NCBI RefSeq assembly: GCF_000184345.1 | Contig: NC_017583.1 | Span: forward strand, 2,170,001 to 2,234,000 | Reading direction: 5' to 3' | Length of the DNA stretch: 64,000 nt | Origin: Spirochaeta thermophila DSM 6578 | GTDB taxonomy: Bacteria; Spirochaetota; Spirochaetia; Winmispirales; Winmispiraceae | Shown here: piece after piece, positions 1-64,000 of the stretch | Position numbering within the stretch: the stretch's first letter is position 1 | Layout of the letters: the number at the start of each line of letters is the position of its first letter | Notes under the pieces: generated by a model | Database searches by the model: none | Told to the model about the DNA's origin: nothing | What the model saw: only the letters and a program-made list of their open reading frames with translations | Position numbers and translations under genes: made by a program

Positions 1-221
1 TCTCTCGAGGCGAGTTTGTAAGGCTTGGTGATGGGGATCACGCGGGCCACACCCGGAAGGAGTTCCACCTCCCTGAGGTCCACCGTCACCTGTCCCACCG
101 CTCCGAGGATGGTCTCCTCCTCACCCACGATCTCACGGACCTTCAGGTTCCTGCTCTCCAGGAACGCCCTTATGCGGGCCTTCTTCTCCGGGGAGACCCC
201 CCGTTCCAGCACGATGACCAT
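1..221 (-). CDS. aroF: 3-deoxy-7-phosphoheptulonate (DAHP) synthase, N-terminal part (cut by window)
   Basis: This is the first 73 codons of a minus-strand gene whose 3' end lies outside the window. It reads MVIVLERGVSPEKKARI and later GVARVIPITKPYKLASR. That matches the small ferredoxin-like N-terminal domain of the Thermotoga/Bacillus type (AroA-I-beta) DAHP synthase, including the PYKLASR segment that joins it to the barrel. The enzyme condenses phosphoenolpyruvate and erythrose 4-phosphate, the first step of the shikimate pathway, in the cytoplasm; the N-terminal domain usually carries feedback control. The ATG lies 10 bases after the stop of the lytic transglycosylase gene, so the two are probably cotranscribed, although I see no good ribosome-binding site. 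The catalytic barrel is not visible, so the family call rests on the N-terminal domain only. Confidence 0.75.
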   Translation of the reverse strand, partial: MVIVLERGVSPEKKARIRAFLESRNLKVREIVGEEETILGAVGQVTVDLREVELLPGVARVIPITKPYKLASR

Positions 222-231
222 GCACCAGAGG

Positions 232-978
232 TTAGTGCGAAGGTTTCCTCATGTCAACCGGCTGGAGTCTCCCCAGCTCGGTCTTGAAGAAACGCTCGAG
301 ATCGGTGGGACGAATCACAGAGGAGAGATAGGAGAAGAACTCCTTTTCGAGGCGCGTTCTATAGGCGAAGAACTTGTCGATGTACCGCAACGTCATGGCC
401 GGGGCCCCTCTGGTGAAGACCCGATGTTTCCCCGCATTGTACATCGCCAGGGCCAGGACCTCGCTCCCCCCCTCTTCCAGACAGTACTTGAGGTAGGAGA
501 TCCCATAGCGGGCATTGATCTCGGGATCGAAGAACTCCTCCTCGGTGAGGAAGGGGAAGGTGCGGGAATTGAGTTGGAAGAGCCCCCTGTCCACCGACGA
601 GGGATTCTCGTTCACGGCGAAGGGATAGAACTCGCTCTCCACATAGGCGAGGGAGAACGCAAGGAAAAGGGGGACGTCGAACTTGTCGGCGTACCGGAGG
701 ATCGGGAGCGCCACCTCCGGGTCGCCGGTCAGGTTGATGAAGAAGTCTTCCACCAGAGGCCGGGTGAGCTCCTCCCGGTAGAGGAAGAGCGCCGGCGCTC
801 TCTCCTCATGGGCCTCCTCCAGGAGCGAGAGGATCACCGGCCTGTCCTCCGGGGAAACCGCATCCCTCTGGGGGAGCGGCATCCATTCCCCTGGAGACTG
901 GACATAGGGAACCTCGGTACAACTCAAGAGCAGAATCCCTCCCCCAAGCACCATCCAACGCAAGAGTATCTGTCTCAT
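232..978 (-). CDS. Lytic transglycosylase (SLT) domain lipoprotein
   Basis: A protein of 248 aa with a lipoprotein signal peptide (hydrophobic stretch 8-19, lipobox LLLSC, lipidated Cys20). Residues about 105-230 form a lysozyme-like SLT domain. AYVESEFYPFAVN carries the catalytic glutamate (E114) in the family ES motif, GLFQLN the GLMQ-type motif, and ALAMYNAG the late AYNAG motif. It should cleave peptidoglycan glycan strands from the periplasmic face of a membrane, as MltC/Slt-type enzymes do. It is the first gene of a minus-strand unit with aroF 10 bases downstream, an unusual pairing. The upstream gap holds no clear promoter, although a weak TTTACC/TATCTT pair with a 16-bp spacer lies around 1051-1098. 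It could be a spore-cortex or flagellar-type muramidase rather than a recycling enzyme; the sequence does not decide. Confidence 0.85.
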   Translation of the reverse strand: MRQILLRWMVLGGGILLLSCTEVPYVQSPGEWMPLPQRDAVSPEDRPVILSLLEEAHEERAPALFLYREELTRPLVEDFFINLTGDPEVALPILRYADKFDVPLFLAFSLAYVESEFYPFAVNENPSSVDRGLFQLNSRTFPFLTEEEFFDPEINARYGISYLKYCLEEGGSEVLALAMYNAGKHRVFTRGAPAMTLRYIDKFFAYRTRLEKEFFSYLSSVIRPTDLERFFKTELGRLQPVDMRKPSH

Positions 979-1123
979 TGTTCTGCATCCTCTCCCTGCG
1001 TGTCATCCGGGGTGATCGTGTGACACAGCACACACTGCAATCGAACGTTTTGCCCTATTAAAGATACTAAAAGCGGCCGTGAGGTAAAGTGAGTATGCCC
1101 CTATTCCCCGAAAAGATCAAGCA

Positions 1124-1159
1124 TGGAGATTCTGGAGATATGAGAGATTTTAAAGATTT
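1124..1159 (+). repeat. Four tandem degenerate 9-bp units (consensus TGGAGATTT)
   Basis: The units read TGGAGATTC, TGGAGATAT, GAGAGATTT and TAAAGATTT, in register and contiguous. The same 9-bp period and consensus recur on the minus strand at 33926-33961, in another intergenic region between divergent genes. The units could be iterated protein-binding sites or AT-rich upstream elements; no function is known to me. Confidence 0.6.
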
Positions 1160-1192
1160 TTGCAGAGGACGTTTCGGCCTGAGGGAGAGAAG

Positions 1193-1213
1193 GAGCCCGC
1201 ATCCCGCGGGCTC
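1193..1213. other. GC-rich hairpin
   Basis: GAGCCCGC and GCGGGCTC form a perfect 8-bp stem around the loop ATCCC. No T-run follows on either strand, so it is not a standard intrinsic terminator. It lies about 170 bases upstream of the xylanase promoter. Confidence 0.55.
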
Positions 1214-1380
1214 ACATCCGGTTTACACACCATTCATGGAGGAAGGTCTTTCCTATTAACGGCCGCCCTGAAGAAAACTTGATGAAAAATCATCCCGGAC
1301 GCCCCTCTCCACCTGTCGGACATCCCGACGGGCCCACCTCCCGGGCCGGCGAATTTACACTGGCGGTATCACGAGGGACA

Positions 1381-1402
1381 TGGTATAATGCCTTTATAAA
1401 GG
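1381..1402 (+). promoter_or_regulatory. Xylanase promoter (extended -10) with adjoining palindrome
   Basis: TGGTATAAT at 1381-1389 is a perfect extended -10 element (TGN plus consensus TATAAT). The hexamer 17 bp upstream (TGGCGG, 1361-1366) is a poor -35, as expected for extended -10 promoters. Straight after it, CCTTTATAAAGG at 1391-1402 is a perfect 12-bp palindrome covering the expected transcription start, which is the position of a repressor operator. The xylanase ATG at 1430 follows an AGGAGAG ribosome-binding site. Confidence 0.7.
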
Positions 1403-1429
1403 TATTAAACTTAAATCAGGAGAGCATCG

Positions 1430-2473
1430 ATGAAAACGTCACGATCCATCTTCCTCCTGGGGCTGGCTGCCCTGGTTCTCTTCGCCTCCTGTCAGCCGGG
1501 GACCATGCGCGGACTGGCCGACAGACGGGACTTCCTCTTCGGAGTGGCCGTCGCCTCCACCGATCTTCTCGACCCCACGGCATCGAAGATCCTGCAAGAG
1601 AACTTCAACCTCCTGGTGGCGGAGAACATCATGAAGCTCCAGTATCTCCGCCCGAGCCCCACGCTCTGGAACTGGCGCCCTGTCGACGACCTCGTGAACT
1701 TCGCGAAAGAGCAGAGGATGAAGCTCAGGGGCCACACCTTTCTCTGGCACAACCAGAACCCGCCCTTCATCAACAGACTGGGCAGGAACGACAGAGATCA
1801 GGCCATCACCATCCTCGAGGAGACCATCACCGGCGTCCTCACCCGCTACAAAGGAGTCTTCTACGAGTACGATGTGTGCAACGAAGTGATAGACGATGAG
1901 GGAAGATTCCGGGAGAACTCCCCGTGGTACCGGGCCATTGGCCCAGAATACATAGACATGGCCTTCCACACGGCCCGCAAGGCGGATCCGAACGTGAAGC
2001 TCATCCTCAACGACTACAACAATGAGTACAAGGGAACGATCAAGGGGGACGCCTTCTACGAATTGGTGAAGAGCATGGTGGAACGAGGGGTGCCGATCGA
2101 CGGCGTGGGTTTCCAGCTCCACCTCATGGCCGAACACCCGCTGAACGAGGAGGCCCTCCGGGCGAACATCCAGAGGTTCAGGGAACTCGGCCTCTCCGTC
2201 TCCTTCACCGAGGTGGACGTCCGCATCAAGCTCCCCGTCACCCCCGAGAAAGAAGCCGCCCAGAAGGCGACCTACGAGAGCCTCCTCAGGATCGCCCTTG
2301 AGGAGGACGTGTCCTGCTTCGTCATGTGGGGATACACCGACGCCAACAGCTGGATCCCCGGGAGTTTCCCCGGCTACGGCAGCGCCCACATCTTCGACGA
2401 AAAGCTCACTCCCAAACCGGTGTACTTCGCCATGCAGGAGATCCTGAAATCGTACCACCCCGACAGGAATTAG
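1430..2473 (+). CDS. GH10 endo-1,4-beta-xylanase, lipoprotein
   Basis: A protein of 347 aa. It has a lipoprotein signal (hydrophobic 6-19, lipobox FASC, Cys21) followed directly by one GH10 barrel (about 35-340). The acid/base glutamate is E152 in DVCNEV (family WDVVNE), and the nucleophile is E261 in SFTEVDVRI (family TELDV). The substrate-binding motifs LRGHTFLWHNQ (99-109) and LNDYNNE (193-199) are present. It should cleave beta-1,4-xylan internally while anchored to a membrane, probably facing outward on the outer membrane. There is no carbohydrate-binding module, so it is a minimal enzyme that probably acts on soluble or short xylan. It is monocistronic, with its own extended -10 promoter and a hairpin after the stop. 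No transporter or regulator for xylan is adjacent. Confidence 0.95.
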   Translation: MKTSRSIFLLGLAALVLFASCQPGTMRGLADRRDFLFGVAVASTDLLDPTASKILQENFNLLVAENIMKLQYLRPSPTLWNWRPVDDLVNFAKEQRMKLRGHTFLWHNQNPPFINRLGRNDRDQAITILEETITGVLTRYKGVFYEYDVCNEVIDDEGRFRENSPWYRAIGPEYIDMAFHTARKADPNVKLILNDYNNEYKGTIKGDAFYELVKSMVERGVPIDGVGFQLHLMAEHPLNEEALRANIQRFRELGLSVSFTEVDVRIKLPVTPEKEAAQKATYESLLRIALEEDVSCFVMWGYTDANSWIPGSFPGYGSAHIFDEKLTPKPVYFAMQEILKSYHPDRN

Positions 2474-2481
2474 ACCATCGA

Positions 2482-2508
2482 GAGGGGGCGTGGGATCCAC
2501 GTCCCCTC
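2482..2508 (+). terminator. Terminator-like hairpin after the xylanase gene
   Basis: A 12-bp stem (2482-2493 with 2497-2508), all Watson-Crick except one G-U pair, around the loop GAT, starts 8 bases after the xylanase stop. No T-tract follows, so it may act as a Rho-assisted terminator or an mRNA 3' stabiliser. It separates the xylanase from the response-regulator promoter. Confidence 0.5.
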
Positions 2509-2549
2509 CCCTGGATCCCCATCCATCGCTTGCACACAGCCGGACTAAA

Positions 2550-2578
2550 TTGCAAAGCCTCGGGAAAAGGGATATAAC
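2550..2578 (+). promoter_or_regulatory. Promoter of the CheY-like gene (leaderless type)
   Basis: TTGCAA (2550-2555), 17-bp spacer, TATAAC (2573-2578). The -10 box begins 16 bases before the ATG at 2589, so transcription should start about 4 bases before the codon. There is no properly spaced Shine-Dalgarno sequence. Confidence 0.75.
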
Positions 2579-2588
2579 AGTAGGGGCG

Positions 2589-2960
2589 ATGAGACGCATA
2601 CTCTACGCAGAGGATGAGTTCACCAACCGAAGGATCGTGGAGGTCCTCTTCACCTCCGCAGGAGTACACTGCGACCTCGTGGCGGACGGAATCAGGGCCC
2701 TGGAAAAAGCCCTCACCGAGGAGTATGATCTCATCATCCTCGATCAGTACATGCCGGGTCACCGTGGAGACGTGGTGGCCCGTAAGATACGAGAGAAGAA
2801 CAGAGAGGTACCCATCGTCGTGATCACGAGCGACGAGGCGGAGATCCCGAGGCTCAGGGAAGCGGGCGTCACCGAGGTCTTCATCAAGCCGCTCCACAGG
2901 GAAGACTACCAGAGGATCCTGAGACGATACTGCGGCCCCTCCCACGAAGATGACTATTAA
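2589..2960 (+). CDS. CheY-like single-domain response regulator
   Basis: A protein of 123 aa that is one receiver domain and nothing else. RRILYAEDE gives the acidic pair near the N-terminus, LIILDQYMPG carries the phospho-accepting aspartate, VITSDEAE the conserved Thr/Ser, and VFIKPL the invariant lysine. It should be phosphorylated by a histidine kinase and signal by protein contact, as CheY or Spo0F do. No kinase is adjacent; the nearest in the window are at 50-59 kb. The start at 2589 is fixed by the promoter immediately upstream; a longer in-frame extension to 2490 would begin before the -35 box. The binding-protein gene follows after 9 bases, so the two are probably one operon. Confidence 0.9.
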   Translation: MRRILYAEDEFTNRRIVEVLFTSAGVHCDLVADGIRALEKALTEEYDLIILDQYMPGHRGDVVARKIREKNREVPIVVITSDEAEIPRLREAGVTEVFIKPLHREDYQRILRRYCGPSHEDDY

Positions 2961-2969
2961 GGAAGGAAT

Positions 2970-4598
2970 ATGAAACGAGTACCTGTCATACTGCTCATCT
3001 TCTCCCTTTTCGCTCCTCTCGCCACGGCGGGGGAAGAGGCTCGCGGCCAGGAGTTCGTCGTGAACATCCTCCCCTCTCCCTCCAACCTCAACCCCCAACG
3101 CATCAGCACCACCAACGAGGCCCAGATCGCACTCGCCCTCTTCGAAGGGCTCCTCACCTACCACCCGTCCACCCTCGGCCCCATGCCGGGGGTGGCCCGG
3201 AAATGGGAGTGGAACAAAGACTACACCCGCATCACCTTCTACCTGAGAGAGAACGCACGCTTCTCGGACGGCACCCCCATCACCGCAGCCCACTTCAGGG
3301 AAAGCTGGCTCTACCTCATCGCCCACAACCTGCCGTACGCCTCGCTCCTCGACGTGATCACCGGCGCCCGCGCGCTCCGAGAGGGGAAGGGATCACCTGA
3401 AGAGGTGGGCATTGTGGCAAAAGACCCCCACACGCTCGTCCTTACCCTCACCAACCCCGCCCCCTACATCCTCAAGTTCCTCCCCCACACCGCCTTTGCA
3501 CCCGTCGCCTCGGGCATGGATCTCTCACGGACCTGGGCACCCTCACGAGACCTCGTCGGGAACGGTCCATATCGCATTCTGAAGGTGGAAAAAGACCGTC
3601 TGGTACTGGAAAAGAACCCCCAGTATTGGGACCAGGAGTCGGTGAAGATCCCTCGCCTCGTGATCACCTCGTACGACGATCCGGAGCGTGTGATGCGCCT
3701 CTTCAACGGAGACGCCATCCACTGGGTGGCCGATGGATACGACCTGTCACTCCTCAACAACAGGAAGGCACTCGTCCTCAACCCGCTCTTTGCCACCACC
3801 TTCTACTTCTTCAACGCATCCACCCCCCCCTTCGACGATCCCCGCGTGCGCAGGGCCCTGGCCCTCCTCGTACCCTGGGACGAACTCCGCTCTTCCGATC
3901 GCTACTTCTTCCCCACCTCACACCTCGTCCCCCAGATCCCGGGATACCCCGAGGTCGCGGGCATCACCGAACCCGACGAGGAGACCGCCCTCTCACTCCT
4001 CCAGGAGGCGGGATTCCCCGAAGGCAAAGGCCTCCCGGTCATCACGTGCTATGCCGTGGAGGGCGGGCAGGAGGAGATCGACATACTGACGCGGCTCTGG
4101 AGGGAGAGGCTCGGCCTCCAGGTGCAGGTGAAGGCCTTCACCTCCATGCAGGCCTACTTCAACGCCATGGAGAAGGCCCCCTCGTTCCACCTCGCATCCA
4201 TCACCTGGGTGGGTGATTTCCCGGATCCGCTCACCTTCCTGTCTCTCTGGGAATCGGGCGGCTCTCTCAACTACGCCCGCTTCTCCTCCCCCGAATACGA
4301 TGAACTCCTGCGGGAGGCCAACACCACACAGGGGAAAGAGCGCTACTCCCTCCTCGCGCGGGCCGAGGAATTCCTCATCTCGGAGAGCGCGGTGATCCTT
4401 CCCATAGCCCACAGCCCCGCCCTCAACCTCGTGGACCTCGACTGGATAGGCGGATGGTACCCGAACCCCCTCGACATCCACCCCTTCCACACCCTCGAGT
4501 TCCTCCCCACCGAGCTCGGCCCGGGAGTGGTCCGATCGGAAGAGAGGGGAGGGATCCCTCAGCGTCTCCTCTTCCTCACACGATCGAGGAAGGAGTGA
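2970..4598 (+). CDS. ABC transporter substrate-binding protein, oligopeptide family (SBP_bac_5)
   Basis: A protein of 542 aa with a cleavable signal peptide (MKRVPVILLIFSLFAPL, then ATAGEE) and no lipobox cysteine. The rest is the two-lobed SBP_bac_5 fold of OppA/DppA. PSNLNPQRIS is near the N-terminus, FYLRENARFSDGTPITA is the family signature region, and NPLFATTFYFFN and FHLASITWVGDFPDP lie later. It should bind peptides, or possibly oligosaccharides (some members of this family bind those in thermophiles), in the periplasm. No permease or ATPase gene is adjacent, so it must share a transporter encoded elsewhere or act as a sensor; the preceding receiver-domain gene makes a sensory role conceivable. 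The ribosome-binding site AAGGAAGG is clear. The last 40 bases overlap the convergent gene at 4559-5248. Confidence 0.85.
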   Translation: MKRVPVILLIFSLFAPLATAGEEARGQEFVVNILPSPSNLNPQRISTTNEAQIALALFEGLLTYHPSTLGPMPGVARKWEWNKDYTRITFYLRENARFSDGTPITAAHFRESWLYLIAHNLPYASLLDVITGARALREGKGSPEEVGIVAKDPHTLVLTLTNPAPYILKFLPHTAFAPVASGMDLSRTWAPSRDLVGNGPYRILKVEKDRLVLEKNPQYWDQESVKIPRLVITSYDDPERVMRLFNGDAIHWVADGYDLSLLNNRKALVLNPLFATTFYFFNASTPPFDDPRVRRALALLVPWDELRSSDRYFFPTSHLVPQIPGYPEVAGITEPDEETALSLLQEAGFPEGKGLPVITCYAVEGGQEEIDILTRLWRERLGLQVQVKAFTSMQAYFNAMEKAPSFHLASITWVGDFPDPLTFLSLWESGGSLNYARFSSPEYDELLREANTTQGKERYSLLARAEEFLISESAVILPIAHSPALNLVDLDWIGGWYPNPLDIHPFHTLEFLPTELGPGVVRSEERGGIPQRLLFLTRSRKE

Positions 4599-5248
4599 AG
4601 CCGATCCCTGAAGAGAACTCCCAACAGGAATAACACGAAGGCAGCCGCCCCGATGATCCCCGCCACCAGCCACTCCTGCTCGAAGAGGGCATGTCCGAGC
4701 CATACGCTCCCGACGATGCCGGGGAGACGGGCCGTCATGGAGAGGAGGAAGAAGAGGGAGAACGGGATGTTCCCCACACCCGCCACATAGCAGAGGACGT
4801 CCTTGGGGATGCCGGGGATCAGGAAGAGGAGGAAGAGCGCGCCCTCTCCCCGGGAGGAAGAGAGGAACCGGTCGAACCGTCCCAGCTCCCCCTCACCGAC
4901 GAGGGAAGAGACGAAGCCCCTCCCCGAGAGGCGGGCGAGAAAGAAGTTGAAACACGAGCCCAGGCCGATCCCCACCACGCTCAGGAGGAAGCCCTCCCAC
5001 TTCCCGAAAAGGAACCCCGCCGCCACCTGGACCACCTCACCGGGGAGGACGAAGATCACCACCTGGAGCACCTGGAGCCCGAGGAAACCCAGCGCACCGT
5101 AGAGGCCCCAGGAGCGGACCAGGCGGACGATCCTCTCGGGATCCGTGAACATCTCCCAGAGGGAGGGAACGAGGAAGAACACCAGCGCAAGCGATACGAG
5201 AAAGAACCCCGGAAAGAGGAGGTCCTTCCATCTGAAGTCTCTCATCAC
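4559..5248 (-). CDS. TVP38/TMEM64 (DedA-like, VTT domain) membrane protein
   Basis: A protein of 229 aa with about five to six hydrophobic segments. The central part carries the VTT/SNARE-assoc signature: VVIFVLPGEVVQVAAGFLFG, then GIGLGSCFNFFLARLSGR, then LLFLIPGIPKDVLCYVAG. Members of this superfamily act as lipid scramblases or undecaprenyl-phosphate flippases, or support membrane homeostasis; the exact substrate here is unknown. The gene stands alone on the minus strand, divergent from carD. Its stop lies inside the end of the convergent binding-protein gene, an antisense overlap of 40 bases. The start at 5248 is followed by a second ATG; no strong ribosome-binding site decides between them. 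Confidence 0.8.
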   Translation of the reverse strand: MMRDFRWKDLLFPGFFLVSLALVFFLVPSLWEMFTDPERIVRLVRSWGLYGALGFLGLQVLQVVIFVLPGEVVQVAAGFLFGKWEGFLLSVVGIGLGSCFNFFLARLSGRGFVSSLVGEGELGRFDRFLSSSRGEGALFLLFLIPGIPKDVLCYVAGVGNIPFSLFFLLSMTARLPGIVGSVWLGHALFEQEWLVAGIIGAAAFVLFLLGVLFRDRLHSFLDRVRKRRR

Positions 5249-5277
5249 AGGGGCATGATAGACGACTTCCTCACTAT

Positions 5278-5306
5278 TTGACTACCGGGGAGGATTTCTA
5301 TATACT
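5278..5306 (+). promoter_or_regulatory. carD-ispDF operon promoter (leaderless type)
   Basis: TTGACT (5278-5283), 17-bp spacer, TATACT (5301-5306). The -10 begins 15 bases before the carD ATG at 5316, putting the start of transcription about 3 bases upstream of the codon. No ribosome-binding site is present. Confidence 0.85.
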
Positions 5307-5315
5307 TGGGACACC

Positions 5316-5972
5316 ATGACCAGCAGGAACACGTCCGCCCAACCCGAACCCCAGTTCAAGGTGCACGATCACGTGGTCTACCCACTCCAGGGAGTGGGTG
5401 AGGTGGTACGGATCGAGGAAAGGGAATTCAAGGGAGAGGGACTCCTCTACTACGTGATCTACATCCCGGTCTCCGATATGACGGTGATGGTTCCTGTCCA
5501 CAAGGCCGCGGAGATAGGCATCAGACCCATCGTATCCAGGGAGGAAGCGCTCGAGGCCCTCGACTTCATCTCCGAGAATCCCCAGGCAGGCCCCACCGAC
5601 TGGAAGACCCGCTACCAGATGAACCTGGATCTCCTCAAGAAGGGAAGCGTGATGGATATCGCCCGCGTGGTCCGAGCCCTCTACTACCGAAGCAAGATAA
5701 AGGAGCTGCCCATCCTGGAACGCAAGCTCTTCGACAACGCCCTCCGCATTCTGGTGGACGAGATATCCTTCGCCCTCGAGATCTCCGCGAAAGAAGTGGA
5801 GGCCCGCATCTTCCAGCAACTCGAACAGGAGAGCGCGCCCATCGAGGAAGAAGAAGAGGACCTATTCGAGGAAGAGGACGAAGATCTGAACTTCGAAGAA
5901 GAGGACGAGGAAGAGAACGGGGACGACATGGAGGACGCAGACCTGGACGAAGAGGACGATTCCGAGGAATGA
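5316..5972 (+). CDS. carD: CarD-family RNA polymerase-binding regulator with a long acidic tail
   Basis: A protein of 218 aa, longer than the roughly 160 aa typical of CarD. The N-terminal Tudor-like RNA-polymerase interaction domain is clear (residues about 13-70, HDHVVYPLQGVGEV). The all-helical DNA-binding domain follows (about 75-172), with a tryptophan in PTDWKTRYQ (W96) at the usual wedge position. Residues 177-218 are an added tail in which 31 of 42 residues are Asp or Glu. CarD binds the RNAP beta lobe and stabilises open complexes, especially at rRNA promoters. The acidic tail is not part of the family core and might mimic DNA or contact another factor. It heads an operon with ispD (4-base ATGA overlap) and ispF, an arrangement also known in other spirochaetes. 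Confidence 0.9.
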   Translation: MTSRNTSAQPEPQFKVHDHVVYPLQGVGEVVRIEEREFKGEGLLYYVIYIPVSDMTVMVPVHKAAEIGIRPIVSREEALEALDFISENPQAGPTDWKTRYQMNLDLLKKGSVMDIARVVRALYYRSKIKELPILERKLFDNALRILVDEISFALEISAKEVEARIFQQLEQESAPIEEEEEDLFEEEDEDLNFEEEDEEENGDDMEDADLDEEDDSEE

Positions 5973-6643
5973 GCGCCGATGCCGGTTTCGTGGTCACCGC
6001 GGCAGGGGCGAGCGCCCGGATGGGCGGAGCCCGGAAGAAGGAATACCGCCTCCTCGACGGCCTCCCCGTGCTCCTCCACAGCATCCAGGCAGCCTTCCGA
6101 ACCGGACTCTTCGACCGCTATGTGGTAGTGCTCCCTCCAGGGGACGAGGCGGTCTGGTACGATGAGTTGCTCCCGCTCCTCGACAACCCATGTCGAGATC
6201 TCGTCACCCTTGCACCGGGTGGAACCTCACGTCAGGAGTCGGTGTTCCACGCCCTCGAGGCCCTCTCGGGAGACCCCCCGGAGATCGTCCTCATCCATGA
6301 CGGCGCCCGCCCCTGGGTGAGCCCGGACCTCATCGGAAGGGTGTACCGAAAGGCGAGAGAGAAGGGAGCCTGCATCCCGGTGGTCGCCCTCGTGGACGCC
6401 CCAAAGAGGATAGGCCCCACCGGGGAAGTCGTGGAACACCTCGACAAGCACCACCTCGTGGGGGCCCAGACCCCGCAAGGTTTCCGCTTCTCCCTCATCT
6501 ATGAGGCCCACAGGCGGTTCCACGATCGTCTCCACCTCTTTCCTGACGATGCCGCCCTCTGTCACGCGGCAGGTATCCCCGTCCATACGGTGGAGGGAGA
6601 TCCGGTCAACAGGAAGATCACCTTTCCCTGGGATCTGCCATGA
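5969..6643 (+). CDS. ispD: 2-C-methyl-D-erythritol 4-phosphate cytidylyltransferase
   Basis: A protein of 224 aa covering the whole IspD family. The nucleotide-binding loop AAGASARMG (residues 11-19) is followed by K24, K25 and E26 in the family position. VLIHDGARPWV and TPQGFRFS are the other conserved motifs. It makes CDP-methylerythritol from MEP and CTP, the third step of the MEP isoprenoid pathway. It overlaps carD at its start and ispF at its end (ATGA in both cases), so translation is coupled along the operon. The chain is complete and nothing is unusual. Confidence 0.95.
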   Translation: MSADAGFVVTAAGASARMGGARKKEYRLLDGLPVLLHSIQAAFRTGLFDRYVVVLPPGDEAVWYDELLPLLDNPCRDLVTLAPGGTSRQESVFHALEALSGDPPEIVLIHDGARPWVSPDLIGRVYRKAREKGACIPVVALVDAPKRIGPTGEVVEHLDKHHLVGAQTPQGFRFSLIYEAHRRFHDRLHLFPDDAALCHAAGIPVHTVEGDPVNRKITFPWDLP

Positions 6644-7116
6644 GAATCGGAATGGGTTACGACAGCCACAGACTCAAGAAAGGGCGCCCCCTCATGCTGG
6701 GCGGTGTGCAGATACCCTCCCCTCGTGGGGAGGCAGGACACTCGGACGGGGACGTACTCCTCCATGCCATCACCGACGCCATCTACGGCGCCCTCGCGGA
6801 GGGAGATATAGGCACGCACTTTCCCCCTTCCGATCCTCGCCACAAGGACAAGCCCAGCAGGTTCTTCCTCTCGCACGCACTCGATCTCATGGAGTCCCGA
6901 GGTTTGCGTATCACGAACCTGGACTGTACGGTGATCCTCGAACGTCCCAGGCTCGCCCCCCACAGGGAGGCCATCCGCGCCTCTCTCTCGGCGCTCCTCT
7001 CCCTCCCCCCCGATGCCGTCTCCATAAAAGCCAAGACAAAGGAAGGCCTCGACGCCGCCGGGCGAGGCAAGGCGATCGAGGCCTTTGCGGTGCTCCTGCT
7101 CGAAGAGAGGGTGTGA
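6640..7116 (+). CDS. ispF: 2-C-methyl-D-erythritol 2,4-cyclodiphosphate synthase
   Basis: A protein of 158 aa, normal length. The metal site is visible as GYDSHRL (D8, H10) and as GHSDGDVLLHAITDA, with the conserved aspartates and histidine. DIGTHFPPSD and the C-terminal region SIKAKTKEGLDAAGRG are family signatures. It cyclises CDP-ME 2-phosphate to ME-cPP with loss of CMP, the fifth step of the MEP pathway. It is the last gene of carD-ispD-ispF and ends 3 bases from the stop of the convergent ATPase gene. Confidence 0.95.
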   Translation: MRIGMGYDSHRLKKGRPLMLGGVQIPSPRGEAGHSDGDVLLHAITDAIYGALAEGDIGTHFPPSDPRHKDKPSRFFLSHALDLMESRGLRITNLDCTVILERPRLAPHREAIRASLSALLSLPPDAVSIKAKTKEGLDAAGRGKAIEAFAVLLLEERV

Positions 7117-7119
7117 GAC

Positions 7120-7827
7120 TCAGTCCTCCTCGGAGATGAGGAGCGTCTTGGGATCGAGCACCAGATGGAGATCGGTATCCCCCAGTCTGTCCCTGTCCTT
7201 CACCAGGTGGAGGGTCACTCCGTCCTTTCCGGGGAGGAGGAGAAGGACCACATCCAGCATGTCCTTCACCGGATCCAGGAGCTTCGGGAAACTCCCCTCG
7301 TCCACTTCCGGGGCCGCCTCGCCGGTGGAGGCGGAGAACCAGAACGAGATCCCCAGGTCCTCGGCGACCTCTTTGAAAAGGGCGAACTCATGGGGATCGA
7401 CCGTGGTGAACTCATAACCATCCACGATCACCTGATCCACGTCGAAGGCCCCACCCTCCTTGAGGGCCCTGAGGGTAGCCACCACGTGGGAGGTCTTCGC
7501 CCCCTCCTTGTGAAAGTTGAGGATCACGCGGTTTCGGATGATCTCCTCGTGCACATCCATGGCATTCTCGAGGTTCCGCTTCCTCGCGATCTCCTTGAAG
7601 ATGTCCTCGTACCAGTCGATGAGGTGATGGACGTTGGGGGCGTAGGAGATGTGGATCACGTGTTTGCCTTGGAAGAGCTTGTCCGTCGCGACATGGACGA
7701 GACAGGCCGTCTTTCCTATCCCCTTCTTGCCGGTGAGGACTCCTATCTCTCCGGGCTTGAGCCCGCCATGGAGGGAACGTTCGAGGATACGGAGCGGACT
7801 CCTCTTGATCAGCTCTGTCTTTACCAT
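7120..7827 (-). CDS. KaiC/RecA-like single-domain ATPase of unknown role
   Basis: A protein of 235 aa. LTGKKGIGKTA (residues 31-41) is a Walker A loop in a KaiC/RadA-like fold, and DQVIVDGYEF is the probable Walker B strand. There is no zinc finger, no second KaiC domain and no Lon-like part, so it is not RadA or a full KaiC. The start at 7827 has a strong GAGGAGG site; longer in-frame ORFs run back into fusA. It lies 14 bases after the EF-G stop on the same strand, so it is almost certainly cotranscribed with it. A link to translation or GTP/ATP state sensing is possible but only inferred from that position. Confidence 0.65.
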   Translation of the reverse strand: MVKTELIKRSPLRILERSLHGGLKPGEIGVLTGKKGIGKTACLVHVATDKLFQGKHVIHISYAPNVHHLIDWYEDIFKEIARKRNLENAMDVHEEIIRNRVILNFHKEGAKTSHVVATLRALKEGGAFDVDQVIVDGYEFTTVDPHEFALFKEVAEDLGISFWFSASTGEAAPEVDEGSFPKLLDPVKDMLDVVLLLLPGKDGVTLHLVKDRDRLGDTDLHLVLDPKTLLISEED

Positions 7828-7841
7828 ACGAAGGCCTCCTC

Positions 7842-9938
7842 TTACCCTTCCACCTTTGCTTTTTTCTGGAACTTCTGTTTCAGTTCCTCGGCGATATTCA
7901 CGGGAACCTTCGCGTACCGGGCGAACTCCATGCTGAACTCCGCCTTCCCTTGGGTGAGGGACCTGAGCACCGTCGAGTAGCCGAACATCTCGCTGAGCGG
8001 CACCTCCGCCTCCACCCGGCACATCATCCCGTCCTCTGTACTACTCAGTATAATACCTCGACGCTGGTTGATGCTAGCGAAGATGTTTCCCTGGAACTCG
8101 GTAGGCCCTTCCACGGTGACCTTCATGATGGGTTCGAGTATGACCGGGTCGGCCTTCTCGTACGCCTCTCTGAAGGCGCCGATCGCGGCGAGCTGGAACG
8201 CGATGTCGGAGGAGTCCACCGCATGGTACTGGCCGTCGTTGATGACCACCCTCACGCCCACCACCGGGAACCCGATGAGGCTCCCCTTCTCCATGGCCTT
8301 CTGGAACCCCTTGTCACAGGAGGGGATGTACTCGTTGGGGATCACCCCGCCTTTGATCTGATCCACGAACTCGTAGGTCTTCCCCTCTTCCAGGGGGATC
8401 GGTTCGATATATCCGGCCACCCGTCCGTACTGTCCGGATCCGCCCGTCTGCTTCTTGTGGAGATAGTCGAAGTCGGCCCGCTTCGTGATGGTCTCACGAT
8501 ATGCCACCTGGGGCATGCCGGTCTCCACGTCGGCCTTGTACTCGCGCCGCATCCGTTCGATATACACATCGAGGTGAAGCTCGCCCATCCCCTGGATGAT
8601 GGTCTCATTGGTCTCCGGATCGATGTACACCCTGAAGGTAGGGTCCTCCTTGGCGAAGCGGTTGAGCGCCTTGGCCACGGCGTCCTCGGACTTCTTGTCC
8701 TTGGGCTTTATGGCGAGCGAGATCACCGGTTCCGGGACATACATGGAGGTCATGGCGTAGTTGAGCGAAGGATCGCAGAAGGTGTCGCCCGAGACGCAGT
8801 CGATCCCGAAGAGGGCCACGATGTCCCCACAGCGGGCCTCGGAGATGTCCTCCATGTGGTTCGCGTGCATACGCACGAGCCGCCCGATCTTGAATTTCTT
8901 CCTGCTCCGGGTGTTCAAGAGCTCCATGCCCTTTTTCACCATGCCCTGGTAGATCCTGATGTAGGTGAGCTGACCGTACTGTCCGTCCTCGAGCTTGAAC
9001 GCATAGGCCACCGTGGGTGCATCGTCCACGGACTTGAGCTCCACCTCGGCCTCGTCGTTCGAGAGATCGAGCGCCACGTTCTTGATGTCGTAAGGCGAAG
9101 GGAGATACCGCACTACTCCGTCGAGGAGGGGCTGCACCCCCTTGTTCTTGTAGGCCGCCCCCATGAAGATGGGACAGAGCTTCAGCGAGAGGGTCCCCTT
9201 GCGGATCGCATCGTGAATGAGGTCTTCGGGGATGTCCTCGCCTTCCAGGATGGCCTCCGCGAGATCGTCGGAGTACATGGAGAGGGCGTCGAGCATCTCC
9301 TCCCGTTTTGCCTCCGCCTCGGCCACGAGTTCGCCGGGAATCTCGGCTTCTACCACGTGTTCACCGTTGGCGCCCTCGAAATAGAGGGCCTTCATGGTGA
9401 TGAGATCCACCACTCCCTTGTGCTGATCCTCGAGCCCGATGGGGATCTGGACCAGGACTGCATCGAGTCCCAGCTTCTCCTCTATCTGATCGCGCACCTT
9501 GTAGGGGTTGGCCCCCACGCGGTCGCACTTGTTGATGAAGGCGAGCCGGGGGACCCGGTAGCGCTTGAGCTGTCTGTCCACCGTGAGCGTCTGCGACTGC
9601 ACCCCGCCGACCGCACAGAGCACGAGCACGGCGCCGTCGAGCACCCTGAGCGCCCGTTCCACCTCGATGGTGAAATCCACGTGCCCCGGCGTATCGATGA
9701 TGTTGATCATGTGATCCTTCCAGGTCACATAGGTGGCCGCCGAGGTGATGGTGATACCCCGCTCCTTCTCGAGCTCCATGTAGTCCATGGTAGCGCCCGC
9801 CCCATCCTTCCCCTTCACCTCGTGGATCTGGTGGATGCGGTTGCAGTAGTAGAGGATCCGCTCGGTGAGAGTGGTCTTCCCCGAGTCGATGTGTGCGCTG
9901 ATCCCTATGTTGCGCATGTGTTTCTGGAAATCGTTCAT
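7842..9938 (-). CDS. fusA: Elongation factor G, mitochondrial EFG1/spirochaete spdEFG1 type
   Basis: A protein of 698 aa with all EF-G domains. The P loop is AHIDSGKTT (residues 15-23), with Ser where the classical EF-G loop has His, and it is followed by [19 protein letters not shown] and [14 protein letters not shown]. That wording is the hallmark of mitochondrial EFG1 and of the spirochaete/planctomycete spdEFG1, not of canonical FusA. The NKCD motif (INKCDRVG) and the C-terminal domain IV with GGSGQYGRV are present. It should catalyse ribosomal translocation; in Borrelia the paralogue spdEFG2 handles ribosome recycling. The ATG at 9938 follows AAGGAAGGAG; the open frame extends to 10019 without a start signal. 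The small ATPase gene lies downstream. Confidence 0.95.
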
Positions 9939-10015
9939 AGCTCCTTCCTTCTCTCCTCCTGAGAGTTGTATGGCTCCATTGTCGAGGATTGATCCCCCAA
10001 TGATGTGCGTACTAC

Positions 10016-10044
10016 ACAATCGAAAAAAACGACGTGAGCGTCAA
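10016..10044 (-). promoter_or_regulatory. Probable fusA promoter
   Basis: On the minus strand TTGACG (10039-10044) and GATTGT (10016-10021) are separated by 17 bp. The -10 is only a partial match. The leader would be about 70 bases and ends in AAGGAAGGAG before the fusA ATG. Confidence 0.5.
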
Positions 10045-10115
10045 CCTTGTTATGAAATCACTGTCCGAGCCGCCTGAGGATAGAACATTTTCGGAAAAAG
10101 ATCAATCACCCCTCG

Positions 10116-10760
10116 CTACACCATCGCCGCATCCACCACCTTCTCCACGAGCGGTTCCACGATGGAGCAGGCTTCCTCCTTGGAAAGACCCTCCACCTTG
10201 ACGATGAAGAGGGCGCTGGTCGGATCCTCACCGAGGAAGGTCCCCAGGGAGACGATGTTCCCCCCGGCCCGGGCGATGGCGGAGGCGATGTCCGCGATCT
10301 CTCCCCGCCTCTCGGGGATGAGAAGGGTGAGCCGCACCCCTTTCTTCCTGGTACCGAAGAGTTCCACGAACCGCTTGAAGATGTCGCTCTCAGTGATGAT
10401 CCCCACGAGTTTCTCCCCCCGAACCACGGGGAGCCCTCCGATGTTGTTGTCCACCATGATCCGGGCCGCATCCTCGATGTAGGTGTCCTCCGTCACCGTG
10501 ATCACCGGCGTGCGCATCACCTCCTTGATCCTCACCTTCGAGAGGAGCTGCGCCATTTCGTAGACGTTGAGCGTGGTGGCGGGAGACGGTGAGGCGTAGA
10601 GCAGGTCCTTCTCCGAGACGATCCCCACCACTCTCCCCTTCTCGTCTATCACGGGAAGGCGATGGATCTTCTCCCTCCGCATCAGTTCCTGTGCATCGGA
10701 GAGCGTCGTCGCAGGAGTCACGGTCACGGGGTTGTGTGTCATCACCTGGGCTACTTTCAT
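10116..10760 (-). CDS. CBS-pair plus ACT domain protein (AcuB-like)
   Basis: A protein of 214 aa. Two CBS motifs occupy about residues 1-60 (MKVAQVMTHNPVTV) and 75-135 (IKEVMRTPVITVTEDTY), and an ACT domain the last 70 residues (KGVRLTLLIPERRGE). CBS pairs bind adenosine nucleotides or S-adenosyl compounds, and ACT domains often bind amino acids, so this is a cytoplasmic ligand sensor resembling AcuB. It lies directly downstream of the branched-chain amino acid transporter on the same strand but has its own promoter; sensing amino acids or acyl-CoA metabolism is a guess from that position. The start at 10760 has GAGGAGG upstream. Confidence 0.8.
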   Translation of the reverse strand: MKVAQVMTHNPVTVTPATTLSDAQELMRREKIHRLPVIDEKGRVVGIVSEKDLLYASPSPATTLNVYEMAQLLSKVRIKEVMRTPVITVTEDTYIEDAARIMVDNNIGGLPVVRGEKLVGIITESDIFKRFVELFGTRKKGVRLTLLIPERRGEIADIASAIARAGGNIVSLGTFLGEDPTSALFIVKVEGLSKEEACSIVEPLVEKVVDAAMV

Positions 10761-10778
10761 GCACCACCTCCTCTCTTC

Positions 10779-10808
10779 AGCATAGTACCCGAAGTCCGGA
10801 TCTGTCAA
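10779..10808 (-). promoter_or_regulatory. Promoter of the CBS-ACT gene
   Basis: On the minus strand the -35 is a perfect TTGACA (10803-10808), the spacer 18 bp, and the -10 TATGCT (10779-10784). A leader of about 15-20 bases contains GAGGAGG before the ATG at 10760. Confidence 0.75.
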
Positions 10809-10810
10809 AG

Positions 10811-11515
10811 CTAGCCGCCCAGGTAGGCGCGCTTCACCTCTTCGTTCTCGAGAAGCTCGGCCACCGTACCCGAGAGGATGATGTTCCCCGTCTCGAGTAC
10901 ATAGCCTCTATGGGCGATCTTGAGGGCCATGTGCGCGTTCTGCTCCACCAGGAGGATGGTGACACCCTCACGGTTGAGGTCCTGGATGATGGAGAAGATC
11001 TCCCGCACCAGGAGGGGGGCGAGACCCATCGAAGGCTCGTCCATCAGGAGGAGCCTCGGCCTCGACATGAGGGCCCTCCCCAGCGCGAGCATCTGCTGTT
11101 CCCCCCCGCTCAACGTCCCTGCGAGCTGTCGATACCGCTCCTTGAGCCTGGGGAACCGCTCGTAGACCTGCTCCATGTCCCTCCGAACGGCCTTCGCATC
11201 CTTGCGGGTATAGGCCCCCATGAGGAGGTTGTCCTCCACCGTGAGGTTGGCGAACACCCGCCTCCCTTCGGGGACCTGGGAGATACCGCGCTGCACGATC
11301 CCATGAGGGGAGAGGCCGACGAGGTCTTCTCCCATGAAGGTGATCCCCCCCCGGGAGACCGGCACGAGGCCGCAGATCGCATTGAGCGTGGTACTCTTCC
11401 CCGCTCCATTGGCACCGATGAGGGTCACGATCTCGCCCTCCCGGACCTCGAAGGAGATGCCGTGGAGGGCCTCGATGGCATCGTAGTTCACACGGAGCCC
11501 TTCTACCTTAAGCAA
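10811..11515 (-). CDS. livF: Branched-chain amino acid ABC transporter ATPase LivF
   Basis: A protein of 234 aa, the usual LivF length. Walker A is IGANGAGKST, the signature is LSGGEQQMLALGRALM, and Walker B is LLLMDEPSMGLAP. The PEGRRVFANLTVEDNL stretch is typical of LivF. It powers import of Leu/Ile/Val, or of a related amino acid or amide, together with LivG at the inner membrane. It is the last gene of the liv cluster and overlaps livG by 8 bases. Confidence 0.93.
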   Translation of the reverse strand: MLKVEGLRVNYDAIEALHGISFEVREGEIVTLIGANGAGKSTTLNAICGLVPVSRGGITFMGEDLVGLSPHGIVQRGISQVPEGRRVFANLTVEDNLLMGAYTRKDAKAVRRDMEQVYERFPRLKERYRQLAGTLSGGEQQMLALGRALMSRPRLLLMDEPSMGLAPLLVREIFSIIQDLNREGVTILLVEQNAHMALKIAHRGYVLETGNIILSGTVAELLENEEVKRAYLGG

Positions 11516-12302
11516 TCTCCACCTCCTCTCCGAGATACGCCTTTATCACCTCGGGGTTCCGACGGATGCTCTCGGGATCCCCTTCCGCGATGATCCTGCC
11601 GTAGTCCAGGACCACGATGCGCTCGCACACGTTCATCACCAGACTCATGTCGTGCTCGATGAGCAGGATCGTGAGGGAGAAGCGCTCCCTGATGAACCGG
11701 ATGAGGTCCATGAGGGCCCTGGTCTCCTTTGGATTCATCCCGGCGGCAGGCTCGTCGAGCAGGAGGAGCACGGGATGCGTTGCGAGAGCCCGCACGATCT
11801 CGAGCTTCCGCTGTTCGCCGTAGGGGAGGTTCTGGGCGAGTTCACGGGCCTTCCCTTCGATGCCGAAGATGGAAAGGAACTCCATGGCCTCATCCACGAG
11901 GGCCCGCTCACCGCGGTAGTACCGCCCGGTACGAAGGACCGCATCGAGGAGCGAGTAGGGAACCCTGTAGTGGTAGGCGATGAGGACGTTCTCGAGCACG
12001 CTCCTCCCTTTGAGGAGCCGGATGTTCTGGAACGTACGGGCGATACCCCTGCTCGTGATCTGATGGGGCTTGAGCTCGGTGATGTCCCTCGGCTCCTCGT
12101 CCCGCCTCCCCCTGAAGAGGATCCTCCCGGAGGTGGGCCGGTAGATGCCGGTGAGCATATTGAAGACCGTGGTCTTGCCCGCGCCGTTCGGGCCGATGAG
12201 GCCCACGAGCTCGCCCTCACCGAGGGTGAGGCGGAAGTGGTCCACGGCCCTGAGACCGCCGAACGAAATCGAAAGATCCCGTACCTCGAGTATGGACTTC
12301 AT
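11508..12302 (-). CDS. livG: Branched-chain amino acid ABC transporter ATPase LivG
   Basis: A protein of 264 aa. Walker A is IGPNGAGKTT, and the LivG-specific TSRGIARTFQNIRL and NLPYGEQRKLEIVRALATHP (signature) are followed by Walker B LLLLDEPAAGMNP. It forms the ATPase pair with LivF. Overlaps of 4 bases with livM and 8 bases with livF imply translational coupling within the operon. Confidence 0.93.
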   Translation of the reverse strand: MKSILEVRDLSISFGGLRAVDHFRLTLGEGELVGLIGPNGAGKTTVFNMLTGIYRPTSGRILFRGRRDEEPRDITELKPHQITSRGIARTFQNIRLLKGRSVLENVLIAYHYRVPYSLLDAVLRTGRYYRGERALVDEAMEFLSIFGIEGKARELAQNLPYGEQRKLEIVRALATHPVLLLLDEPAAGMNPKETRALMDLIRFIRERFSLTILLIEHDMSLVMNVCERIVVLDYGRIIAEGDPESIRRNPEVIKAYLGEEVEIA

Positions 12303-13294
12303 GTCGGATCTCCTTCCTCGGACGTACGCTTCCCGCCGGCCTTGCGGAAGAGAGACGAGATGGAGATCTCCCTCTCCCCGAAGAGGCCTTGAGGTCTGAA
12401 GAGCATCATCACGATGAGGATGAGCGGATAGATGACCATCCGGTAGTCCTTGAGGAATCTGAGGAACTCCTGGAGGGAGGTGAGAAGGAAGCCCGCCACC
12501 ACGGTGCCCGTGATGCTCCCCATGCCGCCGAAGACCACGATGATGAGTATCTCCACGGATTTGAGGAAGGTGAACGTCTGGGGGGTGAGGTAACCGAAGA
12601 AGGGGGCATACAACCCTCCCCCCAAGCCCGCGATGAAGGCCGAGAGGGTGAACGAGAACATCTTGTACCCGAAGACATCGATACCCATGGTGTGGGCAGC
12701 GATCTCGTCGTCACGTATTGCGATGAGGGCCCTGCCGTAGGAAGAACGCACCACGGTGTACATGAGTGCGATCACGAGGAACATGAAGACGAGCACCACA
12801 TCCATGGCCACGATCTGCTTGAGCATCCTCCCCTCGGCGAAAGGCGGCACCCCTTTGAGCCCCGCCGCCCCACCCGTGAGGGAAGGGAGGTTGATGATGA
12901 TCACACGGATCACCTCACCGAAGGCGAGGGTTACGATGGCGAGATAGTCGCCCCTGAGCCGGAACGTGGGGAACCCGATGAGCATCCCCACCACGGCGGC
13001 GAGGAGTCCTCCCGAGATCACGCCGAGCACAGGGGGGAATCCCAGGAGCATCATGGTGAGGGCGCTCGTGTAGGCCCCTACCGCCATGAATCCCGCATGG
13101 CCGATGGCCAGCTGCCCGGTGAACCCGGTGATGAGGTTGAGCCCGAGCGCCACGATCACATTGATCCCGGAGAGGGTGATCACCTGGGCCGTGTAGAGTG
13201 TGGTGAACCCCGACCGCACGAGGGCGGTGACTGCGGCAACCACGCCGATGGAGAGTCCCGCGAGCACGAGCCCGTCTCTGTATTCTTTTCTCAT
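12299..13294 (-). CDS. livM: Branched-chain amino acid ABC transporter permease LivM
   Basis: A protein of 331 aa with about eight to nine membrane segments. LNLITGFTGQLAIGHAGFMAVGAY and GDYLAIVTLAFGEVIRVI are LivM signatures. It forms the translocation channel with LivH. The gene starts 2 bases after the livH stop and overlaps livG by 4 bases. Confidence 0.93.
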   Translation of the reverse strand: MRKEYRDGLVLAGLSIGVVAAVTALVRSGFTTLYTAQVITLSGINVIVALGLNLITGFTGQLAIGHAGFMAVGAYTSALTMMLLGFPPVLGVISGGLLAAVVGMLIGFPTFRLRGDYLAIVTLAFGEVIRVIIINLPSLTGGAAGLKGVPPFAEGRMLKQIVAMDVVLVFMFLVIALMYTVVRSSYGRALIAIRDDEIAAHTMGIDVFGYKMFSFTLSAFIAGLGGGLYAPFFGYLTPQTFTFLKSVEILIIVVFGGMGSITGTVVAGFLLTSLQEFLRFLKDYRMVIYPLILIVMMLFRPQGLFGEREISISSLFRKAGGKRTSEEGDPT

Positions 13295-13296
13295 GG

Positions 13297-14196
13297 CTAC
13301 ACCTTCTCGCTGGTTTCTTTCCCGAAGAGTCCCGAGGGCTTCACGAGCAGGATGAGGATGAGGATACCGAAGGCGATCGCATCGGCGAGCTGCGAGTTGA
13401 TGAAGCCCTTTGTGTAGGTCTCAGCGAGCCCCATGATGAACCCTCCCACCATGGCGCCGGGGATGCTCCCGATACCACCCAGTACGGCCGCCACGAAGGC
13501 TTTGAGCCCGGGCATGATGCCCATGTACGGCTCGATGAGGGGATAGGCCGAGGCGAAGAGGATCCCCGCGGCCGCGGCGAGGGCCGACCCGAGGGCGAAG
13601 GTGAAGGAGATCACCCGGTTGACGTCGATCCCCATGAGGGCACTCGCGGGCTTGTCGTAGGAGACGGCCCGCATGGCCTTCCCCACCTTGGTGCGTTCCA
13701 CGATATAGGAGAGCACGAGCATGAGCACCACCGAGACCACGATGATGAGGAGCTGGATGTTGCTGATACCCACTCCCCCGTAACTGAGGAAGACCGAGGG
13801 GGGAGTCGGGAACTGCCTCGGATTGGGCCCGATGAAGGGGAGGACGCGGGCGAGGTTCTCGAGGAAGAGACTCACCCCGATCGCGGTGATGAGGGCGTTG
13901 ATACGGGGCGCGTTCCTCAGAGGCTTGTAGGCGAAGCGCTCGATGATCATACCGAGGATGGCGCTCCCGGGCATGGCCACCAGGAAGGCGAGCACCAGGC
14001 CGAGGGGGGTGGGACCGGTCGCCATGAGCACGAAGTAGGCCATGAACGTGCCGAGCATGAGGATATCGCCGTGGGCAAAGTTGATGAGTTTTATGATCCC
14101 GTAGATCATGGTGTAGCCGATGGCGATGAGGGCGTAGATCCCTCCCAGCGCGATCCCGTTGACGGTCTGTTGCAGGACTTCCCCCAGCAGGTTCAC
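13297..14196 (-). CDS. livH: Branched-chain amino acid ABC transporter permease LivH
   Basis: A protein of 299 aa, all membrane segments, with the LivH motifs NGIALGGIYALIAIGYTMIYG and KLINFAHGDILMLGTF. The start is GTG at 14196 with GAGGAG six bases upstream. It lies 71 bases after livK across a perfect palindromic hairpin, which should lower expression of the membrane and ATPase genes relative to the binding protein. Confidence 0.93.
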   Translation of the reverse strand: MNLLGEVLQQTVNGIALGGIYALIAIGYTMIYGIIKLINFAHGDILMLGTFMAYFVLMATGPTPLGLVLAFLVAMPGSAILGMIIERFAYKPLRNAPRINALITAIGVSLFLENLARVLPFIGPNPRQFPTPPSVFLSYGGVGISNIQLLIIVVSVVLMLVLSYIVERTKVGKAMRAVSYDKPASALMGIDVNRVISFTFALGSALAAAAGILFASAYPLIEPYMGIMPGLKAFVAAVLGGIGSIPGAMVGGFIMGLAETYTKGFINSQLADAIAFGILILILLVKPSGLFGKETSEKV

Positions 14197-14225
14197 AGCG
14201 GACTCCTCTCAATGATACACAGGAT

Positions 14226-14249
14226 AAAGGGGGGCTCGAGCCCCCCTTT
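14226..14249 (-). other. Perfect 24-bp palindrome between livK and livH (attenuator/processing hairpin)
   Basis: AAAGGGGGGCTC and its exact complement GAGCCCCCCTTT abut with no loop bases, giving a very stable stem. No T-run follows on the minus strand, so it is more likely a partial terminator or RNase barrier that protects livK mRNA than a full stop. Confidence 0.7.
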
Positions 14250-14267
14250 GATGATTTGTCACGAATC

Positions 14268-15401
14268 TCACGGGTTGACCGTGGCGGCGTACTTCACCAC
14301 GAGGTTTCCACCCTCTTCCGTGATGGCGTTCACCACCGCGGACTTCACCGGATTGCGGTTCTCGTCGAACCTGATGTACCCGGTGACGAACTTGCCTTCG
14401 ACCTGGGCGAGGGCGTCGCGGATCGCCTGGGGATCGGTGCTCCCCGCCTTCTTGAGGGCCTCGCCAAGGATTTCCATGGCATCGTAGCCCAGGGCCGCGA
14501 GGGCGCTCGGAGTCTTGCCGAACTTCTCGGAGTACTTCTTCACGAACTCCTGTACGTCCTTGTCGTCGGACTCGGGCGAGTAGTGGTTGGAGAAGTAGGA
14601 GTTGGCAACCTCGGGACCGGCCACGTCGGTGATCCCGTCCCAGCCGTCGGCACCCAGGAGCGGGATGTCCATCCCCTGGGCCCGAGCCTGCTTTGCGATG
14701 AGGGCCACGGTGTTGTAGTAGTCGGGCAGGAAGAGGACGTCGGGATCCTGCGCCTTTATCTTGGTGAGCTGGGCATTGAAGTCCTTGTCGCCGGTCTGGT
14801 AGGACTCGAAGGCCACCACCTCGCCGCCGAGGGCGGTGAAGGCGTCCTTGAAGTTGTTGGCGATGCCGGAGGAATAGTCGTTCGCCACGTCGAAGAGCAC
14901 CGCGGCCTTGCGGGCGCCGAGGTTCTCATAGGCGAACTTCGCCACCACGGTCCCCTGGAACGAGTCGATGAAGCAGGCCCGGAAGATGTAGTCGCCTGCG
15001 AGCGTCACCTGGTCGTTGGTGGCGGTGGGGGTGATGAGGGGCACCTGGTCGGACTGGGCGGAGTCGACCACTGCGAGCGTGCAGTTCGAGGTGAGGGGCC
15101 CTACGATGGCAGCCACGTTGTCCTGGGTGACGAGCTTGAGATAAGCCGCCTTGGTCTTCTCGGGATTACCCTCGTCGTCCTCCACGATGACCTCGATGGG
15201 CACACCGTTCACGCCGCCTGCGGCATTGATCTCCTCCGCCGCGAGCTTGATGGCGTTGGTGGTGTCCACGCCGTAGGTGGAGAGGGTGCCGCTCGTGGGC
15301 ATGATCACGCCGACCTTGATGGTCTTTTCTCCACCACCCTGCGCGAACACGAACGTGGAGACCGTCAACACTACCAGCACAATGGAGAGCAGTCTCTTCA
15401 T
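14268..15401 (-). CDS. livK: Branched-chain amino acid ABC transporter binding protein LivK
   Basis: A protein of 377 aa with a signal peptide (MKRLLSIVLVVLTVSTFVFA, then QGGGE) and no lipobox. The body is a periplasmic-binding type I fold: IKVGVIMPTSGTLSTYGV, AAEEINAAGGVNG and GPLTSNCTLAVVDSAQSDQVPLI are typical LivJ/LivK segments. It should capture branched-chain amino acids or a related amide in the periplasm. The start at 15401 is set by an AGGAGGAGG site; an in-frame extension to 15434 lacks one. It is the first gene of livKHMGF; no strong promoter could be picked out in the AT-rich upstream DNA. Confidence 0.92.
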   Translation of the reverse strand: MKRLLSIVLVVLTVSTFVFAQGGGEKTIKVGVIMPTSGTLSTYGVDTTNAIKLAAEEINAAGGVNGVPIEVIVEDDEGNPEKTKAAYLKLVTQDNVAAIVGPLTSNCTLAVVDSAQSDQVPLITPTATNDQVTLAGDYIFRACFIDSFQGTVVAKFAYENLGARKAAVLFDVANDYSSGIANNFKDAFTALGGEVVAFESYQTGDKDFNAQLTKIKAQDPDVLFLPDYYNTVALIAKQARAQGMDIPLLGADGWDGITDVAGPEVANSYFSNHYSPESDDKDVQEFVKKYSEKFGKTPSALAALGYDAMEILGEALKKAGSTDPQAIRDALAQVEGKFVTGYIRFDENRNPVKSAVVNAITEEGGNLVVKYAATVNP

Positions 15402-15703
15402 GCGTCTTACCTCCTCCTGAGTTTGGGGTGACATTAGATTACACCCATTTTCTTTTTGTGTCTATATGGAGAATAAAGAAAAGCAGCCGAGGCTTGATAT
15501 ATCAGCATACCCCCATTTTAGCAGTAGAATATGCAGAAATTTTCAATCTTTTTTGCTCATATGCCATTTCTGTAGATCAAAAAGCGCCAAAACACGACAA
15601 AAACCACTCCAATAAACCCCTCCCTCCTCCTTTCGGGTCCGCTTTCCCGTTCGTGTCTCGAGGATACCTTGCCTTTTTTCCGAAAACAAGTAGAGTATTG
15701 TCC
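15402..15703. other. AT-rich intergenic region between divergent livK and phosphoribosyltransferase genes (302 bp)
   Basis: No gene is supported here; an in-frame extension of the phosphoribosyltransferase to 15428 has poor codon use and no start signal. The stretch is much richer in A and T than its surroundings, and it should hold the livK promoter (only weak candidates seen) and the phosphoribosyltransferase promoter at 15669-15696. Confidence 0.6.
15669..15696 (+). promoter_or_regulatory. Promoter of the phosphoribosyltransferase gene (leaderless type)
   Basis: TTGCCT (15669-15674), 16-bp spacer, TAGAGT (15691-15696). The ATG at 15704 begins 13 bases after the first base of the -10, and there is no Shine-Dalgarno sequence. 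Confidence 0.6.
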
Positions 15704-16240
15704 ATGGAGAGTTCGGCATACTACTTCACCTATGAGGACATCCATCGGACCGTGGAACGCCTCGCCCGGCGTATACAGGAGTCCCGGTTCGATCCCGATG
15801 TCATCGTCGCCATAGGAACGGGAGGGTTCATACCCGCCCGCATCCTCCGCACATACATCGAGAAACCCATCCTCACCGTGGGTATCGCCTACTACGACGT
15901 GAACAACAGACCCATGGAGGTGCCTCAGAAGATCCAGTGGATCGACGAGGTGGAGAAAAAGCTCAAGGGCAGACGCATCCTCCTCGTGGACGAGGTGGAC
16001 GACACACGCTCCACCCTCGCCTACTGCCTCTCGGAGCTCCTCCGCAACGAGCCCGCGGCCATCTCCGTGATGGTGCTCCACAACAAACGGAAGCCCAAGA
16101 AGGCGGAGTTTCCCCCCGGTATATCACAGGTGTTCGTGGGAGAGGATCTCGAGGACTACTGGGTCTATTACCCCTGGGACGCCCTCGACATAGAGGAACA
16201 CTACAGGAAGGCGAGGGCTCAGCGCTCCCCTGGAGCGTAG
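15704..16240 (+). CDS. Purine (hypoxanthine/xanthine/guanine-type) phosphoribosyltransferase
   Basis: A protein of 178 aa, a type I phosphoribosyltransferase. The PRPP loop is ILLVDEVDDTRST, the wording seen in yeast Hpt1 and archaeal/bacterial xanthine-guanine enzymes rather than in pyrimidine ones. IVAIGTGGFIPARIL is the N-terminal signature. It should convert a free purine base and PRPP to the nucleotide in the cytoplasm. Its 3' end overlaps the last gene of the BMP-type transporter operon by 22 bases, and the two together suggest purine uptake and salvage. The exact base cannot be read from the sequence. The start follows the leaderless promoter upstream. Confidence 0.82.
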   Translation: MESSAYYFTYEDIHRTVERLARRIQESRFDPDVIVAIGTGGFIPARILRTYIEKPILTVGIAYYDVNNRPMEVPQKIQWIDEVEKKLKGRRILLVDEVDDTRSTLAYCLSELLRNEPAAISVMVLHNKRKPKKAEFPPGISQVFVGEDLEDYWVYYPWDALDIEEHYRKARAQRSPGA

Positions 16241-17142
16241 GGCTCTCCCAGCATGGCGGGTTCACGTCCTCTCCGCCGCTCCCTCCGCAGCCCTTCGGTC
16301 GTGAGGATGAGGAGGGTGGCGAAATAGGGGAGCATCGCAAGGAGGTTGGGGGAGAACCCCCACGGCTGGAGCACGTACTGCAGCACGAAGATCCCGCCGA
16401 AGAGGAAGGCTCCCCAGACCGCCCGCAGGGGATGCCACAGCGAGAAAATGGTGAGCGCCACCACGATCCACCCACGACCTCCCACCACGCCCTCGGTCCA
16501 CGAGGCCGTGTACGAGAGCACGAGCTGGGCCCCCGCGAGCCCCGAAAACGCCCCCCCTGTCACCGTGGCGAGAATTCTCACCCGTTGTACCGGCACTCCT
16601 TCGCTCTCGGCTGCCCGCGGATGCTCACCCACCGATCGTAGGATCACCCCGCCTCGGGTATGATAGAAGAAGAACCAGAGGAGCACTGCGAGCACGAGCC
16701 CAAGGTAGAAGAAGGCGCTCTGAGAAAAGAGCACCCCGACGACGGGGATCTCAGAGAGGAAGGGGACATCGAGGGGAGCGACCCGTACCGGCTGACGCAT
16801 GCCGATGTAGGACTTGCCCCACACGCTCGCGATACCGGTGCCCACCATAGCGAGGGCGAGACCGGACACCACTTGATTGCCTCGGAGGCTCACCGAGAAG
16901 AAGGCGTGCACTCCGGCGAGCAGGGCTGCGGCCGCCATGGCCGCGAGCACCGCGAGGAGGGCGCTTCCCGTGGAGAACCCCACCATGAAGGCCACCACCG
17001 CTCCCACCGACATGAGTCCCTCGATACCCAGGTTGAGGATACCGGCCCGTTCGGTGAGCACTTCGCCCAGGATGCCGAGAAGGAGGGGGGTCCCGGCGAC
17101 GAGGGTCCTCTGGAGGAGCGAATGAAGCAGGGTCATGTCCAT
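16219..17142 (-). CDS. BMP-type nucleoside/purine ABC transporter permease (second)
   Basis: A protein of 307 aa with about eight membrane helices. GTPLLLGILGEVLTERAGILNLGIEGLM is the BPD_transp_2 signature of the smaller permease in BMP transporters (NupQ, PnrE or RfuD type). It pairs with the preceding permease. The ATG at 17142 uses the last base of the upstream stop (TGATG), so translation is coupled. The gene closes the operon and overlaps the convergent phosphoribosyltransferase gene. Confidence 0.88.
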   Translation of the reverse strand: MDMTLLHSLLQRTLVAGTPLLLGILGEVLTERAGILNLGIEGLMSVGAVVAFMVGFSTGSALLAVLAAMAAAALLAGVHAFFSVSLRGNQVVSGLALAMVGTGIASVWGKSYIGMRQPVRVAPLDVPFLSEIPVVGVLFSQSAFFYLGLVLAVLLWFFFYHTRGGVILRSVGEHPRAAESEGVPVQRVRILATVTGGAFSGLAGAQLVLSYTASWTEGVVGGRGWIVVALTIFSLWHPLRAVWGAFLFGGIFVLQYVLQPWGFSPNLLAMLPYFATLLILTTEGLRRERRRGREPAMLGEPYAPGER

Positions 17143-18218
17143 CAGATCCTCCCGGATCGGATCACGATGCGATAGTTGAGGAAGAACTCCGCTGCAACGA
17201 GCGAGAGGAGGAGGATGCCGTTGAAGACCTGGACGGTGGAGGCGGGAAGCCCCACCGAGATCTGAAGCGCATCCCCTCCCACCGCGATACCGGCGAAGAA
17301 AAAGGCGGTGAGCGGCACGAGGACCGGATTCCGCCGTGCGAGCCATGCGACGATGATCCCGGTGAACCCGTATCCGGCCGAGATATTCGCGGGATACGAG
17401 AGGTGGTAGTGGATCGCGGCCACCTCACCCACACCCGCGAGACCCGCGAGGGCCCCGGAGAGGGCCATGGCGAAGAGGAGCACCGGGCCGGTATGGATCC
17501 CGGCGTAGCGCGCGGCATCCCGGCTCTCTCCCACCACGCGCACTTCGTAGCCCAACCTCGTCCGGTAGAGGATGATCCATGCCACCCCCACGGCCACCAG
17601 GGCCACTACGAGGGTGAAGAGGTGAATGCGGGTACCCGGGAGGAGGGGGATGCGCGCCGAGAGGGGAAAATCGTCCGTATAGGGGTACCCCTGCTGGGTC
17701 GCTCCCCTCCACGGACCCACCACGAGCAGGGTGACCAGCTCGAACGCGATGTAGTTGAGCATGAGGGTGGCGATCACCTCGTTGACCCCGAAGCGCTCCT
17801 TGAGGAGCACCGGGATCGAAGACCAGAGGGCCCCTCCGAGTGCGCCTGAGAGCATCATGAGCGGGAGGTTCACCCACAGCGGAAAGGCATGGGCCACGTT
17901 GAGGGCGTACCACGTGGCGGCCACGGCGCCGGCGAGGAGTTGGCCCTCGGCGCCGATGTTCCAGAACTTCGCCTGGAAGGGGATGCACAACCCCACACCG
18001 ATGAGCACGAGGGGGATGGCCTTCGCGAGGGTCTCCTTGAGGCCGTACACACTGCCGAAGGATCCGGAAAACACCTTGACGATCACGTGCAGGGGGTCTG
18101 CCCCCTTGAGGAGGAAGAGGAACCCCACCACCAGCAACCCTCCCGCCAGAGCGAAGCCGATGACGGCGGCGGAGAAGGCCATCCCCGCCTCGAGTCTCCG
18201 TTCGATCTGCACCCTCAT
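17142..18218 (-). CDS. BMP-type nucleoside/purine ABC transporter permease (first)
   Basis: A protein of 358 aa with about nine to ten helices. It carries the conserved segments PLVLIGVGLCIPFQAKFWNI and GAEGQLLAGA, and GVNEVIATLMLNYIA, of the larger permease (NupP, PnrD or RfuC type). It forms the channel with the product of the next gene. It overlaps the ATPase gene by 4 bases. Confidence 0.9.
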   Translation of the reverse strand: MRVQIERRLEAGMAFSAAVIGFALAGGLLVVGFLFLLKGADPLHVIVKVFSGSFGSVYGLKETLAKAIPLVLIGVGLCIPFQAKFWNIGAEGQLLAGAVAATWYALNVAHAFPLWVNLPLMMLSGALGGALWSSIPVLLKERFGVNEVIATLMLNYIAFELVTLLVVGPWRGATQQGYPYTDDFPLSARIPLLPGTRIHLFTLVVALVAVGVAWIILYRTRLGYEVRVVGESRDAARYAGIHTGPVLLFAMALSGALAGLAGVGEVAAIHYHLSYPANISAGYGFTGIIVAWLARRNPVLVPLTAFFFAGIAVGGDALQISVGLPASTVQVFNGILLLSLVAAEFFLNYRIVIRSGRI

Positions 18219-19732
18219 ACGCGGGCCTCCACGCCTGCCATGTGATAGCCGATCTCCTCCACGTCCACCTCCTCTGCCGGGGCGAGGAAGACCATCCTCC
18301 CACGGTACATGACGCCGATGAGGTCAGAAAGCTCCAGGATTTCCTCGAGGTCCTCGGAGACGAGGAGGACCGCCGCCCCCTCGTCGCGCTGCCTGAGGAT
18401 CTGCCTCCGTATGTACTCCGTGGCCCCCACGTCGAGCCCATACGTGGGGTGCGAGGCCACCAGGAGGTCCGGCTTCCGACTCATCTCCCTCCCCAGGATG
18501 AGTTTCTGGATGTTCCCCCCGGAGAGGTTCCCGGTGCGGGCATAGATCGAAGGGGCCTCCACCCCGAAGTCGTCCACGATCCTACGGGCGTGCTCCTCCA
18601 TGGAACGGACGTTGAGAAAGACCACGTCGGAAAACGGCCTCATGTGGTGGTGTTTGAGGACCGCGTTCTCATAGATGAGGAGATTGGGCACGGTCCCGAA
18701 CCGGAGTCGCTCTTCGGGGATGTGCCCCACCCCCAGGGCGTGGAGCACGCGGGGGGTCGCTCCGGTGACACCGTGTCCCTTCAGCCGTATCACTCCCGAC
18801 ACAGGCCTCCTCAGGCCGGTGATGGCCTCCACGAGCTCCTTCTGCCCGTTCCCCGACACGCCCGCGACGCCCAACACCTGATGCCGCCTTATCGTGAAGC
18901 TCACCCCCTCCACCGCGGTCTCACCCCTGTCACCCCGGACCACCAGGTCCTCCACCTCGAGCACCACCCCCCCCGGCTCCACGGGACGCCGATCCACTGA
19001 GAAGACCACCTCCCGGCCCACCATCATGCGGGCGAGCTCCCGCTTGTCGATCGAGGCCGTAGAGGCCTCGCCCACCACCCGGCCCTTCCGCAGGACCACC
19101 ACACGGCCGCACACCTGGAAGATCTCCTCCAGCTTGTGCGAGATGAGGATCACCGCGTGTCCCTGGGCCGCGAACTCCCGCAACACCGAGAAGAGCTCCT
19201 GCGTCTCCTGGGGGGTGAGGACCGAGGTGGGCTCGTCCAATATGAGCACGTCGGACCCCTGGATCAAGGCCTTCACGATCTCCACGCGCTGTCGCTGCCC
19301 GGCCGAGAGCTCCCACACGAAGGCATCGAGATCGAGAGGAAACCCATACCGTGCGAGGATCGCCTCCACCTTCCGCCTCATCGCCCTGTGGGGGAACAAG
19401 AACGGAAGGGATGGGTCCGCCAGGACGAGGTTCTCGAGCACGGTGTGGTTCTCCACCAGCATGGAGTGCTGGGGCACCATGCCGATGCCCGCCCGTATCG
19501 CGTCCGCAGGGGAGCGGAAGCGGACTTCACGGCCGTCCACGAGGATGGAACCCGAGGTGGGTTGGTAGAGGCCGTAGAGGATGTTCATGAGCGTGGTCTT
19601 CCCTGCCCCGTTCTCTCCGAGGAGGCCCACGATCTCGCCCGCCCTCACGGAGAACGAGACATCACTGTTGGCCACCACCTGGGGGAAGACCTTGGTGATC
19701 CCCTTGAGCTCGAGGGATTGGACCTTCGGCAT
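18215..19732 (-). CDS. BMP-type nucleoside/purine ABC transporter ATPase (tandem domains)
   Basis: A protein of 505 aa with two ABC modules. The N-terminal module has a full Walker A (LLGENGAGKTT), the signature LSAGQRQRVEIVKAL and Walker B VLILDEPTSVL. The C-terminal module has the altered Walker A GVSGNGQKE and the signature LSGGNIQKLILGREM, as is normal for ribose/nucleoside-type ATPases. It energises the two permeases. The start at 19732 has AGGAAGGAG; a longer frame has none. A hairpin lies between it and the binding-protein gene. Confidence 0.92.
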   Translation of the reverse strand: MPKVQSLELKGITKVFPQVVANSDVSFSVRAGEIVGLLGENGAGKTTLMNILYGLYQPTSGSILVDGREVRFRSPADAIRAGIGMVPQHSMLVENHTVLENLVLADPSLPFLFPHRAMRRKVEAILARYGFPLDLDAFVWELSAGQRQRVEIVKALIQGSDVLILDEPTSVLTPQETQELFSVLREFAAQGHAVILISHKLEEIFQVCGRVVVLRKGRVVGEASTASIDKRELARMMVGREVVFSVDRRPVEPGGVVLEVEDLVVRGDRGETAVEGVSFTIRRHQVLGVAGVSGNGQKELVEAITGLRRPVSGVIRLKGHGVTGATPRVLHALGVGHIPEERLRFGTVPNLLIYENAVLKHHHMRPFSDVVFLNVRSMEEHARRIVDDFGVEAPSIYARTGNLSGGNIQKLILGREMSRKPDLLVASHPTYGLDVGATEYIRRQILRQRDEGAAVLLVSEDLEEILELSDLIGVMYRGRMVFLAPAEEVDVEEIGYHMAGVEARV

Positions 19733-19787
19733 CGACCGCTCCTTCCTGCTTCCGGTATCCGGAGGACGCCCAGACACGAGAGGGGAA

Positions 19788-19811
19788 GCCGCCCCGCGGG
19801 AGCAGGGCGGC
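19788..19811 (-). other. Hairpin between the BMP binding-protein and ATPase genes
   Basis: GCCGCCC (19788-19794) pairs with GGGCGGC (19805-19811) across a 10-base loop. A small TCCGG-TAT-CCGGA stem lies beside it (19751-19763). The likely role is attenuation or 3' protection of the binding-protein mRNA, as in the liv operon. Confidence 0.55.
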
Positions 19812-19836
19812 GATTCCGTGCATCAGTCCCGGGCCA

Positions 19837-21006
19837 TCAGTCCCGGGGAAGTGGGGTGACCACGTTGTCCACGTGGTAATCCATGGAGAGAAGCTCGTCC
19901 TTGGTGGCCTGGACTCCCTCTGGGATCCGTAGTTCCCCGTTCTGGTCATAGATGGGTCCGGTGAAGGGCTCGAACTCCATGGTCTTCATCTGCTCGTAGC
20001 GCTTCATCACCAGGTCGTAGACCGAGATCTTCCCCAGATCAGCGGTCTCCATCATGATCTTCTTGAGTCGAGGAACGAACTTCTTATTGATGGGTTCGTC
20101 GAACTCCCCACCAAGGAGTGCAGCTCCCTCCCCGGCCCTCCACCAGAGGTCCTCACTCTTCCAGGTACCGTCGTGGATGTCCTTCAGGATCTTCTCATAC
20201 ATGATGCCCCAGTCCACCAGCTGGCCCGAGACCACGGCATCCTCGCCGAAGCGCTGCATGGGGCTGTAGTGGCTGAAGGCATACACGGGCTTACCCTTCT
20301 CTGTGTACTCCTGGGCCACCTCGATCACCGCTGGGGAATCCTCGGTGAAGGCGAGGACGTCCACCCCCTCTGCCACGAGGGCCTCGGCCGCCTCGCGCGC
20401 CTTGTTGGGATCGTACCAGCTGTAGATCCAGCGCACGTGAACCTCGGCATCGGGATTGACCGCCTTCACCCCCAGGGCATAGGCGTTGATGTGGCGGACC
20501 ACCTCAGGGATGGGATAGGCCCCTACGTATCCCACCTTGCCCGAGGCGGTGAGGGCGCCGGCCATGAGGCCGTTGAGGTAGTAGATCTGGTAGAGCTCGG
20601 CGAAGTACGTCCCCAGGTTCTCGGCCCGCTTGAAGCCCGAGCAGTGCATGAGGATGGTATCCGGATACCGTTGGGCGGCCTTCACCGTCTCGTCCATGTA
20701 ATCGAAGCTCGTGGTGAAGACCACATCGCACTGCTCCTCGTTCACCAGGCGGTCGATGATCCTCCCGGCATCGCCGGGGGTCACGGACTCCACGTACACC
20801 GTCTTCAACCAGGGGAACTTCCCCTCCACGTACTTCCGACCCTGGTCGTGGGCATGGGACCACCCGTAGTCACCCACGGGTCCTACGTAGACGAAACCCG
20901 CCTTCAGGGTCTTCTCCCCGACGGCCCCTTCCTCTTTCCTCGCGCATCCCGTGAGGATGAGAGCCATCGCGAGACCCACTGCAAAAAGCGAGAGACCTCG
21001 TTTCAT
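19837..21006 (-). CDS. BMP-family periplasmic binding lipoprotein (purine/nucleoside type)
   Basis: A protein of 389 aa. It has a lipoprotein signal with lipobox ILTGC (Cys21), then a BMP/PnrA/Med fold. Characteristic segments are GFVYVGPVGDYGWSHAHDQG, IGYVAAYPIPE-like VGYVGAYPIPEVVRHINA, and WYDPNKAREAAEALVAEGVDVLA. It should bind its ligand in the periplasm while tethered to the inner membrane. Relatives bind purine nucleosides or free purines (PnrA, purine-binding BMP proteins) or riboflavin (treponemal RfuA). I favour a purine because the segment around VGDYGWSHAHDQG resembles purine-binding members and a purine phosphoribosyltransferase is adjacent. It starts at 21006 with AAAGGAG. Confidence 0.85.
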   Translation of the reverse strand: MKRGLSLFAVGLAMALILTGCARKEEGAVGEKTLKAGFVYVGPVGDYGWSHAHDQGRKYVEGKFPWLKTVYVESVTPGDAGRIIDRLVNEEQCDVVFTTSFDYMDETVKAAQRYPDTILMHCSGFKRAENLGTYFAELYQIYYLNGLMAGALTASGKVGYVGAYPIPEVVRHINAYALGVKAVNPDAEVHVRWIYSWYDPNKAREAAEALVAEGVDVLAFTEDSPAVIEVAQEYTEKGKPVYAFSHYSPMQRFGEDAVVSGQLVDWGIMYEKILKDIHDGTWKSEDLWWRAGEGAALLGGEFDEPINKKFVPRLKKIMMETADLGKISVYDLVMKRYEQMKTMEFEPFTGPIYDQNGELRIPEGVQATKDELLSMDYHVDNVVTPLPRD

Positions 21007-21073
21007 CGATCGTACTCCTTTCATCTCGAGAAGTGTGGCGCAGGTCCACGAAAGATGCCCGAACGTGTACGTC

Positions 21074-21103
21074 ATTATGGAGAAAGAGCTCACCCCCGGT
21101 CAA
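21074..21103 (-). promoter_or_regulatory. Promoter of the BMP-type transporter operon
   Basis: On the minus strand TTGACC (21098-21103), 18-bp spacer, CATAAT (21074-21079). The leader is about 60 bases and ends in AAAGGAG before the ATG at 21006. Confidence 0.7.
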
Positions 21104-21158
21104 CCGGGCCCGGCGAGGGCTCGGGCTTCGGACGTGTGGAAGGCTTCCGAGGACTTCC

Positions 21159-21977
21159 TCAGAGGATACGTTCCTCCATCCAGAGGAGCAGGTCGTGGAA
21201 CACCTCCTCCTGGGTGAGATCGAGGAGGAGGAAGTGCCCTCCACGCCGGTACCTGCGAAAGGTCCGCTCGTCCGCCGGCACTTCGTCGTAGAGGGAATCG
21301 ATCCCTTCGCGGGGGACGAGGGGGTCGTGATCCCCGCAGGCGATGAAGACAGGGAGGGCGAGTCTCCTCCTCCGCTCCCGGGAGCCGGCGAGGAGCTTCC
21401 TCAGCGCGGCGTGGAACGAAGACGGCGCCTTCCCGGTACAGAGGGGATCCCGCAGGATGCGGAGGGAGAGGAGCGGGTCGACCACACCGTGGACTTCGGT
21501 CCGCGGCCGCCCGAGGGAGGGAAAGGGGGGTCCCCACAGGCGACGCGGGAGGCTCTCGGACGTGGGAAAGGGCGACGAGAGGACCAGGCCCGCGCATCGG
21601 CCGGGTCTCATGAGCCCGAAGGCGAGGGCGAGGCTCGCACCGGCTCCCTCCCCTCCGAGGAACAGAGGCACGTCGTCGAAGAGCCCGCCACACATATGGA
21701 GGAGGTCCTCCACGAGGTCGAGGAGTCCCTCGGGGGAGAGGGTGCGTCCCCGCAGAGGAAGGGAGACCCCCTGGCCCGGAAGGTCGGGCGCTGCCACGCC
21801 GAACCCGTGAGACGAGAGGAATCCCCCCACCCTCACGTAGGAACCGGAGTGGAGACCCGCCTCGTGGAGAAGGAGCACACCGGCTCGTGGGGCGTGCTGT
21901 GGGTGCCACACCCTGTGGAAGACGAGGTGCTCCTCATACTCTCTCCAGAACTCGTCGTACGGGAGGCTCTTTTCCAT
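21159..21977 (-). CDS. Alpha/beta hydrolase-fold protein lacking the catalytic serine (probable pseudoenzyme)
   Basis: A protein of 272 aa of the monoacylglycerol lipase/PldB group: GVLLLHEAGLHSGSY is the oxyanion-hole region, GVAAPDLPGQG the following strand, and the acid and His are in CGDHDPL (D218) and RRGGHFLLLD (H248). At the nucleophile elbow, where GHSMG is expected, the DNA clearly reads GEGAG (109-113), so Gly111 replaces the serine. The frame is intact and the codon use normal, so it is not a decaying gene. It may bind a ligand or partner without hydrolysing it, or use another residue. It is downstream of the thiamine-type operon on the same strand but appears to have its own promoter. 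Confidence 0.75.
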   Translation of the reverse strand: MEKSLPYDEFWREYEEHLVFHRVWHPQHAPRAGVLLLHEAGLHSGSYVRVGGFLSSHGFGVAAPDLPGQGVSLPLRGRTLSPEGLLDLVEDLLHMCGGLFDDVPLFLGGEGAGASLALAFGLMRPGRCAGLVLSSPFPTSESLPRRLWGPPFPSLGRPRTEVHGVVDPLLSLRILRDPLCTGKAPSSFHAALRKLLAGSRERRRRLALPVFIACGDHDPLVPREGIDSLYDEVPADERTFRRYRRGGHFLLLDLTQEEVFHDLLLWMEERIL

Positions 21978-22004
21978 GGCCCATCCTGCCCGTGATCACC
22001 TCAC

Positions 22005-22010
22005 AGTATA
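22005..22010 (-). promoter_or_regulatory. Possible -10 of the alpha/beta hydrolase gene
   Basis: TATACT on the minus strand, 27 bases before the ATG at 21977, which has AGGAT as a weak ribosome-binding site. The -35 region (TGGCGC at 17 bp) is poor. Confidence 0.4.
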
Positions 22011-22069
22011 CACGGGGACAGGGAATCGCGCCACAAGAAAACGGGCACACACGGCCGTCCGACGGGGAT

Positions 22070-23149
22070 TCAGTAGAGATAGCCGAAGCTCATCCCGAAG
22101 GGTGTCCACACGGAGCCATCGACATTGGTGCCCAGGAGGCGCCACTGGGTGGTCACACCGAGCTGGAAATAGGGGGTGAAGTCGAGGAAGAACCCCATTC
22201 CGGTATCCGCAACGACCGTTGCTCCAGAGGGGGTTTCGTCCCAGAAGAAGCCTGTGTCCACGAAGGCCACCACCACCGGCCAGAGGATTCCCTCCAGGAC
22301 CTCACCCACAGGAGGCAGGTACCACCTGAGTTCCAGATCGGCGGCCCACGAGGTGAGGGTGTCGAGTCCGGCTCCGTCGACACCTCTCAGATACTCCAGC
22401 CTCGTACCCTTCTCATAGAAGGGCACCGCATCACCCCACACCTTCTCTCCCGTCAGGAGGAAGGCTGCGAGGAGAGAGGTCGCGTTCACCTGCGGATCCC
22501 TGTCCCAGAGGGGGAGATACCCCCGCACCTCCCCTCCGACCCCCGAAAACGAGAGGCGTTCTCCCGTGGGCGTGGAACCCCACCCCGGGGGGACGGCCCT
22601 GTACCAGACCCCGGCCCACACCCCCTGCTCGTAGCCGTGGACGGGGTGGGTCTCCACGTAGTCCACGAAGACTCTCGCCCGGAGCTCGTGCTGGAGGGCT
22701 CCATCCCTCTCAGGGAGCCCGGAGAGGAAGAGGAGCTGGTCGGTGTCCCTGCGATCGAGGTGGTCACGCCACAACCCGGCGTATTCCACGGTGATACCCA
22801 CGTAGTCATGGGTTCTCGTGGCGAGGAAGGCCTGGGTGATCCCGAACCGCCACCGGGTCTGCAGGTAGTGGTATCCTGTATCCCCGGGTGGGCTCGAGGC
22901 CCCTTCCCCGGTGTACACGCTTCCGTCCGGAAGACGATAGTAGGCACCGTCCGTGGCCCACGCGGCATCGGCCCCCAGGAAAAGGGAGGGGTGGACCAGA
23001 GCTCTGTAGAGGGGAAAGAGCCGCCAGGTGATCGTCGCCCCTGCTCCCCAGAGCGTGGGATAGGGGCTGATCTCCACAGGGAAACCATCCCCTGCTCCGA
23101 GGGGGAAGAGCAGAAACACCAAAAGGAGCACCACGCCGAGGGCTCTCAT
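22070..23149 (-). CDS. Predicted outer-membrane beta-barrel protein, last gene of thiamine-type ABC operon
   Basis: A protein of 359 aa with a signal peptide (MRALGVVLLLVFLLFPLGAG). The rest is a succession of short alternating hydrophobic strands rich in Trp, Tyr and Gly, ending in the aromatic triplet YLY, as outer-membrane barrels do. I do not recognise the family. The start at 23149 is fixed by GGAGGAGG. It lies 75 bases after the ATPase gene of an NMT1/THI5-type ABC importer with no visible promoter between. It may therefore be the outer-membrane channel for the same substrate; this is inference from gene order. Confidence 0.65.
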   Translation of the reverse strand: MRALGVVLLLVFLLFPLGAGDGFPVEISPYPTLWGAGATITWRLFPLYRALVHPSLFLGADAAWATDGAYYRLPDGSVYTGEGASSPPGDTGYHYLQTRWRFGITQAFLATRTHDYVGITVEYAGLWRDHLDRRDTDQLLFLSGLPERDGALQHELRARVFVDYVETHPVHGYEQGVWAGVWYRAVPPGWGSTPTGERLSFSGVGGEVRGYLPLWDRDPQVNATSLLAAFLLTGEKVWGDAVPFYEKGTRLEYLRGVDGAGLDTLTSWAADLELRWYLPPVGEVLEGILWPVVVAFVDTGFFWDETPSGATVVADTGMGFFLDFTPYFQLGVTTQWRLLGTNVDGSVWTPFGMSFGYLY

Positions 23150-23224
23150 GGGGACCTCCTCCGTCCGGGTTTCACTCCCATTATCGGCAGGAGGCGGGAC
23201 CGTCTCCACCCGCTCAGATCGAAC

Positions 23225-24031
23225 TCACCGGGACCAGGTTCTGAGTTCTTCCAGTATGTTCGCTTTGAGGGAGAGATAGTCGGTGGTGAGGAGGTGCTCC
23301 CTGGTCCGCGGACGGGGAAAGGGAACCGGGTGCGCGGCCACCACGCGCCCCGGGCGGGGCGAGAGTACCAGGATGCGATCGGCGAGGAGGATGGCCTCGT
23401 CCACGTCGTGGGTGACCAGGAGCACCGAAGTGGAGAGGCGTTCCACCACCCCCAGGAGCCACTCCTGAAGACGCTCCCTCGTGATGGCGTCGAGCGCGCC
23501 AAAGGGCTCGTCCAGGAGCATGACGTCGTTCCGATAGAGGTAGGTGCGGAGGAGGGCCACCCGCTGACGCATCCCCCCCGAGAGCTGGGAGGGATAGTAG
23601 GCCTCAAAACCTTTGAGACCAAAGGCCTCCAGATGGGCACGAGCCTTCTCCCGCGCCTCTTTCCATCCGTATCCCTTGAGCACGAGGGGAACCGCCACGT
23701 TGTCGAGCACGGTCTTCCAGGGGAGGAGGAGGTCCCGCTGGTGCATGTAGCTCACCTTGCCTGTCCGGCCGGTGATCTCTTCACCGTCAAGGAGCACCCT
23801 CCCGGAGACCGGCAGGAGGAGACCGGAGAGGATCCTGAGGAGGGTGCTCTTCCCGCACCCCGAGGGACCGAGAAGGCAGAGGAACTCCCGCTCTGCGAGG
23901 GAGAAGGAGATCCCCTCCAGCACCGCGAGGTCGTCGAAACGCATGGAGATCCCCTCCGCCTGCAGCTTGACAGGGCGGGGCACAGGGGGGGAGACTCCCT
24001 CGCGGGAAGGCTCCATCTCCTTTTTGTTCAT
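23225..24031 (-). CDS. ABC transporter ATPase, nitrate/taurine/thiamine-precursor family (ThiZ-like)
   Basis: A protein of 268 aa. Walker A is LLGPSGCGKST, the signature LSGGMRQRVALLRTYLY, Walker B VMLLDEPFGALDA and the switch His in LLVTHDVDEAILLADR. This is the TauB/SsuB/ThiZ subgroup. It should power the permease at 25158-25973. It is separated from the binding-protein gene by a 146-bp stretch with two hairpins. Confidence 0.87.
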   Translation of the reverse strand: MNKKEMEPSREGVSPPVPRPVKLQAEGISMRFDDLAVLEGISFSLAEREFLCLLGPSGCGKSTLLRILSGLLLPVSGRVLLDGEEITGRTGKVSYMHQRDLLLPWKTVLDNVAVPLVLKGYGWKEAREKARAHLEAFGLKGFEAYYPSQLSGGMRQRVALLRTYLYRNDVMLLDEPFGALDAITRERLQEWLLGVVERLSTSVLLVTHDVDEAILLADRILVLSPRPGRVVAAHPVPFPRPRTREHLLTTDYLSLKANILEELRTWSR

Positions 24032-24057
24032 GCGGGTCCCTCCTCAGGACGGATGAG

Positions 24058-24085
24058 GGGGCGGCACCGGATACCGCGCCGCCCC
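24058..24085 (-). other. Hairpins between the NMT1-type binding-protein and ATPase genes
   Basis: GGGGCGGC (24058-24065) pairs perfectly with GCCGCCCC (24078-24085). A second, looser stem (GCGGGGGA at 24106-24113 with TCCCCCGC at 24141-24148) and a direct repeat of CCACGTGTGAG fill the rest of the spacer. Neither stem is followed by a T-run. This fits the attenuating or mRNA-protecting hairpins behind binding-protein genes. Confidence 0.55.
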
Positions 24086-24177
24086 TGCGTCCGTACCACG
24101 TGTGAGCGGGGGAAGACCGGCCTCCACGTGTGAGGCGTGCTCCCCCGCATCCGCATCACGTGCCGTCAGTCCTCCCG

Positions 24178-25161
24178 TCACGGCAGGAACTCGTTGGTGA
24201 ACGCCTCCTCGGGCACGAAGATGCCTTCGAGCAGGCCATAGCGTGTGAGCCAATCGGCGAAGCGCCGCCACACCTCCAGCTTCATCTCGCCCCAGCGGGC
24301 CGCACCCCTCGCATACTGGCCTGCGAGGTAGCGCTGGCTCTCCCGCACCAGGTCGGGATCGAGCTCGGGCGCATAGGAGAGGAGGACTTCGGCCGCCTCG
24401 TCCGGGTGTTCGATGGCGAACCGGTAGCCCCGGCTCGTGGCCCTGAGGAAGGCGCGCACCACCTCGGGATGCGCTTCGATGTACCCGTCGGTGGTGACGA
24501 GTACCGGGGTGTAGTAGTCGAGGGCGGGCTCTATCTCGGCGATGGGGATGTAGGTGATGGGAATCCCCTTGAGCCGGGCGGCCACTCCATCCCATCCTTC
24601 GAAGATCCACATGAAGTCCACCTCTCCTTCGGTGGCGGCGAAGAAATCCACCGCCCCCACGGTCACATTCCGGACTTTAGAGTAGTCGGCACCGTAGGCC
24701 GCCATCACCGCCTTGAGCACCGCCTCCTCGATGGGGGACCCCCACCCGCCATAGGTCTTGCCCTCGAAGTCCTTGGGGGTCCTGATCCCCTCCTCCACGC
24801 GGGCCGCGAACCCCGAGGTGTTGTGCTGGATCACGGTGGCGATGGCCTTGACGGGCCGTCCCGCAGCCCTCGCATAGGTGACCTCCTCCTGATAGCTCAC
24901 GGCGAACCGGGCCTTGCCGGCCAGGAGGAGCGAGACCCCACCGGTCTCGGGAGGGGTGATGATCGAGACATCGAGGCCCTCCTCACGGTAGTAGCCCTTC
25001 TCGAGGGCCACGTAGAGGCCGGTGTGGTTGGTGTTCACGGTCCAATCGAGGACCACGGTGATGGGTGTGAGGGAAGGGGTTTCCCTCCCTCCCGCTGCAG
25101 GAAGGATTCCTGCTATCAGGATGAGGCCTGCGCACACGCTCACGACCCGGAACGTCCTCAT
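24178..25161 (-). CDS. NMT1/THI5-family ABC substrate-binding protein (thiamine-precursor type)
   Basis: A protein of 327 aa. A signal peptide (MRTFRVVSVCAGLILIAGIL) is followed by the NMT1 fold: VVLDWTVNTNHTGLYVALEKGYY is a near-exact family signature (LDWxPNxNHxGLYVA) of ThiY and THI5-like proteins that bind hydroxymethyl- or formylamino-pyrimidine. It should deliver a pyrimidine thiamine precursor to the permease; riboflavin-binding RibY belongs to the same family and is the main alternative. It overlaps the permease by 4 bases (ATGA). Confidence 0.85.
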   Translation of the reverse strand: MRTFRVVSVCAGLILIAGILPAAGGRETPSLTPITVVLDWTVNTNHTGLYVALEKGYYREEGLDVSIITPPETGGVSLLLAGKARFAVSYQEEVTYARAAGRPVKAIATVIQHNTSGFAARVEEGIRTPKDFEGKTYGGWGSPIEEAVLKAVMAAYGADYSKVRNVTVGAVDFFAATEGEVDFMWIFEGWDGVAARLKGIPITYIPIAEIEPALDYYTPVLVTTDGYIEAHPEVVRAFLRATSRGYRFAIEHPDEAAEVLLSYAPELDPDLVRESQRYLAGQYARGAARWGEMKLEVWRRFADWLTRYGLLEGIFVPEEAFTNEFLP

Positions 25162-25973
25162 GGTACACTCCTCATGTGAGTAAGATCCCCCGCGTTCCGC
25201 GAGGGGCCTGTGACGGTGTCCCGCCGCGCCCTCCAGGGCATGGCGAGACAGGATGCGAGCTTCACCAGGTACACCACCACGAGGCTCGCCACCACGACCA
25301 CGAGTATGGCAGCGAACACCCGAGCGGTGGAGAAGGTCTTGTAGGCGCGGAGCATGTAGACTCCCAGACCCCGGGGTGCACCGAGCCACTCCCCGATGAC
25401 CGCACCCATGATGCTGTAGGTGGCCGAGACCGTGAGCCCCGAGAAGAGGGAAGGGAGGGCGGAGGGGAAACGGACGAGCCAAAAGGTGTACCACCATCCG
25501 GCCCTCATGGAAGTGAACAGGTCGAGGAGCTCGGGGTCCACCGAGGCGAGGCCGTCGAGGAGGCTCACGATCACCGGGAAGAAGCAGACGAGCACCACCA
25601 CCATGAGCTTGCTCGTAAGTCCGTAGCCGAACCAGATGAGGAAGAGGGGATAGAGGAATATGATGGGGATGGTCTGGGAGATCACCAGGAGGGGATAGAG
25701 GGAAGCGCGGAGGCGGGGGAAAGCGTCCAGCACGAGGGCGAGTCCCACGCCCAGGAAGACGCCCACGAGGAAGCCGCCGAGACCGGAGAGCAGGGTGGCG
25801 CCCAGGTGCGGGAGGAGGAGCGGGGCCTGGCGGACGAGTTCGACGACCACGGCGCTGGGGGCGGGGAGGAGGAAGGGGGAGACGGCACCGAGGCGGGAAG
25901 CGGCTTCCCATACGGCGAGCAGTCCCACAGTGGTGAGGAAGGGGCTACCGGTACTTCTCCAGCTTCTCCTCAA
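25158..25973 (-). CDS. ABC transporter permease, thiamine-precursor family (ThiX-like)
   Basis: A protein of 271 aa with about six helices of the BPD_transp_1 family. The loop MGAVIGEWLGAPRGLGVYML is the EAA-type ATPase contact of the SsuC/TauC/ThiX group, and SQTIPIIFLYPLFLIWFG another family segment. The first 29 bases overlap the end of the thiamine-binding-like gene. It forms the channel with the NMT1-type binding protein and the ATPase. Confidence 0.88.
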   Translation of the reverse strand: MRRSWRSTGSPFLTTVGLLAVWEAASRLGAVSPFLLPAPSAVVVELVRQAPLLLPHLGATLLSGLGGFLVGVFLGVGLALVLDAFPRLRASLYPLLVISQTIPIIFLYPLFLIWFGYGLTSKLMVVVLVCFFPVIVSLLDGLASVDPELLDLFTSMRAGWWYTFWLVRFPSALPSLFSGLTVSATYSIMGAVIGEWLGAPRGLGVYMLRAYKTFSTARVFAAILVVVVASLVVVYLVKLASCLAMPWRARRDTVTGPSRNAGDLTHMRSVP

Positions 25974-26232
25974 AGCTCACTCCCTCCGGGACATAGTCGA
26001 TCTTGATCACCGCGGCCACACGCCACGCCCCCTCCTGCTCACAGATCCGGTGCGCCTCCTTCACGATGTCGAGGAGCTCATCCATCTCGCCCTCCATCGT
26101 GGTCTCCATGGGCCCCACCACGTACCGCACCCCAGAGGACCGGATGTACTCGATCACCCGGTCCACCACCTGGTAGAGCCGATCCCGCTCTACCATGGGG
26201 AGTATCTGAAGACTCACATGCACTTTCGCCAT
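25945..26232 (-). CDS. MTH1187/YkoF-like thiamine-binding protein
   Basis: A protein of 95 aa matching the thiamine-binding (DUF77, MTH1187) family: VHVSLQILPM at the N-terminus, VRYVVGPMETTMEGEMDELL in the middle, and AHRICEQEGAWRVAAVIKID near the end. Members are small ferredoxin-like cytoplasmic proteins that bind thiamine or its pyrimidine part and often accompany thiamine ABC importers. Here it is the first gene of the importer operon and supports the substrate assignment. The ATG at 26232 follows a leaderless-type promoter; a longer ORF to 26310 would begin inside the divergent gene's promoter. No TPP riboswitch fits between promoter and ATG. Confidence 0.82.
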   Translation of the reverse strand: MAKVHVSLQILPMVERDRLYQVVDRVIEYIRSSGVRYVVGPMETTMEGEMDELLDIVKEAHRICEQEGAWRVAAVIKIDYVPEGVSFEEKLEKYR

Positions 26233-26242
26233 AGGCACCTGA

Positions 26243-26271
26243 ATATTACTTGTTTTGTCGGATTTAGTCCA
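26243..26271 (-). promoter_or_regulatory. Promoter of the thiamine-type ABC operon (leaderless type)
   Basis: On the minus strand TGGACT (26266-26271), 17-bp spacer, TAATAT (26243-26248). The -10 begins 16 bases before the ATG at 26232, leaving a leader of about 3-4 bases. Confidence 0.65.
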
Positions 26272-26300
26272 GAGAGACGCACACGGACCGGCTCCGTTGT

Positions 26301-26329
26301 TTGAAAACACCCTTCCCGCGTCTTATACT
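26301..26329 (+). promoter_or_regulatory. Promoter of the GGDEF gene (leaderless type)
   Basis: TTGAAA (26301-26306), 17-bp spacer, TATACT (26324-26329). The -10 begins 15 bases before the ATG at 26339; no ribosome-binding site is present. It stands back to back with the leaderless promoter at 26243-26271. Confidence 0.85.
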
Positions 26330-26338
26330 ATAGACGAC

Positions 26339-29300
26339 ATGTACATGATACGACAACCGGAGGCACCTTCGGCAAGAGGCATCCCCCTCTCACGCTCCCT
26401 CACCTTCAGGATCTTCACCACCCACGTGGTGAGTGTACTCCTGGTACTGGGGTTGATGATATTCATCAGCTCCCTCTTCTTCAAAAGCTTCACCACCCAG
26501 ATGGCCGAGGAGGAGGCCATCGAGGAAAGTCAGCGCCTCGTGGACACCATAGAGCAGGTGGGAAAGACACTCATACTCAATGCGCTCAAACAGGAAGTGG
26601 ACCGCGCCCTCCTCCTCGTACGGCAGACAGCCCGGCATGCGGGAGAGGGCATCGTCTCTGAAGGAGAGGCACAGAGGACGGTGCGCTCGACCCTCCGCTC
26701 ATGGAAGATCGCCCGTGAAGGCTACTTCGTGATCATCGACTCGGAGGGGAACATACTGCTCCATCCTTCCCCCGAGGTAGAGGGGACCAACCAGCTCTCC
26801 TACTGGGTCACTGCATATCAGACCCGGGTGAAGAGGGGATACCTCGAGTACGAACGACAGAATCCAGGGGAACCTGCACCGAGGAAAAAGGTACTGTACA
26901 TGGACTACTATGCCCCCTGGGACTGGATCGTGACCGCCACCGCCTACAAAGAAGAGTTCAGCGAACTCATCAACCTCACCCTCATCACCACCCTTATCTC
27001 CTCCCTCTCCGCGGATACCGGTATGCAGGTCTTCATCCTGGACGGATCTCCCGTCCCTCTCGCATCCACGGACCCCTCACCGGAAAAAGGACTCCTCCAG
27101 CAACTCGCCTCTCTTGAAGGAGATGGGGGTTTCTCTTGGAGCACGCACCATGGGGTGCGCCTGGCCCTGGCCTGGAGGACCATCCCCGACTTCAACTGGA
27201 AGGTGGTGGTGCTCCAACGTCCCATCCTGCAGGAACGGATCTACTCTTCGTTCCTCCTCTTCTCACTCGGTATCCTGGGTCTCGCCTTCATCCTCTCCCT
27301 CGGTCTCTCCATCTACTTCTACTTCTCCCTCACCCGACCGATCCTGAGGGCCATTCCCGTGCTTCGCCTCGCCACCGCAGGCAAACTCGACCTCAGGCTC
27401 ACGGAGCTGCCTCGGAACGAACTCGGCCTCCTCGGGGCTTACTTCAACACCCTCATGGACTCGCTTCAGCGCACCATGAAGGAGAAGGACTCCCTGGTGG
27501 AACGGGCCGCCTTCCTCGCCCGGTTCCCCCAGGAGAACCCCAACCCCGTGGTCTTCGTGAACGAACAAGGCAGGATCACCTATGTCAACCGGAGCGCCGC
27601 CCGCATCTTCGGGCTCCCTGAAGGGGTCTGCGACGAAGCGATCCCGCCCTCCCTCAAAGGGATGAGCCCCGAGGCGGAACCCATACTACAGGAGATCAAG
27701 GTGGGCGACCGGTGGTATTCGCTCATCGCCTCACCCAGTACCAGTCCCCGGGGCACCTTCTACTTCGGCAGGGAGACCACGCGGGAGCGGGAGTACCGCA
27801 CTTCGCTGCTCCTCTTCCGGTGGATCTTCGAACACGCCTATGAGGGTATGGTAGTCACCGACGAAGAGGGGAACATCGAGATGGTGAACCCCGCCTTCAC
27901 CGACATCACCGGCTACTCCGAGGAAGAGGCTCGGGGGAAGACCCCCCGCATCCTCAAATCCGATCACCACCCGCCCGAACTCTACGAGAGGATGTGGCAC
28001 GACCTCACGACAAAGGGGTGGTGGGCCGACGAGATATGGAACCGGAGAAAGTCGGGTGAGGTGTACCCCGAGTGGCTCTCCATCTCCCGGTTCACCGATA
28101 CCGAGGGGAAGGTCCACTACGTGGGCATCTTCCACGAGATCTCGAAGCAGAAGGAACTGGAGGAGAGATTACGCTACCTGGCCTACCACGATGCTCTCAC
28201 CGATCTCCCCAACCGGTTCCTCCTCGAGGACAGACTCGAGCGAGAGTGCGCCCGCGCACGGAGGGAGGGGAAGAAGGTAGGCCTCATCTTCGTCGACCTG
28301 GACAACTTTAAACAGGTGAACGATACCTTCGGTCACCGCACCGGAGACCTCTACCTGGTGCATGTCGCCCATCTCCTCAGAGAGGCATGCCGCGAGGTGG
28401 ACACGGTGGCACGCATCGCCGGTGACGAGTTCGTCATCATGCTCCCCGGTCTGGCCCAGAAGGCCTTCGCACTCTCGGTGCTCGAACGCATCTTCAGGGG
28501 CCTTCGGGAGCAACCCTTCCAGCACGAGAACACCACCTTGGAAGTATCGCTCAGTGCAGGACTCGCCTTCTTCCCGGACGACGGTGGAAGCGCCTCGGAG
28601 ATCCTCTCGAGGGCCGACATCGCCCTCTACCGGGCGAAGCGACAAGGCAAGAACCAGTACGCAATCTTCCAGAGAGAAGACCAAAAGGTCATCGAGGAAC
28701 AACTCGGCCGGTACGACCTCCTCAGGAAGGCGCTCGCGGGAAGAACGGTGAAGATCGACTGGGAACCCTGGGAGAACCGAAGCGGACGCATCGCCTATCT
28801 CGAGGCACTCCTCTCTTGCGGGAAGGACCCCACCCTCGAGCCCGGAGCGATACTCACCATGGCCGAAGAGGTGAACCTGGGGGGAACGGTGGGCGAGCTC
28901 ATCGTGGAAGGTATGGCCACCCTCCTCCACGGAGCCAGGAAAAGGGCCATCCCCCCGGGCACCATCCCACCCCTGGTCGCCCGAATCCCCTCCTCCCTCC
29001 TCTTCGATCACTCATTCCTCTCCACGCTCAGGGACATGGGGGAAGCCTACGAACTCCCTCCCGGACACCTGATACTCCTCCTCCCCTTCCGCTCAGGCAT
29101 GCTCCCCGAACACCTCATACGCGCGGTGGAGGAAGTACGGACCATGGGCTTCACCGTGGGCCCCCCCGGCCCTTGGATCCCTCTCGATCCGAGGGACGAA
29201 GCCATCCATCTCCCCTTCGTCCTCCTCCCCTATCGCCGTCTCCTTGCCTTCAGAAACGAGGTGGAAGGGAGCGAGTCCTCCCTCAAGGCCCTCATACACC

Positions 29301-29479
29301 TCATGCGGTACAGGAACCAGAAGGTGGTGGTGGAAGGAGTGGACGACGAAGGAGGTCTCTCCTGGATATGGGAACTGGGAGCCGACCTGGCCGCAGGCCC
29401 CGGGGTACACGGCAGGCTCCCTGCAGAGCAGGTCCTCCCGCTCCTCAGGGAGCACCTCGAGGAAAAGGGAGAGCCCTAG
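26339..29479 (+). CDS. Membrane sensor: Cache, HAMP, two PAS, GGDEF and degenerate EAL domain
   Basis: A protein of 1046 aa. Order: transmembrane helix (about 22-48); periplasmic Cache-like sensor with GYFVIIDSEGNILLHPSPEVEGTN (128-150) to about 300; second helix (302-330); HAMP (331-385); PAS (about 395-480); PAS-PAC (about 490-605, VVTDEEGNIEMVNPAF); GGDEF domain (about 610-780). The active site reads AGDEF (694-698), acceptable for a cyclase, with an RxxD product-inhibition site at 685-688. The last 250 residues are EAL-like: the EAL triplet survives (LEALL, E822) and the end VVVEGVDDEGGLSWIWELGAD fits, but the DDFGTG loop and its lysine are replaced by a Pro-rich stretch. It should make c-di-GMP and probably bind, not degrade, it. 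The start at 26339 is set by the promoter. Confidence 0.85.
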   Translation: MYMIRQPEAPSARGIPLSRSLTFRIFTTHVVSVLLVLGLMIFISSLFFKSFTTQMAEEEAIEESQRLVDTIEQVGKTLILNALKQEVDRALLLVRQTARHAGEGIVSEGEAQRTVRSTLRSWKIAREGYFVIIDSEGNILLHPSPEVEGTNQLSYWVTAYQTRVKRGYLEYERQNPGEPAPRKKVLYMDYYAPWDWIVTATAYKEEFSELINLTLITTLISSLSADTGMQVFILDGSPVPLASTDPSPEKGLLQQLASLEGDGGFSWSTHHGVRLALAWRTIPDFNWKVVVLQRPILQERIYSSFLLFSLGILGLAFILSLGLSIYFYFSLTRPILRAIPVLRLATAGKLDLRLTELPRNELGLLGAYFNTLMDSLQRTMKEKDSLVERAAFLARFPQENPNPVVFVNEQGRITYVNRSAARIFGLPEGVCDEAIPPSLKGMSPEAEPILQEIKVGDRWYSLIASPSTSPRGTFYFGRETTREREYRTSLLLFRWIFEHAYEGMVVTDEEGNIEMVNPAFTDITGYSEEEARGKTPRILKSDHHPPELYERMWHDLTTKGWWADEIWNRRKSGEVYPEWLSISRFTDTEGKVHYVGIFHEISKQKELEERLRYLAYHDALTDLPNRFLLEDRLERECARARREGKKVGLIFVDLDNFKQVNDTFGHRTGDLYLVHVAHLLREACREVDTVARIAGDEFVIMLPGLAQKAFALSVLERIFRGLREQPFQHENTTLEVSLSAGLAFFPDDGGSASEILSRADIALYRAKRQGKNQYAIFQREDQKVIEEQLGRYDLLRKALAGRTVKIDWEPWENRSGRIAYLEALLSCGKDPTLEPGAILTMAEEVNLGGTVGELIVEGMATLLHGARKRAIPPGTIPPLVARIPSSLLFDHSFLSTLRDMGEAYELPPGHLILLLPFRSGMLPEHLIRAVEEVRTMGFTVGPPGPWIPLDPRDEAIHLPFVLLPYRRLLAFRNEVEGSESSLKALIHLMRYRNQKVVVEGVDDEGGLSWIWELGADLAAGPGVHGRLPAEQVLPLLREHLEEKGEP

Positions 29480-29497
29480 GCCGAAAAAGGAGGGCCC

Positions 29498-30622
29498 CTA
29501 GCCCCCCAGGTGATCGAGCACGATGAGAAGGGCCCGGCGCACCGGCTCGGCAGCACCCCAGAGGAGCTGATCGCCCACCGTGAAGGCGGTGAGGAACTCA
29601 GGCCCCATCTTCATGAAGCGTACCCGACCCACAGTCACGGTGAGGGTGCCGGAGACCGCCGCAGGGGTGAGTTCCTTCATGGTCACCTCCCGGTCGTTGG
29701 GCACGAGTTTCGTCCACTCGCTCGATGAGGCGATGATCTCCTCGGCATCCTTGAGGGAGATACGCTTTTTGAGCTTTATGGTGAGGGCCTGACTGTGGCT
29801 CCGCATGGCCCCGATCCGCACGCAGATGCCGTCCACCGGCACAGGGTTACCCTGTCTCCCCAGGATCTTGTTCGTCTCGGCAAAGCCCTTCCACTCTTCC
29901 CTCGTCTGCCCCTCTTCCACAGGTCGATCGATCCAGGGAATGAGGCTCCCTGCGAGCGGCACACCGAACTCCCGAACCGGGAACTCTGCGCTCCTCATCA
30001 CCTCCGTGACCCTGCGATCGATCTCCAGTATGCTGGAGGCGGGATCCTCGAGGAGATCGTGGGCCGCATCACCCAGCTCCTTCATCTGAGCGAGGAGCTC
30101 GCGCATGTGGCGGGCCCCCGCCCCTGAGGCGGCCTGGTAGGTCATGGAGGAGAGCCACTCCACCAGATCCTCTCGGAAAAGCCCGCCTATCGCCATGAGC
30201 ATGAGGCTCACCGTGCAGTTGCCGCCGATGTAGTTCTTGATCCCCCTGGAGAGGGCCTCGTCGATGACGTGACGATTCACCGGATCGAGCACGATGACCG
30301 CATCCTGTTCCATACGGAGGGTGGATGCTGCGTCGATCCAGTATCCCTTCCATCCCTCTGAGCGGAGCCTGGGGTACACTTCTTTGGTGTAATCGCCCCC
30401 CTGACAGGAGACGAGGATATCACACGAGGCGAGCACCTTCGTATCATACGCGTCTTTGAGCACGCCTGTCTCAAACCCCAGGTCGGGCCCCTTCTGTCCG
30501 GCCTGTGACGTGGAGAAAAACACCGGCTCGAACCGACCGGAAAAGTCGTGCTCCTCTCTCATGCGCTGCATGAGGACCGAGCCCACCATGCCGCGCCAAC
30601 CGATGAACCCTACCCTGGCCAT
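29498..30622 (-). CDS. asd: Aspartate-semialdehyde dehydrogenase
   Basis: A protein of 374 aa of the Gram-negative Asd type. [17 protein letters not shown] is the NADP-binding loop, [12 protein letters not shown] carries the catalytic Cys136, and [16 protein letters not shown] the catalytic histidine. It reduces aspartyl phosphate to aspartate semialdehyde for lysine/diaminopimelate, threonine and methionine synthesis. It is monocistronic, with a leaderless-type promoter. The convergent GGDEF gene ends 18 bases away. Confidence 0.96.
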
Positions 30623-30628
30623 GGCCTG

Positions 30629-30657
30629 AGCATACCAGAGCCATCGGCTTGTATCAA
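30629..30657 (-). promoter_or_regulatory. asd promoter (leaderless type)
   Basis: On the minus strand TTGATA (30652-30657), 17-bp spacer, TATGCT (30629-30634), then six bases and the ATG at 30622. Transcription should start on or next to the A of the ATG. Confidence 0.8.
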
Positions 30658-30667
30658 CTGCCGCTCC

Positions 30668-32362
30668 CTAACGGGGTGGAAGGATGACCACGTGGGTGAT
30701 CACCCCCTGCGGCACCGTGAGATGGAAGGTCTTTTTTCCTGTGAACGAGCGTGCGGCCGCGTAGAACACATTGGATGCGGCGGAAAGCTCGCCCAGGGGA
30801 TCTTCACCCTCATACACCACAGGACCCGGCTCTGAAATCACCTCGCCGTCCTCGGTCCTGCGGTAATACCTGAAAAAGTCGATGGAACCCAGACGATACT
30901 CGGTCCCCCCAAGGGTAGAAGTGAACCACGTACCTGTATTGTAGCGGTATCCCTCCGGCATGTCCGTGCGGTCGGAGGTGAGCACGGCGACCGCCCACTG
31001 GGCCACCAGGTCGGCCATGGTGGTGTAGACCCCACCCGCCTCCTGTACGGCCTTTTCCACCGCATCCTTTCCCCCGTACGGGCTCTGCACCACCCGCCGG
31101 AGGAAGAAAGCCCCACCGAAGTTACGCACCGTCCAGGCCCCGAAGGCATAGGTGGTCGCATAGTCGAGCAGGTCGAAACCCTCGGTCTTCATGAGGGGCA
31201 GGTAGGTGTACTGGTTGTAGTAGGGGATCCGCCCTCCGGTATTGCCGGGATCGCCGGGTCCTCCCACCTGTGGGTCCACTCCGCGGGGCCCCTCCACTCC
31301 CACCTTGTCCGCGAGGAGGTCCTCCGCCACCTGACTGCACATCTCGTTGAGCCACACCTCGGAGATCCCGCCACGGAGCACGGTCTTCTGATAGAAGTTG
31401 ATCATGTGCTGGAACTCGTGGACCAGGGTGGAGAAGACGATCTTCGGCCACTCGTCGGAAGGAGTCCACATCCCGTCGCCGCCGTCGTTCGCGTACATGG
31501 GTGCGTCGATGGTGAACATGACCCGCTCGTTCGAGACAGGACTCTCACCGTACTGCTGGAGGTACTCGTTTTTGAACTGATGGATCGCGGCGAAGTAGCC
31601 CACGATTCCTCCCTCGGTACTCCCGTCATTCCCTATATCGGTAAGGAAGATGGTGATACCCCCGTCGAAGGGAATGAGATCCACGTAAGGGTGGCCCCCC
31701 CACTCAGGCCCCAGTATGGTCGTGAGCCAGTCGTAGATGTCATTATCGAGCCCCGATGAGAGGAAACGAGCGGCGAGCTCGTCCACCATCGCTTGGGTGA
31801 TGGTGCCCCACTGGTCGTCGGCCACCCAGATGGAGAGGGTGCGGAGTCCCTGTGGCGTATCCTCCGTCCCTACATAGCGACAGGTCGCGCTCACCGATCG
31901 GATCGTGTCCGCCACATCGTAGAAGGCATCCGTCTCGCCCACGGTATCGGCCCGCATCTCGGAAGGGGTGAGGGCCGCACGCGGGAGCGTCCGCCTCGTG
32001 CCCCGGGACAGGAGGAGCCGGGCGAGGCGGGCGTTCTCGTTGGCGATACGTGCCTCGATGGACGCCGGCTCGGGGAACACCGCAGGAAGCCTCAGCGCCC
32101 CGGGCTGGGGAAGCCGAACCCCATCCACCATGAGCGGAGCCACACTCACCACCTGGGCGCCGGAGTAGGAAGGAGCTGCGGAGAAGACGAAGTACACATC
32201 CCTCGGCTCCTCGAGCGCCACCGTGTAATCAAAACTTCCTGAGGAGGAGAGCCGCACGATACCCGCATGGCTTGCCAGTGGCTCGGTCTCGGGGAAGAAA
32301 AAGGAGCAGGAAAGGGAGACCCCCATGAGGAGTCCCACGGAGAGCCAGAGCATCCTCTTCAT
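30668..32362 (-). CDS. Lipoprotein zinc metallopeptidase, M30 (hyicolysin)-like
   Basis: A protein of 564 aa with a lipoprotein-like signal (hydrophobic 5-18, Cys19 in SLSC, a relaxed spirochaetal lipobox). TLVHEFQHMINF holds the HExxH zinc motif (H315, E316, H319). WLNEMCSQVAED (E340 and neighbours), about 20 residues further on, offers the third ligand in gluzincin fashion. The region IFLTDIGNDGSTEGGIVGYF before it also occurs in M30 peptidases. It is probably surface- or periplasm-exposed and degrades protein. It is translationally coupled (ATGA) to the beta-barrel gene before it and ends shortly before the asd promoter. The M30 assignment rests on motif order, not on an alignment. Confidence 0.72.
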   Translation of the reverse strand: MKRMLWLSVGLLMGVSLSCSFFFPETEPLASHAGIVRLSSSGSFDYTVALEEPRDVYFVFSAAPSYSGAQVVSVAPLMVDGVRLPQPGALRLPAVFPEPASIEARIANENARLARLLLSRGTRRTLPRAALTPSEMRADTVGETDAFYDVADTIRSVSATCRYVGTEDTPQGLRTLSIWVADDQWGTITQAMVDELAARFLSSGLDNDIYDWLTTILGPEWGGHPYVDLIPFDGGITIFLTDIGNDGSTEGGIVGYFAAIHQFKNEYLQQYGESPVSNERVMFTIDAPMYANDGGDGMWTPSDEWPKIVFSTLVHEFQHMINFYQKTVLRGGISEVWLNEMCSQVAEDLLADKVGVEGPRGVDPQVGGPGDPGNTGGRIPYYNQYTYLPLMKTEGFDLLDYATTYAFGAWTVRNFGGAFFLRRVVQSPYGGKDAVEKAVQEAGGVYTTMADLVAQWAVAVLTSDRTDMPEGYRYNTGTWFTSTLGGTEYRLGSIDFFRYYRRTEDGEVISEPGPVVYEGEDPLGELSAASNVFYAAARSFTGKKTFHLTVPQGVITHVVILPPR

Positions 32363-33030
32363 GAGTCACCCTCCGATTCGAGTGCCGCGGAGAGGCGGGC
32401 GCCACAGAGGGCCCGCCAGGCAGCACTCGTCCCGCCATCCCACCAGAGGAGCGCGAGGTGACCTGCGAAGAATGCCTCCAGGGACCACCGGCCATGAAGC
32501 GGAAATCTCCAACCGACCTCCACCCCACCCCAAGGAAAGAGGCGCGAACCCTCGACCTCGTGGGAGGCCGTCACCTCCACGTCCTCCCACCGGGAAGTGG
32601 TCACCACGGAGCCGGGGAGGAGGCCTGCACCCAGCCCCCCTCCGAAGAACCAACCCTCACCCTGTTGCGAGAAATAGTAGGCAACCCTGAGGCCCACCTC
32701 CAGGGCGAGCGACTCTATCGTGGAGAGCGAGGAGGGCAACTCACCGTCCCTCAGGGAGAGGGAACCGGACCACACCCCCACCCCCAGGAGTCCCCCCATG
32801 GAGAGCCCCGAAAGAGCCCACGATTCCATCCCCACGGCCCCATACCACGCAGGGGAAAAGGCGGGAGATACTTCCTGCCCAAGGCTCTCGGCACGTGCGA
32901 CCTCGGTCTTTGCCCAGAAACCACCCCATCCTCCTGTTCCACCTGCAGCCGACACGTCGAGGGAAAAGGAAACGAGGGACATGCTGGAGAGAAGGATCAC
33001 AATGGAAACGCACACCCCACGACGATTCAT
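32359..33030 (-). CDS. Predicted secreted/outer-membrane beta-barrel protein, coupled to the metallopeptidase
   Basis: A protein of 223 aa with a signal peptide (about residues 8-28, ending SAAG). The rest is alternating Gly-, Trp- and Leu-rich strands (GMESWALSGLSMGGLLGVGVW, FFGGGLGAGLLPG) that suggest a small outer-membrane barrel of eight to ten strands. I do not recognise the family. The stop overlaps the metallopeptidase start by 4 bases, so the two proteins are made together. A joint role, for example a barrel that displays or exports the peptidase, is inference. Confidence 0.6.
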   Translation of the reverse strand: MNRRGVCVSIVILLSSMSLVSFSLDVSAAGGTGGWGGFWAKTEVARAESLGQEVSPAFSPAWYGAVGMESWALSGLSMGGLLGVGVWSGSLSLRDGELPSSLSTIESLALEVGLRVAYYFSQQGEGWFFGGGLGAGLLPGSVVTTSRWEDVEVTASHEVEGSRLFPWGGVEVGWRFPLHGRWSLEAFFAGHLALLWWDGGTSAAWRALCGARLSAALESEGDS

Positions 33031-33039
33031 TGTCCCACC

Positions 33040-33068
33040 ATCCTACACGGTCTTTTGCCTCACGTAAA
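33040..33068 (-). promoter_or_regulatory. Promoter of the barrel-metallopeptidase operon (leaderless type)
   Basis: On the minus strand TTTACG (33063-33068), 17-bp spacer, TAGGAT (33040-33045). The -10 begins 15 bases before the ATG at 33030. The -35 box overlaps the T-rich tail of the terminator of the upstream gene. Confidence 0.55.
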
Positions 33069-33094
33069 GGGAAAAGGGCCGCCGAAGCGGCCCT
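33068..33094 (-). terminator. Intrinsic terminator of the low-GC outer-membrane protein gene
   Basis: On the minus strand AGGGCCGC and GCGGCCCT form a perfect 8-bp stem closed by a TTCG tetraloop and followed by TTTCCCTTTA. It begins 16 bases after the stop at 33110. It is the only textbook intrinsic terminator I found in the window. Confidence 0.85.
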
Positions 33095-33109
33095 CTTTGG
33101 TCACCCCCA

Positions 33110-33829
33110 TCAGAATTTATAACCTATGCCCACAGAGATCTCAAGTGCGGTAAAAGAAGACGAACTGGAAACATTCTCACCCCCATAAGCTTCCATTAGA
33201 TCTTTGTTTAATCTCTCATAGTCTTTCATGTATTCTTGACTCAACACAAGGGAGAAAAGCCCCTGAGTTCGAACATAAAGGTTCCCAAACGGCACATCAA
33301 CCGCTCCACCCAGCACGAGTCGAAGGTTGTTGAAATAGCTGTAGCCCACTTTTTTCCCGTCATAGTTGTAAATATCATCAGGATCCACCTTCTCCCCATC
33401 CGCGTCGTAATATGCAGTACAAAGATCGTAGGCAAGACCTCCTACAGGAGCAAGAATTACACCTCCAAGATCGAACGGATATTTCCCAAGCAGTTCAAAA
33501 GTGATGTAATGGAGAGCAGCATCTGTATCATCGAGCTCATCGGTGGTGGTATCGCCATCCACAGTAGAAGTCAGCTCACCTCCTCCATATGATACTACTC
33601 GATATCCCACACCTGCTTGTCCATATGTGAAATCCCCAAATACTTTACCCCCCAATGTGAACCAGTTATGTGCTTCAGTTCCTTCAACTGACATCCCAAG
33701 AAGCTCTCCCGAAAGAGAATAACTCTCCCACGCAGAGCCGACCACGGAGCTGGCACCTGCACTGATGTCGAGGGCTACGAGCGAACCCGCGACCAACACC
33801 AGAGACAATAGGACCAATCCTTTCTTCAT
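33110..33829 (-). CDS. Outer-membrane beta-barrel protein, low GC
   Basis: A protein of 239 aa with a signal peptide (MKKGLVLLSLVLVAGSLVALD). Repeated amphipathic strands follow, and the chain ends in GIGYKF with the C-terminal phenylalanine that the BAM machinery recognises. It resembles small porin-like or OmpA/OmpW-like barrels; the family is not certain. It has a consensus promoter, a strong GGAGGTG site and a perfect terminator, the set-up of an abundant protein. The gene is visibly richer in A and T than everything around it, which could reflect recent transfer or codon choice for high expression. Confidence 0.7.
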   Translation of the reverse strand: MKKGLVLLSLVLVAGSLVALDISAGASSVVGSAWESYSLSGELLGMSVEGTEAHNWFTLGGKVFGDFTYGQAGVGYRVVSYGGGELTSTVDGDTTTDELDDTDAALHYITFELLGKYPFDLGGVILAPVGGLAYDLCTAYYDADGEKVDPDDIYNYDGKKVGYSYFNNLRLVLGGAVDVPFGNLYVRTQGLFSLVLSQEYMKDYERLNKDLMEAYGGENVSSSSSFTALEISVGIGYKF

Positions 33830-33865
33830 CTTACACCTCCGTGTTGAGGATTATTGTTTAGCGCT

Positions 33866-33894
33866 ATACTACGTCCTCCCCACCACGGTGTCAA
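33866..33894 (-). promoter_or_regulatory. Promoter of the low-GC outer-membrane protein gene
   Basis: On the minus strand a perfect TTGACA (33889-33894), 17-bp spacer, TAGTAT (33866-33871). The leader is about 30 bases with GGAGGTG before the ATG at 33829. Confidence 0.85.
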
Positions 33895-33925
33895 CCAGAT
33901 GTGTGTAAATTCTTTGTGAAAAACA

Positions 33926-33961
33926 AAATATCAAAAATCTCCAAAATCTCCATTTTCTCCA
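33926..33961 (-). repeat. Four tandem 9-bp units (consensus TGGAGATTT), second copy
   Basis: Read on the minus strand: TGGAGAAAA, TGGAGATTT, TGGAGATTT, TTGATATTT, contiguous. It lies between two divergent promoters, ending 13 bases before the -35 of the SH3 lipoprotein gene and about 32 bases from the -35 of the outer-membrane protein gene. A matching tract is at 1124-1159. Confidence 0.65.
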
Positions 33962-33974
33962 CATTCCCTCTGTG

Positions 33975-34003
33975 TTGACGTTGCAGGAAAACCGGCTCAT
34001 AAT
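33975..34003 (+). promoter_or_regulatory. Promoter of the SH3 lipoprotein gene (leaderless type)
   Basis: TTGACG (33975-33980), 17-bp spacer, CATAAT (33998-34003). The -10 begins 14 bases before the ATG at 34012, which rules out the in-frame TTG at 34006. Confidence 0.8.
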
Positions 34004-34011
34004 CCTTGAGT

Positions 34012-35283
34012 ATGATGAGACGAGCCGCTTTGTTCCTCCTTGCACTGAGCGTGGCAGGGTTCGTAGCCTCCTGCGGATCCCGCACCATAGGCTACGCGGT
34101 GGTCCTCTGGTCGCCCGATGAGACGAAAATCCCCACAGGCACGATCATCCCCGTGTTCAAGGAGTCGCTGGTCTACGACACCTACACGGTGATGATGGGC
34201 GAAGAGCTCGTCGATGTCCCGCGGTGGCAGCTCGCCCTCTATCCCTCGCGAGAAGAGGCCGAGAAGGCCGTGCAGGAGATGGGGGAGTACCGGACCTCGT
34301 TCGCCACCGCCGCGGTGAACGCCGCACGGGTGCGCAAAGGCCCGGGGACCGACCAGGAGGTGGTCTACAAACTCGCGGAGGGCGAGCGGGTGAAGATCCT
34401 CGCCCCGCCCGTGGTGGAGGAAGAGAGCGGCCGTCTGTGGTTCAAGGTGTACACAAAAGGCGGGATCACGGGCTTCTGCGAGGCCTCGCTCCTCAAGGTG
34501 GGCACGGGGGAGAGGCAGGACCGGTCCCCGCCGGCGGGGGGGACCGAGAGGCTCACCCTCCTCCAGAAGGGGCCCTGGCGCCCTCTCTACTTCAAGGAGA
34601 TGCAGGAGCGGGGGAGGATCGACCTCTACCGGGTGAGCCCCGCGTACGGATTCTTCGTCGATACCGGGGCGCGCACCATCACCGTGTCCGTACCGGGCAG
34701 GAGCACGCGTTTCTCGTACGAGCGATTTCTCCCCATCTCCGACTCGGAGTTCGTCCCCGAAGGGGCGCCGGTGCGCATCTTCTTCCGTGATCAGGAGACG
34801 ATCGCGGTCCAGTATCCCTACGGCACGAGGACCTACACCGATCTCTTCTGCCTCTTCCCCGACGATGTGAACCTGCTCATCTCCGAGGAGATGGCACGGA
34901 GGGAGACTGCCTACCGTGAGCTCATAGCCCCCGGCTCGAGGCTGGTGAGCAGCTCATACGGCATCCTCACCCTCAATCCCGACAAGACCTTCCGCTGGGA
35001 ACGGCCCGGCACCCTCAAGGGCAGGTACATTCCCGCCTCGGCGGCCCCCACGGGGAAGATAGAGCTCTCGGTCCTCCTTGGGGAAGACCTCGAGTCCAGG
35101 TACGACGGGGTGCTCGTCTTCTGGTTCGACAACACCTCCGCGGAGGAGAAGGTCTACTTCCTCTACAAGAAGGAACCGGGGAGCATCAGGCTCTTCTACC
35201 TCCCCGCCTCCTCGGTGGTGCGCAACGTCGCCGTGAGCGAGCCGAGGGTGCCCGTGGTCCTCTACTTCTCATACATGGAGTAG
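34012..35283 (+). CDS. SH3b-domain lipoprotein
   Basis: A protein of 423 aa. The lipoprotein signal ends FVASC (Cys21). Residues about 95-160 form a bacterial SH3 domain (NAARVRKGPGTDQEVVYKLAEGERVKIL, then GITGFCEASLLKV), which usually binds peptidoglycan or peptides. The remaining 260 residues are a mixed alpha/beta region I do not recognise, ending FYLPASSVVRN and VVLYFSYME. It is probably periplasmic or on the outer membrane. The ABC-F gene starts two bases after its stop and so is cotranscribed. The start is decided by the leaderless promoter. Confidence 0.8.
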   Translation: MMRRAALFLLALSVAGFVASCGSRTIGYAVVLWSPDETKIPTGTIIPVFKESLVYDTYTVMMGEELVDVPRWQLALYPSREEAEKAVQEMGEYRTSFATAAVNAARVRKGPGTDQEVVYKLAEGERVKILAPPVVEEESGRLWFKVYTKGGITGFCEASLLKVGTGERQDRSPPAGGTERLTLLQKGPWRPLYFKEMQERGRIDLYRVSPAYGFFVDTGARTITVSVPGRSTRFSYERFLPISDSEFVPEGAPVRIFFRDQETIAVQYPYGTRTYTDLFCLFPDDVNLLISEEMARRETAYRELIAPGSRLVSSSYGILTLNPDKTFRWERPGTLKGRYIPASAAPTGKIELSVLLGEDLESRYDGVLVFWFDNTSAEEKVYFLYKKEPGSIRLFYLPASSVVRNVAVSEPRVPVVLYFSYME

Positions 35284-35285
35284 TC

Positions 35286-37226
35286 ATGCCGGGCGTGGTG
35301 CTCGAGGGCGTGGGCGCACGCGTGGGAGAACGTGTGCTCTTCAAGGATCTCTCCTGGACGGTACAGGAAGGCACGCGGGCTGCAGTGGTGGGTCCCAACG
35401 GGAGCGGCAAGTCCACCCTCCTCAAGATGATGGCGGGCCTGCGCGAACCCGACGATGGTCGGGTCGTCTATTCGGGCGGGGCCCGGGTGGGCTACCTGCC
35501 CCAGTGGGGCATCACCACCCCGGAGGGTACGGTGTGGGAAGAGGCGGAGCGGGCGTTCGTGCGGTTCCGCGAGATGGAGAGGAGGGTCCACGCCCTGGGG
35601 GAAGAGACCGCACGGGTCGATGCGTCGCGGGCCCTGAAGATCGCGGAGGAGATGGCATCCCTCCAGGAGGCGATCCTCTCCTCAGGCTACTACGAGCGGG
35701 AGGGAGAGATCCACCGGGTACTCAGGGGGCTGGGCTTCGACGAGGCCGACTTCTCCCGGCCCTGCAGTACCTTCTCGGGCGGCTGGCAGATGCGCATCGC
35801 CCTCGCCCGACTGCTCCTCGAGCGCCCCCACGTCCTCCTCCTCGACGAGCCCACCAATTACCTCGACCTGGAGGCCCGGATATGGCTCCGCTCCTTCCTC
35901 GAGGGGTGGGAGGGAGCGGTGGTGACCGTCTCGCACGACCGAGACTTCCTCGACGCACTCATCGACGAGGTGGTGGAGATCTTCGCAGGCAGGGTGAAGC
36001 GCTACCGAGGCACCTACTCACGCTACGAAGCACAACGCACCCAGGAGATCTCCCGGCTCATCAAGGCCTACGAAGCGCAGCAGAAGGAACGGGAACGCCT
36101 CCAGACCTTCATCGACCGCTTCAGGGCCAACGCCAACAGAGCCTCCCAGGTCCAGGCCCGGATCCTTCGGCTCGAAAAGATGGATGAGGTGGCGCTTCCC
36201 CCTCACCTGGTGCCGGTGCACATCCGCTTCCCCTCCGCTCCGTCCTCGAGCAGGGTACTGGTCCAGACCGAAGGCCTCGGCAAGGCCTACGGATCCCGCG
36301 AAGTCCTGAGAGAGGTACGCCTCGAGGTGAGCCGGGAAGAGCGGGTGGTGATCGCAGGACCGAACGGTGTGGGGAAGACCACGCTCCTGCGCATCCTCGC
36401 GGGCGAGGATCTGGCCTACACCGGCACCCTCCGCTACGGCACGGGTGTGGTGCCCGGCTACTTCGCCCAGGACGTGGCGGAACGCCTTTCGGGACCACAG
36501 ACCGTGCTGGAGGAAGCCCTCCGGGTTGCGGCAGGGAAGGAACAGGAGGCACGGGACGTGCTGGGGGCCTTTCTCTTCCGGGGGGAGGAGGTGGACAAAC
36601 CCCTTGCGGTCCTCAGCGGCGGTGAGCGATCCCGCCTCGCCCTCGCACGCCTCTTCTTCTCCGGCGCGAATCTCCTCATCCTGGACGAGCCCACCAACCA
36701 CCTCGATCTTCACACCAAGGACGCCCTTCTCGAAGCCCTCTCCTCCTTCGAAGGCGGCATCGTCTTCGTCTCCCACGACGCGCACTTCAACCGGGGGCTT
36801 GCCACCAGAGTCCTCTACGTCCACGAAGGCACCCTCCGGGAATTCCCCGGGCCGTACGACGAGTTCCTCCGCTGGTGGGAGGAGACCGTCATTCCCTCTC
36901 GAACCCACACCCCTCACCCCTCCCCGCCCACCCGCACCGAGAGCGAGGCCCAGAGACGGCGGACGGAGCGAAAGGCCCTCCAGAGAAGACTCCGCCGGTG
37001 CGAACGGGAAGAGGAAGAGATCCTCCTCCGTCTTGAGGCCATCGAAGAGGAGCTCTCCTGGATCCACCGGGAGATGGCCCGACCCGAGGTCTACACCGAC
37101 GGGGAGCGAACCCGCACCCTCAAGGAGCGCCTCTCCACCCTCGAGGAAGAGCAGATCCGCCTCCAGGGTCGCTGGGAAGAAGTGGCCCACGAGGTCGAAA
37201 CCCTCAAAGAAGCCCTCGAGGAGTAG
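35286..37226 (+). CDS. ABC-F family ribosome-associated ATPase (Uup/YdiF-like)
   Basis: A protein of 646 aa with two ABC modules and no membrane part. Walker A motifs are VGPNGSGKST (about 35-44) and AGPNGVGKTT; the signatures are FSGGWQMRIALARLLL and LSGGERSRLALARLFF, each followed by the LLDEPTNYLDL or LDEPTNHLDL motif special to ABC-F. The linker between the modules is helical and Arg/Lys/Gln-rich (the P-site tRNA interaction motif region). The C-terminal 90 residues form a charged coiled coil as in Uup/YdiF. It probably acts on stalled ribosomes or in ribosome assembly. Cotranscribed with the SH3 lipoprotein. Confidence 0.92.
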   Translation: MPGVVLEGVGARVGERVLFKDLSWTVQEGTRAAVVGPNGSGKSTLLKMMAGLREPDDGRVVYSGGARVGYLPQWGITTPEGTVWEEAERAFVRFREMERRVHALGEETARVDASRALKIAEEMASLQEAILSSGYYEREGEIHRVLRGLGFDEADFSRPCSTFSGGWQMRIALARLLLERPHVLLLDEPTNYLDLEARIWLRSFLEGWEGAVVTVSHDRDFLDALIDEVVEIFAGRVKRYRGTYSRYEAQRTQEISRLIKAYEAQQKERERLQTFIDRFRANANRASQVQARILRLEKMDEVALPPHLVPVHIRFPSAPSSSRVLVQTEGLGKAYGSREVLREVRLEVSREERVVIAGPNGVGKTTLLRILAGEDLAYTGTLRYGTGVVPGYFAQDVAERLSGPQTVLEEALRVAAGKEQEARDVLGAFLFRGEEVDKPLAVLSGGERSRLALARLFFSGANLLILDEPTNHLDLHTKDALLEALSSFEGGIVFVSHDAHFNRGLATRVLYVHEGTLREFPGPYDEFLRWWEETVIPSRTHTPHPSPPTRTESEAQRRRTERKALQRRLRRCEREEEEILLRLEAIEEELSWIHREMARPEVYTDGERTRTLKERLSTLEEEQIRLQGRWEEVAHEVETLKEALEE

Positions 37227-37237
37227 GGCGCATTCGC

Positions 37238-37266
37238 TTGTCCATCCACCCGGTTTCCTCTAGTAT
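37238..37266 (+). promoter_or_regulatory. Promoter of the exonuclease III gene (leaderless type)
   Basis: TTGTCC (37238-37243), 17-bp spacer, TAGTAT (37261-37266), then six bases and the ATG at 37273. No ribosome-binding site. Confidence 0.7.
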
Positions 37267-37272
37267 AGGGAC

Positions 37273-38043
37273 ATGGTATCGGTCTATTCATGGAACGTGA
37301 ACGGCATCCGCGCCGCGGCGAAGAAAGGGCTCCTCGACTGGATCGAGAAGGAGCGTCCCGAGATCCTCTGTCTCCAGGAAACCAAGGCCCGCAGGGATCA
37401 GCTCCCCTCTGAGCTCGCCCGACCCGACGGCTATCACACCTACTGGGCCGAGGCCGACAAACCCGGCTACAGCGGGGTGGCCCTCTTCACCCTCTACGAG
37501 CCTGTGAGCGTGGAGCCACTGGGCGTGGAAGCGTTCGACCGGGAGGGTCGCACCCTCATCGCCGACTTCGGGAGCTTCGTGTTCTTCGGGTGCTACTTCC
37601 CGAACAGCCAGGAGGCGGGAGCCCGTCTCGACTACAAGCTCGCCTACTGCAACGCGGTGAAGGAGCGGGCCGATGCCTACGTGGCAGCGGGGCGACACGT
37701 GCTCATAAGCGGCGACTTCAACATCGCCCATACCCCCCTCGATCTCGCCCGGCCCGAGGCGAACGAGAAGAATCCCGGCTATCTCCCCGAAGAGCGGGAG
37801 TGGATGACGTACTTCCTCTCCTCGGGCTATGTGGACACCTTCCGCATGTTCACCAAGGAGGGAGGACACTACACGTGGTGGACCTACCGGTTCAAGGCCA
37901 GGGAGAAGGACATAGGGTGGCGCATCGACTACCACTGTGTGAACGAAGGGTTCAAGGACAAGGTGAAGGAATCGGTCATCCTCAAGAACGTGATGGGTTC
38001 GGACCACTGCCCCGTCAAGATCACCCTCGACGTGGAGGTGTGA
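37273..38043 (+). CDS. xth: Exodeoxyribonuclease III / AP endonuclease
   Basis: A protein of 256 aa of the ExoIII/Xth family. SWNVNGIRAAAKKG carries the metal-site Asn, LCLQETKA the Glu36 metal ligand, SGDFNIAHTPLDL the catalytic Asp and Asn, and GSDHCPVKI the C-terminal Asp-His pair. It cleaves at abasic sites and degrades 3' ends in base-excision repair. It is transcribed from its own promoter; the rhomboid gene follows after 43 bases. Confidence 0.95.
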   Translation: MVSVYSWNVNGIRAAAKKGLLDWIEKERPEILCLQETKARRDQLPSELARPDGYHTYWAEADKPGYSGVALFTLYEPVSVEPLGVEAFDREGRTLIADFGSFVFFGCYFPNSQEAGARLDYKLAYCNAVKERADAYVAAGRHVLISGDFNIAHTPLDLARPEANEKNPGYLPEEREWMTYFLSSGYVDTFRMFTKEGGHYTWWTYRFKAREKDIGWRIDYHCVNEGFKDKVKESVILKNVMGSDHCPVKITLDVEV

Positions 38044-38086
38044 GCCGGGCTTTTCTTTTTGGCCCTCCCGTGATACGTTTATACAC

Positions 38087-38650
38087 ATGAAGATACGTTA
38101 CAATGCCCCGGTTGTGCTCACGTTTGGGCTCTTGTCCACGGTCATCCTCATGCTCGACCTCTACGCAGGCACCAACCTGATCCCCCGACTTTTCTCAGTA
38201 CCGGGACGGGGTGCCTTCGACCCGACTTCCTTCATCCACTGGATACGAATCTTCACCCACGTCCTGGGACACGCCTCATGGGCCCACCTCCTGGGGAACG
38301 TGGCCCTCATCTTGCTCCTGGGCCCCATGCTCGAGGAGAAGTACGGGAGCGGGAGGCTCCTCGGAATGATCCTCGTCACCGCCCTCGCGACCGGGATCGC
38401 CAACATCCTCCTGTTTCCCACAGGGCTCCTGGGCGCGAGCAGCGTGGTCTTCATGATGATCATCCTCTCGTCGTTCGCCAACAGAAAGGGCAACGAGATC
38501 CCCCTCACCTTCATCCTGGTGGTCATCATCTACCTGGGCCGGGAGATAAGCGCAGCCTTCCAGCAGAACAACGTGAGCGAGTTCGCCCACCTCATAGGCG
38601 GCCTGTGTGGGAGCGTCTTCGGCTTCCTGCGAACCAAGGGCAGATCGTGA
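38087..38650 (+). CDS. Rhomboid-family intramembrane protein
   Basis: A protein of 187 aa with about six helices. [14 protein letters not shown] (the HxxxHxxxN motif, H62, H67 partly, N71), [12 protein letters not shown] (serine S118 of the GxSx motif) and [15 protein letters not shown] (H168) match rhomboid proteases, with GASS in place of GASG. The Ser-His pair is present, so it could be active against membrane proteins. It has no ribosome-binding site; it may be a further leaderless gene, but no clear promoter box fits. prfA follows after 13 bases. Confidence 0.8.
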
Positions 38651-38663
38651 TCCGGAGCACCCC

Positions 38664-39737
38664 ATGATACCCGAACGACGCATCGAGGAACTTACCACGC
38701 GCTTCAAGGAGCTGGAAACCGCCCTCGCCGATCCTTCGGTCTTCAACGACCAGAAACGATACCGCGAGCTCGCGCAGGAACACGCCCACCTCTCCCAGGT
38801 GGTCCGCACGGCCGAGCACTACCGCAGACTCGAGGCGAGGCTCGAAGAGGCGAAGACCGTGCTCGAGGAAGAGGACGACCACGAACTCAAGGAGATGGCC
38901 CGCGAGGAGATAAAGGCCCTGGAAGGAGAGATAGCGCGCACCGAACAGCGGCTCAAACTTCTCCTCGTTCCTCCCGACCCCCTCGACGGTAAGAACATCA
39001 TCCTGGAGATCAGGGCCGGCACGGGCGGCGAGGAGGCCGCCCTCTTCGCCGCCGATCTCTACCGCATGTACGCACGCTACGCCGAGCGCAAGGGCTGGAA
39101 GATGGAGATCATGGAGGCGAGCGAGACCGAGCTCGGAGGATTCAGAGAGCTCGTGTGCGCCATAAGCGGGAAGGAGGTCTACGGCCACCTCAGGTTCGAG
39201 AGCGGTGGGCACAGGGTGCAGCGGATACCGGTGACCGAGTCGGGAGGCCGCATCCACACCTCGGCCGTGACCGTGGCCGTGCTCCCCGAGCCCGAGGAGA
39301 CAGAGGTGGAGATACGACCCGAGGACATCCGGGTGGACGTCTTCCGCTCTTCGGGCCCGGGCGGGCAGAGCGTGAACACCACCGACTCGGCCGTCAGGAT
39401 CACCCATCTTCCCACCGGACTGGTGGTGAGCTGCCAGGACGAGAAGTCGCAACACAAGAACAAGGCCAAGGCCCTCAAGATCCTCAGGGCCCGGCTCTAC
39501 GAAATGGAGAAGCAGAGACAGGAGTCCGAACGCGCCGCCATGAGGCGGAGTCAGATAGGGAGCGGCGACCGCTCGGAACGGATCCGGACCTACAACTTCC
39601 CCCAGAACAGGGTCACCGATCATCGCATCAACCTCACTCTCTACAAGCTCGAAGCCGTGATGGACGGCGATCTCGACGAGATCATCGACGCACTCAGGCT
39701 CGCGGTCCAGGAAGAAGCCCTCAGCACCATGACCTAG
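38664..39737 (+). CDS. prfA: Peptide chain release factor 1
   Basis: A protein of 357 aa, normal length. The GGQ catalytic motif is at 233-235 ([10 protein letters not shown]). The codon-recognition motif is PVT (189-191, in [14 protein letters not shown]), the RF1 form of PxT rather than the SPF of RF2. It releases peptides at UAA and UAG. The methyltransferase that modifies its GGQ glutamine (prmC) is encoded one base downstream, the common arrangement. Confidence 0.97.
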
Positions 39738-39738
39738 T

Positions 39739-40587
39739 ATGTCCACCTACCGTGAACTCCTCACCGAGGCCACCCGCACCCTCGCCCGTGCCGGCATCCC
39801 CACCCCCTTCCTGGACGCCCTCCTCATCCTCTCCCACGCATCCGGGCTCCCCAAGGAGGCCCTCCTCGCCTCCTACCCCGAGCCCGTACCCCCCGAGACC
39901 CGCCGCACCTTCGAGTCCCTCCTCGCCCGCCGCCTCGCAGGCGAACCGGTCTCCTACATCCGGGGCCTCAAAGAGTTCTACGGACTCACCTTCCACGTGG
40001 ACCGCCGCGTCCTCGTCCCTCGCCCCGACACCGAGGTCCTGGTGGACGCCGCCCTCACCCTCATCCGCCGCGATCCCGCCATCACCCACATCCACGATGC
40101 CTGCACCGGCACCGGCTGCATCCTCATCGCCATCCTCACCCACACCCCCCGCCCCCTCACCGCATCGGCCTCCGACGTGAGCGAGGAAGCACTCGACGTC
40201 TTCAGGGAGAACGCCTCCCGCCTCCTCGGCACCGTCCCCCCCCACCACCGCTCCGACCTTCTCTCGTCCGTACCCGGCCGCTTCCACCTCATCACCGCCA
40301 ATCCTCCCTACCTCACCGAGGAGGAAGTCGCCGTCATGAAGGCCTCGGGCTGGCCCGAACCGGCCCTCGCCCTCGCCTCGGGCCCCGACGGCCTCTCCCA
40401 CATCCGTCGTCTCATCCCGCAGGCACTGGATCATCTCGTTCCCGGTGGGTATCTTATATGTGAGCATCACGACGCCCAGGCCGACGCCGTGGCCGAGCTC
40501 TACCGGGAGGCCGGATACACCCACGTCCGGCACCTCCCCGACCTTGCAGGAAGGAGGCGCGCGACCCTCGCGCGGAGACCCCTATGA
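39739..40587 (+). CDS. prmC: Peptide chain release factor N5-glutamine methyltransferase
   Basis: A protein of 282 aa. The N-terminal helical domain (YRELLTEATRTLARAGI) is followed by SAM-binding DACTGTGCI (120-128) and the catalytic NPPY (188-191). It methylates the GGQ glutamine of release factors, including the product of the gene just upstream. The coding strand is strikingly C-rich at third positions. Its stop overlaps the rel start (ATGA). Confidence 0.95.
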   Translation: MSTYRELLTEATRTLARAGIPTPFLDALLILSHASGLPKEALLASYPEPVPPETRRTFESLLARRLAGEPVSYIRGLKEFYGLTFHVDRRVLVPRPDTEVLVDAALTLIRRDPAITHIHDACTGTGCILIAILTHTPRPLTASASDVSEEALDVFRENASRLLGTVPPHHRSDLLSSVPGRFHLITANPPYLTEEEVAVMKASGWPEPALALASGPDGLSHIRRLIPQALDHLVPGGYLICEHHDAQADAVAELYREAGYTHVRHLPDLAGRRRATLARRPL

Positions 40588-42572
40588 GCCCTGCACTTCT
40601 CATCGACCGGACGCTCACCCCCTCGCTCGGCCGCTACACCGACGAGGAGAAGGCCCGCGTACAGGAGGCCGCGAGGTGGGCCGCACAGCTCCACGAAGGG
40701 CAGCTGCGGGCGAGCGGCGAGCCCTACATCAGCCATCCCCTCGAGGTGGCCCGCATCCTCGCCGACCTCGGCATGGACACCGGCACCCTCATCGCCGCCC
40801 TCCTGCACGACACCATAGAGGATACCGGCGCCACCAGGGACGAGATCGCCTCACGCTTCGGAGAGGAAGTGGCCCTCCTCGTGGAGGGCGTGACCAAGAT
40901 CTCCTCCCTCAGGGCGCGCAACCGCAAGATCCAGGCCGCCGAGAGCATACGCAAGATGCTCCTCGCCATGGCGAAGGACATCCGCGTCATCCTCATCAAG
41001 CTGGCCGACAAGCTCCACAACATGCGCACCCTGCAGTACCTCCCGCCCGCAAAGCAGAAAGCCATCGCCACCGAATGCCTCGAGATCTATGCCCCCCTCG
41101 CCGAGCGCCTCGGGATGTCCTCGCTCAAGGACGAGCTGGAAGACCTGGCCCTCAAACACCTCCAGCCCGAGGTGTACGCAGAGATCGAGCACTACGTGAA
41201 CGAACGGATCGAAGCCCGCACCGCTCTCCTCGAGGAGGTGGCACGGACCATCAAAAAAGAGGCGGGGAGAGAGGGGATCAAAGTCGAGATCCAGATGAGG
41301 CGGAAACACCTCTACTCCATCTACCAGAAGATGAAACGCAAGGCCCGTCCGCTCGAAGAGATCTACGATGTCCTGGGCATCCGCCTCCTCTGCAATACCG
41401 AGACCGAGTGTTACACCCTCCTCGGCATCGTCCATCGCCTCTACAAACCCCTCGAGGGCCGCTTCAAGGACTATATCGCCATGCCCAAGGCCAACCGATA
41501 CCAGAGCCTCCACACCACGGTCATGGTCCCCGGAGGCACCCTGGTGGAAGTCCAGATCCGCACCCACCAGATGCACCGTACCGCCGAGTACGGTATCGCG
41601 GCCCACTGGCTCTACAAGGAAGGCATCAGCCCCCACCGGGTCGACGTGGGCGAGCTCTCCATCATCAACCGCCTCAGGGAGTGGAGTTCCCTCAAAGCCA
41701 CCTCGGGCCAGTTCCTCGAGGAGATTAAACAGGAGATACTCCGCGACTCCATCTACGTCTTCACCCCCAAAGGGGACGTGATAGAACTCCCCAAGGGCGC
41801 CACACCCATCGACTTCGCCTACCACATCCACACCGACATAGGCGATCACCTGGCGGGAGCCAAGGCGAACGGCGCCATCATCCCCATCACCGCCGAACTC
41901 CAGAACACCCAGGTGGTCGAGATCATCACCTCACCCCATGCACATCCCCACATCGGCTGGTTGCGCGCCGTGAAAACCGCACGGGCGAGGTCCAAGATCA
42001 GGGCCTGGATCAACCGTCACGACACCACCTACCTCGTCGAGAAGAACGTGGTGGTGAAGAAACCGTCCGGGCCCTCCCCTCCCCCCTCCCCGCCTCGCGC
42101 ACGACCCGGAGAGGCACTCAGGGAGGAGAAGAAGATCGGCATCCGGGTGGGCACCGAGCGGAACCTCCTCGTCCGATTCGCCCGCTGCTGTCACCCCGTG
42201 ACGGGTGACGACATCGTGGGTTACGTCTCCAGGGGAAGGGGCATCATCATCCACCGCCGGGACTGCCCGAACCTCTCGAACATCGAGGACTTCGCGAGGA
42301 GGCAGATAGAGGTGGAGTGGGAAAGCATCTCGCCGCGCACGACCTGGCACGTACGGGTCCGTTCCCGACACACCGGCGACCTCTTCTCGGAGGTGGAAGG
42401 TGCCATCCGCAAGCTCGGAGGTCACCTCATCGAGGGCAAGATCACCGAACAGCGCCTCGACGAGGTGGATTCCTATTTCAGCCTCGAGGTCGACCGCAAG
42501 GAACAGGTCCGTCGGGTCCTCAAAGCAATCCGCGCCATCCCCTCGGTGAAGAGCGTGAGCCTGGTCGAGTGA
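40584..42572 (+). CDS. rel: (p)ppGpp synthetase/hydrolase, RelA/SpoT family
   Basis: A protein of 662 aa with all long-RSH domains. The HD hydrolase domain is intact (YISHPLEVA with H51, LLHDTIEDT with HD 75-76 and ED 79-80), so it should degrade ppGpp. The synthetase domain follows (EEIYDVLGIRLL; RFKDYIAMPKANRYQSLHT). TGS is near 390-450 (YVFTPKGDVIELPKGATPIDFAY), then the RCCHPVTGDDIVGYVSRGRG zinc/CC region, and an ACT domain at the end. It is the single bifunctional enzyme typical of bacteria with one RSH. It sits third in prfA-prmC-rel, linking termination factors and stringent control. Confidence 0.95.
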   Translation: MSPALLIDRTLTPSLGRYTDEEKARVQEAARWAAQLHEGQLRASGEPYISHPLEVARILADLGMDTGTLIAALLHDTIEDTGATRDEIASRFGEEVALLVEGVTKISSLRARNRKIQAAESIRKMLLAMAKDIRVILIKLADKLHNMRTLQYLPPAKQKAIATECLEIYAPLAERLGMSSLKDELEDLALKHLQPEVYAEIEHYVNERIEARTALLEEVARTIKKEAGREGIKVEIQMRRKHLYSIYQKMKRKARPLEEIYDVLGIRLLCNTETECYTLLGIVHRLYKPLEGRFKDYIAMPKANRYQSLHTTVMVPGGTLVEVQIRTHQMHRTAEYGIAAHWLYKEGISPHRVDVGELSIINRLREWSSLKATSGQFLEEIKQEILRDSIYVFTPKGDVIELPKGATPIDFAYHIHTDIGDHLAGAKANGAIIPITAELQNTQVVEIITSPHAHPHIGWLRAVKTARARSKIRAWINRHDTTYLVEKNVVVKKPSGPSPPPSPPRARPGEALREEKKIGIRVGTERNLLVRFARCCHPVTGDDIVGYVSRGRGIIIHRRDCPNLSNIEDFARRQIEVEWESISPRTTWHVRVRSRHTGDLFSEVEGAIRKLGGHLIEGKITEQRLDEVDSYFSLEVDRKEQVRRVLKAIRAIPSVKSVSLVE

Positions 42573-42588
42573 AAGCCCGGAGAGGTTC

Positions 42589-42616
42589 TTGCCTTTTCTT
42601 ATTTATTTAGTAATAT
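42589..42616 (+). promoter_or_regulatory. tpx promoter
   Basis: TTGCCT (42589-42594), 16-bp spacer, TAATAT (42611-42616), in an AT-rich gap. The leader is about 25 bases and ends in AAAGGAGG before the ATG at 42646. Confidence 0.7.
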
Positions 42617-42645
42617 TTTAAGGAACATACGATAAAGGAGGCGAC

Positions 42646-43143
42646 ATGGCCACCGTGACACTGAAAGGCGAACCCATCCACACCGTGGGAGAACTCCCGG
42701 CCCCCGGGCAGAAGGCACCGGACTTCCTCCTCACCACTGTGAATCTCACCGACGTGACCCTCGCCGACTTTCGGGGCAAGAAGAAGATCCTCAACATCGT
42801 GCCAAGTCTCGACACCGGGGTGTGCGCCACCTCGGCCAAGCGCTTCAACGAAAAGGTACGGGGACGGGACGACCTCGTGGTCCTCACCATAAGCTGCGAC
42901 CTCCCCTTCGCCCAGGAGAGATTCTGCAAGACCGAAGGGATCGACAACGTGATCACCCTCTCGCAACTCAGGAACAGGGAGTTCGGCACGGCCTACGGCG
43001 TGGAGATCGCAGACGGGCCGCTCGCAGGACTCCTCGCCCGCGCCGTGGTGGTTCTCGACGAGCGCGATACCGTGGTCTACACCGAACTCGTGCCCGAGAT
43101 CGCCCGGGAACCCGACTACGACGAGGCCCTCCGCCACGTGTAG
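42646..43143 (+). CDS. tpx: Thiol peroxidase (atypical 2-Cys peroxiredoxin)
   Basis: A protein of 165 aa, complete. The peroxidatic cysteine is C60 in [11 protein letters not shown] and the resolving cysteine C94 in RFCKTEG, the Tpx arrangement. It reduces hydrogen peroxide and alkyl peroxides with thioredoxin. It has its own promoter and a strong AAAGGAGG site. The convergent efflux operon ends 9 bases after its stop. Confidence 0.96.
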
Positions 43144-43152
43144 GTACGGTCG

Positions 43153-44382
43153 TCACTCGTACCGCAGAGCCTCGTGGGGCATGAGGGAGCCTGCCTTGCC
43201 GGCCGGGTACACCCCGGAGAGTATCCCGGTGGCGAGGGCGAGGGAAAAGGCGAGAAAGACCACCTTGAGGTCGATGAGCACTGGCCACCCTGCCCACTCC
43301 CCCACCGCGTAGGCCACCAGATAAGAGACGCCGATACCCAGAAGGCCCCCACCCCCGCAGACGAGGAGGGCCTCGAGCAGGAACTGGACGACCACGTGCC
43401 GCCGCTTGGCCCCGATGGCCTTGCGGATCCCTATCTCCCTGGTGCGTTCCTTCACCGAGACGAGCATCACGTTCATGATCCCTATGGCAGCCACGAGGAG
43501 GGCGATCCCCGCGAGGATCGCCACCGCAGTGGTGATGGTGCCGATCACCTGATCGATCATCTGTATCTGTGTCTTCATGTCTGTCACCATGAACTTGTGG
43601 AGCCCGTCGGCGGTCCGGCCGTGCCGTTTCTCAAGGATCTCGAGGATCTCCCGCTTGGCCTCCAGCACCTGTCCGAGGCTCACCGCCTTGCAGAAGACCA
43701 CCTCGTAGTCCTGTGTCCGCCGTGCGAAGATGCGCTCGAACGCGTACACCGAGAGGATGACCGAGTTGTTGAAGGTCTCATCCGGGTCCGAGAGGCTCAC
43801 GCCGTAGGTCTTTTCCTTGCGGGCGAGCACCCCCACCACCCGCACCGGCTCTCCCGCGATCTTCACATACTCTCCCACGGCGTTCCCTCCGGGAAACAGC
43901 TCCTCGGCCACGAGCGAGCCCACGATGGCGACCTTCGCCTTGGTCCTCACCTCCTCCCCGGTGATGAGCCTCCCCTCGGCGAGGCCGAACTCCCAGAAAT
44001 TGATGAAGCTCAGGGTGGTACCGGTGACCGTGAGCTGCTTCTCCGCGTATCTCGTCTCGAGGACGGTGCGCAGCTGCACCACCGGGGTCACGTCGCGTAT
44101 GAACCGGCCGTAACGCTCCAGATCGGCCACATCCTCGGGGGTGAGGAACTCCACGCGGAAGCTCCCCCCCTCCGACCTGGCGGCCCAGTTGGGCTGGACG
44201 ATGAGGGTGTCGGGTCCCATCCCCTGGAATTCCTCCATGATGATGGCCTTTCCGCCCTCACCCGCCGCCATCACCACGATCACGGCAGAGAGGCCCACCA
44301 CCACCCCCAGGAGGATGAGGATGGTCCGCGAAGGATGCGCCCAGAGCGACTGCAGGGCTTCCAGAAGGAGGAGTCGTCCCAT
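43153..44382 (-). CDS. MacB-like ABC transporter permease (second)
   Basis: A protein of 409 aa. An N-terminal helix (HPSRTILILLGVVVGLSAVIVV) is followed by a MacB periplasmic core domain (about 45-265) and three C-terminal helices with the FtsX signature IGIMNVMLVSVKERTREIGIRKAIGAKRR. It is a mechanotransmission permease without its own ATPase domain. The start at 44382 lies one base after the previous permease's stop. It closes the efflux operon, converging on tpx. Confidence 0.88.
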   Translation of the reverse strand: MGRLLLLEALQSLWAHPSRTILILLGVVVGLSAVIVVMAAGEGGKAIIMEEFQGMGPDTLIVQPNWAARSEGGSFRVEFLTPEDVADLERYGRFIRDVTPVVQLRTVLETRYAEKQLTVTGTTLSFINFWEFGLAEGRLITGEEVRTKAKVAIVGSLVAEELFPGGNAVGEYVKIAGEPVRVVGVLARKEKTYGVSLSDPDETFNNSVILSVYAFERIFARRTQDYEVVFCKAVSLGQVLEAKREILEILEKRHGRTADGLHKFMVTDMKTQIQMIDQVIGTITTAVAILAGIALLVAAIGIMNVMLVSVKERTREIGIRKAIGAKRRHVVVQFLLEALLVCGGGGLLGIGVSYLVAYAVGEWAGWPVLIDLKVVFLAFSLALATGILSGVYPAGKAGSLMPHEALRYE

Positions 44383-44383
44383 G

Positions 44384-45604
44384 CTACACCTCGTACCTGA
44401 GGGCCTCGACGGGCATGAGCCGCGAGGCGAGATATGCAGGATAGATCCCGAATACCATCCCCAGGACCAGGGCCCCCATGATGGTGAGCACCACCACACC
44501 GGCAGAGAGCATGAACTGCCAGGAGAGGGCCGCACACACCGCAAGGGCGATGAGCACCCCCAGGAACAGGCCGGTGCCGCCGCCCAGGAGACAGAGGACC
44601 ACGGCCTCCACCAGAAACTGGAGGAGGATGTCCCTTCGCTTCGCACCCACGGCCATGCGGACACCGATCTCCCTCGTACGCTCGGTGACGGCCACGAGCA
44701 TGATGTTCATGATCCCCAGCCCCCCCACGAGGAGGGAGACCGCAGCGATCACCGTGACGATGAGGGAGACTATGGAGAGGATCCGGTCCACCATCACCAC
44801 GTAGGTGGAGAGCCGCTCCACCCTGAAGCGTGGCTCACCACGGAGGAGCCCATACCGGTTCCTCAGGTGCTCGTCCACCAGGCGGGCCGCCCGCTCGGCC
44901 GCCTCGGGGGTGTCGAAGTCGAGGAGGTAGACCCAGTACCGCCCCGGAATCCCGGGCCAGACCATCCCCTCGAGCAGGGTATGGGGCACGAATACCGAGA
45001 GATTGCCGCTCCCGTCCGAGAGGAACTCGGTCTGGGGGTTCCGCTCCACGGTCACCCCCACCACCGTGTAGAGCGAGCCGCCCACCTGGATGCGCTGACC
45101 CACCGCAGGCTCATCCTCGAAGAGACGCAGGGCGAGCTCGGGGCCGATCACGCACACCCGCTGCCCGCCCTCCACCTCCTCGTGGGTGAACCCCCTCCCA
45201 TCGGCCATCCCTATGGAGAAGAGGTCGAAGTGGTGTTCGCTCACACCCACCACGCCGGTGACCTCCCGCCTTCCCCTGAAGGCCACCTCCATGGTGGTGC
45301 CGACGATGAGCGGCTCCCCCCTGCGGAACCCCGGCAGGCTCCGGAAGTAGAAGACATCCCGCTCGTCGAGGAACCGCCTCGACTCACCCGCCACATAGGC
45401 CCGCCAGTTGACCTGGGCCCACACGAGCGTGGTACCGTATTTCCCCACCACCTCGCCTATGGAGGAGCGGAAGGCGAGTCCCACGATGGAGATCGCGATG
45501 AGAGCCGCCACCCCTATGTTGATGGCGAGCATGGTGAAGAACGAACGGACCTTATTCTCCCTTATGACATCGCCCGCCTGGGCCAGGGCCTCACGAAGAT
45601 CCAT
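44384..45604 (-). CDS. MacB-like ABC transporter permease (first)
   Basis: A protein of 406 aa with the same architecture as the next gene: N-terminal helix ([22 protein letters not shown]), MacB periplasmic core, then FtsX helices with [30 protein letters not shown]. The two permeases are diverged paralogues and probably form a heterodimer. The start is probably ATG 45604; ATG 45616 (four residues more) is also possible, and either way it overlaps the ATPase gene. Confidence 0.88.
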
Positions 45605-46382
45605 CGACTCCCCCATGCTTCTCGATGGCCGAGGAGAGCTCCTCCTCGTCGAGATTGGCCACACGTGAGAGCTCCTCCTCGGCGACCTTGCGCCGCTGGA
45701 CGCGCTCGTCGCCCCGGATGAGGCCGTCCCTGAGGTAGACGATGCGCTCGGCGTGAAGGGCGATGTCCATCTCGTGGGTCACCATGAGGATGGTGACCCC
45801 TTCCCTGTGGAGCTGCTGGAAGAGGGCCATGATGGAGAGCCCGGTGCGGGAGTCGAGGTTTCCCGTGGGCTCGTCGGCGAGGATGATGGCCGGCTCGACC
45901 ACGAGGGCCCGCGCGATGGCCACCCGCTGACGCTGGCCGCCCGAGAGCTCGTTGGGGCGATGGTGCATGCGGTCGGCCAGATCCACGCGGGCGAGGGCCT
46001 CCTCGGCCCGCCTGCGCCGCTCCCGCTCGGGGATGCCGGCGTATACCAGAGGCAGCTCCACGTTCTTGAGCGCCGTCATCCGGGGAAGGAGGTTGAAGGT
46101 CTGGAACACGAACCCCACCTTCCTTCCCCTCACGTCGGCGAGCTGGTCGTCCGTGAGGGTGGAGACATCCTCCCCTTCGAGGTAGTAGGTTCCCGAGGTA
46201 GGCCTGTCGAGACAGCCCACGATATTCATGAGCGTGGACTTGCCCGACCCGCTCGCACCCATGATGGCCACGAACTCGTTGCGCCGCACGGTGAGCCATA
46301 TACCCCTGAGGGCCTGCACCTCCACTTCGCCCATGGTGTACGTCTTGGTGACGCCCTCGAGGCGGATGACCTCGTCCATCAT
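45591..46382 (-). CDS. MacB/LolD-type ABC ATPase
   Basis: A protein of 263 aa. Walker [12 protein letters not shown] (about 40-50), the signature [16 protein letters not shown] and Walker [14 protein letters not shown] are exactly those of the MacB/LolD subgroup. The C-terminal 35 residues form a charged extension. It drives the two FtsX-type permeases. It overlaps the adaptor gene by 4 bases. Confidence 0.93.
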
Positions 46383-47644
46383 CCATCTCCCTCTTCGCCG
46401 TCCTTCACCTCCACCTTCACGCGCATCCCCTCCTCGAGGTCCCTGCGTCTCCCCGGAACCACGAGGTCGCCCTCCGAGAGCCCCTCACGCACCTCCACCT
46501 TGCCCGGCAAGAGGCTCCCCACCTTCACCTCCACCCTCCTCAGCACGAACCCTTCTTCGTCTTCCTCCACCCGCCAGACATAGGCCGCGTCCTTCTCGAT
46601 CCAGTAGGCGTCGAGCGGGATGACGGGTGAAGTCCGACGCTCTCCTTCTATGAAGACCGAGCAGCTCGCCCCTATCCACACACCCTCCCGCTCGTCCAGA
46701 CGGATCCGCACCCGCGCCATCCGCCCTTCGCCGGTCTGCTCCAGCACAGGCGAGATCCACACCACCTGACCTTCGAGATCCCTGTCGGGGGCCACGTCCG
46801 CCTCGACCCTCACCCGCGCCCCCTCCCGCACCTTGGGGAGGTCCACCTCGTCCACCTGGGCCACCACCTCGAGCCGGGAATCGTCGTGCAGCTGGGCCAC
46901 CGGCGTGCCGGCCGCCACCACCGCCCCCCGCTTCACGAGCACCCGTGAGACCACGCCCGTGATCCCGGCCCGCACCACGTACCGCTCCACCTGCTCCCTC
47001 GCCGCCTCGAGCTGGGCCTCCGCCTGACGCACCTCAGGGGAGGAGGCCACCACCAGGTCCACTGGCGGGAAGACCTCCGGGACAGGGGCATCGGGCTCGC
47101 GCCCCTCCCTCAAGTTGAGCTGCTGCCTCGCGGCGGCGAGCTGCTCCTCCGCCCGCGCCACCTGGTCCTCGGCCTGGCGCAGCTCCTCGTCACTCGCGGA
47201 TCCTATCCCGTGCAGTTCCCTCACCCGCTCGAGGTTCTTCCGCGCCTCCTCGAGCGCGGTCGAGGCATCGCGGTAGGCGATCCTCAGGTTCACCACCTCA
47301 CGTCTCACCGCCAGCTCGGCCGCAGCCCGCTGGGCCTCGGCCTGGAGGAGGGCGCCCTCCACCTCCGAGGTGTCGAGCCGCACCAGGATGTCCCCCTTCC
47401 GCACCCTCTCGCCCTCCTCCACCAACACGTCCTTCACCACACCCGACGCCTGGGCTACCACCTGCATCTCCTCCCTCGCCCGGATCTCTCCCCGGGCGGC
47501 CACCTCGTCCACCACCGCTTCGAGCTGCACGTGCACTACCTCGACCTCGGGGAGTCCTCCTCCTCGCCGCATCCGCGCGATGTTCACCCCGATCAGGGCC
47601 ACCAGGAGCACCACGAGGACTCCCACCACGATGTGTCGTTTCAT
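46379..47644 (-). CDS. HlyD/MacA-family membrane fusion protein
   Basis: A protein of 421 aa. An N-terminal membrane anchor ([16 protein letters not shown] region) is followed by a split lipoyl domain ([24 protein letters not shown] and [22 protein letters not shown]). Between them lies a long coiled-coil hairpin (about 95-225), longer than the plain MacA hairpin and containing a Pro-rich break. A beta-barrel domain follows. It should bridge the MacB-like transporter to the TolC-like protein encoded just upstream. The start has GAGGAGGAG. Confidence 0.9.
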
Positions 47645-47684
47645 CTCTCCTCCTCATCTCATCACGTGATCGGTCGCATACATC

Positions 47685-49151
47685 CTACCGCCGGGCCTCG
47701 CCACGGCCCGCGAATCCGCTCCGCACCAGGTCCACCAGGTCGTACCCGGCGAGGGACCAGACCTCGAGCACCGCGAGGTTGTAGTCCACGGTGTGCTGAA
47801 AGGCCTCGAGCAGGGCCCCATCGAGGGCCAGCTTCTTCTCCTGTACCGCGTGCACCGTGGTGCGGCCTGCCTCGAGGTCGCGCTCCGCCACCTCCAACTC
47901 CATCCGGGCCGCCTCCACGAGCATGGCATCCACCTCCCGCTGGCGTTCGTATCTGGCGATCTTCCCCAGGAGGGAGGCGGCCCGCATGCGCACCCCCGCC
48001 TGCACGGTCGCCCACTCGGCCTCTGCCCGGCGGGCCCGTGCCTCCGCGGCCTCGATCCTGCCCGCCGCGGCCCCTCCGTCGGCGAGCCTGAGGGAAAGCG
48101 AAGCCGCCCCCTGGAGCCCGGTGGTGTACTCATCCTCGTCCAGGCTCCGTGAGTGCGAGGCACCGAGACTCACCTCGATCGAAGGGGCGACATCCCTCCG
48201 CACGAGCACCACCCCGGCCCGCTCGAGCCCCGCAGCCACGGATGCCCGCCGTACCTCGGGGGATCGGGCCACCACCTCCTCGACCGTGAGCCCGGGGGCG
48301 GGAAAGGGGGCCAGCTCGCTCTCCTCGGGGAGCGTGGTGAGACCATAGGCCTCCTGCACGTACGAGGCGAACTCCCGGTAGCCGGCCTCGGCCTCCTCGA
48401 AGGCGAGCTTCTCGCGCTCGGCCTCGGCCCTGCTCTGGAGCAGGGCGGTGCGGGTCCACAGCCCGAGGGCCGACTCCCGCTCGATCCGCTCGGCCCTCGC
48501 CACCGTGGCCTTCATGCGTTCCTCGGCCAGATGCCGCCGATAGGCGAGCACGAGGAGGTGGAAGTAGTCCTCGGCCGCGGCACGCACGAGCTCGTTGCGG
48601 GCCGAAAGCGAGGAGAGGGCCGCTTCCTCCTCTCGGAGCCTGAGCTGATCCCGGACCGCCCCAAAGACCCCGGTCGCGAGGGGCTGGGAGAGCGAGATTC
48701 CCAGGGACACCGAGAGGGAACGGGCAGGATCGAGGGAGTAACCGAGAAGAGAAGCGGCTGCCTCGGGCTCCACCTCTCCCACGTCACTGTAGGAGAAGGA
48801 CCCCTGCAGCGAGCCTGCGAGCGTTCCACCCGTGGGGAGGAGCTGGGTGGCACTGAGTCCCACCCCCGGCATCACCGAAACTCGGTGATGCACATCCACG
48901 GATCCCACCCCCTCCACCTCGGAGTGAGCTCGCACCTCGTCCTGCACCTCGAGCGGCACCGAAAGCCCCACGTTGGGCAGGAGCGAGGCCCGCTGCTCCC
49001 TCAAGGCCGCTTCCCGGGCCGCCTGCGCGGCCTCGAGTGCCTCACCCTGGGACGAAGCGAGGGCGACCTCGAGAAAGGACTGGAATCCCTCCGCCTGGAC
49101 AGCTCCCGGCAGGAGCAGGAGCACCAGGAGAAAGGCGAACGCTCTCCTCAT
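47685..49151 (-). CDS. TolC-like outer-membrane efflux protein
   Basis: A protein of 488 aa with a signal peptide (MRRAFAFLLVLLLLPGAVQA). Two OEP repeats with long helical stretches follow (EDYFHLLVLAYRRHLAEERMKA, and AEARARRAEAEWATVQAGVRM). It should form the outer-membrane exit duct for the MacAB-like pump. It is translationally coupled to the Yip1-like gene (ATGA overlap) and lies 40 bases before the adaptor gene. Confidence 0.88.
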   Translation of the reverse strand: MRRAFAFLLVLLLLPGAVQAEGFQSFLEVALASSQGEALEAAQAAREAALREQRASLLPNVGLSVPLEVQDEVRAHSEVEGVGSVDVHHRVSVMPGVGLSATQLLPTGGTLAGSLQGSFSYSDVGEVEPEAAASLLGYSLDPARSLSVSLGISLSQPLATGVFGAVRDQLRLREEEAALSSLSARNELVRAAAEDYFHLLVLAYRRHLAEERMKATVARAERIERESALGLWTRTALLQSRAEAEREKLAFEEAEAGYREFASYVQEAYGLTTLPEESELAPFPAPGLTVEEVVARSPEVRRASVAAGLERAGVVLVRRDVAPSIEVSLGASHSRSLDEDEYTTGLQGAASLSLRLADGGAAAGRIEAAEARARRAEAEWATVQAGVRMRAASLLGKIARYERQREVDAMLVEAARMELEVAERDLEAGRTTVHAVQEKKLALDGALLEAFQHTVDYNLAVLEVWSLAGYDLVDLVRSGFAGRGEARR

Positions 49152-49912
49152 ACCGCGCCCGGCACGAACAACACCGGCACCACCGAGAAGGCCACGAAGA
49201 CCACGTAGAAGAGCACCGTCACCAGCACGGCCTTCCGCCGGGGAACCCCTACGCTCGAGACGAGTCCTGCGTAGAGGAGTACCAGGTAGAGAATCGAGAA
49301 GATGTCCGTGGCTGCATTGACGAGAGCGTATCCCACGTGCCCCAGGTCGGAAGGAGAGAGGACCGCGGCCATGCTCAGCGGGGGCTGGAGGGCGTACCCG
49401 AGATCGAGAGAAGTACGCACGTTCTGGAAGAGTGTGTACGGATCGGCGCTCACCACCAGGATCTCCCTGATGAGGCTCCCCAGGAGGAGGACGGGATACG
49501 CGAAGACCCCCACCGCATAGGCGTGCCTGAACCGGACCGTCACTCCTCCCATGCGCGCCCCCACCCAGACGAGGAGCCCCACGAGGATAAGTCCTATGAC
49601 CACACTGATACCGCTCCCCACCACGCTCGAGACGATGGACCACGTGCGCATCCCCGGGGAGGAGAGCTGCTGCTCCATCTGCGAGACCTGGGCCTCGGAG
49701 AACTCCTGGCCCATGGCCTCGAGGGTCTGCACCTGCATCCTCACCAGAGCCTCAGCGTAGGCGGGGTGGGTCATCACCGGCACCAGGAGCGCCGTGATCA
49801 CCATGGCGAGAAGGGCACAGATCAGGGTGGGCATCCCCACCTTCGTCCCGGTGGAGATCATCTTGAACCCGTTGAATGGATCGAAGAGCACCGATTTCCA
49901 CGATTTCCACAT
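49148..49912 (-). CDS. Yip1-domain membrane protein, first gene of efflux operon
   Basis: A protein of 254 aa with five helices. An N-terminal cytoplasmic segment (WKSVLFDPFNGFKMI) resembles the Yip1/DUF1282 start. The helices SVVGSGISVVIGLILVGLLVWVGARMGG, FAYPVLLLGSLIREILV and the others lack known catalytic residues. Its role is unknown; the overlap with the TolC gene suggests it assists assembly or regulation of the pump. The start at 49912 has AAAGGAG; the longer frame to 49966 runs over the promoter. Confidence 0.68.
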   Translation of the reverse strand: MWKSWKSVLFDPFNGFKMISTGTKVGMPTLICALLAMVITALLVPVMTHPAYAEALVRMQVQTLEAMGQEFSEAQVSQMEQQLSSPGMRTWSIVSSVVGSGISVVIGLILVGLLVWVGARMGGVTVRFRHAYAVGVFAYPVLLLGSLIREILVVSADPYTLFQNVRTSLDLGYALQPPLSMAAVLSPSDLGHVGYALVNAATDIFSILYLVLLYAGLVSSVGVPRRKAVLVTVLFYVVFVAFSVVPVLFVPGAV

Positions 49913-49956
49913 GGTCCACTCCTTTTTGTGTTCTACCAAGCTAGGACAGTATATCA

Positions 49957-49985
49957 AATCTATCACGGAAACACCGCCCCGTCAA
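49957..49985 (-). promoter_or_regulatory. Promoter of the efflux operon
   Basis: On the minus strand TTGACG (49980-49985), 17-bp spacer, TAGATT (49957-49962). Nine bases on, TGATATACT is an extended -10 (TATACT at 49948-49953), so two overlapping starts are possible. The leader ends in AAAGGAG. Confidence 0.65.
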
Positions 49986-50033
49986 GGGATCAGGTTGCAT
50001 TCTCCCCCGGTTGGGAGATCCTGTCAACTTCCC

Positions 50034-50062
50034 TTGTCAGTACCCAACAACTGGACTATGCT
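50034..50062 (+). promoter_or_regulatory. Promoter of the 5TMR histidine kinase gene
   Basis: TTGTCA (50034-50039), 17-bp spacer, TATGCT (50057-50062). Transcription should start near 50069, right at the AAAGGAG ribosome-binding site (50069-50075) for the GTG at 50082. The in-frame ATG at 50058 lies inside the -10 box and cannot be the start. Confidence 0.75.
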
Positions 50063-50081
50063 TGTAGTAAAGGAGCCGATC

Positions 50082-52064
50082 GTGTCCTTCTTCAAGGAGG
50101 TGCTCTTCAACCTCTCCCTCATCCTGGCCCTCACAGGGCTCTCCGAGCTCCTCGCCCGCCGATGGCTCCCCTTGCATCCCTCCGGAAAGGTCCTCCAGGG
50201 TCTCCTCTTCGGCGCCGTCACCCTGGTGGGCATGACATTCCCTGCGCACCTCGCCCCTGGCGTCATCTTCGACGGCCGCTCGATCCTCATCAGCCTCTGC
50301 GCCTTCCTCATGGGCCCCCTCTCCGGCGCCCTCACCGCCGTGCCCGCCGCACTCTATCGCATCGTCCTTGGAGGGCCGGGCGCCCCCACCGGCGTGCTCG
50401 TCATCCTCTCCTCCTACCTCCTGGGAATCCTGGGCCGGGATCTCATCAGGCGGTACCACCTCTCCTACTCCCTCACCTCCATAGGTATCCTGGCCCTGTC
50501 CGTGCACGTGGTGATGCTCCTCCTCATGTTCACCCTCCCGGGACCGCTCGTGTATCCCACCATCGGCGCCATCTGGGAGGCGGTGCTCCTCGCCTATCCA
50601 CTCGCGGAACTCGCAACAGGGTCCATCCTCCTCGACCACCTCCTGGTGCGAAAGTCCACACGGGAGGCGCAGGCGGCCCTCACCCTCCACCTCACCACCC
50701 TCAAGAGCATAGGGGATGCGGTGATCGTGACCGACCCGGAGGGGAGGGTCCTCTTCCTCAACCCCGTGGCCGAACGTCTCACGGGCTGGCGCACCGAGGA
50801 GGCCGTGGGGCGGCCCGTCGACGACGTCTTCGTCATCGTGAACGAGGAGACGGGCGAGGCCGCCCCATCGCCCGTGGAACGCGTACTCGAGGAAGGGATG
50901 GTGGTGGGGCTCGCCAACCACACCGTACTCCTCGCCCGCGACGGCCGTACCATCCCCATCGCCGACAGCGGGGCACCCATCCGCACCGAAGGGGGAACGA
51001 TCCTGGGCGTGGTCCTGGTCTTCAGGGATCAGAGTGCGGAGCGTGCCTACATCGCGGCACTCAAGGAAAGTGAGGAGAGACTCCGTCTGGTCTTCGAGAC
51101 CTTCCCCGAGGCCGTGGCCATCAACCGGGCGAGCGACGGACGGTACGTGGACGTGAACGAAGGTTTCACCTCCATCACCGGCTACACCCGGGAGGAGCTC
51201 ATAGGGAAGTCCTCGCTCGAGCTCTCCATATGGAAGGAACCGGCGGATCGTGCCCGCCTCGTGGAGCAGCTCCAGAAGGAGGGCATCGTCCGCACCTTCC
51301 AGGCACCCTTCACCATGAAGGACGGGTCGGTACGACAGGGACTCATGTCCGCCGCCCTCATGGACCTGAACGGCGAGCCCCACATCCTCTCCATCACGCG
51401 GGACATCACCCCTCTCAAGAAACTGGAGGAGGAGCTCGCCCGTCGTCTCAGGGAACGGGAAGCCTTCCTGCGTGAACTCCAGCACCGTACGAAAAATCAC
51501 CTCCAGATCATCGCCTCCTTCATCCACCTCTCCCTGGAGAAGGTGGAAGACCGTAGCTTCCGTCACATCCTCCACGACCTGGAGACCAGGGTACGGACCA
51601 TGGCCCTGCTCCACCAGAAGCTCTACGAGTCGGGAGATCCCTCCCGCCTCGACCTGGATGCCTTCTTCAAGGAGCTCCTCCCCCTGCTCTCCGGTATCCT
51701 CCCCCGCTCGGTGAAGATCGACTACTCCGGAGAGTCGGTTTCCGTACTCCTCGACACGGCCGTACCCCTGGGACTCGCGGTCCACGAGCTCGTCCTCAAC
51801 GCGGCCAGACACGCATTCGGCCCGGAGGGCGGTACCATCCGCATCACGCTCTCCAAGGAAGGGGAGGGGCTCCGCCTCACGGTGGCGGACTCGGGCAAGG
51901 GACCCTCCGAAGGGTTCTCCCCGTCCATGGAGGGGGGACTCGGCCTCATCACGGTCCACGAGCTCATCCGGAACCAGCTCAGAGGTTCCATCGAGTGGCA
52001 CGGCCCCCCCGGCCTCACCTGGGAGATCCACGTCCCCAGGGAGATCTACCATCCCCGGGTCTAG
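50082..52064 (+). CDS. Histidine kinase with 5TMR-LYT sensor, two PAS and HisKA_2 domains
   Basis: A protein of 660 aa starting at GTG. Residues about 5-190 are the 5TM-5TMR_LYT sensor of LytS-type kinases (GVIFDGRSILISLCAFLMGPLSG, then VPAALYRIVLGG). PAS domains lie at about 205-320 and 330-445, the second ending in the typical ITRDITPLKKLEE. HisKA_2 follows with the phospho-accepting H468 (ELQHRTKNHLQII), then HATPase_c (about 560-650, ELVLNAARHAFG). LytS-type sensors respond to membrane stress or extracellular pyruvate. A second kinase gene with an N-terminal receiver follows 81 bases on. Confidence 0.9.
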   Translation: MSFFKEVLFNLSLILALTGLSELLARRWLPLHPSGKVLQGLLFGAVTLVGMTFPAHLAPGVIFDGRSILISLCAFLMGPLSGALTAVPAALYRIVLGGPGAPTGVLVILSSYLLGILGRDLIRRYHLSYSLTSIGILALSVHVVMLLLMFTLPGPLVYPTIGAIWEAVLLAYPLAELATGSILLDHLLVRKSTREAQAALTLHLTTLKSIGDAVIVTDPEGRVLFLNPVAERLTGWRTEEAVGRPVDDVFVIVNEETGEAAPSPVERVLEEGMVVGLANHTVLLARDGRTIPIADSGAPIRTEGGTILGVVLVFRDQSAERAYIAALKESEERLRLVFETFPEAVAINRASDGRYVDVNEGFTSITGYTREELIGKSSLELSIWKEPADRARLVEQLQKEGIVRTFQAPFTMKDGSVRQGLMSAALMDLNGEPHILSITRDITPLKKLEEELARRLREREAFLRELQHRTKNHLQIIASFIHLSLEKVEDRSFRHILHDLETRVRTMALLHQKLYESGDPSRLDLDAFFKELLPLLSGILPRSVKIDYSGESVSVLLDTAVPLGLAVHELVLNAARHAFGPEGGTIRITLSKEGEGLRLTVADSGKGPSEGFSPSMEGGLGLITVHELIRNQLRGSIEWHGPPGLTWEIHVPREIYHPRV

Positions 52065-52099
52065 CCCGTCTCCTGCCGGGTTTCCCTCTGATATTTCTG

Positions 52100-52128
52100 T
52101 GGACGAACGGGGGGTCTCCCGCTATAAT
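52100..52128 (+). promoter_or_regulatory. Promoter of the receiver-kinase gene
   Basis: TGGACG (52100-52105), 17-bp spacer, consensus TATAAT (52123-52128). A leader of about 11 bases carries CCGGAGG before the GTG at 52146. Confidence 0.65.
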
Positions 52129-52145
52129 GGGGCCGGAGGCATGCG

Positions 52146-53285
52146 GTGAAGATCCTTCTCGTGGACGACGAAGAGGTGTTCGTGCGGCTCGTGGAGACCA
52201 TGCTGGAGGGACAACCGGACACCCTCCTCTGGGCGCCCGATACGGAAGCGGCGCGTCGCATCCTCGCGGAAGAACACATCGACGTGGCACTCATCGACAT
52301 CGTCCTGGGCGAGGAGGACGGCCTGACCCTCCTCCCGGTCCTCAAGGAACACCACCCCCTCACCATCCCCGTGGTGGTGAGCGGTCATGCGAGCATGGAA
52401 TCGGCCATCCGCGCCCTTCAGCAGGGAGCCTACGACTACCTCCCCAAACCCATAAGCAGGCCGGAACTCCTCAACCTGCTCTCCCGGTGCAGGGAGAAGC
52501 TCTTCCTCCAGGAGGAACGCGAGCGCGCGACGAGAGTGCTCCTCCAGATGCAGAAACTCGAGGCCGTGGGTCGGGTGACGGCCACCATCGCCCACGATTT
52601 CAACAATGTCCTCACTGCGATCATAGGGAACACCGAGCTCCTCCTCGAGAGTCTCAGGGAGCACGGGGCTCGCCAGGACATCGAGGATGCCCAGGAGATC
52701 CTCGCAGCCGCACGACGGGGGAAGGACCTCACCCGGCACATCCTGGCTTTCTCAAGCCGGAGCATGGTGATAGAGGGCGCCACACTCGTGGATCAGGCCC
52801 TCGCCTCCCGGGAGGACATCTGGCGGCGGCTCCTTGCGCCCGAGGCGGAGCTCGTCCTCTCCCTCTCGGCGCCGGATGTGTCCGTGGGGATGAGCCCCTC
52901 GCACATTGAGCACATCGTCACCAACCTCCTGCTCAACGCCAAGGAGGCGGTGGCCGAGGCGGGCCGGGGGAAGGACCGGGTGATACTCTCCACCGCCGTG
53001 GTGGAGGGGGCTCTCCCCGAACATCTGACCCCCCTCCTTCCCGTGGGCACCCCGTACGTGAGGATAGGGGTGGAAGACCACGGCGTGGGGATGGACGAGG
53101 AGACCCTCGCACGTGCGCCGGAACCCTTCTTCACCACCAGGAAGGCGAGGCAGGCCTCGGGCACCGGGCTCTCGGTGGTCTTCCACCTGGTCAAGGGGGC
53201 CCGGGGCGTGGTGGACATCGCCTCGACGCCGGGGGAAGGCACCCGGGTCGATGTCTACCTGCCCGTGAAACACGAGGCCTCATGA
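52146..53285 (+). CDS. Receiver-first histidine kinase (REC-HisKA-HATPase)
   Basis: A protein of 379 aa starting at GTG. Residues 1-120 form a receiver domain (acidic pair D7-D8, phospho-accepting D51 in ALIDIVLGE, K101 in YLPKPIS). A short coiled linker leads to HisKA with H150 (TIAHDFNNVLTAIIGN, the NtrB-like HDFNN form) and HATPase_c to the end (NLLLNAKEAVAEAG; GTGLSVVFHLVKG). It is soluble. Receiver-first kinases relay a signal from another kinase; the upstream 5TMR kinase is the obvious partner. No response regulator with an output domain is nearby. trmL overlaps its stop (ATGA). Confidence 0.88.
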   Translation: MKILLVDDEEVFVRLVETMLEGQPDTLLWAPDTEAARRILAEEHIDVALIDIVLGEEDGLTLLPVLKEHHPLTIPVVVSGHASMESAIRALQQGAYDYLPKPISRPELLNLLSRCREKLFLQEERERATRVLLQMQKLEAVGRVTATIAHDFNNVLTAIIGNTELLLESLREHGARQDIEDAQEILAAARRGKDLTRHILAFSSRSMVIEGATLVDQALASREDIWRRLLAPEAELVLSLSAPDVSVGMSPSHIEHIVTNLLLNAKEAVAEAGRGKDRVILSTAVVEGALPEHLTPLLPVGTPYVRIGVEDHGVGMDEETLARAPEPFFTTRKARQASGTGLSVVFHLVKGARGVVDIASTPGEGTRVDVYLPVKHEAS

Positions 53286-53746
53286 GCATCCACGTGGTGC
53301 TCCACGAGCCCGAGATCCCCCAGAACACAGGGAACATCGCCCGTACCTGCGCGGCCACGGGGGCCGTCCTCCACCTCATAGAGCCGCTCGGCTTCTCGCT
53401 CGAAGACCGATACCTCCGTCGGGCAGGGCTCGACTACTGGCCCATGGTGGATCTGCGCCTCCATTCCTCGTGGGATGCCTTCCTGGAGGAGGAACGCCCT
53501 TCTTCGCTCTTCCTCCTCTCCACCAGGGGGACGAGGTCGTACCACACCTGCTCATTTCCGGACGAGACATACCTCGTTTTCGGCAAGGAGACCGCGGGTC
53601 TTCCTCCCCGCATCCTCGAGGCCTTTCCCGACCGGGTGGTCAGGATCCCCATGCGAGCCGGGGCGCGGTCATTGAATCTTTCGAACGCCGTTGCTATCCT
53701 TGTATACGAGGCTCTCAGGGTCCAGGGGTTTCCCGGCCTCGTATAG
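53282..53746 (+). CDS. trmL: tRNA (cytidine/uridine-34-2'-O)-methyltransferase, SPOUT family
   Basis: A protein of 154 aa, the length of TrmL/YibK. HVVLHEPEIPQNTGNIARTCAATGA is the N-terminal signature, LVFGKETAGLPPRIL the central motif and MRAGARSLNLSNAVAILVYEALR the SAM-binding trefoil knot. It methylates the ribose of the wobble nucleotide in some tRNA-Leu species. It is translationally coupled to the preceding kinase, probably for transcription only. Confidence 0.93.
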   Translation: MSIHVVLHEPEIPQNTGNIARTCAATGAVLHLIEPLGFSLEDRYLRRAGLDYWPMVDLRLHSSWDAFLEEERPSSLFLLSTRGTRSYHTCSFPDETYLVFGKETAGLPPRILEAFPDRVVRIPMRAGARSLNLSNAVAILVYEALRVQGFPGLV

Positions 53747-53775
53747 AGCGGCCTCATCTCACATGAGGAGGCACC

Positions 53776-54573
53776 ATGGAGATACGGACCGTGGGGTGTG
53801 TGGGTTTCGGCATGATGGGAGAGACACTCGTGAAGGGGATACGCAGGGCCTTCCCGGACGTGCAGTTCATGGTGGTGGAGAAGGTGAGGGAGCGGGTGCA
53901 GAGGGCATGCGAGGAGTACGGCGCGGAGGATACGACGGCGACCCCCGCGCGGGTCTTCACCGAGGCGGACCTCGTGATCCTGGCCGTAAAGCCCCAGGAC
54001 AGAGACGCCCTGAAGGGCATGGCGCCGCCCGAGACGCGGGCCGTGCTCTTCTCGATCATCGCAGGTACGCCCATACGTTTCTTCGAAGAAACCTTCGGGA
54101 CCCGGGAGATCGTGCGGGTCATGCCCAACATCGCGGCCATGGTCCGGAAGGCCCCCATGGGGATGAGTTTCCACCCCCTCGCATCCGAGGAAACCCGCAC
54201 ACGGGCCCTCGCCGTGGCGCGTGCGGTGGGCACGCCGTTCGAGATACCGGAACGCCTCATGCCGGCCTTCACCGGACTCTCGGGATCGGGAATCGCCTAC
54301 GTGCTCTCGTTCCTCCACGGCATGGCCCTGGCCGGGACCATGGCGGGTATACCGTACACCGAGTCGCTCCGGATCGTGGAGGCCCTGGTGGAAGGCACGG
54401 TGGCCCTGCGGAGGGAGACGGATCGCCACCCCGAGGAGATGCTCACCTGGGTGACCTCGCCCGCAGGGACCACCATCCAGGGCGTGCACGCACTCGAGGG
54501 AGGGGCGTTCAAGGCCCTTCTCATGGATGCGGTGAAGCGGGCGGCCGATCGGGCCCAGGAGTTCGAGGGCTAG
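53776..54573 (+). CDS. proC: Pyrroline-5-carboxylate reductase
   Basis: A protein of 265 aa. GCVGFGMMGETLVKGI is the NAD(P)-binding loop (one residue variant of GxGxMG), VILAVKPQDRDAL the second nucleotide-binding strand, RVMPNIAAMVRKAPMG the PN motif, and LTGLSGSGIAYV with VTSPAGTTIQGVHALE the C-terminal substrate region (here FTGLSGSGIAYV). It makes proline from P5C. It has a GAGGAGG site 29 bases after trmL, in a run of plus-strand genes. Confidence 0.94.
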   Translation: MEIRTVGCVGFGMMGETLVKGIRRAFPDVQFMVVEKVRERVQRACEEYGAEDTTATPARVFTEADLVILAVKPQDRDALKGMAPPETRAVLFSIIAGTPIRFFEETFGTREIVRVMPNIAAMVRKAPMGMSFHPLASEETRTRALAVARAVGTPFEIPERLMPAFTGLSGSGIAYVLSFLHGMALAGTMAGIPYTESLRIVEALVEGTVALRRETDRHPEEMLTWVTSPAGTTIQGVHALEGGAFKALLMDAVKRAADRAQEFEG

Positions 54574-54633
54574 ACTGCTTCGTGCTCTTCGCCACGCTGC
54601 ACGAACGTCATCTCACAGGGAAAGGAGCGGATG

Positions 54634-55911
54634 ATGCTTGATCTCAGGTTCGTGAAGGAACACGTGGACCTGGTGAAGGAGAACGTGAGGAACAGGTTCA
54701 TGGAGGTGGATGTGGAGGGGGTGGTGGCCCTCTACGACAGGCGCAACGACCTCAAGGCACGGGTGGACGAACTCCGGGCGCGGCGCAACGAGCACGCCCG
54801 CCTCATGAAGAGCGCCTCGCCCGAGGAGCGGCCTGCCCTGGTGGAGGAGGGACGGCGTCTCAAGGAGGAGATCGCCCGGCTAGAGGGCGAGCTCGCCGCG
54901 GTGGAGGAAGAACTCCGCCGTGAGGCGCTCCGCATACCCAACCTGAGCCACCCCGAGGCCCCGGTGGGCAAGGAGGAGAAAGACAACCTGGAGATCAGGC
55001 GCTGGGGAGAGGTCCCCTCGTTCGACTTCGAACCGAGGGATCACCTCGAGCTCGGACGCCTGCTCGACATCGTGGACTTCGATCGGGCCGCAAAGGTGAG
55101 CGGGGCGAAGTTCTACTACCTCAAGAACGAGGGTACCCTCCTGGAGCTGGCCCTGATACGCTACGCGCTCGACGTGCTCAGGGAGAAGGGGTTCGACCTC
55201 TTCACCACACCCGACCTCGCGAGGGAATCCATCGTGGAGGGGATAGGGTTCCAGCCCCGGGGAGCCGAGAGCAACATCTACACCGTGGAGGAGACCGACC
55301 TCTGCCTGGTGGGGACCGCGGAGATCACCCTGGGGGGAATGTACGCGGACGAGATCATCCCGGGGCAGGCCCTCCCCTTGAGGTTCGCGGGGCTCTCCCA
55401 CTGCTTCAGAAAGGAGGCGGGGGCCGCCGGACAGTATTCGAAGGGACTCTACCGGGTGCACCAGTTCACCAAGGTGGAGATGTTCGTCTACTGCCGACCC
55501 GAGGAGTCCGAGGGGATGCACCGGGAACTCCTCGCGATCGAGGAGGAGATCCACGCGGGCCTGGGGATACCCTACCGGGTGGTGGACACGTGCACCGGAG
55601 ACCTCGGTGCGCCAGCCTACCGCAAGTTCGACCTCGAGGCCTGGATGCCGGGCCGGGAGGGATGGGGTGAGATCACGAGCACGTCCAACTGCACCGACTA
55701 CCAGGCCCGCAGGCTCGGGGTGCGGTTCAAGGAGGCCGAGGGCGGGAAGCCCAGGTTCGTACACATGCTCAACGGAACGGCGCTCGCCGTCCCCAGGGTG
55801 ATCATCGCGATCCTGGAGAACTTCCAGGAACGGGACGGGTCGGTGCGTATCCCGGAGGCCCTCGTGCCTTATACCGGTTTCGACGTGATACGTCCGAAGG
55901 CAGGGAGCTGA
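54634..55911 (+). CDS. serS: Seryl-tRNA synthetase
   Basis: A protein of 425 aa. The N-terminal coiled-coil arm (about 30-105) that holds tRNA-Ser is followed by the class II core with motif 2 (LSHCFRKEAGAAG) and motif 3 (NGTALAVPRVIIAILENFQ). TAEITLGGMYADEII, with Gly-Gly where most enzymes have TAE-V-P/T, is the serine site. ATG 54634 is better spaced from AAAGGAG than the adjacent ATG 54631. Confidence 0.96.
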   Translation: MLDLRFVKEHVDLVKENVRNRFMEVDVEGVVALYDRRNDLKARVDELRARRNEHARLMKSASPEERPALVEEGRRLKEEIARLEGELAAVEEELRREALRIPNLSHPEAPVGKEEKDNLEIRRWGEVPSFDFEPRDHLELGRLLDIVDFDRAAKVSGAKFYYLKNEGTLLELALIRYALDVLREKGFDLFTTPDLARESIVEGIGFQPRGAESNIYTVEETDLCLVGTAEITLGGMYADEIIPGQALPLRFAGLSHCFRKEAGAAGQYSKGLYRVHQFTKVEMFVYCRPEESEGMHRELLAIEEEIHAGLGIPYRVVDTCTGDLGAPAYRKFDLEAWMPGREGWGEITSTSNCTDYQARRLGVRFKEAEGGKPRFVHMLNGTALAVPRVIIAILENFQERDGSVRIPEALVPYTGFDVIRPKAGS

Positions 55912-55935
55912 GGCGGCCCCGGGGGAGAGGAGGAC

Positions 55936-57081
55936 ATGGACGAGCGACAGGACGGGACGATCATCGTGGCCGAGGTGGGCACGGGTCACCACGGGGAGAA
56001 GGAGAGGGCCGAAGAGCTCATCGAGGCGGCACGGGAGGCGGGCGCCGACTGGGTGAAGACGCAGGTGGTGTGGGCGGAGGAGATCCTTCACCCGCGATGT
56101 GGGGTGGTACCCTTGCCCGGCGGTCCCGTGTCGCTCTACGAGCGGTTCCGGAGCCTCGAGGTGCCGGAGGAGTTCTACGAGTGGTTCGCCGCCCGGGCGC
56201 TCGAGGCAGGGATGCGGCCGCTCTTCTCGGTGTTCGGGATGCGGAGCGCGGCCCTCATGGGGAGGCTTCTCGCCGTCTTCGGCGGGGAGATCCCTGCGGT
56301 GAAGATCGCCTCGCCCGAGCTCGTGTACGTGCAGCTTCTTGATGCGGTCCGGCGTCTGGGGATGCCGGTGGTCCTCTCGTCCGGGGTGTCCCTGTTGGGC
56401 GACATCGAGACGTCGATCGGGGTGCTGCGCGGGGAGGGCTGGATGGTGCCGGGGTGGGGGCGTGTGGAGGGGGATGGGAAGGGGGTACCGGTCACCTTGC
56501 TCCACTGCGTGACGGCGTATCCCGCACCCGAGGAGGACTACAACCTGCGGGTCCTGCCCCTGCTCGCAGGGCTCTTCGGCGTGCCGGTGGGGGTCTCGGA
56601 CCACAGCAGGGATCCGGAACTGATACCGGCGACGGCGGTGGCGTTGGGTGCGCGGATGATCGAGAAGCACCTGTGCCTCTCCCACGAGGGGGGGGGGCTC
56701 GATGATCCGGTGGCGCTCGAGCCCGATGAGTTCGCACGGATGGTTGGGGCGGTGCGGGCGGTGGAGGGAGCGGGGGAGGAGGGGCTCAGGGTGGTGCGCG
56801 AGGCGTACGGGGCGCGCGTGGAGGGGGTGCTGGGGAGCGGAGAGAAGCGGCTCGCGCCGGCGGAGCGAGGCAACTACGGCAGGTCGAACCGGTCGATCCA
56901 CGTGCGCCGCACCGTGAAGGCAGGGAGCGTGCTGCGAGAGGAGGACCTCGTGGTGGTACGGACCGAGAAGATGTTGCGGCCCGGTCTGCCGCCGGTGTTC
57001 CTGCCGGTGGTGGTGGGCAGACGTGTGGCGCGTGAGGTGGAGGAGGGGGAGGGGCTGCGGTGGGAGGATCTCCTCCCCTGA
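55936..57081 (+). CDS. NeuB/SpsE-family sialic acid (nonulosonate) synthase-like protein
   Basis: A protein of 381 aa. The NeuB barrel occupies about 8-300: VAEVGTGHHG (family EIGxNHxG), DWVKTQVVWAEE, PVVLSSGVSLLGDIE, LHCVTAYPAPEEDYNLR and GVSDHSRDP. A C-terminal SAF antifreeze-like domain runs from about 305 to 381 (NRSIHVRRTVKAGSVLREEDL). The family condenses PEP with N-acetylmannosamine or a modified hexose to give sialic, legionaminic or pseudaminic acid for surface or flagellin glycans. No other sugar gene is near, which is unusual. The coding strand is strongly G-biased at third positions. Its start has GAGGAGG 25 bases after serS. Confidence 0.85.
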   Translation: MDERQDGTIIVAEVGTGHHGEKERAEELIEAAREAGADWVKTQVVWAEEILHPRCGVVPLPGGPVSLYERFRSLEVPEEFYEWFAARALEAGMRPLFSVFGMRSAALMGRLLAVFGGEIPAVKIASPELVYVQLLDAVRRLGMPVVLSSGVSLLGDIETSIGVLRGEGWMVPGWGRVEGDGKGVPVTLLHCVTAYPAPEEDYNLRVLPLLAGLFGVPVGVSDHSRDPELIPATAVALGARMIEKHLCLSHEGGGLDDPVALEPDEFARMVGAVRAVEGAGEEGLRVVREAYGARVEGVLGSGEKRLAPAERGNYGRSNRSIHVRRTVKAGSVLREEDLVVVRTEKMLRPGLPPVFLPVVVGRRVAREVEEGEGLRWEDLLP

Positions 57082-57119
57082 TACGGCCATCGAGGCTTCC
57101 GTTCTTTCCTTTTCCACGT

Positions 57120-57125
57120 TATAGT
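57120..57125 (+). promoter_or_regulatory. Possible -10 of the third kinase gene
   Basis: TATAGT, with a poor -35 (TTCCGT, 17 bp). The ATG at 57147 has AAAGGAGG at 57132-57139. Confidence 0.4.
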
Positions 57126-57146
57126 AGGGATAAAGGAGGCCTCTCC

Positions 57147-59231
57147 ATGCGGTCCCGAATACTGCCTCTCATCTTTCTCGTGCCCTTCTGTGTAGGGATA
57201 TCCTCCCTCCAGGCCGAACCGAACATCCTCTTCATCCATTCCTACGATCCGAGCTACCAGTGGACCATGGATATCGACCGGGGAGTGAGGGAAGAGATCT
57301 CCTCCCGACATCCCGAGGTCACCATCTACACCGAGTTCTACGACTCCAAACATTTCGCACCGGAGGATCTCGAGCAACCTTTTCTCTCCTACCTCCTCTC
57401 CAAGTATGTAGGGATCGAGTTTTCAGCGGTCCTCGCCTCCGACGACAACGCCCTCAGGTTCGTGCTCTCCCACAGGGCCGAGCTCTTCCCCTATCGACCC
57501 GACATCCCCGTACTCTTCTGCGGGATCAACGACGTGGAGTCCTACGATCTCGCCTCACATCCCAATGTGGCCGGCGTGGCCGAACGCATAGACATCCGTG
57601 GTACCCTCGACCTCATGCTCCGCCTCCATCCCGACCTCTCGCTGGTAGCGGTCATCGTCGACGATACCATCACGGGAAGGATCAACAAGGAACTCTTTCT
57701 CCAGGCTATCCCTCCCTACGAGAACAGGCTCTCCTTCCTCATCATGGAGAACCGTACCATGGACGAACTCCTCGATGACGTGAGAGACCTCCCCGAACAC
57801 AGTGCGCTCCTCTACCTCACCTTCGTCCGCGACCGCGAGGGGACCCCCTTCACCCCGCTCCAGAGCCTCTCGCTCATCTCGGACGTCTCCTCACGACCCG
57901 TCTACACCTGCTGGGACTTCTTCATGGTGGGGGACAAGGTGGTGGGCGGCATGGTGCAACGTGGAGCGCTCCAGGGCAGGGAACTCGCCCTCCTCCTCTC
58001 CCGGCTCCTCGAGGGAGAGGATCCCGCCTCCCTGGGTGTGGTGGAGAGGCCGCTCGTGGCGCCCCTCTTCCGATTCGAGGCCCTGCAGATCTTCGGAATC
58101 CCACTCGCCCTCCTGCCTCAGGATGCAGAGGTCGAGGGGCTCCCGGAATCCGTACAGTACCGGTTCCCGGGATTCTTCTGGAGCGCCATCCTCCTTGGAG
58201 TGATCCTCCTCTCCCTCCTCGGCCTCATCCTCTTCCTCTTCATACGCCAACGCAGGACCGAACGTCTCTTCCGCTCCCTCTTCCAGTGCCTTCCCGACGG
58301 CGCCCTTCTCTACGATACACGCGGCAACATACTGATCCACAACAGGGCCGCCGAGCAAATCTTCGAGCGATCCGAGCTCGACATCAAGAAACACGGCCTC
58401 GCAGGTCTCCTCGGCCTCTCCCGGAGTGAGGTCGCAGCGCTTCTCTCCCGCCAACGAGAGGAGACCCTCTACACGATGCAGAGAGAGATCACCGGGAAGG
58501 ACGGGCCGAAATTCGTGGAAATCGTCTCGCTTCCCGTGGCGTTCCACGGAACCCCGGCGGTGCTCGCCATCGTACGCGACATGACCGACTGGCGTAATAC
58601 GCACCAGCAACTCGAACGTTCGATCAGAGAGAAGGAGATCCTCCTCAAGGAGGTGCACCACAGGGTGAAGAACAACCTCCAGATCATGCGGAGCCTGATC
58701 CAGCTTCAGAAGACCAAGGATCTCCCGATCGAAGCCGTCCGTGAGCTCTCCCAGACCCAGAGCAGGCTCTCTGCACTCGCAGCACTCCACGAACTCCTCC
58801 ACAGGGCCGACGGGTCCGAGCGCATCCGGGTGGATATCTACCTCTCCACCATCGCCTCGCAAATCGCCTCTTCGCTTCTCGAAGGGCAGATCCCCATCGA
58901 ATGGAAGATCTCGGCCGCGGGCATGGAACTCCCGCCCGACACCGTCATCCCCCTGGGGCTCATCCTCAACGAGCTCATCACCAACAGCATCAAGTACGCC
59001 GCTCCGGCGGGAGCACCTCTCGAGATAGAGATCCTCCTCTCCGGGGAGGAAGGCGGCTATACCCTCGTCTACACCGATCCTGGCCCGAACTTCGACTTCG
59101 AGAGGCTCCTGGCGGAGAAGAACTCACTCGGCTTTCAATTGGTAAGAGAACTCGCCAGACAGCTCCGTGGAGACATCGCCTATCGCCACGAGGATGGGAA
59201 GAATGTCTTCACCCTCACGTTCAGGGGCTAG
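57147..59231 (+). CDS. Histidine kinase with ABC-binding-protein-like sensor (HisKA_2 type)
   Basis: A protein of 694 aa. A signal sequence (1-22) is followed by a periplasmic ABC_sub_bind-like sensor (about 25-340: NILFIHSYDPSYQWTMDI; VLFCGINDVESYDL; TCWDFFMVGDKVVGGMV). Then come a helix (about 350-375), a PAS domain (about 385-490), HisKA_2 with the phospho-accepting histidine in EVHHRVKNNLQIM (about 510) and HATPase_c (about 600-690, LILNELITNSIKYAAP). It has the wording of the HWE/PdtaS-like stress kinases. The start is fixed by AAAGGAGG. Its last four bases overlap the convergent HAD gene. Confidence 0.88.
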   Translation: MRSRILPLIFLVPFCVGISSLQAEPNILFIHSYDPSYQWTMDIDRGVREEISSRHPEVTIYTEFYDSKHFAPEDLEQPFLSYLLSKYVGIEFSAVLASDDNALRFVLSHRAELFPYRPDIPVLFCGINDVESYDLASHPNVAGVAERIDIRGTLDLMLRLHPDLSLVAVIVDDTITGRINKELFLQAIPPYENRLSFLIMENRTMDELLDDVRDLPEHSALLYLTFVRDREGTPFTPLQSLSLISDVSSRPVYTCWDFFMVGDKVVGGMVQRGALQGRELALLLSRLLEGEDPASLGVVERPLVAPLFRFEALQIFGIPLALLPQDAEVEGLPESVQYRFPGFFWSAILLGVILLSLLGLILFLFIRQRRTERLFRSLFQCLPDGALLYDTRGNILIHNRAAEQIFERSELDIKKHGLAGLLGLSRSEVAALLSRQREETLYTMQREITGKDGPKFVEIVSLPVAFHGTPAVLAIVRDMTDWRNTHQQLERSIREKEILLKEVHHRVKNNLQIMRSLIQLQKTKDLPIEAVRELSQTQSRLSALAALHELLHRADGSERIRVDIYLSTIASQIASSLLEGQIPIEWKISAAGMELPPDTVIPLGLILNELITNSIKYAAPAGAPLEIEILLSGEEGGYTLVYTDPGPNFDFERLLAEKNSLGFQLVRELARQLRGDIAYRHEDGKNVFTLTFRG

Positions 59232-60043
59232 AGACATTCGGGGAAACACCGCTCGAAGACCTCCCTCAGTGCACCTCCTCCTCCCGGGGCTCCGGTGACG
59301 ACGGAGGCGACCTCCTTCACCTCCCTCCTCGCGTTCGCCACCGCCACCCCGGTCCCCGCCCATCGTACCATCTCCACATCGTTGCCGCTGTCCCCCATCG
59401 CCACCACCCGTTCACGGGGCACCCCGTACCGCTCGGCCACCCATGCGAGCGCCATCCCTTTGTCCACCTCGGGATGTACCACCTCGAGGTACTGGGGCTT
59501 GGAGAAGAAAAGGGAGAGCCTGTCGCCGAAGAGCCTGTGGGCCTCGGGGTAGTGTTCCTCGAGACGGACGGGATCATCGTGGAGGAGCACCTTCGGAGGA
59601 TCGAACGAAAGGAACCTGGAGAGCGGACCCACCACGCGGTAAGGGATACCCACGTTCCGTGCGTAGCGTTCGGCCCGATCATCCTCTGAGGGGACGTAGA
59701 AATACTTCTCGTCATAGGTCTGCGCGAAGAGGTCGTGACGTTCCGCCCATTCCAGGAACCCGCAGGCATAGGCGCGGGGGACGCTTCGGGAGAAGAGGAC
59801 TGCTCCCGTACCCGAGAGGCCCACAAGGGCGCCGTTGAAGGCGATGAAGGGAAAGGAGGCCTCCGGCCAGAACTCCTCGACCACCCGCCTCACCGAGGCG
59901 AACGGCCGGCCCGAGGCTACCACGGGGAGGATACCGCACCGCACGGCCCGCCGGAGGAGATGGAGATCCTCTTCGGGCAGTACGCCGTCCCCCGAAAGGA
60001 GGGTATCGTCGAGATCACAGGCGAGAAGGGATTTCCAGCGCAC
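59228..60043 (-). CDS. HAD-superfamily phosphatase, Cof type
   Basis: A protein of 271 aa from a GTG start one base after the nitroreductase stop (TGAGGTG). ACDLDDTLLSGDG holds the nucleophile D10 and acid D12. VASGRPFASVRRV is motif II, KGMALAWVAERYGVPRERVVAMGDSGNDVEM motif III and IV, and a Cof-type cap lies between. It dephosphorylates sugar phosphates or similar metabolites. The long open frame back to 60220 is an overlap with the nitroreductase gene and not coding. Confidence 0.9.
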   Translation of the reverse strand: MRWKSLLACDLDDTLLSGDGVLPEEDLHLLRRAVRCGILPVVASGRPFASVRRVVEEFWPEASFPFIAFNGALVGLSGTGAVLFSRSVPRAYACGFLEWAERHDLFAQTYDEKYFYVPSEDDRAERYARNVGIPYRVVGPLSRFLSFDPPKVLLHDDPVRLEEHYPEAHRLFGDRLSLFFSKPQYLEVVHPEVDKGMALAWVAERYGVPRERVVAMGDSGNDVEMVRWAGTGVAVANARREVKEVASVVTGAPGGGGALREVFERCFPECL

Positions 60044-60044
60044 C

Positions 60045-60572
60045 TCACCACCTGTCCCAGTGAACGTACTCTTCCCTGTAACGGGTCCGAGGTTCCTTCT
60101 CCTCCGCAGGATACCCCAAGGCGATGCAGGCCACAGGGACGATGTGGCCCGGGAGGGAGAACACTTCCCGCAGGTAGTCCATCCGCTCCTTCCTGGGATA
60201 CACCCCCAACCAGCAGGCACCGAGCCCCAGACCCGAGGCTGCGAGCAGGACGTTCTCTATAGCCGCGGCGCAGTCCAGCACCAAATATCCCTCCATCCCG
60301 GCATGGGCTGCCTGCAGATCCCCGCATACCGCGATCCCGAGCGGGGCCTCGGCCAAGAAGCTCCCATTGGGAAGCCCCTCGGAGACCCGCGTCCTCACCT
60401 CCTCGTCCCGCATCACGATGAAGCGCCAGGGATCCTTCGCAACGGCCGAAGGGGCCGCCATGGCGGCCTTGAGGAGGAGCCGTATGGTCTCCAGCGGCAC
60501 CTCGTCGGGGCGGTACCTCCGCACGCTCCTTCGGGAGAGTATCCAGTGGATCACATCATCTTTGGGTTCCAT
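60045..60572 (-). CDS. Nitroreductase-family FMN oxidoreductase
   Basis: A protein of 175 aa. ILSRRSVRRYRPDEVP is the FMN-phosphate motif, AAMAAPSAVAKDPWRFIVM the FMN/substrate loop, and LAASGLGLGACWLGVYP the GLGxCW helix region. It reduces flavin-accessible substrates with NAD(P)H; the physiological substrate cannot be told. It is monocistronic with the HAD gene downstream, from a leaderless-type promoter. Confidence 0.92.
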   Translation of the reverse strand: MEPKDDVIHWILSRRSVRRYRPDEVPLETIRLLLKAAMAAPSAVAKDPWRFIVMRDEEVRTRVSEGLPNGSFLAEAPLGIAVCGDLQAAHAGMEGYLVLDCAAAIENVLLAASGLGLGACWLGVYPRKERMDYLREVFSLPGHIVPVACIALGYPAEEKEPRTRYREEYVHWDRW

Positions 60573-60578
60573 ACCTTC

Positions 60579-60607
60579 ATACTAGCAGCTTCGGCACGAC
60601 GTGTCAG
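60579..60607 (-). promoter_or_regulatory. Nitroreductase promoter (leaderless type)
   Basis: On the minus strand CTGACA (60602-60607), 17-bp spacer, TAGTAT (60579-60584), then six bases and the ATG at 60572. Confidence 0.8.
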
Positions 60608-60612
60608 TACTC

Positions 60613-60641
60613 TTGCGCACGTTCACATCGACAGGTAGTAT
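60613..60641 (+). promoter_or_regulatory. Metallophosphoesterase promoter
   Basis: TTGCGC (60613-60618), 17-bp spacer, TAGTAT (60636-60641). The leader is about 10 bases with GGAGGAAGG before the ATG at 60659. Its -35 box lies five bases from that of the divergent nitroreductase promoter. Confidence 0.7.
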
Positions 60642-60658
60642 CGTGCACGGGAGGAAGG

Positions 60659-61387
60659 ATGGAACGCGTTACCATTGCGCACGTGAGCGATCCTCACATA
60701 AGCCTCACGGAGGAGATGCCGTACGGGGTGGATGTGAAGAAAAACTTCCTCGACGTGCTCGACCACGTCCATGCCACAGGATGCGACCTCATCGTGGTCA
60801 CCGGAGACCTCTGCTTCAGGGACGCCTCTGCCCGGGTGTACCACTGGGTGAGAGAGGCCCTGGAACGTCCGGGGCACAGGTTCCTCGTGCTCGCGGGCAA
60901 TCACGACGACCCGCGCATCCTCGAATCGGTCTTTCCCCTCACCGCCCCCGACCTCGCGCGCGGCCCCGGCTACTCCTGGTGGATCCGGATCGGGGGATGG
61001 GAGATCGGCGGTCTCGACACCTCGGAGGGCCGAATCACGTCTGAGGTGGCCGCCTGGTATCTCACACATCGAGAGCGATCCCCCTCCTCCATCCTCTTCA
61101 CCCACTACCCGCCCTTCCCCTGCGGCGTACCCCACATGGACAGGAACTACGCCCTCGCCAACCCCCGGGAGGCGATCGGGATCCTCGGTGAAGGCGCCCT
61201 CGTCTTCTGCGGGCACTACCACAACGATCGCGTGGTCGTCAGGGAGGGCATCACCGCCTTCCTCACCCCCTCCACGTTCTTCCAGATCGACCCCCACAGC
61301 GAGGATCTCGTCGCCGTGCACACGAGAGGGTGGCGCGAGATCGTCCTCACCCTGGAAGGGATCCAGACCACCGTCCACTGGGTGTGA
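60659..61387 (+). CDS. Calcineurin-like metallophosphoesterase
   Basis: A protein of 242 aa with all five metal motifs in order: VSDPHI (D11, H13), VVTGDLCF (D50), AGNHDD (N81, H82), LFTHYPPF and GHYHND. This is the soluble CpdA/YfcE-like group, dephosphorylating a small substrate such as cAMP or another nucleotide. It overlaps the next convergent gene by 41 bases. Confidence 0.9.
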   Translation: MERVTIAHVSDPHISLTEEMPYGVDVKKNFLDVLDHVHATGCDLIVVTGDLCFRDASARVYHWVREALERPGHRFLVLAGNHDDPRILESVFPLTAPDLARGPGYSWWIRIGGWEIGGLDTSEGRITSEVAAWYLTHRERSPSSILFTHYPPFPCGVPHMDRNYALANPREAIGILGEGALVFCGHYHNDRVVVREGITAFLTPSTFFQIDPHSEDLVAVHTRGWREIVLTLEGIQTTVHWV

Positions 61388-61985
61388 TGAGCCCACACAC
61401 CCGTTCCCGGAATGTACGGGTATCCCTCGAGGGCACGAGCGCCCCCATCCCCGACACCCGCCCCACCACCCCCTCAGCCCACCTCCGCCGCACCAGGTAG
61501 CCCAGCACAAGCAGCGTATCCACCGCCTCCTCCACATCGCCCCACCACCACCCCCTGCACACCCCCTCTCCCAGCGCCCGCACCACCTCCCCCCTCTCCC
61601 GCCACCCCCGCCACCCCACCGCCTCCCACACCCCCTCCCTCGGCCTCTCAGCCACCCACTCCCACCCCCCAATCCCCTCAACCCGCCCCCGCACCCCCCC
61701 CACAAGTCCCCTCCCCCCCGCCAACACCCACACCTCCTCCCACCGCTCCCCCCTCCCCGGCATCATCCCCTCTCCGAACCCCACACACACGAGCCGCCCT
61801 CCACCCCTCCCCACCCGCACCTCCCTCCCCCGCCATCGCACCCCCTCCCGCAGCACCCGCACCTCCACCCCCAACCGCCGCGCCTCCACCCCACTCCCAC
61901 ACCGCACCACCCACCCCCCCTCACCCATCCGTTCCCTCACCCACCTCCCACACGACCACACCGGCACCACCCGCACCGTACCCAC
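61347..61985 (-). CDS. Hypothetical protein with extreme third-position G bias
   Basis: A protein of 212 aa if it starts at GTG 61985; the Shine-Dalgarno AAGGGAGG (61993-62000) lies right behind the transporter stop with good spacing. About nine of ten codons I read end in G (GTG, GGG, CGG, GAG, TGG, GCG), while first and second positions are mixed, which is the pattern of a translated frame rather than noise. The result is very rich in Gly, Val, Arg, Glu and Trp. No motif was recognised. Stops are absent in other frames too because A and T are so rare, so the frame's length alone proves little. Confidence 0.55.
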   Translation of the reverse strand: MGTVRVVPVWSCGRWVRERMGEGGWVVRCGSGVEARRLGVEVRVLREGVRWRGREVRVGRGGGRLVCVGFGEGMMPGRGERWEEVWVLAGGRGLVGGVRGRVEGIGGWEWVAERPREGVWEAVGWRGWRERGEVVRALGEGVCRGWWWGDVEEAVDTLLVLGYLVRRRWAEGVVGRVSGMGALVPSRDTRTFRERVCGLITPSGRWSGSLPG

Positions 61986-61990
61986 CACAG
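61440..61990. other. Extreme strand-asymmetric tract (C-rich on plus, G-rich on minus)
   Basis: For about 550 bases the plus strand is mostly C, with little G or T and short A interruptions. The minus strand carries many runs of three to six Gs. It coincides with the G-biased frame and could form G-quadruplexes or R-loops when that frame is transcribed. Confidence 0.8.
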
Positions 61991-62004
61991 GTCCTCCCTT
62001 CAAA

Positions 62005-64000
62005 CTACTCCTCGTCGAACAACGCCACCCGGTAGGCGCTCTTCACGAAGAGCACCGGGGGAAGCTCGTCGAACCGTGCGATCTGTCGATCGAACTCGCG
62101 CCTATCGAGCGAGAACACCCGTGCGAGCCCCGAAGCCCGCTGGCCCGGCATCCCCATGAGCACGAGAGAGGCATCTCTCGAGTGCTCCTCCACCACCTCG
62201 TCGAACGGCCGCTCGTCCGGATCGAGGACCAGCACCTCCCCCTCCAGCCGCGCCACATCCAGCAACGACCGCAGCTCGGCCTCCTCCCTCACCCGCTCCA
62301 TCCGCTCCTCGAGCACCCGTATGAGCCGGATCCGCTTCCGGGGAAGCCCCCTCTCTGCATCCGTCTCCCGTATGATGTAGGCGAGCAGCGCCATGAGGTT
62401 GCCGTTCTCCTGCCCCTTCCACCACACATCGATCCTCTCGTCCTCCTCTCCCCTCGGCACCCCATGCTTGTAGAGGAGCACGTGTCGTCCTTCGCCCGCG
62501 AGCTCCTCCACCAGGTCGATGAGGTTGAGGCGCCTGTCGAGCGGCAGGAGCACGGTGTTGAGCACGAGCCCCCCCGGCATCGCGGCCAACGCCGCCCCTC
62601 GTATGAGGGCCGAAAAGGGATTCTTCCGCTGAAAGATCACCGCCGTATCCCCGCCGGAGTCGATCTCCCCCTCGAAATCGTCCGGCCTGAGGAGGTTGAA
62701 GACCGAAAGGCCCTTGAACGCCGTGATCCTCGAGGCCACCCGCACCCCCTGCTCGATCTGCTCGGGCCTGTCCGCGAAGGCGAACACCCCCATGACCGGC
62801 CGCCAGTTCTTGGTCCCCTGGATGATCCTGCGCATACGGCCGAAGGCCCACTGGAGCACCGAGAAGATGAGCCCCCACCACACCCCCTCGAGCCGACCAC
62901 CAGCCCGGTACTTGAGGAGCAGCCAGAAGAGCAGGAGCTGTGACCCCAGGACCCCCAGGCCCACCCACACGTTGAAGAGCCCGATCACCGCGAGTGCGAG
63001 CAACGCCCCATAGAGAGAAATCGCCCAGTGACCCCTGAACGTGGGCCTGAAGCTCGGATTTCCGCTCATCCGCTCGAAGAAGGCCGCCACGTTGATCCAG
63101 CCATACACCACCAGGAAGCAGATACCCACCACCGTGGAGACGAAGGTGATATCGCCCGACCACACCGTCCCGAGCACGATGAGGAACGTGACCAATGTGG
63201 CCCACCGCGGCTCAGATCCTCCCTTGACGAAATCCTTTCTCACGAACGAGAGGAAGCCCGGAAGGATCCCGTCCTCGGCGAGGGTCTTGAGGGTCCTGGG
63301 CGCGGTGAGGAAGTAGGCGAGAGCCGAAGAACCCGTGGCGAAGAGGATACCCAGGAGCACCAGGAGCGAAACGGCAGGCAGGTTGCGACCGAAGAGCGCC
63401 ACCAGGGAAGGCACCTCTCCCCCTTCTCCCCTAAGGAGCAGGTGAGGATCCATGAGGCTGTAGACGTACGTCACCCCCAGATACCCCAGCGCCGTCACCG
63501 CAATGGCGAGAAACGTCCCGAGGGGTAAGGACTTGCGCGCATCCTTGAGCTCCCCACTCATCCCCACTCCGGCATCGATCCCTGTCACCGCGGGGAAGAA
63601 CGCGGCGAACGCAACCCAGAACCCGAATCCACCCAGGCCTGTGAGGTTCAACCGATTGGCGAACACCCCACCCTCAGATGAGGGCGTCCCCACGAGCGGG
63701 GAGATGAGAATCGCCCCTATTGAGGCGGTGAGAATGAAGAAGATCACCACCTGTATCCGTGAAGTGAAGTCAGCCCCGATGAGAGAGCTCACACACCCCA
63801 CCACTGCGAGCAACGAGGCGATCACCTGTTTCTGCTCGAGCAGCGAGAGCCCCAGGGAGGCCACGAGCTCCCTATATCCCGGCAACCCCGACAGAACCTC
63901 CTGGAGCGGCTCAGCAAAACCGATGACATAGAACCCTATGGAGACCGACTGGGCGAGGAAGAGCTGAATCCCGATGGATCCCCCGAACGCACGGCCGAAC
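62005..64000 (-). CDS. APC-superfamily transporter, SLC12 (cation-chloride cotransporter)-like (5' end cut)
   Basis: The reading frame continues beyond position 64000; inside the window it spans 664 codons. The part near the right edge reads FGRAFGGSIGIQLFLAQSVS, then IGFYVIGFAEPLQEVL, typical of APC/SLC12 helices 2 and 3. Nine more helices follow (to about 62830). A soluble C-terminal domain of about 270 residues comes next, starting TKNWRPVMGVFAFADRPEQIEQG; the KNWRP start of this domain is the mark of cation-chloride cotransporters rather than plain amino acid permeases. It should move ions or amino acids across the inner membrane. The stop is followed at once by the G-biased frame. Confidence 0.8.
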   Translation of the reverse strand, partial: FGRAFGGSIGIQLFLAQSVSIGFYVIGFAEPLQEVLSGLPGYRELVASLGLSLLEQKQVIASLLAVVGCVSSLIGADFTSRIQVVIFFILTASIGAILISPLVGTPSSEGGVFANRLNLTGLGGFGFWVAFAAFFPAVTGIDAGVGMSGELKDARKSLPLGTFLAIAVTALGYLGVTYVYSLMDPHLLLRGEGGEVPSLVALFGRNLPAVSLLVLLGILFATGSSALAYFLTAPRTLKTLAEDGILPGFLSFVRKDFVKGGSEPRWATLVTFLIVLGTVWSGDITFVSTVVGICFLVVYGWINVAAFFERMSGNPSFRPTFRGHWAISLYGALLALAVIGLFNVWVGLGVLGSQLLLFWLLLKYRAGGRLEGVWWGLIFSVLQWAFGRMRRIIQGTKNWRPVMGVFAFADRPEQIEQGVRVASRITAFKGLSVFNLLRPDDFEGEIDSGGDTAVIFQRKNPFSALIRGAALAAMPGGLVLNTVLLPLDRRLNLIDLVEELAGEGRHVLLYKHGVPRGEEDERIDVWWKGQENGNLMALLAYIIRETDAERGLPRKRIRLIRVLEERMERVREEAELRSLLDVARLEGEVLVLDPDERPFDEVVEEHSRDASLVLMGMPGQRASGLARVFSLDRREFDRQIARFDELPPVLFVKSAYRVALFDEE

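Follow-up and report, generated by a model that had tools for sequence, protein, structure and literature searches.

A barrel-like gene overlaps the gene for an M30 metallopeptidase lipoprotein in one clade of the family: a candidate envelope module in Spirochaeta thermophila

Does the four-base overlap between a barrel-like gene and a peptidase gene in Spirochaeta thermophila DSM 6578 mark a working unit of the cell envelope, or only two genes under shared control? The source genome is a single contig of 2,560,222 bases (NC_017583.1), from which we analysed a stretch of 64,000 nucleotides (positions 2,170,001 to 2,234,000), here called the window. A first-pass annotation of this DNA had placed an ATGA junction within window positions 30668-33030, and both open reading frames were found there, on the minus strand, sharing nucleotides 32359-32362. 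The first gene of the pair (33030-32359) encodes an exported, Gly/Ser/Trp-rich, barrel-like protein of 223 residues, and its TGA stop codon overlaps the ATG of the second (32362-30668), which encodes a 564-residue zinc metallopeptidase of family M30 that is a predicted lipoprotein. Along the same strand the pair is preceded, after a gap of 79 bases, by a gene for a TDE1717-type outer-membrane protein (OMP; 33829-33110; NCBIfam score of 68.5 bits, under the cut-off of 135) and followed, after 45 bases, by asd (30622-29498).

The annotation had also held that the overlap forces linked translation. The overlap is real, but 'forces' is too strong a word, as a ribosome-binding-site-like GGAGG (32370..32374, minus strand) lies within the 3' end of the barrel gene, 7 nt ahead of the peptidase ATG. 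In the other genome of the genus (G002), whose barrel and peptidase are 82% and 88% identical to those of the window, an ATGA-type overlap is retained and a comparable purine-rich stretch, GGGAGG, stands ahead of the peptidase start. Between the OMP gene and the barrel gene, the minus strand carries a GC-rich stem-loop with a UUCG loop and a U-rich tail (33072..33097; fold z -2.76) that resembles a terminator or attenuator. A simple terminator scan did not list this element, and no promoter-like site was listed in that gap. Because the stem-loop is conserved in both genomes, the upstream OMP gene may be a unit separate from the barrel-M30 pair.

By its sequence, the product of the second gene belongs to peptidase family M30 with its active-site residues intact. 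It scored 76.3 bits against the Pfam M30 model PF10460 (cut-off 25.8, E 2.3e-21), and a profile of 22 such peptidases matched lugdulysin (7bb8) at E 3e-25. The zinc-binding motif HEFQH (His315, Glu316 and His319; 31406..31420, minus strand) aligns to HEYQH of lugdulysin, and these three residues, together with Tyr401, are invariant across the 22 aligned sequences. Glu316 and Tyr401 align, as judged by counting along the alignment, with the two positions mutated in the entry 'Lugdulysin E242Q Y315F' (7bb9). The HExxH motif and the two residues altered in 7bb9 are thus shared with the family of hyicolysin, of which lugdulysin (7bb8, 7bb9) is a solved member. Lugdulysin, a staphylococcal enzyme, was solved as a chain of 410 residues, whereas the window enzyme is a predicted spirochaete lipoprotein of 564 residues with a barrel-like gene upstream. 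Its Cys19 (codon 32306..32308, minus strand) follows a hydrophobic stretch and is kept in at least 90% of the 22 aligned sequences; given this near-invariance, the peptidase is most likely lipidated. The description of the enzyme as an M30-like zinc peptidase lipoprotein was therefore borne out by the family match above cut-off, the invariant zinc motif and the conserved cysteine.

Assignment of the 223-residue protein as a small beta-barrel is supported but unproven, its basis being weak Pfam matches and composition. The protein has a signal sequence, and its mature part contains 17.6% glycine, 6.5% tryptophan and a single lysine. In signal sequence, size and Gly- and aromatic-rich stretches it resembles small outer-membrane barrels of the OMP_b-brl (PF13505) and DUF3575 (PF12099) families, but it has no match above a curated cut-off. 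DUF3575 was matched at E 0.0022 by the window protein (17.8 bits, cut-off 21.1) and at E 0.012 by that of the second species, both sub-threshold. The Pfam scan gave no OMP_b-brl match for the window protein; a more distant counterpart, at the locus termed L151 below, matched this family at a sub-threshold E of 3e-4 (21.5 bits, cut-off 28.7). Its density of strand-like segments was 4.5 per 100 residues, above the 1.5-2.4 of four window proteins that are not barrels, although 30 of 500 shuffled sequences equalled the count. By the same measure the adjoining TDE1717-type OMP scored 3.2 per 100 residues, a value reached by 270 of 500 shuffles. A profile search of the PDB with the barrel found no match, and AlphaFold2, supplied with two sequences only, returned a model of pLDDT 30.5. 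The barrel proposed in the first-pass annotation is consequently retained here as a candidate fold, favoured by the sub-threshold DUF3575 and OMP_b-brl matches but with no profile above cut-off and a poor structural model. A separate idea, that the protein is a paralogue of the adjoining OMP (33829-33110), was unsupported, with a profile comparison probability of 0.3%.

To follow the pair through relatives we used 296 genomes of the phylum, of which 97 contained M30 matches at E up to 0.001. When the window barrel was the query, matches below E 0.001 were confined in this sample to the two genomes of its own genus, and 10 of the 296 had a match at E up to 0.1. Such single-barrel searches, and those with a two-species profile, had suggested that the pair was confined to the genus, a view overturned by the genes directly upstream of the nearest M30 relatives. 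A scan of species genomes gave at least 451 M30 relatives, of which the best 80 were kept as named loci (L numbers). A barrel-type gene directly precedes the M30 gene in the window, in G002 (locus L043) and in L111, L113, L142, L114 and L151. Those of L111, L113 and L142 were recognised by inspection of the upstream neighbours, and when five sequences were compared directly, the L111 barrel matched the window barrel at E 1.8e-8. Run against the open frames of M30 loci L043-L102 and L111-L190, a profile built from these three and the two genus barrels, without L114, then detected the L114 barrel (E 1.4e-39) as its sole further match with E up to 1. The relatives in L111, L113, L142 and L114 had no Pfam or NCBIfam match at E up to 1.

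The seventh case requires more caution. In L151, a 231-residue exported protein overlaps the M30 gene by ATGA and is the counterpart by position, but it scored -3.1 against the barrel profile, lower than its reversed and several shuffled copies. It was found from the L142 barrel by phmmer at E 1.8e-4 among 23 sequences; from the L114 barrel, the reversed control outscored it. We counted L151 as a barrel on its position, signal sequence, OMP_b-brl match and the phmmer match from L142. In the phylum sample outside the genus, a six-sequence barrel profile gave one match below E 0.01, in G267 (E 3.1e-6), on a contig other than that of its M30 gene. A profile of the clade's M30 proteins run over 392 genomes, with members judged by score and by eye, found the genome of L111 again (L217), G285 (the L128 contig) and G321 (L240), the last on a contig that starts inside the M30 gene. 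Two oddities of these records were seen: the M30 gene of L114 (L114:4691-6482, on a metagenome contig) is split by a frame change, and the metagenome contig L128, whose M30 protein falls in the window's clade, is titled Borreliella garinii, a label that looks doubtful.

The distribution of the pair was then read on a maximum-likelihood tree of 124 M30 proteins, built by a quick method, with SH-aLRT values as the measure of branch support and no bootstrap. All seven barrel-paired M30 genes seen fall within one set of nine rows (SH-aLRT 95), and in the remaining two, L128 and L156, the contig begins inside the M30 gene. With L151 counted as paired and L128 and L156 left out, the barrel label required a single change on the tree, and none of 500 shuffles was as low; the rows labelled 'not paired' include 15 outside the set that had no upstream scoring (3 short, 12 without a called start). 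Junction overlaps in the seven paired genes measured 4, 4, 4, 4, 4, 1 and 16 nt. In an automated count, an upstream gene of at least 100 residues overlapped the M30 gene by 1-20 nt in five of six scored rows of the set versus 4 of 100 others, and the overlap was exactly 4 nt in four of six versus none of 100. L114 was left out of this count because its M30 gene is frame-split. The sixth scored row was L111, where the script chose a later ATG (gap of 38 nt); its 4-nt overlap depends on a TTG start that was favoured for its ribosome site. As the window and L043 are near copies of each other, the independent cases number about six.

The first-pass annotation had taken separation of the two genes in relatives as evidence against a link between them. 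They are indeed separated among M30 genes outside the set, where the barrel profile matched nothing with E up to 1 in the loci scanned, so M30 function does not generally depend on a barrel. Within the set, the pair stays together in all seven testable members. The M30 genes that lack the barrel belong to other parts of the tree, and we therefore do not count the separation there against the pair.

Such a pattern could also arise if the two genes merely encode envelope proteins under shared control, linked by descent in one clade and having neither physical nor functional contact. Four-nucleotide overlaps are not rare in the window, where they join 4 of 17 same-strand neighbour pairs as called by a crude gene caller (a similar caller dropped the real barrel ORF in favour of an antisense one), and the neighbours of M30 genes vary outside the set. 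Outside the genus the barrels are only 18-27% identical to that of the window, a level that does not suggest a tightly fitted interface. However, the M30 proteins of the set have themselves diverged to 35-47% identity with the window enzyme outside the genus, and the other neighbouring genes differ, yet the barrel and the overlap persist in seven of seven testable members. What exceeds chance is thus not the 4-nt overlap as such but its conservation in distant relatives, and we consider an ordinary operon of this kind unlikely. Since the pair and its overlap are kept across the clade, we regard the ATGA pair as a conserved, clade-specific envelope module.

What the barrel would contribute to such a module is a further question. 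The first-pass annotation proposed a display or export device: the M30 lipoprotein would pass the outer membrane, or become exposed on the cell surface, by means of the barrel. The conservation of the overlapping pair and the predicted lipoprotein nature of the enzyme would suit this proposal, but the size of the barrel does not. With about 200 residues, a barrel would have some 8-10 strands and be too narrow for a folded enzyme of 60 kDa to pass, and export through so small a barrel is accordingly unlikely. Two-partner secretion employs a large transporter barrel with POTRA domains, whereas the window partner has 223 residues and no POTRA match, nor did the Pfam scans find any other export domain. 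Moreover, M30 lipoproteins elsewhere in the tree do without such a neighbour, as judged by profile, and an OB-fold protein, not a barrel, is encoded more widely beside M30 genes. Taken together, these points leave export or display through the barrel very improbable, and this part of the earlier proposal was set aside.

The OB-fold neighbour offers a different comparison. Outside the barrel set, many M30 genes have beside them a gene whose product is small (about 95-150 residues) and exported. A profile built from 14 seeds gave 64 matches in 62 of the 296 phylum genomes; 41 of the 64 had an M30 match no more than 4 kb away, in every case on the same strand, and 38 of the 41 lay downstream of it. 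As the seeds are among the 41, the corresponding figure for non-seed matches is 27 of 50. Among the best 80 of the at least 451 M30 stretches, which overlap the phylum sample in some genomes, the partner was present in 39, downstream on the same strand in 36 and upstream in 3. Examples are the OB partners of Candidatus Marispirochaeta associata (L161:6602-6922) and Sulfurovum sp. AR (L165). These loci include records titled Sulfurovum, Desulfuromonadales, SAR324 and Lambdaproteobacteria. Three loci (L095, L102 and L085, from genomes G273, G282 and G203) were seen to hold more than one M30-type copy, with an OB-fold gene near those of L095 and L102.

No Pfam family was matched above its cut-off by four members of this partner group or by the first of a further 33-member scan, and the best match of any among the 33 was at E 0.0031. 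AlphaFold2 predicted a five-stranded OB-type fold (pLDDT 89.9). When this model was compared with structures (999 chains aligned), potempin A ranked 3-5 with Z 8.1-8.3, behind a Bacteroides DUF1344 protein at the top (Z 9.2) and among unrelated OB proteins at Z 7-8. Foldseek placed tRNA synthetases in its top rows and potempin A at rank 19 (E 8.4e-3). In two papers on the KLIKK proteases of Tannerella forsythia, potempins are small lipoproteins whose genes directly precede those of the proteases they inhibit (PMC7296668), and the small genes preceding the proteases had earlier been described as encoding lipoproteins whose function was then unassigned (PMC4404884). Given the likeness of the OB-fold protein to potempins in predicted fold, size, export and gene neighbourhood, a role as inhibitor of its M30 enzyme is plausible, by analogy and on the strength of a model.

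Could the barrel, then, have taken the place of such an inhibitor? On this account the OB-fold protein checks M30 enzymes in many lineages, was lost in the window's clade, and the barrel took over control. The one ground for proposing it is that the two patterns exclude each other: the OB partner, common beside M30 genes elsewhere and potempin-A-like in its model, was found by profile in neither genome of the window's genus, nor in the fetched stretches of the nine barrel-set rows (the L151 contig stops within its M30 gene). In the window, M30 is flanked by the barrel-like gene and asd, with no gene of potempin type. The order of the genes fits as well, since the barrel gene directly precedes its protease gene as potempin genes precede those of the KLIKK proteases (PMC7296668, PMC4404884), but the window partner is a 223-residue barrel-like protein and not a small OB-fold lipoprotein. 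OB folds are common, and the DUF1344 protein and tRNA synthetases outranked potempin A. In addition, neither partner is present in 54 of the 124 tree rows (with L151 taken as paired, and some of the contigs short); a lost OB protein thus does not call for a replacement, and nothing links the barrel to inhibition. We therefore find it rather doubtful that the barrel replaced a dedicated inhibitor. Equally speculative is the broader generalisation that two-membrane bacteria equip M30 lipoproteins with dedicated partners, a potempin-like OB inhibitor in several phyla and, in the window's clade, a barrel that would hold the enzyme latent in the membrane; if so, the protease would be controlled by a protein embedded in the membrane, and nature would have exchanged one type of inhibitor for another.

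One further gene was observed beside the pair. A lipoprotein of 176-242 residues, here lipoprotein X, flanks the barrel and M30 genes in four loci (L142:3502-4230, L114:3326-4012, L113:6772-7434 and L111:2460-2990), before the pair in two and after it in two, and lies on the opposite strand in L156. It had some match in 21 of the 296 genomes (best E 2.3e-5), with none at E up to 1 in the window genome (G000) or G002, and for this reason it is not counted in the window's module.

We somewhat favour the reading that the barrel-M30 pair is a conserved envelope module of one clade of M30 lipoproteins, in which the barrel serves as a docking partner for the peptidase at the outer membrane and governs the place or time of cutting. 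In this model, the first gene would supply a small outer-membrane barrel and the second a lipid-tethered M30 zinc peptidase. A ribosome finishing the barrel gene could start on the peptidase at once through the overlapping junction, resulting in joint production of the two proteins. The barrel would then act as the membrane-embedded partner to which the peptidase docks, and through this contact it might determine where, or when, the enzyme can cut. LptD-LptE is an outer-membrane barrel plus lipoprotein pair, and the proposed module would resemble it in combining a barrel with a lipoprotein acting at the outer membrane. It would differ in its much smaller barrel and in having an enzyme in place of the plug lipoprotein. 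The parts of the module are known kinds of protein, and the pairing itself was not found described in the literature searched, which likewise yielded no described partner of M30 enzymes; many subscription papers lay outside that search, so this absence weighs little.

Bacteria must protect the envelope from the proteases that they place in it. Two parts of one M30 family tree have two different neighbours beside the enzyme, a barrel-like protein in the clade of S. thermophila and, in many cases elsewhere, an OB-fold protein, which raises the question of whether each of them binds and restrains its enzyme.
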